Below, one piece after another: positions 1 to 35,373 of a DNA stretch of 35,373 nucleotides. Source of the stretch: Hyphomicrobiales bacterium (GTDB taxonomy: Bacteria > Pseudomonadota > Alphaproteobacteria > Rhizobiales > Xanthobacteraceae); the NCBI GenBank assembly GCA_003140315.1, contig PLJS01000135.1, positions 1 to 35,373 of the forward strand, in the 5' to 3' direction. Numbering within the stretch: the first letter of the stretch is position 1; each line of letters starts with the position of its first letter. The notes under the pieces are model-generated. The model was not told the DNA's origin and ran no database searches. It saw only the letters and a list, made by a program, of their open reading frames with translations. Both the position numbers and the translations under genes were made by a program.

Positions 1-295
1 AAACGAAAGGCTGCCGTGGAGAAATCCGGGGATTGCCCGGGCCGGGACCGATCGGGAAGCACCGCCCTTTGAGTCCGGCCGTGTCCAGTTTCGGCGTCGT
101 AGACCTTGTCCTGCTCCGCCCATTCCCGCGTGATGGTCGTCGGATCGCCCTGGCAATGGGATTTCTCGATCTCGGCCGCGGCACTCTTGCCGTGTTGCGC
201 GTGACCTTCCTCGCGCAGCTGATCATCTGGGTCCAGGCCGCCTGCAGCGCCGCAGGCGCCTTGTCCTGGTTCGCCCATTGCGACTGGCCGGCCAT
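1..295 (-). pseudogene. Possible decayed or partial short coding region at the left edge
   Basis: On the minus strand an ATG at 295 opens a frame that begins MAGQSQWANQDKAP and stays open to the window edge. From about position 222 leftwards a different frame looks more protein-like, reading REEGHAQHGKSAAAEIEKSH and then TREWAEQDKVYD. The first frame becomes Arg/Pro-rich junk over the same bases. This suggests one short hydrophilic protein broken by a frameshift near 222-230, or chance coding potential. No Shine-Dalgarno sequence is visible and I do not recognise a family. The plus-strand frame at 33-401 looks like a shadow. Confidence 0.22.
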
Positions 296-402
296 TTTGG
301 TCTTGAAGCTGCGAGCGTTTGACAGACAAATAAACAAAACCGCTATCGTGGGAATCAGATTTTGGGAGCGGCTCCACGAAATCGAAGCTCTTCAAAAGTA
401 AA

Positions 403-430
403 CGGGTGCGATCCTTGTTGATCGCACCCG
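403..430 (-). terminator. Perfect 11-bp hairpin downstream of the small peptide gene
   Basis: CGGGTGCGATC (403-413) pairs perfectly with GATCGCACCCG (420-430) across a 6-nt loop. Read on the minus strand it is followed by a T-rich run (GTTTACTTTTG). It lies 56 bases beyond the stop of the minus-strand gene at 486-692, so it most likely ends that transcript. Confidence 0.55.
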
Positions 431-442
431 GTCATCCGCTTC

Positions 443-466
443 GCGCTTGGCCGAAAGGCCGAGCGC
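443..466 (-). terminator. Second hairpin, 10-bp stem with a tetraloop
   Basis: GCGCTTGGCC (443-452) pairs with GGCCGAGCGC (457-466) with one wobble pair around a four-base loop. It sits between the stop of the 486-692 gene and the stronger hairpin at 403-430. It has no T tract of its own, so it may be an RNA-stabilising 3' structure rather than a terminator. Confidence 0.35.
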
Positions 467-485
467 TATTTGATCAAGCCGCTTA

Positions 486-692
486 TCACCAACGGCGAAA
501 GCGACGGAAACGACGCCAGCGACGCCACTGCGCCGAGGCCTGCGTGGCCGACGTCGTCATGGCGATCGTGGTGATGCCAGCAACGCCGAGAGCATACGTG
601 CCGATGTTGCTGACGAGAGCCGTGGCCACGAGGGCAACGACCGCCACGCCACGCACCAGAGCACTGATCATCGCGCGAATTGCAGTTGTCAT
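486..692 (-). CDS. Small exported or membrane peptide precursor with Arg/Trp/Phe tail
   Basis: This 68-residue frame starts at an ATG preceded by a good Shine-Dalgarno (AAAGGGAGAG, about 7 bases upstream). After MTTAIRAMISALVRG comes a long hydrophobic stretch (about residues 14-48). The chain then reads TQASA, a plausible signal-peptidase AxA site, and ends in a 14-residue aromatic-cationic tail, QWRRWRRFRRFRRW, followed by two stops in a row. Nothing acidic occurs in the tail. It could be a precursor that releases a short cationic peptide, or a small inner-membrane protein with a positively charged C-terminus. I do not recognise a named family. It stands alone, with hairpins downstream at 403-466. 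The start could also lie at 713, but that lacks comparable support. Confidence 0.55.
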   Translation of the reverse strand: MTTAIRAMISALVRGVAVVALVATALVSNIGTYALGVAGITTIAMTTSATQASAQWRRWRRFRRFRRW

Positions 693-943
693 GAGCGCAC
701 TCTCCCTTTGCAAAGGTCGCTGAACTTACCCTTTGGTGAGCCTCGGTCAAGGGGTCGCGATTGATGCCGCAGCGCTCTAGCCTTCGGCTTGTGTGGTGCA
801 TGGGTTCGAAAGTGGCCGGGCGTCAGCTAGCAGAGCACGCCGAGACCAGACACGCTCGCGATCTTTATTGGTACGCGCCCAGGGCATATTGGTTTTGAGC
901 AGTCTAGCGAACTGCTGCGGAGCAGGTCGGCAACAGAACGCGC

Positions 944-966
944 GTGGTACCGTCTGAATGTACCAC
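944..966 (-). terminator. Hairpin just past the end of the large operon
   Basis: GTGGTAC (944-950) is exactly complementary to GTACCAC (960-966), with a 9-base loop, only 6 bases past the stop of the last operon gene at 973. There is no clear T tract, so the call rests on position and symmetry. The rest of 693-943 shows no gene; it should hold the promoter of the 486-692 gene, but no convincing boxes are seen. Confidence 0.35.
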
Positions 967-972
967 CGTCGC

Positions 973-3294
973 TCAGGACTCCTGACTGCTTTGGCGCTTG
1001 GCGCGCAGACGATCGAAGCTTACTTCTCTTGTGTCATCTTCGGTCGCCGCCGGGCGGCTGCGCGGCTGTCGCGGCTCAGCGCTTGGCGCGGCCGGCGCTC
1101 TTGAAATCGATTGGCGCGCCGGGACGACCTGATCCCGCGACGCGGCGGCGCCCGGCGACAGATAATCCCGCATCAGCGCGGTCGGCCCGCGGCGCGGCGC
1201 GCTCCGCGTCACCGGGGCGTCCGCTTCGCCAAGCGAACCCGTGCCGGCGTTCGCGTCAACGATCGAGGGTTCGGCCTTCTCAGCGCGGCGCGATGGTCCC
1301 GGCGGCGATGGTCGCGTCGGAGGATCATAGGACCTCACTTTCTGCGGGAGGTTTCGCACTTCCGCTTCCAGGTCGTGGATGGCGGAATTGTCGATGAGAT
1401 AATTCCCCTTGCGGTCCAAACGGGCGCTGCCCTGGCGGACGAAGCCGTTGACCAGAGCTCTCACATTGTCCTGCACGTCTTGCGGAAGATTCGCGATGCC
1501 ACTCGTCCCTCGCAGCGACAACGAGCTTGTGTCGCTGCGAATCGGCTGCGCCTCGCGCAGCACCGTCTTGACGGCGCGGACTTCGGCGGCGTCATATTCG
1601 CGGTCCGCCAGGTCGAGCGGCGCCCCCGCGCTCAGGCGCACGCGCGGCTTCGACTCGCGGCCGAAAATGTCGGACAGCAGCTTGAGCACCAGGATGAACG
1701 TGTCCTGCACCACGGCGATGCTGATCGCGAGGCTGGAGTCGCTCGATCCCTCGAAGAACGCATTGCGCGCGCGCGCGAAGCGGTTGAGTTTCGAGTCGTT
1801 GTCGCGGGCGAACTTGCTCGATTGCCGCAAATGTTCCTGGACAGCGTCTTCCGAAAGGCCGGCCTGACGCGCTGCCTCGACACAGGGTTCGATCGCCTTC
1901 TGGGCTTCGGTCAGCCCGTCGATCGTCTGTTCACTCTTAGCCTTGGTTGCTTGCTCGGTACGGATGTTCGCCGTGATCTTGTCGAGCGCAGCTTTCAGGT
2001 CGCCGGTCGGAGAGCACTCCTTTTCGAATCTCGCTCGCCCCGCAATGACCGCGTCGCGCGCCGTCAAGGCTTCGCGCAGTTCATTGGCCTGCGGCTCGCA
2101 CGCAAAATCGGGCGGAACGTCCGTCGTCATCTTGAGTTGACGCTCGATCTGGAGAACGAACTGGCAGGACGGCTTGAGCCGGGTGATGTTCTCCCAGGTG
2201 GGATTCTCCTTGAACCTGTCGCGGGCGAGCGAAAGATTTCGCAGCGTCGCCGCAGCGTCGTCGATGGACACGGCCGTACTGGCAGGGGTTGAAGGGGCAT
2301 TCGGATCCACGGAGTTGACCTTGGCGGAGAGCGGAACGCGGCCTTCGATCAGCTTGTCGCGCTGCGTGACCTTGTCGGCGTGGTCCTTGCGCGGCTTGGC
2401 GAGCGTGCCGTCGATCGTTTTGATGTCCTGAGCGGCTTTCGCCGCTGCGGCTTTATGCCGGAGACAGATGTCCTTGCATCCCTTCTTGCCGCTCTCGTCG
2501 CGACCGACCGCGGAGTCCGTCGCGGCCTGTTCTTCCTCGGTCACCGTCCTTTTTAAGTTATCGATCTCGGTCTGGCGGGGCGCGATCAACCCATCGATGA
2601 TAGTGATCTCGCGATCGAGCGCCACGATCTTACCGTTCAGCTCGTCGAGTTGGCGCTTCGCCTCGTCGACCTCCGTCGCCCGAGCGACAGCAGCCTCCTG
2701 CGCCTTGCGCACCTGCTCGCGGAAATTCGCACCGCCGGCCCCGGCGGACTTTATGATCGCGTCGATCTGCCCGAGAAATGCGGTCGCGCCCGTGCTCTGC
2801 ACGAGCGTCTTGCTCTGCTCTTCGTAGGCCGCCGCGACGTCTTTCTCGACCGGTGCGAAGACGACGCGCCGCATTTCCGAGGGCATCTGCCGGTTGTCGA
2901 TGCCGCTCGTCGAGAGGCCGCGGATATTGTTGTAGTAGTAGGTGAAGGAGAAGAACGCGGAGATCGAGAACACGAACGCGAACACGATCGCGATCAGGAT
3001 AACCTTGCCGACCGACGGCCCCTTCAGGCCGCGTTGCCGCGTCAGAAGCGCGGCGAGATCGGAGCCAAGCGACCAGGACGTGAGTGCGAGCAACGCGAGC
3101 ACCGCGGCGGACGCGATTACTGCTCCGACCGGGCCGATATAGTCTTCGGGACCTTTGCGCATGATGTCGACCATGCCGCTTGAGGTCGTGTAGAAGGCCC
3201 AAAGCACGACCGGCAGCAGGATGATCATCCCGATGCGTCCGATATCGAGCTTGAACGGCGCCCGCTCCTGCGCGTCACCGTGCGCGTCGCTCAT
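973..3294 (-). CDS. Inner-membrane protein with three N-terminal TM helices and long coiled coil (DUF4407-like layout)
   Basis: This 773-residue protein is last in the eight-gene minus-strand operon. Three transmembrane helices are visible at about residues 21-38, 54-75 and 97-120. A long charged helical region rich in E/K/Q/A heptad-like stretches follows (about 180-320 and 440-530), then a further hydrophobic segment around 545-565 (SLAISIAVVQDTFILVLKLL). The C-terminal 200 residues are Pro/Arg/Ser-rich and probably disordered. A short cysteine pair (GCKDIC) occurs in the coiled-coil region. The layout resembles DUF4407 membrane coiled-coil proteins, but I cannot confirm homology. The ATG has a good GGGAGG site 7 bases upstream. 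A 58-base gap separates it from the SEDS gene. It may be a scaffold or sensor linking the synthase pair to the cytoplasm; that is inference. Confidence 0.8.
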   Translation of the reverse strand: MSDAHGDAQERAPFKLDIGRIGMIILLPVVLWAFYTTSSGMVDIMRKGPEDYIGPVGAVIASAAVLALLALTSWSLGSDLAALLTRQRGLKGPSVGKVILIAIVFAFVFSISAFFSFTYYYNNIRGLSTSGIDNRQMPSEMRRVVFAPVEKDVAAAYEEQSKTLVQSTGATAFLGQIDAIIKSAGAGGANFREQVRKAQEAAVARATEVDEAKRQLDELNGKIVALDREITIIDGLIAPRQTEIDNLKRTVTEEEQAATDSAVGRDESGKKGCKDICLRHKAAAAKAAQDIKTIDGTLAKPRKDHADKVTQRDKLIEGRVPLSAKVNSVDPNAPSTPASTAVSIDDAAATLRNLSLARDRFKENPTWENITRLKPSCQFVLQIERQLKMTTDVPPDFACEPQANELREALTARDAVIAGRARFEKECSPTGDLKAALDKITANIRTEQATKAKSEQTIDGLTEAQKAIEPCVEAARQAGLSEDAVQEHLRQSSKFARDNDSKLNRFARARNAFFEGSSDSSLAISIAVVQDTFILVLKLLSDIFGRESKPRVRLSAGAPLDLADREYDAAEVRAVKTVLREAQPIRSDTSSLSLRGTSGIANLPQDVQDNVRALVNGFVRQGSARLDRKGNYLIDNSAIHDLEAEVRNLPQKVRSYDPPTRPSPPGPSRRAEKAEPSIVDANAGTGSLGEADAPVTRSAPRRGPTALMRDYLSPGAAASRDQVVPARQSISRAPAAPSAEPRQPRSRPAATEDDTREVSFDRLRAKRQSSQES

Positions 3295-3352
3295 AGGTCG
3301 CCTCCCTCAACGCCAAGAACTACACATCCTGGAGAAACGTCGCGTCGTAGCC

Positions 3353-6300
3353 TTACCCGAACAGCCTCCAGCGGCTGCGGCGCGGCACGCCGCGCGGGAC
3401 CATCATCGCTCGATCGTAGGATACGTGCCGAAGTCCCACAACTACGACCATCAAGCAGGGCAGAGCCATAAACAGATGATGGCTGACTGCGTATGACAAC
3501 AACGTCATCGGCTGACCCATGACGGGCAGCAACCCAAGAATGTTCGACCACGAGAAGATCCACTGCAACAGGAACAACAGTCCCGAGCCCGCCACCACGA
3601 CGCCGATGAAACGTCTGAGCCCCGCGTCCATGCGATTGCCACTGCGAGCGCCGCCGACGCAGACGAATGTGTAAAGGATGACGGCGAGCAACAGCATCTG
3701 GGCCGCAAAAAACAGCACGGCGGCGCCGACGCCGAAGCGCCCGATGAGATAGGCCCCCGCAAAGTCGCTCTCGACGACCGGAATGCGAATAGGCTCCACG
3801 ATATCGAGTTCGGACTGCGCAGCCGTCGGCTCCGCGAGCGGCGCGCCGCAGATCGGTCGGGCCGAGAACAGCGAGGCGAGTGTCGCCGCAGGCGCCATTA
3901 CCGCCCGCCACGCTGTGGCGATGCGGCGAGGCGTCGGATCGCTTGCGGGATCGAGTGGCGCCTTGATCCCGCAATCCGCATGGGCGATGACCCTGCGCGC
4001 ACGAATCACCTGCCATTCGAGATCGCGGTAGCAAGCCCGCGGCGTGACGACGGCGGTTTCCGGCTTGTTCGCCCGCGCCGGGTCGGTATCCAACTGGCAG
4101 TCGGGCCGCGGCGGCTTGGAAAACATCAAATCGACCCAGGCGATGATGCGTTCGGCGACCACACGGCGACCACCAGTGAGCGAGTCGGCTTCCAGCGACT
4201 GAAGCCGCTGATTGACGTCGTCCGACCACTCGTTGAGGCTGAGCATCCAGCTCGCCGCAAACTTGGAAATCGGCGCGACCATCACCACCCCGCCGACGAT
4301 GAAGAGCGGAATCACGAGCGACAGCATGACCGGACCGAACAGCCGCCGTTTCGGCTTGGGCCTAAACGCGAGCGGAACCCGGTGACGCGCAACGCGGCGG
4401 CGCCACGCGCCGAACACCACCCGCCAGCACAGCGGAAATATGAACGTCGCCAGCAACCCGCCCAGAAGCAACGCCATGATTAGCGCCGGCGACCAGTCGC
4501 TCCGAATGGCCGGTACGGCGATCAGAACGCCGAAGAAAAGGGCGAGCACGACAAACGATGTCACGCGCGCCGGCAAATTGCTCGACACGGCCGCGCGCTG
4601 CACATCAGGGTCGAGCCGCAGCAGTGCCGCAGCGGCAAGTAACACGGCCGCAAACTTGCCGGCCTCGACTGGCTGGAACGGGCCGAGGCCGGTCTGGCCT
4701 CCCATGACTAGCCATAGGCCGAACGCGCAGAGCAGCGCGATCGAAGGTAGCCAGACGATGAACCGGTAACGCGGGCGCACCGCGATGACCAGTTCCTGGA
4801 GCACCGGCCGCAACACGCGCGGGGGGACGCTCGCGACGACGAGGATCATCGGCGGAACGAGGTCGAGAAACAGGTACTTCTGGCGAACGAAATACTGCGT
4901 CCATGCGGTCGTGTTGCCGTCGATCGCCATCGCGGCAAGCGTCACGGATCCGATCGCCGCAAGCAGCATGACGGCAACCCACATGAGGCCGAGCGCGAGG
5001 CCGCTCACGCCTGCGAGCAGCACGACGGCGACGAGCCCCCAGTTGCAGAGCATGATCGTGAAAGCGGCGCGTGCGTCGAGCGGCGGGGTATGGAGATAGT
5101 TCGCCATGACGTTTGCGATCTCGGGCGCGAGCGTCAGTGACGCCGACAACAGGACCCACCGGATCGGCGTTTTGGAAGACCGGGCAGTAAGGGCTGCGCC
5201 TCGACGGCGCGCCAGCCGGTCGCGGGTGCCTAACGCAAGGCTGAACACGACCGCGACAACGAGCAACGCAACGCCGATTCGCAACCCCCGCTCCCAACTC
5301 GTGAGGCGCGTCACCGCCGAGGCGGCCGCCGCCTCTGACAGGGCGTTGCGCGGGGCAGACCATTGCCAGCACTTCACGCCTTGGTCGTCGCATCCTTCGA
5401 CCTTCCCAACGTCGAGAGGCGAAGGACATGTGTCGCGCCGATCGTCCTGCTGGCATTCGGCCGCACGGAAGACCGGTATCTTCGACCTCGGCAGGAGAAC
5501 GACGCGAACAGCCTTTTCGGGCACGCTCGCGCCTTTGCAATATATGCGTCGTCTCTCGTCGTTCTTGTTGTTCTCATCGCCTTGGCGACAGAGCACAACA
5601 TTGTACTCGGTACGCCCCATGATTATCGCATTAATTTCCCCCCAAGGACCGCCCGCGTCGATGCGCCACGTTACCTTGGAGTAGCTTTTCCGATCCGACG
5701 GCGCCCCCTCCGGGACAGGACCCAAGGCGACCGGCAGTTTATGGCGATCGGCGGCGTCGTAGGGCGCGAGCATGAACCACTCGCCGCGCTGGACGATCTT
5801 CAACTCGCGCCACTGCAGGCCTCCGATGTTGCCGATCTGCTTGCGTCCATCCTCGATGCAATCGTGAGTGCCCCCGAGGACCGCGATGTCGACCTCCGTG
5901 CCGGGCACCCATGTGCGTCCGAGGAGCGCGTAAGCCCTGCCGCGCACCGCATCCACAAGGTTCGCGACCATCCGCCTGACTCGGCTCAACCGCGACGGAG
6001 GCGCGCAGTCGGCGTTCCAGGTATGGTCGTCGGTAAATTCAAGCGCATTCGATCCGCGCGCGGAGTCGTAATGGAGCACGCGCGCCGGCGTGCCCGGACC
6101 ACCCGCGATGTCAAGATCGAAGGACGTGCCGGTGACATTGCGAAACGTCGCCGAGCCGCCGAGGACGTATAGCCGCGACGTCGCTCCGCGCGGGATCGGA
6201 ATGCGCTCGGCGAACGTCTCGAATGACGACTCAAGGAACCGGTAACCGAACAGCGACAGCCAGTCGCCCGCGCCCTTGAAGCTCAGCCATAGCTTCTTGG

Positions 6301-6691
6301 TGCGGGCGATATTGCGCGCCGTGACGGCGCCGGTCTTGGGATCGAAAGCAAGCTCGAGGTGTCCTGCCTCCGCCGACGCGGCACCGGGCTCCTGGCCGAT
6401 CTCCTTCCAACCGATCTTCACCGGCTCAATCGGCTTGCCCGGCTTCTCGGGGTCCGGCTTCAGCAGCACCGACATGCTCTGCAGGTCGCTGACGCCATTC
6501 TCGCTCATCAAGCTGAAGACCGCCGACCTCCACCATACGCCGATGCCAAATAGGACCATCGCGATCGCCGCCGACGCGGCAAACAGCGGAAGCGCACGGA
6601 TCGCGCGCTGGAGCCTGTTGCCGCCGCCGCGACCGCGCCCGCGTCCCTCGCGCGCGACCAGTGCTCTGAAGAAGTCGCCGGTGTTTGCCAT
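3353..6691 (-). CDS. Giant SEDS-family (FtsW/RodA-like) polytopic protein with extra N-terminal domain
   Basis: SEDS proteins polymerise lipid II into glycan strands together with a partner class B PBP. This 1112-residue protein has one TM helix at about 33-53, a roughly 400-residue soluble, probably periplasmic domain with paired cysteines (60-460), then a SEDS-like polytopic part from about 466. SEDS-like landmarks are FQPVEAGKFA (E676), matching the usual QPSEhaK; ESDFAGAYLIGRFG with D976 where RodA has its essential Asp in TDFIFA; and a C-terminal NILGLLPVMGQPMTLLSY, matching the FtsW/RodA NIGM..GLLP.TG.PLP..SYGG signature. An insertion of about 160 residues (815-975) precedes D976. Typical SEDS proteins are only about 370-420 residues long. 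The ATG starts 2 bases after the PBP stop, so translation is probably coupled. The family call is from motifs; the function of the extra domain is unknown. Confidence 0.78.
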   Translation of the reverse strand: MANTGDFFRALVAREGRGRGRGGGNRLQRAIRALPLFAASAAIAMVLFGIGVWWRSAVFSLMSENGVSDLQSMSVLLKPDPEKPGKPIEPVKIGWKEIGQEPGAASAEAGHLELAFDPKTGAVTARNIARTKKLWLSFKGAGDWLSLFGYRFLESSFETFAERIPIPRGATSRLYVLGGSATFRNVTGTSFDLDIAGGPGTPARVLHYDSARGSNALEFTDDHTWNADCAPPSRLSRVRRMVANLVDAVRGRAYALLGRTWVPGTEVDIAVLGGTHDCIEDGRKQIGNIGGLQWRELKIVQRGEWFMLAPYDAADRHKLPVALGPVPEGAPSDRKSYSKVTWRIDAGGPWGEINAIIMGRTEYNVVLCRQGDENNKNDERRRIYCKGASVPEKAVRVVLLPRSKIPVFRAAECQQDDRRDTCPSPLDVGKVEGCDDQGVKCWQWSAPRNALSEAAAASAVTRLTSWERGLRIGVALLVVAVVFSLALGTRDRLARRRGAALTARSSKTPIRWVLLSASLTLAPEIANVMANYLHTPPLDARAAFTIMLCNWGLVAVVLLAGVSGLALGLMWVAVMLLAAIGSVTLAAMAIDGNTTAWTQYFVRQKYLFLDLVPPMILVVASVPPRVLRPVLQELVIAVRPRYRFIVWLPSIALLCAFGLWLVMGGQTGLGPFQPVEAGKFAAVLLAAAALLRLDPDVQRAAVSSNLPARVTSFVVLALFFGVLIAVPAIRSDWSPALIMALLLGGLLATFIFPLCWRVVFGAWRRRVARHRVPLAFRPKPKRRLFGPVMLSLVIPLFIVGGVVMVAPISKFAASWMLSLNEWSDDVNQRLQSLEADSLTGGRRVVAERIIAWVDLMFSKPPRPDCQLDTDPARANKPETAVVTPRACYRDLEWQVIRARRVIAHADCGIKAPLDPASDPTPRRIATAWRAVMAPAATLASLFSARPICGAPLAEPTAAQSELDIVEPIRIPVVESDFAGAYLIGRFGVGAAVLFFAAQMLLLAVILYTFVCVGGARSGNRMDAGLRRFIGVVVAGSGLLFLLQWIFSWSNILGLLPVMGQPMTLLSYAVSHHLFMALPCLMVVVVGLRHVSYDRAMMVPRGVPRRSRWRLFG

Positions 6692-6693
6692 GA

Positions 6694-9600
6694 TCAGGGC
6701 GCGAGCGGAGTTTGAGCAAGCTTGGAGAGGAACGTGTTGATGACAGGGCCACAGACCGTTCCGCCGAAGTCATTATCCGTGCGGTGAGTGAAGAAGCACG
6801 CGAACGAAATCCGCGTTGGAATATTGGTCCCGGGCTTGCCCTCCACCCATCCGGCGATCCAGTTGGAGAAGCGTCGCCCGCTCACGACGGTCGCCGTGCC
6901 GGTCTTCAGATGCAGGCGCCCCTCGGCAACGAGATCGGAAACCGCGGACAAGGTCTTCAGTCCCTTCGCGACCGCCCGGAACCCTGCGCGCAACGACTCG
7001 AACAGCGGTTCGGGATTGCGGGCATCCGAGGGTAATAGATCGCTGCACTCTTCATCGTCGGCCTTATCGGCACCGGTCGGGCAGCCGCGATCGTCGCGGT
7101 TAAGCGGAACGATGGTCGGGCGCACGATTTTTCTGGTCGCAAGCGACGCGTAGACGGTCGCGATCGCAAGCGGGGTCGCGGTTACGTCGTCTCCGTAGCC
7201 CGATCGCACGATCGCGCCCGCGTTTCGCTGCGCCTCACCCGGCTGTGCGGCGCGCATGTTGACCGGATCGGCGTCGAGTTTCAGGCTCGGCGCCTTACCA
7301 CGGGTGAGGTCGAACGTGCGCTTGATCTCGGCGGGCAGCGGCGGCGTTCCCGGCTGGCGCGGCCTCACGCCTACGCCGTAGGTCAAGCGATGCGCCATCC
7401 TGAGGGCTGGTGGTTCGCCGTCGATCGGCGGAAGACTGAACAGCCGCTGCCCAAGGCCACCATAGAACAGGTTCGACGACACCATGATAGCCTCGCACAT
7501 GCCGAACTGTTCGCCGCCGCTCGACGTCCCTGCCGGGCAGCCGGTCGCCGACGCCGGTCTGGCCTGCCAGTACTTGATGCCCGGATTTTTCCGGTAGCCG
7601 ACATTGCGTCCACAATATTGCGGGTGATCCGCGTTCGGCGCCGGCGCCGCGTTGGCATTGATCGCGGGGACGCGCTTGTCGATCTGGCAGGCGCCGATGC
7701 GCGGCCGCTTCGATCCCTTGGGCGTGGCCGTGGGAGCCGGCGGCGCGTAGCCGAGGCGCAGGAAGTCGACTTGCTCGGCGACCGTCAAGCTGCTCAAGAG
7801 CAGGCGCCGGAGCGGGTTGGCGAAGTCGGCAGCGGTGCTTGGCGATGTCGCAGCCGAGATCGCCGTCATGGCGGTCACGGCCTTGAACGTCGAGCCAGGC
7901 ACGTTGTCGCCGGTGACCGCGCGCCAGCCGAGTCCCGCGTGGCCGAACTCACCCTCCTCGATCGCCGCAAGGTCCCACATGTGCAGCCGGCGCGGCGGCG
8001 TCGGCAGGCTCGCCAGCGCGAGAACGTCGCCCGGATTCTTGTCGGCATCGAGCACCACAAGCGTAGCGGTGTGCTGATCTTCGAGCTTGCGGCATGAGAT
8101 GGCGGGCGCGGTCTCCTTGTTCGAGCGCTTTGAACGGCAGCCTTGTGCGATGCTGAGCGTGTCCAAGGCCGCCTGCTGGATACGCGGGTCGAAGGTAAGG
8201 CGGAAGACCTCGGGCGTAGCCTTCGCCTTGGCGGCCGGACCCGCGAGCCGCGCGGGCGCCGTACTGGACGGCCGCGACGCGAGTGTCGCGGTAAGCGAGC
8301 CCCAGTCCTGGGGACCAAGCCCGACGATCGGCGCGAAGCCGCGCTGAAACGCCTGCGGCAAGATGAGACCGTTCTCGGGATTGATCAGGTCATGCTCCGG
8401 ATCAATCGGATCGCCGTCATTTTTTGGCCCTTTGCCGAGCCAAATGCGATGTTTCGCCCCCTCGTTGACCGCAACGGCTCCGTCGATGCGGCGCCAATCG
8501 AACTGACATTCGGCAACCGGGCTTTTCGCCTTGAGCCAGTTGGGGTTACAGACCACGCGGAGATGACGCGTGAGCCGCAGCACGGCGCCGCGCCTGTCTT
8601 CGCCCTCGCGCAGGTACTTTGGCAGATAGGTGTTAGGCTCGGCTTCCAGCACTACATTGAACTTGCGCGCCGCGCGCGAGCGAGGATCGGGCGTGCCGCG
8701 AGCGGATTGCGTGATGTCGATCTGATAGGCGAACCGCACCTGATCGTCGGTGGCGGGCTCCGTGCTGCAATCAGGGACCTCCTCGCCGTCTTCCGCGTCC
8801 TCGCCGGCATTCGGGTCATCTGGGTCGGCGACATCGTCCTCGTGACAGACGAGCCAGATCTTGACGAAGGCACCGCCCAATCGCCTCCAGTTGTCGATAT
8901 CCGGCTTATTGGTGTCGACGTTGAGGATATCGTTGCCGATTTTGATCGACCGCAGTCGTCCAACAACATTGATCGTGACAACGCCCGACGCCGGCAGCGT
9001 CATGTCTTTCGACGTCAGTTGATATCGCGAAACGAACTGCGCATTGGCGGCGGGATCAGGCGACACCCGCGCCCAGTCGCCCGCATAGAGGGTCGGGTCT
9101 TGGGTATCGATGATGAAATCATATTGTTCCGCAGGAGGCTCGGCGCCCTGCATCCAGGCTGCCGCGACTTCGCCGCCTTCGACGACGCGCGCGAGATCCC
9201 ATTCGTTCGGCTTGCAGCCGTAAGGAACGTAGACCTCGACCTTCAGCTTTTGCTCGCCAGGGCGCTCCGAGCCTCTGCAATCATCATTCTGGCTGCGATT
9301 GTCGCGCACCGCCAGAAAGTCATACGAGGAGTTCCAGGCTTCAATCTCGGCGCGCACTTCGGCGCCTTGCGGCGACGTACACAGCAAGGTGAGCGCGCGC
9401 GTCCTCGCTGGATCGGCCGTCTCCGCCGGCTTTAGCATCGTCTGTTCGCACGAGGGGGGCGTGATCAAGAGCCGCCCGCTCGCTTCGTCCCGGCGCAGCC
9501 CGGTCAGGCCATGCGTCTTGGCAAGTTCGAACATGCGGCCGATCACGCGCGTCTCGCGTTCGACATTGACCGCGCTCGTCCATGTCAGATTGTCCGCAAG

Positions 9601-9735
9601 CTGCCCGCGATAGAAGGCGAATGCACCGACCGCGACCACCATGAACGCCGTAAGCGCCACGATCACGCCGGCCAGCCGTCGCACGGCCGGACTGCGTAGC
9701 GCGCGTGGAATGGCGCGGAGCGGACTGCGACGCAT
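6694..9735 (-). CDS. Class B-like penicillin-binding protein (peptidoglycan DD-transpeptidase) with unusual N-terminus
   Basis: Class B PBPs cross-link peptidoglycan and work with a SEDS glycosyltransferase. This 1013-residue protein has an N-terminal anchor (about 21-42), a roughly 460-residue periplasmic region with no family I recognise (many Cys, an acidic stretch near 310-330), then a transpeptidase domain from about 510 opening with LTFDPRIQQAALDTL. All three catalytic motifs are intact: STFK (nucleophile S615, K618), SSN (S753-N755) and KTGT (K944-G946). Usual class B enzymes are 570-750 residues. No glycosyltransferase-51 motifs are seen, so polymerisation would depend on the neighbouring SEDS protein. 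The ATG overlaps the upstream TGA by one base (TGATG), and the SEDS gene follows after 2 bases, so the pair is likely made stoichiometrically. Confidence 0.9.
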   Translation of the reverse strand: MRRSPLRAIPRALRSPAVRRLAGVIVALTAFMVVAVGAFAFYRGQLADNLTWTSAVNVERETRVIGRMFELAKTHGLTGLRRDEASGRLLITPPSCEQTMLKPAETADPARTRALTLLCTSPQGAEVRAEIEAWNSSYDFLAVRDNRSQNDDCRGSERPGEQKLKVEVYVPYGCKPNEWDLARVVEGGEVAAAWMQGAEPPAEQYDFIIDTQDPTLYAGDWARVSPDPAANAQFVSRYQLTSKDMTLPASGVVTINVVGRLRSIKIGNDILNVDTNKPDIDNWRRLGGAFVKIWLVCHEDDVADPDDPNAGEDAEDGEEVPDCSTEPATDDQVRFAYQIDITQSARGTPDPRSRAARKFNVVLEAEPNTYLPKYLREGEDRRGAVLRLTRHLRVVCNPNWLKAKSPVAECQFDWRRIDGAVAVNEGAKHRIWLGKGPKNDGDPIDPEHDLINPENGLILPQAFQRGFAPIVGLGPQDWGSLTATLASRPSSTAPARLAGPAAKAKATPEVFRLTFDPRIQQAALDTLSIAQGCRSKRSNKETAPAISCRKLEDQHTATLVVLDADKNPGDVLALASLPTPPRRLHMWDLAAIEEGEFGHAGLGWRAVTGDNVPGSTFKAVTAMTAISAATSPSTAADFANPLRRLLLSSLTVAEQVDFLRLGYAPPAPTATPKGSKRPRIGACQIDKRVPAINANAAPAPNADHPQYCGRNVGYRKNPGIKYWQARPASATGCPAGTSSGGEQFGMCEAIMVSSNLFYGGLGQRLFSLPPIDGEPPALRMAHRLTYGVGVRPRQPGTPPLPAEIKRTFDLTRGKAPSLKLDADPVNMRAAQPGEAQRNAGAIVRSGYGDDVTATPLAIATVYASLATRKIVRPTIVPLNRDDRGCPTGADKADDEECSDLLPSDARNPEPLFESLRAGFRAVAKGLKTLSAVSDLVAEGRLHLKTGTATVVSGRRFSNWIAGWVEGKPGTNIPTRISFACFFTHRTDNDFGGTVCGPVINTFLSKLAQTPLAP

Positions 9736-11273
9736 CAGGCTTGCTGCTCCTGGTCAATGATCCTGAGGAGGAACGGACCGACGATCAGCTCGGTGCCATC
9801 CTCCCACTCACCTTTCCATGACGAATCGAAGACCTGTTCGCGCGGCCTTCGAGCGAGGAACCCGGGATTGGGCAGCGGCCGGCCGTCGAGGCCCGGAACC
9901 TGGATAGCGCCGCTCGCGTGCCTGGCGGCGTGGACGCCGAGGCGCTCGGAATAGAGCGACGAGGTTTCGACGGCGCCGGAAAAGTCGAGCCAGTCGAGAT
10001 CGTAGTGCATGTGGTCGGCGCTTCGCCGTGACGTCGCCCACGCTTCATCGAACCCGACTGACATCGCGCGCGGCGGTGGAAGTAGATAGCCGAACGCGCC
10101 GGCATCGATCCGCAGCACCGACACCGTCCCGCCCGACGTCCTGACGTCGACTAGGCGCATCCGGGTCAGCGTCTTGTTCCCGGTGCTGTTCCAATCATAG
10201 CCCTCGATCTCGCTGCCCTCGCAGATGACCGACAAACAGCGCGGACGCATTGCGGAAGCGACCAGATTCTGATCCCGATCGAGATCGATCCACCAGCGCC
10301 GTACGATCAGGTCGCTGCGATCCTGTGGCTCGACGATCCCGACGATCGCGAAGCAAAAGGGCGCCTCGGGCGGTGCAGCGAACAGGCGGGACGGGCGGTC
10401 GTCCTCGACGACACTGACCTGGACGTCATTGCCGTCACCTGATTCGACCGTGAAGGCGGCGTCATAGCCGGCGGGCGGAGGTTCGATCGGCGTGATAAGG
10501 GGACGAAACGCCGTCGGATCCGCGCTCGCCACCTCGCACTCGAGGCACACCGGGGAGGAGCCAGAATCGAACGCGCCCGCGCCGCGCAACAGAAAGCGAC
10601 AGTTGTTCGGCAGAAGCATCGAGATTGCCGGCGCAAGGCGTTCGGTGCCCGAGAACACGAGCGCAGCCTGGCCCCGATAGATCCCCGCGGGTATGCCCCC
10701 TGGCAGCGTGGGCTTGTCAGCCGACGACGAGTCCCCCGCGGAAATCTCCACGCGTCCGAGCGGGCGTTCGTTGTGCCGCGGCGCGAACACGCCACGACCG
10801 AAATATCCGACGATCTCGCGCTGGCCGGTGTCTTCGCCGACCAGCATGCGCACACGCAACTCGATCAGCGGGTCGATCAGATCGGTCCAGTCCTTGCGCA
10901 GCAGCTCGGCGATGCGCTCTTCGGTCGCGACACGGAACTCGGCGCTCGCCTGACCGAGGAGGAAGATGATGTGCGGGAACGGAACGCCGATCGCCTCGAT
11001 GCCGGTCTCGGTGCCGAAGACCTGGACGTCGTGGATCACGTTCATGACGGCGGTAAGCGGCGCACGGCTCGACGCGCTCGTCATCCACAGCGGCTTCAGC
11101 CAGCGCCTGATCCGGCCACCCGGCTTGCCAGTCGTTCGGCGGTCCGGGACCGTGAACTGCGTGTGGCCGATGATCTCCTCGGCGCTGACTTCCTCCGTCA
11201 GTTCGCCGACGATGCGCTCGACCCACGTGGTCTTGTTGCGCATCGAGAACATCGACAGATCGCCAAGCGCCAC
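9735..11273 (-). CDS. Conserved operon protein, possible degenerate FHA-type C-terminus
   Basis: The frame is open to 11600, but its first hundred codons overlap the upstream gene and look like shadow sequence. I choose the GTG at 11273 (VALGDLSMFSMRNKTTW) because GGAG lies 7 bases upstream and the previous stop is at 11296; this gives 512 residues. The N-terminal part (about 20-170) is an alpha/beta-looking region (VPFPHIIFLLG, then RIAELLRKDWTDLIDPLIE) that loosely recalls the domain preceding FHA in actinobacterial FhaA. The very C-terminus (WEDGTELIVGPFLLRII) resembles the last strands of an FHA fold. No TM helix is present, so it is cytoplasmic. The next gene is the PBP, overlapping by one base. 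The FHA idea is a weak inference; treat the function as unknown. Confidence 0.7.
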   Translation of the reverse strand: MALGDLSMFSMRNKTTWVERIVGELTEEVSAEEIIGHTQFTVPDRRTTGKPGGRIRRWLKPLWMTSASSRAPLTAVMNVIHDVQVFGTETGIEAIGVPFPHIIFLLGQASAEFRVATEERIAELLRKDWTDLIDPLIELRVRMLVGEDTGQREIVGYFGRGVFAPRHNERPLGRVEISAGDSSSADKPTLPGGIPAGIYRGQAALVFSGTERLAPAISMLLPNNCRFLLRGAGAFDSGSSPVCLECEVASADPTAFRPLITPIEPPPAGYDAAFTVESGDGNDVQVSVVEDDRPSRLFAAPPEAPFCFAIVGIVEPQDRSDLIVRRWWIDLDRDQNLVASAMRPRCLSVICEGSEIEGYDWNSTGNKTLTRMRLVDVRTSGGTVSVLRIDAGAFGYLLPPPRAMSVGFDEAWATSRRSADHMHYDLDWLDFSGAVETSSLYSERLGVHAARHASGAIQVPGLDGRPLPNPGFLARRPREQVFDSSWKGEWEDGTELIVGPFLLRIIDQEQQA

Positions 11274-11295
11274 GAGCGGTCTCCAATACGCGGAG

Positions 11296-12522
11296 TTAAG
11301 TCCAGGACGAGGTTTCGAAAATTGCGATATGCGGTTGTCTGCGCCCGATCGGGCCCGACGACATCCACCCGGGCGCGGGACAATCGACGATGAGAAATTC
11401 GCTTGGCTCGAGGCTGCGCGCGACTCGTGCGGCGGTTTGCCGGATCGTCTGCACGTTCCGTACGTTGCGACGGTCACCCGATTGTCCGCTCGGAATATCC
11501 GCCGCGCTGATGACCGACAAGATCGACGGGCGGATGACCTGCACACCATGATTATGCAGCAGCGCCAACAGTAGCGATTCGAGCGCCCGATACGCAACAC
11601 GCGCGTGTCGGAACGCTGGCCGGTCCGCGAAATAAGTGTCGAGTAGACTCGCAGTCGAGAGCGCGTGATCGAGCTGTCCGCGCTCCAGTCCGGTCAGCAG
11701 CTTGGCCGCGAAGTCGGTCGTCGGGCCTTTTTGCAGTTCTTCGAGGAAGGTCTTGGTGCTCTCAAGCGCCGGATGCAAGCCGATGGCCTCGTCCACCGTC
11801 CGGGTGTCCGGCGCACCCATCGCGTTGAGCGCATCGTCGACGCAGGCGATCGCGGCAGCGCTGCGCGTCTGATCCGGGCCGAGCGCCGGACGCGAGCCCC
11901 TTTGTGAATCGAGCACAGCAAGACGTGTCGATAGCTCCTTGGTCTGGCGGCTGTGTTCGGTCTCGCGTTTCTTGATCTCCTCCACGAAGTCGGTCTGGAG
12001 CTCAAGGATCTCGTTTGCGACCTCCGCGACCGTAATCCGCTCAAGCCGAAGCGCTTTTGCAATGCCGCGCTCGACCACCCGCAGTCGCCAGGAGAGATAG
12101 AATTGACAGGCGACGGCGCCGATGCCGATCCCAAGCAACAGTGCGATCAGCGTATAGGTCGTCGTCCCCGAAGACGATGGTTCGAGCGGCGGCTCTGGTA
12201 GCGGCCGGTGCGCGGCGCCGTTTGACCCAGGCTCGGTCTTTGACGCTGGCCGAAGTGGCGGCGGATCGGCGCCCGTCGCGAGGGGGGGCTTCACGTCCCC
12301 CGAAGGGGTGGGGGCGATGGTAGACTGGGGCTGGGGCTGGGGCTCTGGCTGAGGCGCAGTCGTCTCGGCGCCCGGCCCGGGCGGAGGCTGAGGAATCGAC
12401 ATCTCGACATTCGGCTGGGTCCGAGACGGGCCTGGAGGAGGCGGCTCCGCCGCCGATTTGGCGGCGAACACAAACATGCCGAGCAGCACAAACGCCGCGA
12501 TCCATCCCTTACTCCGATCCAT
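11296..12522 (-). CDS. Signal-anchored membrane protein with Pro-rich periplasmic segment and coiled coil
   Basis: The 408-residue protein begins with a signal-like helix (about 6-26, ending AAKSAAE), followed by about 90 residues very rich in Pro/Gln/Glu, then a TM helix (about 119-142, TLIALLLGIGIGAVACQFYL). A charged helical region (150-205) with coiled-coil character and a cytoplasmic C-terminal domain of about 200 residues follow. The proline-rich stretch could span periplasm towards peptidoglycan; the C-terminal half would face the cytoplasm, where the ATPase and GTPase encoded upstream would be. I choose the ATG at 12522 because GAGAGG lies 7 bases upstream; an in-frame GTG at 12528 is possible. 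The gene overlaps the end of the preceding ATPase gene by 14 bases. No family recognised. Confidence 0.8.
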   Translation of the reverse strand: MDRSKGWIAAFVLLGMFVFAAKSAAEPPPPGPSRTQPNVEMSIPQPPPGPGAETTAPQPEPQPQPQSTIAPTPSGDVKPPLATGADPPPLRPASKTEPGSNGAAHRPLPEPPLEPSSSGTTTYTLIALLLGIGIGAVACQFYLSWRLRVVERGIAKALRLERITVAEVANEILELQTDFVEEIKKRETEHSRQTKELSTRLAVLDSQRGSRPALGPDQTRSAAAIACVDDALNAMGAPDTRTVDEAIGLHPALESTKTFLEELQKGPTTDFAAKLLTGLERGQLDHALSTASLLDTYFADRPAFRHARVAYRALESLLLALLHNHGVQVIRPSILSVISAADIPSGQSGDRRNVRNVQTIRQTAARVARSLEPSEFLIVDCPAPGWMSSGPIGRRQPHIAIFETSSWT

Positions 12523-15500
12523 AGACACGCCTCTCTCTGAGCGGGCCGAAGGTCAGGGGCGGGCCGTTCTCGGCCCCAGGATCGAACGTGAGATGCAGAC
12601 CGGACAGATCACGGCGCGCGCCGATGGTCCAGCGGATCTTCCGGGTGCCTGCGCCCTTAGGCCGCGGCACTTCGCGCTGCAGCTCGTCCCATGGCTTGAG
12701 GCCGAGCTGATTGAACAGATCAATCCGGGCGTCCCGACCGTCCTCCTCGTCGAGGCCAGGGATGATGCGGGCGATCGCGAATGTCTCGGCTGCCTCGACA
12801 ATCTGCGTCGCCTGCATCGCGCCGTCGCCGTCGACGACGCGGGTGATGTTGCCGATCCCACGCGCCGCGCCGCGCCGGGAGGAGAGGTCCGCGCTCGGCT
12901 TGTACGTAATCAGAGCGATTGGGTTGTAGACGCCGTCGTCGGATGAGGTCCACGGCTCGCGCGCAAGCTGGATCGCGCCGACGACGACCGCACGCTTCAT
13001 GTCGTCCGGCGCAAATGGGTGCGACTGCAGCATTGAGCCTGACTCTGCGCCGAAGCTCGCGACGGTGTCCTTGATCGTGCCGAAAAGCTGCGGCCAGAGC
13101 GCGGCGCGACCGGTCACGATCCATATTGGCATGCCGCCCTGGGCCTTGTAGTCCGCGCACTTGCGCTGGTATTCGAGCCAGGCGAGACGAGGCAATTCAA
13201 CGCCCATCAGCCGCAGTACCGCGTCGAGACGGCCGCCGCCTCCCTCGCCTGGCGACTCGAACGCATCACGCCACAGCCGCAGACGGATGCTTGCCCCAGC
13301 AGCGTCACGTTCCACTCCAATTTCGGCACCGGTGCCGGGAATCGCGAACAGCATCGACGTGAACGTAGCCGGCGCGCTCGTCTTCAGGCGAACGGGCCAC
13401 GTATCGTCGCTGCCCGGCAGGCCGACACGCATGTCGAACGCCACACCGCCCTGGGCGCGGCCGGGCCAGCCGAAGTCACCATCGGCCGCACCGAGAAGGC
13501 GCTCCGTGAGACGGGCCTTCGCGGCGTGCATCTCCAGCAGAAACTGGCGGCCAACTTGTCGCTGCGCCTGATCCATGCGCCACATGTCGGCGGTCGCTTG
13601 CGGCAGCTCGGTCTCGATCTGGAAGATACGGCTGATCTCGGAGGTCGTCGCGGCAGCGCGCAAAATGCTTCCGATACGCCCGGCAAGCTCTCGGTCGAGA
13701 TCGTAACCGCCAATCGCAAGGCCGAAGTGACTGCGTACAGCCCACTCCGTCGGACCTTGCTGCGACAGCGTTGTCTCGATGACCGTAACGTCGTAGGTGC
13801 CGGCGCCGATGTCGAGTGTTACGAAGGTGCGCTTCTCACCCGAAGCCTGAATCTTGCTGCGATCGAGATAGTTCTGAACGCCGAAGCGGGCCGCCGCCAG
13901 CGCCTCACCGACGAGCCTGACGTCCGCGGCCCGCGCCGTCTTTGGCGTGCTGCGAAATCCGTCGAGGAAACGCTGGCCGGCCTTGCGGTAGATCTGTTCG
14001 CGCTTGCGGTCGATGCCGCTTGGGTGAGTCACGATCAATCCAATCGTCGACTTGGCGTCGAGCCGAGCCTGCTCGGTCAGATCCGCCAGCGCCCTTCGAC
14101 CGTCCGCGCGCGCCGCGTGGACATCGGTGGACTGATCGAGGTCGAGCGAAAGCGCGCAGTGCGCGATATAGCCGCCGAGCTCCGCAAAGCAGTCCTCGAA
14201 AAGACGGGCAAGATCGACGCGGCGCGTCTGCGAGACCGTGCCGTCCTGGGCGTCGCGGATCGCAACATCCGCGTTGAGCCGCACATGGTCGGCACGGCCG
14301 ATCATCCGTCTCTTGGGCTCGGTCACGATGGTGTCGATGTGCTCCGCCATCAGGTCGCGGCTGGGAAATGGGACTGACACATCGTAGGAGCGGTCGAGAA
14401 AATGGAGCCGCGCTGACGTGCCGTTGTCGCCGGGTGCGGAGAGCGAGAGGTCTCCGAGCGACAGCGGATCGTAGTCGGCGCGCAGGTTGATCTGTGGCGA
14501 GAGTCCGATGTGACTCGGCAACAGGTACGAAATCCCCTGCTGCGGCGTCGTATCCCTCGGCTTCCACCACGCGCTCTCTTCATGCCGTGGATCGATGCGT
14601 TCCAACCATTGGCCGAGCCGCAGTTGCAGACCGTTGTGATCGCCGTCGCTGCGCCCGACCCAGATCGCGGTCGAAGACGTGCCGAAGTCGATGCAAGCGA
14701 GCCAGTCGGTCAGCTCCGGCGCAAGCTGCAGGGCAATGTCGAACTCGAAGCGACTTTCGGTTGTTTCGCCATCAAGACTCTTGACGCTCGCGAGCACGGA
14801 CACAATGCACGTCAGCTCGGCCTCGGCGCCGAACTCGCCGAAGTCTCCCAGCAATCCGGCGAGATCGAGCGGCGCCCGCGCAGTCTGCTCGGATTCGAGC
14901 TCGATTCCCTCGGCGGAGCAGATCGGCCCATCGGATCCGTTCATGTGAAGGCGGTATTCGATCTTCAGGTGCGCAATGCCGAGGCCATCATAGCGGATGT
15001 CGAGCGCCCGCGGCGCAACGTCGTAACCGGCGCGGTCCGCCGACGGCCTCACGGGGATCTGCGCGAGCATGTAGCGCCTGATCTCGCCCGACTGGGCCGT
15101 GACCGGCAGCACCAGTGTGGGGCCCAGCCCCGAGAATGTCATCGTGTCAGGCAGCGAGCCGGTCACGTCGATGGTGTGAACCTTGAATTGCTCGATCAAC
15201 ACGACAGGCGGATCGTTCGACGTGCTGATCGTGATTGTCAGGCGCAGGGAGATTCGCTGTTCGGCACGCGGCCCAGCGGCGCGTCGCCGCAGCCAATCAC
15301 GAAATATCGGGTAAGGGAGACCTATATCGATGTGGTCGAGATCGAAGCGACCTTCCGCCGGATTGAGCTGAAGCTCATCCATGAACGGCAGGCCGGTCTC
15401 GTACCACACGGGATCGTCGGCGTCCTGCGCCGGCCGCCGCACACGAAAGCTCGGGTTTGGCGGCGCCTCGCCTGACAGTACGATCGAGGGTGTGATCGTG

Positions 15501-16048
15501 ATCCGCGCGCGTCCGGTGCTGAGCACGCCGGACTGCCTAGCCGCTATCTCGACACGACCAAGCCTGACGTGATCGTCCTCCGGCACGGTGGAATGGGCAT
15601 CGAGCTCGACGACCGGCGTGAAACTGATCCGCGGGATCGGCGGGCCAGATCGAAATAGCTCAACGATGATTTCGATCGGGGCCGCCGGCGAGTCGCGGTC
15701 CTTCAGGCGGCGCGTGAGGCTGCCCCGCAGCGTGACCGAGGAAAGACCGTTCGCTGCGGCGGCATCGAGCGCCTTGCGGTCGATTTCGAGGCGCGCCGTC
15801 TCTGTCGCGCGCACGACCACCTGCGAGCTGGTCGCACCACCGGCGGAGAGCCTGAACGCGGCATCGTCGCGTCCGGCGACATGCAGGCGCGCCTGCGGCT
15901 CCGGGCAATGGCCGAGCCCGACGTCGGCGAGCGCAATCTGCTGCTCGCCCGAGTCGAGGTCGAAAGGGATGCGGACTGGACTGCCCGGACCCATTCGATT
16001 GAAATCGACGCGCCTTGCCGACGTTTGGTTGGTCAAAAGAACCGACAT
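12509..16048 (-). CDS. Giant actin/Hsp70-fold ATPase, SrfB-like
   Basis: With the ATG at 16048 (MSVLLTNQTSARR) the protein has 1179 residues. The first 450 or so residues look beta-rich and lack a recognisable motif. An ASKHA (actin/Hsp70/sugar kinase) ATPase core follows: phosphate-1 loop CIDFGTSSTAIWVG (D454), phosphate-2 loop TLDIGAGTYDVTVIE (D746) and an adenosine-type motif IWIVTGRAALWPQL (G980). Very large proteins with this core occur in the SrfB 'virulence factor' family, so SrfB-like is the closest label I can give from motifs. It is cytoplasmic, with no TM helix. The frame is open upstream to a TTG at 16150, and an ATG at 16087 is possible; no start has a strong Shine-Dalgarno. A nucleotide-driven conformational switch or chaperone role for the membrane proteins downstream is inference. 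Confidence 0.82.
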   Translation of the reverse strand: MSVLLTNQTSARRVDFNRMGPGSPVRIPFDLDSGEQQIALADVGLGHCPEPQARLHVAGRDDAAFRLSAGGATSSQVVVRATETARLEIDRKALDAAAANGLSSVTLRGSLTRRLKDRDSPAAPIEIIVELFRSGPPIPRISFTPVVELDAHSTVPEDDHVRLGRVEIAARQSGVLSTGRARITITPSIVLSGEAPPNPSFRVRRPAQDADDPVWYETGLPFMDELQLNPAEGRFDLDHIDIGLPYPIFRDWLRRRAAGPRAEQRISLRLTITISTSNDPPVVLIEQFKVHTIDVTGSLPDTMTFSGLGPTLVLPVTAQSGEIRRYMLAQIPVRPSADRAGYDVAPRALDIRYDGLGIAHLKIEYRLHMNGSDGPICSAEGIELESEQTARAPLDLAGLLGDFGEFGAEAELTCIVSVLASVKSLDGETTESRFEFDIALQLAPELTDWLACIDFGTSSTAIWVGRSDGDHNGLQLRLGQWLERIDPRHEESAWWKPRDTTPQQGISYLLPSHIGLSPQINLRADYDPLSLGDLSLSAPGDNGTSARLHFLDRSYDVSVPFPSRDLMAEHIDTIVTEPKRRMIGRADHVRLNADVAIRDAQDGTVSQTRRVDLARLFEDCFAELGGYIAHCALSLDLDQSTDVHAARADGRRALADLTEQARLDAKSTIGLIVTHPSGIDRKREQIYRKAGQRFLDGFRSTPKTARAADVRLVGEALAAARFGVQNYLDRSKIQASGEKRTFVTLDIGAGTYDVTVIETTLSQQGPTEWAVRSHFGLAIGGYDLDRELAGRIGSILRAAATTSEISRIFQIETELPQATADMWRMDQAQRQVGRQFLLEMHAAKARLTERLLGAADGDFGWPGRAQGGVAFDMRVGLPGSDDTWPVRLKTSAPATFTSMLFAIPGTGAEIGVERDAAGASIRLRLWRDAFESPGEGGGGRLDAVLRLMGVELPRLAWLEYQRKCADYKAQGGMPIWIVTGRAALWPQLFGTIKDTVASFGAESGSMLQSHPFAPDDMKRAVVVGAIQLAREPWTSSDDGVYNPIALITYKPSADLSSRRGAARGIGNITRVVDGDGAMQATQIVEAAETFAIARIIPGLDEEDGRDARIDLFNQLGLKPWDELQREVPRPKGAGTRKIRWTIGARRDLSGLHLTFDPGAENGPPLTFGPLRERRVYGSE

Positions 16049-16194
16049 TCTCACTGCGAAGAGTTGCGGGATACGGACAGCTCGCATCTTATTGGGTGCG
16101 AGGCGGAAATCTAGCGCGTCCTTCGTCGCGCGATACGTTGGACGCCGCAATCCTTATGTCGGAACGATGATTTGGCCGTGACAGCCGCAGCGAG

Positions 16195-18036
16195 TCAGTC
16201 GCCGGTTTGCAATGTCAAAATGTATTGCGGGACAAAGACGAACATCATCAACCGAGCGGCGCTGCCATACTGGGCCGGACCAAGAATCGCCTGCGGGGTG
16301 ACCAGATACTGCCCATGGATTCCCGTGGCCCAGCTTTCCAAGTTGGCCAGATGGAACGGCTCCGTGAAAATGTCGGGAAGCCGCTCGCCCAACATCCTCA
16401 ACATGGACGCGATGTGGCGATCCGGATTGGCGGGACGGTTGCCCTTCGCTCTCGCTCCGCTAAGCCACCGTCTCAGGAGTTCAGAATCGTTGACGACGGT
16501 GCTCAAAGCCGAGATTCTCTTCTCGGGCCTGAACAAGTTCGATTCCATCAACAAATCGAGCTCTTGAGGGAGCAGTATCTTCATGGTCGAGACGCGGTAG
16601 CGCAGCTCCGCGAAGATGGGCTCGGCATATTGGCGAAAGTCTGCGGGCTGTTCGGCGCGATCGAACAGGAGGGCCAGGTCCATCAAGCCGCCAAGCGCGA
16701 TCGATTTGAGGTCCTGACGCAGCAGCAACTGCACGTCTTGCAGAGTCGTCAATTCATTTGAAGCCAAGTCCTGGATGTTTGCATTGAACGAAAGCGCGCT
16801 GCTGCCGATGGATTGGAGCAATGCCTTGGCCGCGCCCAGCAGCAGGTTGGCAGTATGCGCCGAAGGCCGCTTTCGATAGTCGTCGAGCGTGGCGTGGAAA
16901 TCGGTGACTTGCACGGTCGTTGCATCGGGCGAGCCGACCTGCAAGTCACGCCGGGCGGATTCCGCGGGCTCATCGCGCAAGCGCGTTTGACGACGCTGAA
17001 ATTCGCCCGAAACTGGGCCGTTTCCAGGCGACGCAACCACGAGGTCGACCGGTGCGGCCTGGACGGAAGGCTTCGGCTCGCCGATCTTGGTGACGACGAA
17101 AGAGCCGGGGCTCTTCGGCTTGCCAAAGTTAATTTCCTTCGTTGAAGGGGACGGGAACGTGTCGCCCGACAACCTTGCCCGACCGCGCGGCGACCCAAGC
17201 CGCGCGAGCCGATCGCGAATGCTGCGCTCGGAGATTTCCACCAGGCCTTGCGGCACGTCGGATGGCAGGTAACGAATGAACAGACCTCTGCATTCGCAGC
17301 GTACGCCCGATGCGCAGGAAATCTCGTCCCACCGTCCGAACGTGGGACCAAGCTCCGCAAGCGCTTCGCCCACTGTGGCGAGAAATGCAGCTTCGTCGGG
17401 GAAATCGCCTTTTCCGAAGAAAATGCCACGATCCTCCGATGTATCGCCGTCGTCGCCCTGCAAGGTCGACGGCAGCAGCATGTTGAGGATCATCTTGGCG
17501 CCGATCGACAACTGCGCCTTGATGTTGCTGCGCGGAGCGATGCTCGGCGTAAGGGGATCGATATCAATGCGGTCACGTGAGGGTTCATCGAGCAGATCGG
17601 GTTGAGCCGTGAGCGAGCGGCGCGCCTCCGCGAGAATTCCTGCGGGATTGTCGGCCCAGTCGGTGGGGCGCACGACCCAGACGGCCGTCTGCTGATACAT
17701 TCGTCCGCTGCCGTCCTCCCCATCTTCGGGGCGAAAGCGGGAACGCACGATGACAACCTTGTTGCTGCCGTTGCGCACCGTGCGCAGGAAGAAACAGCCT
17801 TGCTTGCGCGCTGCTTCGTCGATCATGTCGCGATCGAACTTCTTGATTTCGAGCAGGCCGGCCGGGAGAAAACTGCCTTCGGGGATGTGGCTGAGGCCCT
17901 TGCTGCGGCGCGTAACGCCGTAGCCTTCGCTCGAAGGAACGCGACGGTTCTCGCCGACAGTCAACTTTCCATAGTTGAGATACTCGATCTGAATTGCCGT
18001 CATGGCTGTTCCGGTCGCGTGCTGCTGCGCCAGCAT
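16195..18036 (-). CDS. GTPase-associated protein, GAP1-N-like N-terminal domain
   Basis: The 613-residue soluble protein has an N-terminal region reading IEYLNYGKLTVGENRR, then GVTRRSKGLSHIPEG and an RTVRNGSNKVVIVRSRF strand. This YG...S.GLS pattern recalls the GAP1-N domains described for GTPase-associated proteins in bacterial NTPase-based conflict systems. The direct upstream neighbour is a P-loop GTPase-like gene, which fits that pairing. The middle (about 280-390) is low-complexity and Pro/Ser-rich; the C-terminal 220 residues look alpha-helical and have no recognised fold. The start ATG at 18036 has GGAG 8 bases upstream; a second ATG at 18003 (MTAIQIEYL) is also plausible. The family call is from pattern recognition only and needs a profile search. 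Confidence 0.7.
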   Translation of the reverse strand: MLAQQHATGTAMTAIQIEYLNYGKLTVGENRRVPSSEGYGVTRRSKGLSHIPEGSFLPAGLLEIKKFDRDMIDEAARKQGCFFLRTVRNGSNKVVIVRSRFRPEDGEDGSGRMYQQTAVWVVRPTDWADNPAGILAEARRSLTAQPDLLDEPSRDRIDIDPLTPSIAPRSNIKAQLSIGAKMILNMLLPSTLQGDDGDTSEDRGIFFGKGDFPDEAAFLATVGEALAELGPTFGRWDEISCASGVRCECRGLFIRYLPSDVPQGLVEISERSIRDRLARLGSPRGRARLSGDTFPSPSTKEINFGKPKSPGSFVVTKIGEPKPSVQAAPVDLVVASPGNGPVSGEFQRRQTRLRDEPAESARRDLQVGSPDATTVQVTDFHATLDDYRKRPSAHTANLLLGAAKALLQSIGSSALSFNANIQDLASNELTTLQDVQLLLRQDLKSIALGGLMDLALLFDRAEQPADFRQYAEPIFAELRYRVSTMKILLPQELDLLMESNLFRPEKRISALSTVVNDSELLRRWLSGARAKGNRPANPDRHIASMLRMLGERLPDIFTEPFHLANLESWATGIHGQYLVTPQAILGPAQYGSAARLMMFVFVPQYILTLQTGD

Positions 18037-18128
18037 AACCGTCGCTCCGCGTGAGACGGGACTAGATCTCCACGGACGATAGTTACGAGCGTGTTAATGA
18101 ACTGTTAGCCATCTGCGCAACGCGCGCC

Positions 18129-19211
18129 CTAGTCCCCACGGTTGACGTCCAACGTATCCTTGATGAGTTCCCAGAATGTGCGTTTGCGTTGACTGATGTT
18201 CACCCGCGTCGTGCTCCCCGGCGAAGCATTGCCGGGCGTCAGGACTGTCCGCTCGGGGCGACGAACCCCGTCGATGTCGTCATAGGAGAATGTGAAGGCA
18301 CTGTCCTCGCCGAGCGCCGCGTAGAGGACCGGTTCGGCGGTCAGAAACGGACGCCAGAACTCGTTGAGCGCCCGGCTGGTCGCAACCCCAACTCGGCGAA
18401 ACCGCTTTTCCTCGCCTTGGGCATGCGGGTCGATATTGGGATTATGGAACTTTCGCGAGAACCCGTAGGCTGACGTGACCGTGAAGCGCACTTCAATATT
18501 GTCGTTAGCGAGGCCGCGCAGACCCTCGAGCCAAGGCGTCGCGGCAAGCGAGTCGCGCACGACGTACAGCGCCACCCGCGGGTCGCATGCATACGTGAAC
18601 GCACTCGGGCCAAGGCGCACGAACATGCGTTCATACTGCGTGAACGCGACAACGACTCGTTTGAGCTTTTTCTCCGGCGTTCCCGCAAGCCGGTCGATCA
18701 AATCCGACATCAGCGGGATCCAGTCGGTGTTTTCGAGGCTGACGAGCGGGACGCAGAAAATGAGCGCGTCGGCGTTCACGATCTGCTCGGAAAATTGGCC
18801 CCGGATACTTTCCGGAACCGTCGTACCCCCTTGAGGAATGGCGATCTCACCGGCGGCGTCGACGACCTGCATCGTGATCGGCAGGCGAGCGGGATCAATG
18901 CGGGGATGCTGCCCGTTCAGATCCAGGCGGAAGAAATAGCCGTAGGTTTCCAAAGTGTCGGTGGCGCTGATACCGTCGGCGAAGTCCTTGCGCAGCGTCT
19001 CGTAAAGGCCGCTTTCGACGCCTAGGATGTTGCGTGTGGCCGTGCCGCTCGTGTTGTGGAAATCGTCGGAGGTGATCGTTTGTAGCGAAGGACGCATCTG
19101 CAGCGGGTAACCATGGACACCTTGCTTGATGCAATCGGTCAAGGTCGCGAGGACCGACGATTTGCCGCCCTTGTGCGGCCCGATCAGGCAAATCGTGAGC
19201 TTCTCGCCCAT
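18129..19211 (-). CDS. P-loop GTPase-like protein (DO-GTPase/TRAFAC-like)
   Basis: The 360-residue protein opens with MGEKLTICLIGPHKGGKSS, giving a Walker A motif at 11-18 (GPHKGGKS) directly after the first strand. A switch II-like DAAG (118-121, in QVVDAAGEI) follows a hydrophobic strand, and VVVAFTQYER (T191-E194) sits where GTPases carry NKxD. The missing classic NKxD resembles divergent TRAFAC-type or 'double-GTPase' families of bacterial conflict systems. No TM helix is seen; the protein is cytoplasmic. It is the first gene of the minus-strand operon, with a TATAAT box 24 bases upstream. I chose the ATG at 19211; a TTG at 19220 also exists. A role as regulatory switch for the operon is inferred from position. 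ATPase rather than GTPase activity cannot be excluded. Confidence 0.75.
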   Translation of the reverse strand: MGEKLTICLIGPHKGGKSSVLATLTDCIKQGVHGYPLQMRPSLQTITSDDFHNTSGTATRNILGVESGLYETLRKDFADGISATDTLETYGYFFRLDLNGQHPRIDPARLPITMQVVDAAGEIAIPQGGTTVPESIRGQFSEQIVNADALIFCVPLVSLENTDWIPLMSDLIDRLAGTPEKKLKRVVVAFTQYERMFVRLGPSAFTYACDPRVALYVVRDSLAATPWLEGLRGLANDNIEVRFTVTSAYGFSRKFHNPNIDPHAQGEEKRFRRVGVATSRALNEFWRPFLTAEPVLYAALGEDSAFTFSYDDIDGVRRPERTVLTPGNASPGSTTRVNISQRKRTFWELIKDTLDVNRGD

Positions 19212-19234
19212 ATCTTCCAAACCCTGCGATCCAT

Positions 19235-19240
19235 ATTATA
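19235..19240 (-). promoter_or_regulatory. Consensus -10 box (TATAAT) for the minus-strand operon
   Basis: Read on the minus strand, GATTGTATAATATGG contains a perfect TATAAT, placing transcription start near 19228, about 17 bases before the ATG at 19211. The -35 region is poor (CTATCG at 17-bp spacing), so an activator or an alternative sigma factor may help. The 86-bp gap is shared with the divergent 917-aa gene, so the two may be co-regulated. Confidence 0.4.
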
Positions 19241-19297
19241 CAATCGCTTGATCCGCGCGATAGGGGCGCGACACTCGATGACCTCGGTCTCGGTAGA

Positions 19298-22051
19298 ATG
19301 TGGCGCGAAAGGCTTGAAGCGTTCTGGGACGGCGGGGCCTCCCTCGTGCTCGGCTTCTTCGGCGTCAGCGACATCGCGGGCCTGATCGCGCCCTGGTACG
19401 AATTCGTCATCACGTCGTGCGCCAACAACGACTTCAAGAACGGCGTCACGTTGATCGATCTGGTCGACATCCGCACGTCAGCGTCTAAATTCTGGGTCAT
19501 CACACTTCCGCCTCGCCACGAGCATGTTTCCATCCGCGTGCGCGAGGGTGACGAGCTGCTGCTTCACCTTGTGCGCGAAAACGAGGTCGTGGGCGGCGAG
19601 TGGCGACTCCTGATGACCGAACTACCGCAGCCCGGGCGCGACGAATTTTTCAGGATCGCCGCAGTTGCGGCAGCGACGAAAGCGGATCGATTTGAAGGTG
19701 AGCAGATCAAACGCTCTGGAGATCGACTCGTCTGGGCGCTTCGCCAGAAACGCCAAGTCGAATATCTGGGCCGCGTACCGGCCGCAATGCGCATTTCGCC
19801 ATCGCGGCGCGTGTGGCCGTCGCGCGAGAGCAGCGTAACGATCGAGGCCGTCGAACCGGTCGCCGGCCGGCCCAACCGTATCGATGCCGCGGCATTCGCA
19901 CTACTGGACCTGTGGCAGCGCGAGGTGCCGCCGAAGATCGCCATCCGCATTCGCGTCTCCGGCACAGGCGACGACATCGAAGCGTCGTTGCAGCGCATGT
20001 GGGTGGTGCACGTCATGAACCAACGCCGTCACCTGCGCGACTGGATCAGAACGCAACGGCGCGCCGGCGATCCCATCATCAATCCGCTGACCTTCGAGGA
20101 CGTGCGGAACGCGCTCAACGATCCCGACGAGTTGCCGAATGCCGTCGACGCTCCTCACTGGGCCGCATTGTTCAACCTGTCGCATGCTTTGACGTTGCAC
20201 GGGGTGGTCGAGGAAGATGGTGCGACGATCCGGCCCCTTCCACGGACGGCGTCGCCCGCCGGGAACGTCGCGATCGAAATGGAGTTCTTTGGGGCGACGC
20301 TCGGGGACGATGTCGGCATCGTTAGCAACTGGGCGCGCGACGGCGACATCGTCGTATATCCCGAGGATCCGGGCGGCAGCCAAAAGGCGCGGCTGCTACG
20401 TGTCGGTATTGACGGGCTCGCCTCGGTCACCTTCGACGACAATGACCCCGTGCTGCATGAGATGCTAGCACGCGCCGCGGACCTCGAAGCCGATGTCGCA
20501 CACGAACCCGGCGAGATCCGGACTACGGAAGCGGACGCCCGGCGAAGCTCATTCATCACATTGTTGAAATCACAGGTTCGCAGTCCGGCGCTCATATCGT
20601 CCATCGCGCAGGCCCGCTGGGACGACCTTGCCCCAATTGCGGTCGCGGAGCTTGCCTGTATTGCCGCCGCCGGTGGCCCTGCCGCTGAGGAAGTACTGCA
20701 GCGGATCGGCGGTTACGCCGCGTTTCGACTTGATCCGGTGGTCGCGTCGATCGTCGCGCGTCGCCCCGATCTGATCTCCGATATTCAAAGCAATGTACTC
20801 GGCGAGCGCCACGACACGTCCGGCCATCTTGCGCGTCGCCTCGGCGTGCTGCGAGGAACACCCCAACTCGTCGCCCAGAACCTTGATCTGCCGCGACAGA
20901 TCCAAGGCTGGCGCGTCCTCACCGAGAGTGGCATGGCGCAGCAACTCACAGCGGCGCGGATCTCGCTCAGCGGGTCGAACGAGATTATGGCCGAGGCCGG
21001 CCCGATCGTGGCTATACTGAACGACGAGTCTCAAGTGGAGGAAAGTGCGGAGTCGCTTGAGGACGAGGCCTCCGAGTTGAAGGAGGACCAAGGCGCCGAC
21101 TCGGCGAATGCCCGCGACGCGATCGAGAAGGCGGAGGGGCTTCGTAGCTACCTGCGCAGCAGCCGTGAACTTGGAACCTGGATAGCCCTCGAGGAAGCGG
21201 CGAGACTCACCGACCTTATTCGCGCCGGAATCGCGCATCGTGACAGCTTTCTTAAGAACCGCGCCGAGTCTGCGCCGCAGGCGGCGGCAGTTGCGGACAA
21301 GCGCAGACCTCCGCAATTGCGCGCCGACATCGAGGCGCGGTTCGAGCAGATTCGCACAATGGTCCCCGCGCCCACGCAGCTTGCAACGCTTGAATCGGAA
21401 TATCGCGAGCACATCCTGCCGCGCAAGCCGAGCCGGCGCGTGCTCCGCGATTTCGAGGCACAGCTGATCCGACTCGAGAGCGAGCCGGGCGAGAACAAGC
21501 TGCTGGACGACTGCGTTCTAGAACTGGAGAATTGGGCCAACCTGCCCGACTTCCTGTCGACCATAGCGCCGCGGATGAGCCACGACGCAGATACGATCCA
21601 AAGCTCGCGCTCCACGCTGCTCACCAATTACGTTAACCGAACCTATCCGTCGCTACCGAAGCGCGACGGGCGCGGGACCTCGTTCGACAGCCATCGCGTC
21701 GCGCTCACGGATTCGATCTCTGACCGGCTCGGTCTCAAGGGGCGCAATCCCGTCGCGGAGGCGAATCTCACGAAGGACTTGCTGGCGTTCGCGGACATCC
21801 TGTTCTTCCACCAGAGCTTCAAGGCGATCCAGGGCGCGCTGCACGAGCTTCAGTCGCAGGCACCGAGCGCCCCGACATACCTCATCAAGGATGGCCTTGC
21901 GCACTGGCCGCGGGGCGCCGCGAAGAGCTGGGAACAAGCGGCGGCTACGTTGCGTACGTATCTGCCACAGCATGTCGAACAGTTTGAAGCGAAGGTCGCG
22001 CCGCCCGCCTATTCGGCAATGAATGCACGATCAAACCGGCCGATGCGATAG
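19298..22051 (+). CDS. Large soluble protein of unknown function, divergent from the operon
   Basis: I do not recognise this 917-residue protein. It starts MWRERLEAFWDGGASLVLGFFG at the first ATG after the shared intergenic region; no strong Shine-Dalgarno is seen. There is no signal peptide or TM helix beyond a mildly hydrophobic N-terminus. Residues 1-380 are mixed alpha/beta, with several short beta-like stretches. From about 400 onward the chain looks mostly helical, with an acidic Glu-rich segment near 580-605 (EESAESLEDEASELKEDQG) and many charged helices towards the C-terminus, ending Asn/Arg-rich. Divergent placement next to the GTPase gene, in an 86-bp shared promoter region, suggests it belongs to the same system, perhaps as a helical partner, effector or regulator. 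Confidence 0.72.
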   Translation: MWRERLEAFWDGGASLVLGFFGVSDIAGLIAPWYEFVITSCANNDFKNGVTLIDLVDIRTSASKFWVITLPPRHEHVSIRVREGDELLLHLVRENEVVGGEWRLLMTELPQPGRDEFFRIAAVAAATKADRFEGEQIKRSGDRLVWALRQKRQVEYLGRVPAAMRISPSRRVWPSRESSVTIEAVEPVAGRPNRIDAAAFALLDLWQREVPPKIAIRIRVSGTGDDIEASLQRMWVVHVMNQRRHLRDWIRTQRRAGDPIINPLTFEDVRNALNDPDELPNAVDAPHWAALFNLSHALTLHGVVEEDGATIRPLPRTASPAGNVAIEMEFFGATLGDDVGIVSNWARDGDIVVYPEDPGGSQKARLLRVGIDGLASVTFDDNDPVLHEMLARAADLEADVAHEPGEIRTTEADARRSSFITLLKSQVRSPALISSIAQARWDDLAPIAVAELACIAAAGGPAAEEVLQRIGGYAAFRLDPVVASIVARRPDLISDIQSNVLGERHDTSGHLARRLGVLRGTPQLVAQNLDLPRQIQGWRVLTESGMAQQLTAARISLSGSNEIMAEAGPIVAILNDESQVEESAESLEDEASELKEDQGADSANARDAIEKAEGLRSYLRSSRELGTWIALEEAARLTDLIRAGIAHRDSFLKNRAESAPQAAAVADKRRPPQLRADIEARFEQIRTMVPAPTQLATLESEYREHILPRKPSRRVLRDFEAQLIRLESEPGENKLLDDCVLELENWANLPDFLSTIAPRMSHDADTIQSSRSTLLTNYVNRTYPSLPKRDGRGTSFDSHRVALTDSISDRLGLKGRNPVAEANLTKDLLAFADILFFHQSFKAIQGALHELQSQAPSAPTYLIKDGLAHWPRGAAKSWEQAAATLRTYLPQHVEQFEAKVAPPAYSAMNARSNRPMR

Positions 22052-22074
22052 AACCAGCGAACAAAATTGAAAAG

Positions 22075-22116
22075 GAAAGCTGCCCAGGTCCGACGGTGCA
22101 AAAACGGGCGGCTTTC
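22075..22116 (+). terminator. Stem-loop after the 917-aa gene
   Basis: GAAAGCTGCCC (22075-22085) pairs with GGGCGGCTTTC (22106-22116) with one G-T wobble and a 20-base loop, 24 bases past the stop codon. It is followed by GTTCTGAGTTTC, a weak T-containing tail. It is a plausible intrinsic terminator. Confidence 0.4.
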
Positions 22117-22343
22117 GTTCTGAGTTTCATTGGAGCGCCGCTCCTTCATGGTCTCGATGTGATCGGATGATGGAAGATTCCTCCCGTTCCCGCTATCGCG
22201 AAACGATTCCAAAGGAACCCGACCGCGTCAGCCGTTCATCGCGTCGTCCGGCACTTCGTCGGCTTTGAACCGGCGAACTCACCGACATTCGGGTCGCCCG
22301 GCCGCGAAAATGCAATCGAGCAAGCTTTTGCGGCAGCCAGCGA

Positions 22344-22503
22344 TCAAGCACGAGAGAGGTCCCGCAGTGCCCAACAGTCCGAGCAGACGATCGCCACGTC
22401 ATGAGTATGTGATTGTGAATGGAGCGCGCGTTCGGCGTCGCGCCATCAATTCCTCGACAGTTTTCTTGCCAACGCCTGGTCAACCATTGAGGCGAACGAT
22501 CAT
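22344..22503 (-). pseudogene. Relic of a small P-loop kinase-like/AAA ATP-binding protein
   Basis: On the minus strand an ATG at 22503 reads MIVRLNG, then an in-frame TGA, then PGVGKKTVEELMARR. With TGG in place of TGA this becomes the typical start of a P-loop kinase-like protein (RLNGWPGVGK). A frameshift follows: one frame gives ARSIHNHIL and the next gives HDVAIVCSDCWALRDLSRA before a stop at 22344. So there is at least one nonsense change and one or two frameshifts, and the body of the gene is gone. Short frames that cross it are shadows. The remaining sequence from 22117 to 22642 shows no other gene. Confidence 0.55.
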
Positions 22504-22642
22504 CCGCGTTTTACGCTGACTGCACCAGCAAGTTCCTCCCGTCCCTATCACGAACGTGACATCGGCGGATCACCTTGGCTTCTCGCATAAAATCGTGTTT
22601 GATCCTGTACGCTACAGAGCGCCCTGGATCACGGAGGATGCC

Positions 22643-23536
22643 ATGGACCATCGCTTGGCGTGGCTGTCGGCCTGCGCGCTGCTCTCGCTGGTTAGCTCTT
22701 CCACAATCGCGTCCGCCCAAGGCGCGTGGTGCGCGCGGCTACAGGGTGGCCGCGAGAATTGTAGCTTCGCGACTCTCGAACAATGTGGGGCTAACGTTTT
22801 CGTCGTTGGAGGGACGTGCTTCCCGAACCCGAGAAGCCGTGGTGCACGGCCCGAGCCTTGGCGAGAAAGGGATGCCATGACGCCGGGGATGCGGAGAAGG
22901 TTCGAACAGCCGAACGCCGCACCCCACTTTGAGCGGGGGACGCCGGGAAGGATCGGACAACCGAACACCTCACACCCATTCGAGCAGCAACGGCTTAACC
23001 CTTCCGCCGCTCCAGCTATCGCCAAAGATAGCCCGGTCGCGCCGTCTCGTGCCCCGACCGCACCCGCCCCGGCCGCGCCTGCCCCGAGTGCGTCTACCCC
23101 GACCGTGCCAGCCCCGAGTGCGTCTGCCCCGACCGTGCCCGCCCCGAGTGCGTCTGCCCCGACCGCACCTACTCCGACCGCACTTGCCCCGACCGCACTT
23201 GCCCCCACCGCACCTGCCCCGACCGCGCCTGCAGCCACCGTGCCTCCCTCGGCGACGGCCATCACGAGTAGCGACGTTGATCTAGCGGATATCGACCCCA
23301 ACGCGACGCCAACTCTAAGCTCCGACGGCACCCGCCGCGTTCAAGTCGCTTTGAAGGGAAGGGGTTTCGACCCTGGCCCGATCGATGGCATTCTGCATCC
23401 GCAGATGCAGGTCGCTGTACGGACTTTTCAGACTACATACGGCATCAAGGCGAGCGGCATTATCGACAACCAGACCCTTTTCGCCCTTGGCGAAGCCGAC
23501 CTGGCAAGGCCCTCCGCGGAAAGCCAAACGAAATAA
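22643..23536 (+). CDS. Secreted DUF3551 / peptidoglycan-binding protein with Pro-Ala linker
   Basis: The ATG at 22643 follows GGAGG with 5-6 bases spacing; 297 residues result. A signal peptide (1-25, ending IASA before QGAWC) leads to a cysteine-containing DUF3551-type segment (WCARLQGG, NCSFATLEQCG, GGTCFPNP; about 26-60). That family is common as short secreted proteins in Bradyrhizobium relatives. A long linker rich in Pro/Ala/Ser/Thr follows, encoded partly by tandem DNA repeats. The C-terminal domain (about 226-290) is a PG_binding_1 fold: RRVQVALKGRGFDPGPIDG, then AVRTFQTTYGIKASGIIDN. It probably sits in the periplasm attached to murein. It has no enzymatic domain. The start at 22556 is less likely because it would add about 29 residues before the signal peptide. 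Confidence 0.88.
   Translation: MDHRLAWLSACALLSLVSSSTIASAQGAWCARLQGGRENCSFATLEQCGANVFVVGGTCFPNPRSRGARPEPWRERDAMTPGMRRRFEQPNAAPHFERGTPGRIGQPNTSHPFEQQRLNPSAAPAIAKDSPVAPSRAPTAPAPAAPAPSASTPTVPAPSASAPTVPAPSASAPTAPTPTALAPTALAPTAPAPTAPAATVPPSATAITSSDVDLADIDPNATPTLSSDGTRRVQVALKGRGFDPGPIDGILHPQMQVAVRTFQTTYGIKASGIIDNQTLFALGEADLARPSAESQTK
23081..23235 (+). repeat. Tandem 30-bp and 15-bp coding repeats (Pro/Ala linker)
   Basis: GCCCCGAGTGCG recurs at 23081, 23111 and 23141 (exact 30-bp period), encoding a decapeptide of the type APSASAPTVP. From 23161 five 15-bp units beginning GACCGCAC or close variants follow, encoding pentapeptides of the type PTALA. All unit lengths are multiples of three, so copy-number change would alter linker length without breaking the frame. 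Confidence 0.85.
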
Positions 23537-23895
23537 TCGTCGGCCTCGCGGATTGCGAAGCGCACGTGCGTCAGGACGCCTCCGTGAGCGTCTAACGTAC
23601 GCAAGCTGTCTGAAACTCGGCGCAGAAAGCCGAAATGCGACAATCCATCCCGTCACAATCGAAGGCTGCGCGGGCGCCGAGCGTCGCTTTAGGTCATGAC
23701 GTAGCGGCCGCATCGTGATCCGGCAAGAAATCGGACATGGCGATCTTGGCGCCACGGCAGGAATTGCACGAAAGACGGCGAGCCGCATTCTCAACGATTG
23801 GAAACGCGACGCGCATCTCCTCATATTATTGCGTTGAGAAGCGCGCGGTGCTGGAAGTCGAAGCGGAACTCTGAAGCGCGTCGAGACTGGCTGCG
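23537..23895. other. Non-coding gap between convergent genes
   Basis: This 359-bp stretch separates the convergent peptidoglycan-binding gene and the receiver-cyclase gene. Frames here lack start signals and codon bias. A short GACGC/GCGTC hairpin near 23577-23594 is the only structure noticed. No RNA gene is recognised. Confidence 0.5.
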
Positions 23896-25083
23896 TCAAG
23901 ATTCGCTTGGCGAAACCGCCGGTGCTGATTTCGGCTTCGCGCTATCTTCACGCCAACTCAACACTTCATAAGCCTGAACGGGGCGACTAAAGCCCTTGAC
24001 ATTCAGTTCGCGCAGGGGCGCAGCCTGCACGTGCGGCTCGACTGTGTTGAATACGCCCCGCGCAATCACGATCTGGCCCGCCGTCGCCTCGCTGCACAGA
24101 CGGGCCGCCAGGTTCGTCACACGTCCTATCGCAGTATATTCGCGCCGCTTTTCGAAGCCGACTTGTCCGAGCGTTGCATAACCTGATGCGATCCCGACTC
24201 CGAAGCCGAGATCATGACCGCGGCTACCCCATGTCGTTGACAGCTCCGCAACGCGCGCACGCATGGCAATGGAAAGTCGGACAGCCCGCGCTGAGTGGTC
24301 TTCACAGGGGATTGGATCGTTGAACACGATCATGATCCCATCCCCGATGAATCGATCGAGCGTGCCCTCGTGCTCGAAGATCAACTCGCCCAAGTCATGG
24401 TGATACTCGCGCAACACCGCCATCACTTCTTCTGGCTCGGATGTGTCGGTGAAGGCGGTGAAGCCTCGTAGATCGCAAAATATAACCGTGATTTCTCGCC
24501 GGTGGCTCGCAAGTGCCGAGTCCGGGCTGTCAGACGATGCGATCATCTTCACTAACTGCGGCGCCAGGAAACGTTCCAGCCGCCTGATGCGCTCTATTTC
24601 CGCCACTTGCTCGGCTACGCGCTGCTCGAGCGTGCGATTCAAGTCTGCTAGCTGTTGGGATTGTTCCCTCAGCAGAGCAGTCTGCCCCTGTACCTCGTCG
24701 TGCAGTTGCTTGACCCGGAGCAGCGAACGCACGCGCGCCAGTAGCGCAGACTGCTCGAACGGCTTGGTCAGGTAGTCGTCGCCGCCGGCTTCGAGCCCGG
24801 CGATCATGTCGCGCGTGTCGGCCTTGGCCGTCACCAGAATGACGGGGAGAAAGTCATCGCCGGCAAGCTTCTTCATTTGCTTGAGGACAGCGATGCCGTC
24901 GAGCTTGGGCATCATGATGTCGAGGAGGACAAGGTCAGGGTCCTGCTCGCGCAAGCGTATCAGCGCCTCCTCGCCGTCCGCAGCGGTCACCACCTCGTAC
25001 CCGTGCGACTCGAGCCGCATGCGTAGGATATCGAGATTTGTCGGGATGTCGTCGACAGCAAGAATACGAGCAGGTGTTCGCAA
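23896..25083 (-). CDS. Response regulator with class III adenylate/guanylate cyclase domain
   Basis: The 395-residue protein has a receiver domain (about 5-122; acidic D11/D12, phospho-acceptor D55 in LLDIMMP, T85, K107 in TKPF), a coiled-coil connector (about 125-170) and a class III nucleotide cyclase domain (about 190-375). Both metal-binding aspartates are visible (VIFCDLRGFTAF and FIGDGIMIVF), as are the transition-state Asn and Arg (TNLAARL). The substrate-specifying lysine is Arg (LDRFIGD) and the usual Asp after the IG motif is Arg (AIGRVTNLA), so substrate choice or activity is uncertain. The start is a TTG at 25083, supported by a perfect AGGAGG 6 bases upstream. It is last in a three-gene operon after the kinase and single receiver. 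Confidence 0.92.
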   Translation of the reverse strand: MRTPARILAVDDIPTNLDILRMRLESHGYEVVTAADGEEALIRLREQDPDLVLLDIMMPKLDGIAVLKQMKKLAGDDFLPVILVTAKADTRDMIAGLEAGGDDYLTKPFEQSALLARVRSLLRVKQLHDEVQGQTALLREQSQQLADLNRTLEQRVAEQVAEIERIRRLERFLAPQLVKMIASSDSPDSALASHRREITVIFCDLRGFTAFTDTSEPEEVMAVLREYHHDLGELIFEHEGTLDRFIGDGIMIVFNDPIPCEDHSARAVRLSIAMRARVAELSTTWGSRGHDLGFGVGIASGYATLGQVGFEKRREYTAIGRVTNLAARLCSEATAGQIVIARGVFNTVEPHVQAAPLRELNVKGFSRPVQAYEVLSWREDSAKPKSAPAVSPSES

Positions 25084-25100
25084 CCGATTCCTCCTCGTAG

Positions 25101-25469
25101 CTAAACAGCAAGGTACTTGCGCACGACTGCCAGAATTTGCCGCGGGCTGAATGGTTTGGCGATGTAATCATCGCATCCCGCTTCGCGCGCCTTCGCTTCG
25201 TCGCCCGAAAGTGCATACGAGGTCACCGCGATGATCGGGATGTGCCGCGTGGCAGGATTCGCCTTGATCCGGCGTGTCGCCTCGTAACCGTCGATGATCG
25301 GTAGCTGAATGTCCATGAGGATGAGATCGGGGTTGACCTCAACGGCTGCGAATACTCCTTTCTCGCCATCAACCGCCTCGATCAGCTCGAAGCCGGCATT
25401 GGTGAGTAGGTCGCGCAGGATGCGCCGATTGTCCTCGGTATCCTCGATGACCAGAATGCGCTTGCTCAA
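25101..25469 (-). CDS. Single-domain response regulator, DivK/CheY-like
   Basis: The 122-residue protein is a bare receiver: E9/D10 acidic pocket, phospho-acceptor D53 (LILMDIQLP), T83 and K105 (AKPF). It has no output domain. The sequence (ILVIEDTEDNRRILRDLL, GYEATRRIKA) is close to DivK-type regulators in alphaproteobacteria. Its ATG overlaps the kinase stop by 4 bases (25466-25469), and the cyclase gene starts 17 bases after it. This suggests that all three form one phosphotransfer module, with this protein as an intermediate or competing phosphate acceptor. Confidence 0.93.
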   Translation of the reverse strand: MSKRILVIEDTEDNRRILRDLLTNAGFELIEAVDGEKGVFAAVEVNPDLILMDIQLPIIDGYEATRRIKANPATRHIPIIAVTSYALSGDEAKAREAGCDDYIAKPFSPRQILAVVRKYLAV

Positions 25470-27838
25470 GCTGGTTCTCTCTGCTCGTCCACGCGGATGG
25501 GTACGATGATAGTGAATGTCGAGCCTACACCGAGTTCTGATTCCAGGTCGATACGACCGCCGTGCATTTGGACGAGACGCCGAGAGATCGACAGCCCCAA
25601 TCCGGTACCGCCCTTGGCGCGGGTGCTGCTGCTGTCGACTTGCTGGAATTCTTCGAAGATCTTCTGGTGATCCGTTGGCGGAATTCCCGGTCCGGTATCT
25701 CGCACCGAGATGTTGAACTCGCCTTCGACGGCTTTCGCGCCGATGTCGACCGAGCCGGCGTCCGTGAATTTGATCGCATTGCTCACAAGATTGAGCAGCA
25801 CCTGAGTCAGGCGTCGCTCGTCACCACGCGCTATCGGCAGATCGGCAGCGACGGTGGTCGTCACTTTGATGCCCTTGGCTTCTGCAAGCGAGCCTGTCGC
25901 AGCGACAACCGATTGGACCACGCTCTCGACCGAATACTCGTCCAGCGCCAAAGTCAGTTGGCCAGCCTCGATCTTGGAAAGATCCAGCACATCGTTGATC
26001 AACCCGAGCAGATGCTTGCCGTTAGCCTGGATGCGCTCAAGAATCTCCGCAGCCTTTTCCGGCATCGCACCGTAAATGCCATCAGCAAGCAACTCGGAGT
26101 AGCCGAGCACGGCGTTCAGTGGGGTCCGCAACTCATGACTCATATTCGCGAAAAACTGCGACTTGTGGGCGCTGGCGGTGGCAAGCTCGCGTCCCTTCTG
26201 CTCGATCGTCTGGAACAAGCCGGCGTTGTGCATCGCCAGCACCGATTGATGCGCGAACGTCTGGATCAACTCGATCGTACGCAACGGAAATTCACCCTTG
26301 CTACGCCGTTGTAGCACGAGTGCACCGAATACCTCGTCCTGCGTAGCGAGCGGCACGATGAGCAAAGAATTGAACCCGGACGATAGCGTCAGCTCTTTGA
26401 GAGGATAGTTCGGCGATTTGGCAAGATCGGGGATAGAGATAGGTCCGCGAGTCCTGGCAGCACCACCCAACACGCTCGCATCGAAGGCAACGCGCGTCGC
26501 GTGCACTGCATCGACGAACGTTTGATCGAGTCCGTCCGGTTCGGCGAGTCTGAACGCGTTGGTAGCTGCATCGTAGCTGTATATGGCACCAGCTTCGGCC
26601 TGCGAAAGTTTCACTGCACGCGTCACAATTGTTCGCAGTACCGCGTTCAGATCCAGCGACGAGGCAAGCGCGCGCCCTATCTCCTCAAGCGCCTTCAACT
26701 CCCTGATTGACTGCGCCAGATCGCGCGTCCTCTCGGCGACCTTTTGTTCGAGCCGCGCATATGACCCCTGCAACTGGTCAGCCATGCGATTGAACTGTTC
26801 GGCCAATTCGCCAATCTCGTCACCGGTCCGAACGTCAATCCGGTAGCCAAAATTGCTTACCTCCAATTGCCGCGCGCCAACCTGCAGGGCGCGGATCGGA
26901 GTGACGAGCCTCCGCGCCAGCAGCATCCCGGCGAGCACTGAAAGCACGATGCCAAGACAGATCAGCCAGAGCGTGCGATATAGCAAAGTGTAAACGGGTT
27001 CGAGCGCGATGCTCAGCGGTTGCTGAAAGAAGACATACCAGTTGCGCTGCGCGACAACCGCCGCTCCTACCAGAACCGGCTGCTGGCTATCATCCTCGCC
27101 GGTTGACACACCTTCTCGGTTCTGGCCGAGCATAGCCGCGACTTGCGGCAGGGCGGAAAGGCTCGCGCCGAGACTATAGTTCGATTTGGAGGTGCTGAGA
27201 AGCCGGCCGCTCGGGTCGACAACGTACGCTTCGCTGTCGGCGCCGACTTGACTACGCTCGAAAAAATTCTCGAGGAACTTGAGACTGATTTCCGCAACGG
27301 TCGAGCCTGCATTCTGTCCAGAATGCGCGATCGCAACGGCAACATATGGCGCGCGGCCGTTGAAATATATCGGAGACCACCAGATCACTTGGCCCTTGGC
27401 GTCCTTGTAACGCGGGTCGATCGAGTAATCGATGCCACTCCGCACAACGACTTCCTGCCGCGTCGCCCGCAGCAGTTCCATCCCGGTGCTGTCGAGTTGA
27501 ATCAGTCGATCAATTGACGGCACTTGCTGCAGCAAAAGCTCATAGTCGGACCGTCGTTGTTCAATGGTTGTGGTGCTCGCGCGCGTTGCCGAGCCGATCT
27601 GTCGCTCGATTTCCGTCAGGGCCTGCTCGATGCGTCGCGCCGTAGCCTCCGCCTTTTCACTGTGTGCAATGACGACGCCATCGGTGGCGTCGCGATAGAC
27701 AACAAATGTTTCGAGGCTTGCGTTGACCGCAAGCACGAGGACGACGAGGCCAACGAAAGAGGCGACGAATTTGCGGAAATAGCCGCCCCCCCTAAGCCAT
27801 CCGCGCCTCGTTGCGTCGTGCGTCATGCATTCGTCCAT
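25466..27838 (-). CDS. Membrane-bound sensor histidine kinase with Cache-like, HAMP and GAF domains
   Basis: The 790-residue protein has TM1 at about 24-44, a periplasmic sensor region of about 240 residues with dCache-like spacing (VPSIDRLIQLDSTG, DPRYKDAKGQVIWWSPIY), TM2 at about 285-307, HAMP (about 308-360), a coiled coil, GAF (about 385-535), HisKA with H568 (NMSHELRTPLNAVLGYSE) and a HATPase domain (about 670-785; N box LNLVSNAIKF, G boxes DTGPGIP and GGTGLGLSI). It is not a hybrid: no receiver is attached, but two receivers are encoded directly downstream. Small-molecule sensing in the periplasm is likely; the ligand is unknown. The start at 27838 has weak support; an ATG four codons in (MTHDA) is possible. 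The 257-bp gap upstream (27839-28095) holds no gene. Confidence 0.92.
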   Translation of the reverse strand: MDECMTHDATRRGWLRGGGYFRKFVASFVGLVVLVLAVNASLETFVVYRDATDGVVIAHSEKAEATARRIEQALTEIERQIGSATRASTTTIEQRRSDYELLLQQVPSIDRLIQLDSTGMELLRATRQEVVVRSGIDYSIDPRYKDAKGQVIWWSPIYFNGRAPYVAVAIAHSGQNAGSTVAEISLKFLENFFERSQVGADSEAYVVDPSGRLLSTSKSNYSLGASLSALPQVAAMLGQNREGVSTGEDDSQQPVLVGAAVVAQRNWYVFFQQPLSIALEPVYTLLYRTLWLICLGIVLSVLAGMLLARRLVTPIRALQVGARQLEVSNFGYRIDVRTGDEIGELAEQFNRMADQLQGSYARLEQKVAERTRDLAQSIRELKALEEIGRALASSLDLNAVLRTIVTRAVKLSQAEAGAIYSYDAATNAFRLAEPDGLDQTFVDAVHATRVAFDASVLGGAARTRGPISIPDLAKSPNYPLKELTLSSGFNSLLIVPLATQDEVFGALVLQRRSKGEFPLRTIELIQTFAHQSVLAMHNAGLFQTIEQKGRELATASAHKSQFFANMSHELRTPLNAVLGYSELLADGIYGAMPEKAAEILERIQANGKHLLGLINDVLDLSKIEAGQLTLALDEYSVESVVQSVVAATGSLAEAKGIKVTTTVAADLPIARGDERRLTQVLLNLVSNAIKFTDAGSVDIGAKAVEGEFNISVRDTGPGIPPTDHQKIFEEFQQVDSSSTRAKGGTGLGLSISRRLVQMHGGRIDLESELGVGSTFTIIVPIRVDEQREPA

Positions 27839-28095
27839 GCGGGCACGAGGCCCAACCTATCGGGGCTACAAAATTCAGATGCGCTGACCCAATTCAAGTC
27901 CTGAAAGGCTTCGAAAGACCACGCTCGAACGTTGAACGGCGAGACGCCTTCACAGCAGTTACCGCGCAAGAGATCAATCCGCCGTCGCGGCTACAGCTTG
28001 CCCGCTGTCGCTCGCGCCTCCATGATAAGGTCATTGTGGGACCTGCGCGGCGTTGATTGCATTCTGGACAGTGACGCCCATAAGGCGGCTCTCGA

Positions 28096-29904
28096 TCAGG
28101 GCAGCTCGCGCACCAACCGAAACCCATTGGCGCTATACGGCACGTCGTAGTCGTATCTGAATCGAGAGGCCGCACCTACATACGTCGCGGCGCTGTCGAA
28201 CGCTCCGCCTCGCAGCACACGCAACTGACACTGCCCCGAAAGCCACGCGGAGCCGTCCGCGGGCGCGCCTTGAAAGCTTGGGTTCCAGCAATCTTCGACC
28301 CATTCGGCGACATTGCCAGACGTGTCGTACAGGCCAAAGCCATTTGGTTGGAAGGAGCCAACTGACTGGGTCCTCTGCGGCTGGCCAGTGCCGCAATCCT
28401 GGCAATTCGCGCGGCGCGTTCCGACGTCAGCGCCCCACCAGTAAGTGGTGCGTGTATTGGCGCGGGCAGCATATTCCCATTCTGCCTCGGTCGGGAGGCG
28501 ATACTTCTGTCCTGTCTTCTGTGACAGCCAAGCGGCGAATTCCTTCGCGTCAAGCCAGCTCACATTTATGACGGGATTTCTGTTTCGACCCCAACCGCGA
28601 TCACCAGGCCGGGACTTGCAGCCTTTCTCGTTCAGGCACGCGTCCCATTCGGCAAAAGTCACTTCATAGCGGCCGATCGCGAACGGCCTGCTGATCGTCA
28701 CATTATGCGACGGAGTCGCGTAGTCGATGTTGGCGCCCATAGTGAATGCGCCGCCCGCCAGAACCACCATCTCGGGGCAGTTGGAACAATCGCGAAAGAC
28801 TTGACCCGGTGTGAATTGTGCGGGCGCACGCGGTCTCGGGCCTGGCTGGGGATCGCTGTCCGTCTCGGTTTTAGCGACAGGCGGTCGCAGAGGGGGGCCT
28901 CCCTGTGTTGGCCCAGGCGCTGGAACCGGGGGTGGCACCGGATCTGGAGCAGGAGTTGGCGTCGGCGCACGCGCCGGGGTTGGAGTCGGCACTGGAGCCG
29001 GAGCTGGTGCTTGTGTCGATCGGATGGAAGGCTGCCTCGGCCGGAAATAGAACTCCTCGGGCAGCGAAGACGTTACCCAGGGCGTGACCTCATTGTTGGA
29101 CGCGCGAGACACACCGGTGCTCGTCCGGTTAAAGGCCGTTTCAGCCGATTGGTTGGGCACGCGCAACTCTTTGATCAGCTCGGTGACAAGAACGCTGTTC
29201 GGCATGGCGCCATCGCGATCAGGCGCGACGGTGCCCGGCGCGGCGGAAAAGAGCGCGAGCGTACCGTCGGTCGTGACGAGCGGCGCCAGTCCAGCGGGTG
29301 CGTCACGGAAGCGCTGTTCGTAGGGGTTACGCCGCGAGGCGTCCACGATCAGGATCGTCACCTTGGCGCCACGACGACGTGCTTCTGCAAGCAGGTCATC
29401 GAAGCTGATCCCGTCGCGTCGTACGTCAGCCTCGGACCATATCTGTGCATCGACCGGGATGAAGTAGCTGCGATGATCGGCTTGAATCGCAAATCCGCCG
29501 AAATAGAATAGCGCTTCGGTGCCGCTCTTGATCTTGGTCATGAACGCGTCAATCGCGCGCTTCAATTCGTTCTTGCCAACGTTCTCCTTAACCTCGATCT
29601 GGAAGTCGACGCGACGGACTTCATCGGCGAGCGTTCTCGTATCCCGGAGGATGGTCGTGAGTGGAGTGCTGGAGTCCGGGTAGCTGGAGTTGCCGATGAA
29701 CAGTGCAACGCGATCGCCTTGTTGGCCGGTCGCTCGCTGGGGAAGCAAAACTGCAAGAAAAGCCAGGACAAACAAAAGGGGTAGCGTGATGCTGCGCCCT
29801 GAATGTTGACAGGCAAGCCGGTGGAGGAAGTCTGGCGGAAAGCCCTTCAGACCGCGAAAAGCACGATCGGTCGCCTTGTTGCTTAGGCAATCGGCTTCAG
29901 GCAC
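28096..29904 (-). CDS. Membrane-anchored caspase-like (C14) pseudo-protease fused to SUMF1/formylglycine-type domain
   Basis: The 602-residue protein starts at a GTG with a G-rich site just upstream. It has a TM or signal segment (39-55), a caspase-like domain (about 64-280), a Pro/Ala/Thr-rich linker (about 290-365) and a SUMF1/FGE-sulfatase domain (about 375-600; GGAFTMG, GRYEVTFAEWDAC, RLPTEAEWEYAAR, GNVAEWVEDC, RVLRGGAF). The caspase part aligns well with bacterial C14 proteins, but the catalytic His position (usually YxGHG) is F138 (YFGGFA), and the catalytic Cys (usually DACR.NP) is S190 (VDASRRNPY). It is therefore probably proteolytically dead. Many SUMF1 domains in such fusions act in binding rather than catalysis. 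It is convergent with nothing and lies upstream of the kinase operon on the same strand. Confidence 0.9.
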   Translation of the reverse strand: MPEADCLSNKATDRAFRGLKGFPPDFLHRLACQHSGRSITLPLLFVLAFLAVLLPQRATGQQGDRVALFIGNSSYPDSSTPLTTILRDTRTLADEVRRVDFQIEVKENVGKNELKRAIDAFMTKIKSGTEALFYFGGFAIQADHRSYFIPVDAQIWSEADVRRDGISFDDLLAEARRRGAKVTILIVDASRRNPYEQRFRDAPAGLAPLVTTDGTLALFSAAPGTVAPDRDGAMPNSVLVTELIKELRVPNQSAETAFNRTSTGVSRASNNEVTPWVTSSLPEEFYFRPRQPSIRSTQAPAPAPVPTPTPARAPTPTPAPDPVPPPVPAPGPTQGGPPLRPPVAKTETDSDPQPGPRPRAPAQFTPGQVFRDCSNCPEMVVLAGGAFTMGANIDYATPSHNVTISRPFAIGRYEVTFAEWDACLNEKGCKSRPGDRGWGRNRNPVINVSWLDAKEFAAWLSQKTGQKYRLPTEAEWEYAARANTRTTYWWGADVGTRRANCQDCGTGQPQRTQSVGSFQPNGFGLYDTSGNVAEWVEDCWNPSFQGAPADGSAWLSGQCQLRVLRGGAFDSAATYVGAASRFRYDYDVPYSANGFRLVRELP

Positions 29905-30162
29905 CTGGCCCCCATCCGGACGTCACGCAACATGACCAGCCGCCTCCCAAAAACGCCAAAGTTGTTGTCGTTGCTTATAGACCGACGCACTCTTTCCGAC
30001 AACCAAGCGGACGTCACTGCGCCCTGTCCGAGGTGCCCCGACCATCCGAGAGCGTCGATAGGCCAAATTGTCAACTAAGTGTGGCAGACTTTAGTCTTCT
30101 ACCTTCAGGACAGCGAGGCGCTCTTGCCGCTGTCTCGTCGCACAGCCATGACCAGCTCGCTG

Positions 30163-30191
30163 TTGTCAACATAGTACGTCAGGGGCATGAT
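30163..30191 (+). promoter_or_regulatory. Candidate sigma-70 promoter for the DUF4399 gene
   Basis: TTGTCA (30163-30168) is followed after 17 bases by CATGAT (30186-30191), which matches TATAAT at four positions. This would start transcription near 30198, about 98 bases before the ATG at 30296. The surrounding gap (29905-30295) contains no gene I can support; it must also hold the upstream region of the divergent caspase-like gene. Confidence 0.3.
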
Positions 30192-30295
30192 TATCTTGGG
30201 TTGGTGTACACCTGCGAACCTGCGTAGCTGCCATCCAGTCAGCCACCGGGATGGTCAGACAATCAGCGCGAGAAAAACCCCGAAAGGGTGGATTG

Positions 30296-31525
30296 ATGCA
30301 TGTGCTCAAGAAGTTCGCGGCCGACTGCAAGAACGCGAGGCGCGTGAGGAACGCGCTGCTGCCGTGTCTTCTCCTGGCGGCTGTAATGGGCAGCGGGGCT
30401 GTCGCGGAGCGGCGCGGCGAACGGCTGACCACATCGGCACCGGGCGCCGAAGTTTATTTCATCGACCTCAAGGACGGCGACACGATTCCCGAAAAAGTCA
30501 CCCTCCACTTCGGCCTGCGCAACATGGGCGTTGCGCCCGCTGGATCAGACCGCCCGAATTCCGGACATCATCATTTAATCATTGACGACAACCTGCCACC
30601 GCTCAACGGGCCGATCCCGAACGATCCTCGTCACCTTCATTTTGGTAGCGGCCAGACCGAAGCGGAGATCATGCTGTCGCCGGGTGAGCACACACTGCAG
30701 TTGCTCTTTGCGGACAAATTTCACGTGCCGCACACGCCACCGGTCATGTCACAGCGAATTCGTGTGATAGTTGCACAGAAAGGCGGGCCCACGGCGTCTC
30801 CCCCCGGGGCCGAAGTCTACTTCACCGAACTCAAGGACGATGCAACAGTTGGCAGCGAACTCACGATCCATTTCGGCCTGAAGAACATGGGTGTTGCGCC
30901 CGCCGGTGCAGATCGTCCGAATTCGGGTCACCATCACCTGCTGATCGACACGGAACTACCGCCGTTGGACCAGCCCATTCCGAACGATCCGCATCATCTT
31001 CATTTCGGAGGTGGCCAGACTCAGGAGACGGTAACGCTATCGCCTGGTGACCACACGCTTCAATTATTATTCGCTGACAAGGACCATATACCTCACAGTC
31101 CACCGGTTATGTCGAAGCGCATCACCGTGCACGTCGCTGTGCCGGCGGAGCGCATGTCGTCCTCTCCGGGGGCCAAGGCCTACTTCGTGGGTTTGCGAGA
31201 CGGGTCCGTTGTGCCACAAAACGTCACGATCCATTTTGGATTGGTCAACATGGGGGTTGCTCCCGCCGGCATCGAAAAGCCCAATACTGGCCACCACCAT
31301 CTCTTGATCGACAGCGACCTCCCGGCACTTGATCAGCCAATTCCAAATGACCCGAAGCATCTTCATTTCGGAGCAGGTCAGACTGAGGCGGACGTGATGC
31401 TGCCGCTCGGCAAACACAAGATCCAGTTGCTGCTCGGTGACCACCGCCATGTTCCGCATGATCCCCCGGTCATGTCCGAGCCGATTACGATCAACGTGGT
31501 GAAAGACAGCGAAGTCAAGAAATAG
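30296..31525 (+). CDS. Secreted protein of three tandem DUF4399 domains
   Basis: The ATG at 30296 follows AAGGGTGG; 409 residues result. A signal peptide is likely (LPCLLLAAVMGSGAVAE, about 20-38). Three copies of DUF4399 follow, each with the pattern EVYF.LKD, HFGL.NMGVAPAG, NSGHHHLLID, HLHFG.GQTE, LSPGEHTLQLL and H.PH.PPVMS. The His clusters (GHHH, HLHFG, HVPH) could bind a metal, but that is inference; the family has no established function. Most DUF4399 proteins carry one copy. The first copy keeps all the motifs, and the third has slight changes (LPLGKHKIQLL). The gene is monocistronic. Confidence 0.9.
   Translation: MHVLKKFAADCKNARRVRNALLPCLLLAAVMGSGAVAERRGERLTTSAPGAEVYFIDLKDGDTIPEKVTLHFGLRNMGVAPAGSDRPNSGHHHLIIDDNLPPLNGPIPNDPRHLHFGSGQTEAEIMLSPGEHTLQLLFADKFHVPHTPPVMSQRIRVIVAQKGGPTASPPGAEVYFTELKDDATVGSELTIHFGLKNMGVAPAGADRPNSGHHHLLIDTELPPLDQPIPNDPHHLHFGGGQTQETVTLSPGDHTLQLLFADKDHIPHSPPVMSKRITVHVAVPAERMSSSPGAKAYFVGLRDGSVVPQNVTIHFGLVNMGVAPAGIEKPNTGHHHLLIDSDLPALDQPIPNDPKHLHFGAGQTEADVMLPLGKHKIQLLLGDHRHVPHDPPVMSEPITINVVKDSEVKK
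30440..31525 (+). repeat. Three direct repeats, exact 363-bp period
   Basis: Homologous codons start at 30449 (GAA GTT TAT), 30812 (GAA GTC TAC) and 31175 (AAG GCC TAC), exactly 363 bp (121 codons) apart. Protein motifs are strongly conserved between copies, while many third positions differ, so the duplications are old and kept under selection. Confidence 0.88.
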
Positions 31526-31671
31526 GCGCGCATATCGCGAGTCGGAGGGCGGCACAGCTTTCCGCGTTGGATCAGTTGAACGGCAAAGCCAGCGGAAGGC
31601 TTGTCTTATCCGAGCATTCCCTGAAGCCCTTCCCGCTGGTCGAATGCGGCTCGCTATGGGGCCCGAACTTC

Positions 31672-31800
31672 ATGATGTACGACCACATCGTTGTGGGAGC
31701 AGACCGGCGGGGTGTGTGCTCGCGCTCGGCTCTCGCCATGGCGCAGGATCTCAGCAAATAGAGATCGGCCTTTTGGAGAATAGACAGTCGCTGACGTCGC
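31672..31800 (+). pseudogene. Frameshifted N-terminal relic of a GMC oxidoreductase
   Basis: ATG at 31672 reads MMYDHIVVGA, the usual start of a GMC flavoprotein FAD-binding fold. The same frame then loses sense (DRRGVCSRSALAMA) and stops at 31761. One frame over, the reading continues as SRPAGCVLALGSRHGAGSQQ and then IEIGLLENRQS, matching the expected GAGSAGCVLA and beta-2 strand. So a small indel near 31700 broke the gene, and nothing of the roughly 450 remaining residues is visible afterwards. The rest of 31526-31944 shows no other gene. Confidence 0.55.
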
Positions 31801-31944
31801 GCCATTCTCCAGAACGAGAATGGTGCGGCGACGTGATGCTAATCCGGGGCGGCCTCGTCGAAAGCTTGTTCTCGCCGGAGGTTGCGCATTTGCGAATAGC
31901 GCCGGCGCCCGTCAATTGCCGTGTTAGGCCGTCGGTGAACGCGA

Positions 31945-32850
31945 TCAGGTCAACTGGCGAATTGTGTCGCGGGCTAAACGCTTCACGATCTTGCCGGCAT
32001 TGGGCGTGCCGCGCGCGAGCGCCTCGACCATATGTCGCGTTTGTTCGAATGACACTTTCTGCGGCAGCGGCGGTTCGTTCCCGTCGACAACCGCTTCAAC
32101 CAGCACGGGGCCGGGCGCGCCCAATACCTCGCGCAGGATCGCGGCACATTGCGCGGGATCATCGACGCTGAACCCGCGCGCGCCGCAGGCCGTCGCGACA
32201 GCGGCGTAATCGATCGGCTGCAGCTCGCAACCAAACTTGGGATTGCCGAGGAACGCCATCTGCTCCCACTTGATCTGTCCGAGGCTGTCGTTCTTCAGCA
32301 CGACGATCTTCACGTTGAGGCCGTATTTCGCCGCTGTGGCGAGTTCCGCCATCAGCATGCTCAGGCCGCCGTCGCCGACGAGCGCCACGACCTGTCGTCC
32401 CGGAAAAGCGAGCGCGGCCGCGTTCGCATAAGGCAATCCGCAGGCCATGCTGGCGAGGTTTCCCGACACCGAGAACTGCATGTCGCCGCGGATGTCGAGG
32501 AAACGCGCAGCCCATGAGGTGTTCGTGCCTGAATCGGTCGTCACAATGCAGTCGTCGTTGAGCAGTCGGTTGAGCTCATAGGCGACGACCTGAGGCTTCA
32601 TCGGCGTGTCGCGCAGCGCGCCCTGCTCTGCAAGCTGCTCGCGCCACGTTTTGACGCTCTTCTGAGCGGCTTGGAGGAACTTGCGATCGTCGCGAGCCTT
32701 CAGTCGCGACGATAGCGCGCGCAACGTTTTCGCCGCATCTCCGACCAGCCCACACTCGACCGGGTAGCGCAGCCCGATGCGGGCGCCGTCCGCATCGATC
32801 TGCACGGCACGCGCGTTGCCGGGCCTCGGATAGAACTCGACATAGGGAAA
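31945..32850 (-). pseudogene. C-terminal half of a PoxB-like thiamine-diphosphate enzyme, N-terminus missing
   Basis: The open stretch covers about 300 residues matching the central and C-terminal parts of pyruvate oxidase/dehydrogenase-type ThDP enzymes: FPYVEFYPRPGNARAVQID, GLRYPVECGLVGDA, then the ThDP-binding domain with GDGGLSMLMAEL and the paired VVLKND, and FGCELQPIDYAAVA. Full-length relatives have about 570-600 residues, so the whole PYR domain is missing. Family similarity ends abruptly around 32850; the frame stays open only to a TGA at 32896-32898. Translation could start at a GTG at 32805, but a half enzyme without the PYR domain should be inactive. Likely a deletion remnant. Confidence 0.75.
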
Positions 32851-33058
32851 TGAGCCATGTGTCCGGTACGAAGCGTCACCTATGTCTCGGGCCGCTCACG
32901 ATTATTCCGTCATCGAGGCCAACACGCGCGGTCGCATTTGATGGCCTTCGGCACTTTCGGAAGAGAAGCAAGTTGATCCGCCTCCTTTTTTATCATTCAT
33001 TCTCCTTAGAGCAAATTCAAACGACGCACTCAGCGTTGGTTCAGCCAGGGAGAAGCCC

Positions 33059-33619
33059 ATGGACGCCATGGAGCGACGCGTCTTTCTCAAAGGGGCGAGC
33101 ATGGGCATGCTCACCTTTACGACGGGCGGCGTCGGCATTCTGATGACGCCGGGCGAGGCGCGCGCACGCGCGGTGCCGTTCCGCATGCTCAGTGGCGAGG
33201 AGGCCGAGACCCTCGAAGCGCTGGGCGAGACACTGCTGCCGGGCGCGCGCGAGGCAGGCGTCGCCCATTTCATCGATCAGCAGGTCTCGGTCACGCCCGG
33301 CGAGGCGCTGCTCGAAGCCCGCATCGTCAACGTCAAGCCGCCCTTCATCAACTTCTATCGCGCTGCAATCAGCGGTGTCGACAAGGCGAGCACGGCCCGC
33401 AGCGGCAAACGTTTCGCCGCGCTTTCGGCCGCCGAGCAGCGCGATTTCATCGATCAGCTCCGCCAGAACAAGATCGACGGATGGCAGGGTCCGCCGACCG
33501 GGCTCGTTTACTTCGTGCTGCGCAGCGACGCCGTCGATGTCGTCTACGGCACCATGGAGGGCTACGAGAGCCTCGGCGTCCCCTACTTGGCGCACATCGC
33601 GCCGGACAAGAGATGGTGA
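33059..33619 (+). CDS. Tat-exported small (gamma) subunit of a GMC-type sugar/alcohol dehydrogenase
   Basis: The 186-residue protein begins MDAMERRVFLKGASMG, a twin-arginine motif, followed by a hydrophobic stretch and an ARA cleavage-type site near 36-40. The remainder (TLEALGETLLPGAREAGVAHFIDQ, FINFYRAAISGVDKASTA) matches the gluconate 2-dehydrogenase subunit 3 / FAD-glucose dehydrogenase gamma family. That subunit carries the folded complex through the Tat pathway. The ATG has GGGAG 7 bases upstream. The flavoprotein gene starts one base after its stop, so the two are coupled. No cofactor motif is seen here. Confidence 0.9.
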   Translation: MDAMERRVFLKGASMGMLTFTTGGVGILMTPGEARARAVPFRMLSGEEAETLEALGETLLPGAREAGVAHFIDQQVSVTPGEALLEARIVNVKPPFINFYRAAISGVDKASTARSGKRFAALSAAEQRDFIDQLRQNKIDGWQGPPTGLVYFVLRSDAVDVVYGTMEGYESLGVPYLAHIAPDKRW

Positions 33620-33620
33620 G

Positions 33621-35201
33621 ATGGCAACGCATGAAAAAGTCGATGTCGTGATCGCGGGCGCCGGCGCGTCCGGCTCGACATTCGCCGCCGTGCTCGCCAA
33701 GGCCGGCAAGAAGGTCGTGCTCATCGATAATGGGCCAGACTGGCAGCTCACCGACCTCATCTCGTCGGACATGTGGGGCCGCCGCATCAAGCCGGTGGGG
33801 CCTCCTTTCATTCTCGAGGGCAAGCAGGTCGCGCCGATCGGCTATCACGGCGGCTGGGGCGTCGGCGGCGCCGCACTGCACTGGTTCGCCAACGTACCGC
33901 GCCTGCTGCCGAACGACTTCCGCATCAAGAGCGAGCACAACCGCGCCCACGACTGGCCGATCGCCTATGAGGACGTGGCGCCGTGGTACGACAAGGTTGC
34001 GCACGACATCGGCATCTCGGGCGACGCCAAGGCGGAGGAGCTATGGCGGCCGGCCGGCCGCGACTACCCGATGCCGCCGATGAAGACCTTCAAGAACGGA
34101 GAGGTCTGGCTCAAGGGCTTCGCCGCCAACAATATTCGCATGGCGCCAGCGGCGGTCGCTATGAACTCAGTTGACTTCAAGGGCCGGCCTGCCTGCATCT
34201 ATGACGGCTGGTGCCATGTCGGCTGTCCGATCGGGGCGCTCGCCAATCCGCAAGTGACCTATCTCGGCGAAGCGCGGACGGCGGGTGCCGAGGTGCGGGC
34301 GTGGAGCACGGTGACGCGCGTCCTCACCGATGCGTCCGGCAAGAAGGCGACCGGCGTCGAATATGTCGACCGAGATGGCGAAAAGCATGTCCAGCCGGCG
34401 AGCGTTGTCGTGTGTGCCGCATGGGCGGCGCAGAACCCGAGACTCCTGCTCAACTCCGCGACCGACAAGCATCCCAACGGCCTCGCCAATGCGAGCGGGC
34501 TCGTCGGCAAATACATCATGACGCATTTCACGGCCGTCACGAATGCAATGTTCGACGACGACCTGGAGGGCGCCAAAGGCACCATCGGCGGACAATTCAT
34601 GTCCTACGAGCGCTATTCCAAGACCGCCCACAAGGGCGCCTTCGGCTCGACCCTCCTCGTCTGCGGCGGCGCCGCCAAGGCGAGCGGCCTGACCGGCATG
34701 CACAACGCCCGGCCCGACCTGTTCGGCCCCGATCTCGCAGCCTTCATGAAGCGCGCCGTTAAGGGCTTTGCGCGTTTCACGGCTGCCTGCGAGGAGCAAC
34801 CGAAGATCGAGAACCGCGTCGAACTTGTGACCCAGAAGGACGAGTTCGGCATGCCGCTTGCCCGCATCGTCCACAACTACGACGATAACGAAGCGGCGCT
34901 GTGGAATGCCAATTTCGAGGAAGGCCTGAAGATCGCCCGCGCGACCGACGCCAAGGAGGTATGGCAGCTGCGCACCGCGATGCCGGCCATCCATCTGATG
35001 GGCGGCACCATTATGGGAACCGGCGCGGCCAACTCTGTGGTCAACAGCTTCGGCCAAACCCACGAGGTGCTGAACCTCTACGTCGCCGGCCCCGGCATCT
35101 TCCCGACCTGTGGCGCGTCAAACCCGACCTACACAATCTTTGCCCTGTCGTTGCGCGCCGCCGAGAACCTCGCGTCAAATTGGAGCGCGGTCGCGGGGTG
35201 A
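33621..35201 (+). CDS. GMC-family FAD dehydrogenase, catalytic subunit with probable Fe-S cysteine motif
   Basis: The frame extends upstream to 33192, but the real start is the ATG at 33621 (MATHEKVDVVIAGAGASGS), one base after the small-subunit stop; 526 residues. The FAD-binding GAGASG and strand-2 Asp region (VVLIDNG) are at the N-terminus. HGGWGVGGAALHW is the second FAD signature. C-terminal HLMGGTIMG, GPGIFPTCGASNPT and the NPTYTIFALSLRAAE helix match the GMC oxidoreductase C-domain. C192-x5-C198-x3-C202 (CIYDGWCHVGC) matches the three cysteines that bind a 3Fe-4S cluster in bacterial FAD-glucose dehydrogenases. The substrate is probably a sugar, polyol or gluconate. It lacks its own signal and would be co-exported with the Tat subunit. 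A multiheme cytochrome c partner is not present before the window ends. Confidence 0.92.
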   Translation: MATHEKVDVVIAGAGASGSTFAAVLAKAGKKVVLIDNGPDWQLTDLISSDMWGRRIKPVGPPFILEGKQVAPIGYHGGWGVGGAALHWFANVPRLLPNDFRIKSEHNRAHDWPIAYEDVAPWYDKVAHDIGISGDAKAEELWRPAGRDYPMPPMKTFKNGEVWLKGFAANNIRMAPAAVAMNSVDFKGRPACIYDGWCHVGCPIGALANPQVTYLGEARTAGAEVRAWSTVTRVLTDASGKKATGVEYVDRDGEKHVQPASVVVCAAWAAQNPRLLLNSATDKHPNGLANASGLVGKYIMTHFTAVTNAMFDDDLEGAKGTIGGQFMSYERYSKTAHKGAFGSTLLVCGGAAKASGLTGMHNARPDLFGPDLAAFMKRAVKGFARFTAACEEQPKIENRVELVTQKDEFGMPLARIVHNYDDNEAALWNANFEEGLKIARATDAKEVWQLRTAMPAIHLMGGTIMGTGAANSVVNSFGQTHEVLNLYVAGPGIFPTCGASNPTYTIFALSLRAAENLASNWSAVAG

Positions 35202-35242
35202 GGCGATCCGCCGGATGCGTTTGCTTTATCTCTCTTGCCTCC

Positions 35243-35263
35243 CGCCGCCGGAGGTGGGCGGCG
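35243..35263 (+). terminator. GC-rich hairpin downstream of the dehydrogenase pair
   Basis: CGCCGCC (35243-35249) pairs with GGCGGCG (35257-35263), followed by TTGGTTT, 41 bases past the stop. If functional, it would mean the operon ends here without a cytochrome c gene. The remaining 110 bases to the window edge show no gene. Confidence 0.35.
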
Positions 35264-35373
35264 TTGGTTTCGATTACCCAATTTTCACCGAGCCAGACAG
35301 CCGCTTGGCTGAACTGCGGTAATGTCCGCTCAAGGGTCAATCGCGCCGATTCATACCAACCCGCCGATTGGCT

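Follow-up and report, generated by a model that had tools for sequence, protein, structure and literature searches.

What does a caspase-like domain do once both residues of its catalytic dyad have been replaced, and what does its fusion to a SUMF1 domain say about that role? The question is raised by a gene in a contig of a Hyphomicrobiales bacterium (PLJS01000135.1), all 35,373 nucleotides of which were analysed and are called the window here. The coordinates given for the gene in the initial annotation, 28096..29904, are correct; the strand was absent there, and the gene lies on the minus strand, the plus strand having stops in the corresponding frame. The product is a 602-aa protein with a GTG start, in which Pfam places a Peptidase_C14 match (PF00656, residues 65-286, E 8.2e-25), then a linker, and then an FGE-sulfatase/SUMF1 match (residues 376-599, E 1.2e-53). 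Combined with alignments and an AF2 model, these matches delimit a p20 domain (29041..29730, minus strand, about residues 59-288), a Pro-rich linker that is present as originally described, and a PvdO-like SUMF1 domain (28102..28779, minus strand, residues 376-601). The periplasmic location that had been claimed stands as a prediction: the protein is probably exported, given a hydrophobic segment near residues 36-54 and eight Cys residues that are invariant in the SUMF1 domains of 11 orthologues. The start codon of the window protein is uncertain, because several orthologues have Met where the window reads Ile40. In the region concerned (29780-29904, minus strand) the orthologues L009, L017, L010 and L031 place this Met just before the hydrophobic segment, and the Ile40 codon leaves the window either with the upstream GTG, and hence a long N-terminal region, or with an unusual start.

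The reading of F138 as the replacement of the catalytic His and of S190 as the replacement of the catalytic Cys is borne out by alignment with bacterial relatives and with MALT1. The two positions can be equated with the His and Cys sites because the motifs of the p20 profile align with those of solved MALT1, YFxG[YF] over YYAGHG and DAxRR over DMCRK. The flanking motifs IPVDA (149-153), RRNPY (191-195) and GLAPL (205-209) are retained as reported. Residues 56-290 contain one His (H144) and no Cys, so that no alternative dyad is possible, and a shifted His/Cys pair was ruled out on this basis. In the AF2 model, built for residues 57-602 from an 88-row alignment (pLDDT 88.5, pTM 0.62), the p20 part superposes on MALT1 over 216 residues (Z 27.4, rmsd 2.7). 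Since the protein combines a caspase-homologous p20/C14 domain with replacement of both the catalytic His and the catalytic Cys, it is filed on its sequence as a pseudo-orthocaspase of new architecture and setting.

Intact orthologues, which would have indicated a recent mutation, are not seen among the close relatives: both residues are missing from each of the 11 nearest p20 relatives (36-63% identity), and intact p20 relatives start at 35% identity to the window. We placed the loss on a tree of 86 p20 domains from 162 loci (length 190 or more, duplicates removed, the two dyad columns omitted). The tree is a sample, as the p20 matches found in 181 of 296 genomes contributed only their best 30 loci. 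It comprises 45 HC domains, one HA domain and 40 domains with neither residue. The window falls with 36 relatives into a single dyadless group of 37 (SH-aLRT 97), and the HA domain of L158 attaches to this group (support 91). This HA domain belongs to a C14-SUMF1 gene (L158:1566-3359, minus strand) that keeps the His, has Ala for Cys, lies near DUF4399 and an intact caspase, and is a possible intermediate. Inside the group of 37 the residue pairs are FS (17), YA (12), YS (6), FA (1) and IA (1), with at least seven changes at the His site (Tyr/Phe/Ile) and at least four at the Cys site (Ser/Ala), and 36 of the 37 domains are devoid of Cys altogether. A single clade of FS rows is rejected (p-AU 7.9e-54), and the FS pair of the window therefore most likely arose separately from that of the TPR-type proteins. 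A single origin of the pseudo-C14-SUMF1 fusion is weakly rejected (11 rows, p-AU 0.033), a result that the long branches L013, L014 and L015 may pull. More distant p20 matches in L005/L092/L093 (Y-T or Y-A) and in L090/L099 (F-C) are also without a full dyad, so the dyad was lost more than once in the superfamily.

Judged from these alignments, the loss in the window lineage is old and conserved, and the suggestion of a conserved pseudo-protease fold holds, the caspase fold being present in the model and the loss clade-wide. Recent decay of an active protease can be dismissed almost completely; the nearest tree row does have IA where the window has FS, but the 11 dyadless nearest relatives, the tree and dN/dS values of 0.04-0.07 in three pairs of relatives led us to reject recent mutation as the cause. 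Nor is it at all probable that p20 has remained an enzyme in which Ser190 serves as the nucleophile: Ser occupies the Cys site in 23 of the 37 clade domains, but Ala occupies it in 14, and His is found at the partner site in none.

Selection on the domain was estimated from pairs of relatives, with the window itself outside them. The Nei-Gojobori dN/dS of p20 is 0.037 for L011/L012, 0.052 for L014/L015 and 0.074 for L009/L017, the last pair being near saturation (dS 1.66); the values for SUMF1 are 0.137 (L011/L012) and 0.052 (L014/L015). The substrate-pocket residues of the metacaspase TbMCA2 include Asp95 and Asp211 according to the available part of PMC4357240, and the positions that we map to them are D88, kept in 36 of the 37 domains of the group, and D188, kept in all. 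Four further residues, E196, F199, A254 and S279, occur in 37/37 domains of the group versus 0, 1, 1 and 5, respectively, of the 45 intact ones. By these sequence features p20 resembles a binding domain that has been retained and remodelled rather than a product of decay, and the binding half of the binding or decoy role put forward at the outset is thus supported by purifying selection and by the retained pocket acids.

The surroundings of the gene point to signalling. A divergent DUF4399 gene (30251..31525, plus strand), the only one found in this genome, encodes three repeats with invariant His clusters; a sequence search found no solved relatives at E<=1, and the only structures that match its model are generic FnIII/Ig-like sandwiches (best Z 8.8, rmsd 9.5). 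Three genes follow downstream on the same minus strand as the pseudo-caspase-SUMF1 gene: a histidine kinase (25466..27838) with HAMP, GAF, HisKA and HATPase domains, two hydrophobic segments and a weak dCache_1 match below the cut-off; a stand-alone response regulator receiver (25101..25469), assigned from similarity and from its conserved place, since similar frames adjoin the kinase in L016, L017, L047, L011 and L012; and a response regulator fused to a class III nucleotide cyclase (23896..25083). A promoter and terminator scan gave nothing decisive. In L009 (7082-8059), L016 (857-1804) and L017 (2697-3683) an HlyD/CusB-type adaptor gene separates the pseudo-caspase-SUMF1 gene from the kinase; the window has only about 260 bases at this place.

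To place these neighbours in a wider frame, linkage was counted over loci L009-L088 and five fetched regions, with the window excluded and L152, L153 and L156 omitted as contigs of L026, L025 and L028; copies of DUF4399 were searched for with the repeats of the DUF4399 protein of the window at E<=1e-10, a threshold at which divergent copies may be missed. DUF4399 lies within 3.5 kb of all 11 broken-dyad C14-SUMF1 fusions (ten without both residues, and the HA fusion of L158), versus none of the 15 intact fusion frames at 11 loci (0/13 when at least 3 kb of upstream sequence is present) and 30 of 79 unfused SUMF1 frames, where L016, cut by the contig start, is scored as unfused without DUF4399. 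This contrast may be partly taxonomic, because the loci share ancestry and many of the intact fusions belong to Beta- and Gammaproteobacteria. For the same reason the p values and Fisher values given below, which ignore shared ancestry, overstate independence. The downstream histidine kinase is shared by the window and L009, L016, L017, L047, L011 and L012, and five of these six kinase-bearing relatives also have the regulator-cyclase, the contig of L009 ending in a receiver-like frame. Where at least 3.5 kb of downstream sequence is available, the kinase accompanies 5/9 broken-dyad fusions versus 0/28 unfused SUMF1-DUF4399 genes (p 0.0003, relatedness ignored). It is absent at L010, L013, L015 and L031, each with 3.5 kb or more downstream, and kinase output is therefore not universal. 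An apparent DUF4399-caspase gene fusion among long open frames of Rhodoplanes was discarded, because its N-terminal part comes from reading through a separate DUF4399 gene in the wrong frame. Relatives retain the dead form under strong selection next to one and the same uncharacterised gene, a pattern suggesting that the dead caspase domain recognises or holds something without cutting it.

What is held could be a substrate or a partner of an active protease. The dead p20 domain would then be a decoy or inhibitor that binds the substrates of an active orthocaspase or pairs with it, as c-FLIP acts on caspase-8. The retained pocket acids are compatible with such a role, and the intact HC caspases that lie near the broken-dyad fusions of L013, L031 and L158 leave room for a regulator of a protease; an intact caspase is also found within 4.5 kb of 24 of the 30 unfused DUF4399-linked SUMF1 genes, and two intact C14 genes elsewhere in the window's own genome may allow action in trans. 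The window contig itself, however, carries no intact caspase, and the broken-dyad fusions have one within 4.5 kb in only 3/11 cases. With at least 3 kb of upstream sequence the proportions are 3/7 versus 24/29 for the unfused genes (p 0.05, relatedness ignored), or 3/10 versus 24/29 once the window, L149 and L150 are added (p 0.004, relatedness ignored). We consider this explanation rather unlikely, and the proposed decoy for a neighbouring caspase gains little from the counts. The stronger notion that an intact caspase and a dead fusion are mutually exclusive (8/11 without) was weakened on recount, because four of the eight negative loci (L011, L012, L017 and L047) have a flank too short to show an intact caspase neighbour.

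A cyclase recurs with the SUMF1-DUF4399 pair. In a survey of 296 genomes of the family, 58 contained DUF4399, and all 65 places, window included, were examined. SUMF1 or pseudo-p20 was found near DUF4399 at 55 of them (15/17 in the first set, in which two places show only p20 before the contig end and the SUMF1 of L158 is 2.9 kb away, and 40/48 in the second); SUMF1 was not seen at 10/65, and two of the eight such places in the second set are near contig ends (L192, L196). In the second set, 37 of the 40 SUMF1 frames beside DUF4399 share homology with the cyclase region of L163 in their N-terminal part, which a single hydrophobic segment separates from SUMF1; the three exceptions are L179, whose frame is short, L199, which the contig start truncates, and L205, which gave no match. 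When four of the SUMF1 proteins were scanned with Pfam, a cyclase domain was identified in three (L163, L187 and L182) and not in L205. The cyclase is fused to SUMF1 in these proteins and takes the form of a regulator-cyclase in the window, and a signalling output is supported chiefly by this recurrence.

The reading that we prefer, although its probability falls slightly short of even, is that the protein serves, without cutting, as the recognition part of a periplasmic sensor made of SUMF1 and DUF4399, and that this sensor feeds cyclic-nucleotide signalling. In this scheme p20 would bind a peptide, possibly a basic one, or a protein partner without cleaving it; SUMF1 and the His-rich, perhaps metal-binding DUF4399 protein would act together with p20; and the kinase would read the binding event and pass the signal through the regulators to the cyclase. 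Both the function and the formation of a complex are inferred from sequence and gene order. A broader and more tentative possibility is that SUMF1-DUF4399 constitutes an undescribed periplasmic sensor core with swappable partners. The partner would be an active orthocaspase in some loci, a cyclase tethered to the membrane in others and a dead caspase in still others, the last being connected over part of its range to a relay of kinase, regulator and cyclase. If these proposals are true, the dead caspase has evolved into a domain that reads signals and bears a conserved signature of its own, and a single sensor accepts caspase, cyclase and dead caspase as alternative plug-ins.

The SUMF1 domain allows for an enzymatic explanation. 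Its nearest solved relative by both fold and sequence is PvdO (5hha), on which the SUMF1 part of the model superposes over 238 residues (Z 35.7, rmsd 1.6, 43% identity in the structural alignment). The last oxidation of dihydropyoverdine requires PvdO, yet the purified protein was inactive and without a detectable cofactor, as stated in the accessible portion of PMC6206403. By analogy, the SUMF1 domain and DUF4399 could act together in an oxidation or a metal-dependent maturation in the periplasm, the dead p20 domain only holding the substrate, and the invariant His clusters of DUF4399 would suit such chemistry. Against this, PvdO is a stand-alone protein encoded among siderophore genes, whereas no siderophore gene family occurs among the ten window frames scanned, the window domain scores 200.5 bits in the PvdO equivalog model NF051459 (NCBIfam) with its cut-off of 500, and the kinase and cyclase genes point to signalling; we regard the enzymatic explanation as unlikely. 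The domain also departs from formylglycine-generating enzyme, whose two Cys (Cys336/Cys341 in the human protein, known from C336S and C341S structure entries) would be expected about 30-35 residues before the C-terminus, as placed by chain range (86..370 on model 318..546) rather than by residue-level alignment. No Cys follows residue 559, and this pair therefore cannot be present. Its lack is no proof of missing function, since PvdO has a role despite its undetected cofactor.

Several components of this picture are already published. FS pseudo-orthocaspases of Rhizobiales were described by Klemencic et al. 2019 (PMC6426788), which in the part available assigns 561 of 582 alphaproteobacterial pseudo-orthocaspases to this order and reports TPR repeats consistently in the FS proteins. 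The FS/YS/YA proteins of that study belong to the same p20 family and have the same substitutions. In our tree the window shares one clade with other dyadless domains, and the three of these unlinked to SUMF1 that we scanned (L118, L119 and L126) contain TPR repeats. In contrast, Pfam detects no TPR repeats in the 602-aa protein, which has FGE-sulfatase C-terminal to p20 instead; the window and L031 thus combine the FS pair with SUMF1. The two-domain architecture itself is known from C14-FGE-sulfatase 'metacaspases' (33 of 671 sequences, one of them, from Trichodesmium, dyad-negative; Asplund-Samuelsson et al. 2012, PMC3501461). The accessible text of that paper mentions no link to DUF4399, kinase or cyclase, and the intact fusions in our loci have no DUF4399 nearby. 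SyOC of Synechocystis is a pseudo-orthocaspase with a phenotype, its deletion raising oxidative-stress tolerance, and a SUMF1 or DUF4399 setting goes unmentioned in the excerpt at hand (PMC7889975).

A further parallel is found in the conflict systems of Kaur et al. 2020 (PMC7159879), where, in the portion available, about 70% of the effector-position caspase domains of one system are inactive, FGS is C-terminal, and the caspase of a second system is replaced by a cNMP cyclase. The window protein might accordingly be seen as a component of a conflict or defence system in which an inactive caspase and FGS (SUMF1) are exchanged effector parts, and caspase and cyclase do alternate before SUMF1 in the present loci too. 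This interpretation is improbable: the ten window frames scanned include no MoxR-vWA, EACC1, STAND or reverse transcriptase partner (the caspase_w_EACC1 model reaches 22.5 bits versus a cut-off of 140), DUF4399 is present, the protein is probably exported, and its p20 domain evolves slowly and is conserved. In the DUF4399 literature, one of the passages available reports a predicted DUF4399-DoxX complex and another lists a protein name, neither with SUMF1 or caspases. In the literature searched, which leaves most subscription journals outside, we found no link of DUF4399 with pseudo-orthocaspases, C14-FGE fusions or caspase/FGS/cyclase exchange. While dyad loss, Rhizobiales FS pairs, C14-FGE fusions and the exchange of inactive caspase, FGS and cyclase are thus on record, the DUF4399/kinase/cyclase setting looks new.

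Pseudo-caspases are numerous in Rhizobiales, and a steady DUF4399 partner together with a recurrent cyclase provides a concrete handle on their role, by which the binding partner, the ligand and the second-messenger readout become open to testing. A natural comparison is also at hand, since this SUMF1-DUF4399 pair is linked to intact caspase domains in some loci and to dead ones in others. Some minor observations concern the same families and the rest of the window. The window carries a 917-aa open frame (19298-22051, plus strand) for which neither Pfam nor NCBIfam gave a match at E<=0.001, and in L014 (1521-1985) and L015 (4113-4577) a frame resembling the PG-binding protein of the window lies beside DUF4399. 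The DUF4399 protein of L160 (4861-5859) has a C-terminal extension that resembles, by eye, a peptidoglycan-binding repeat. Three adjacent intact C14-SUMF1 genes form runs in L069 (3925-9342) and L088 (3477-9672). Finally, the genome of the window encodes a second dyadless p20 domain of the group (L162 / G000:C138), with the pair Y-A and fused to PDZ and Sel1.
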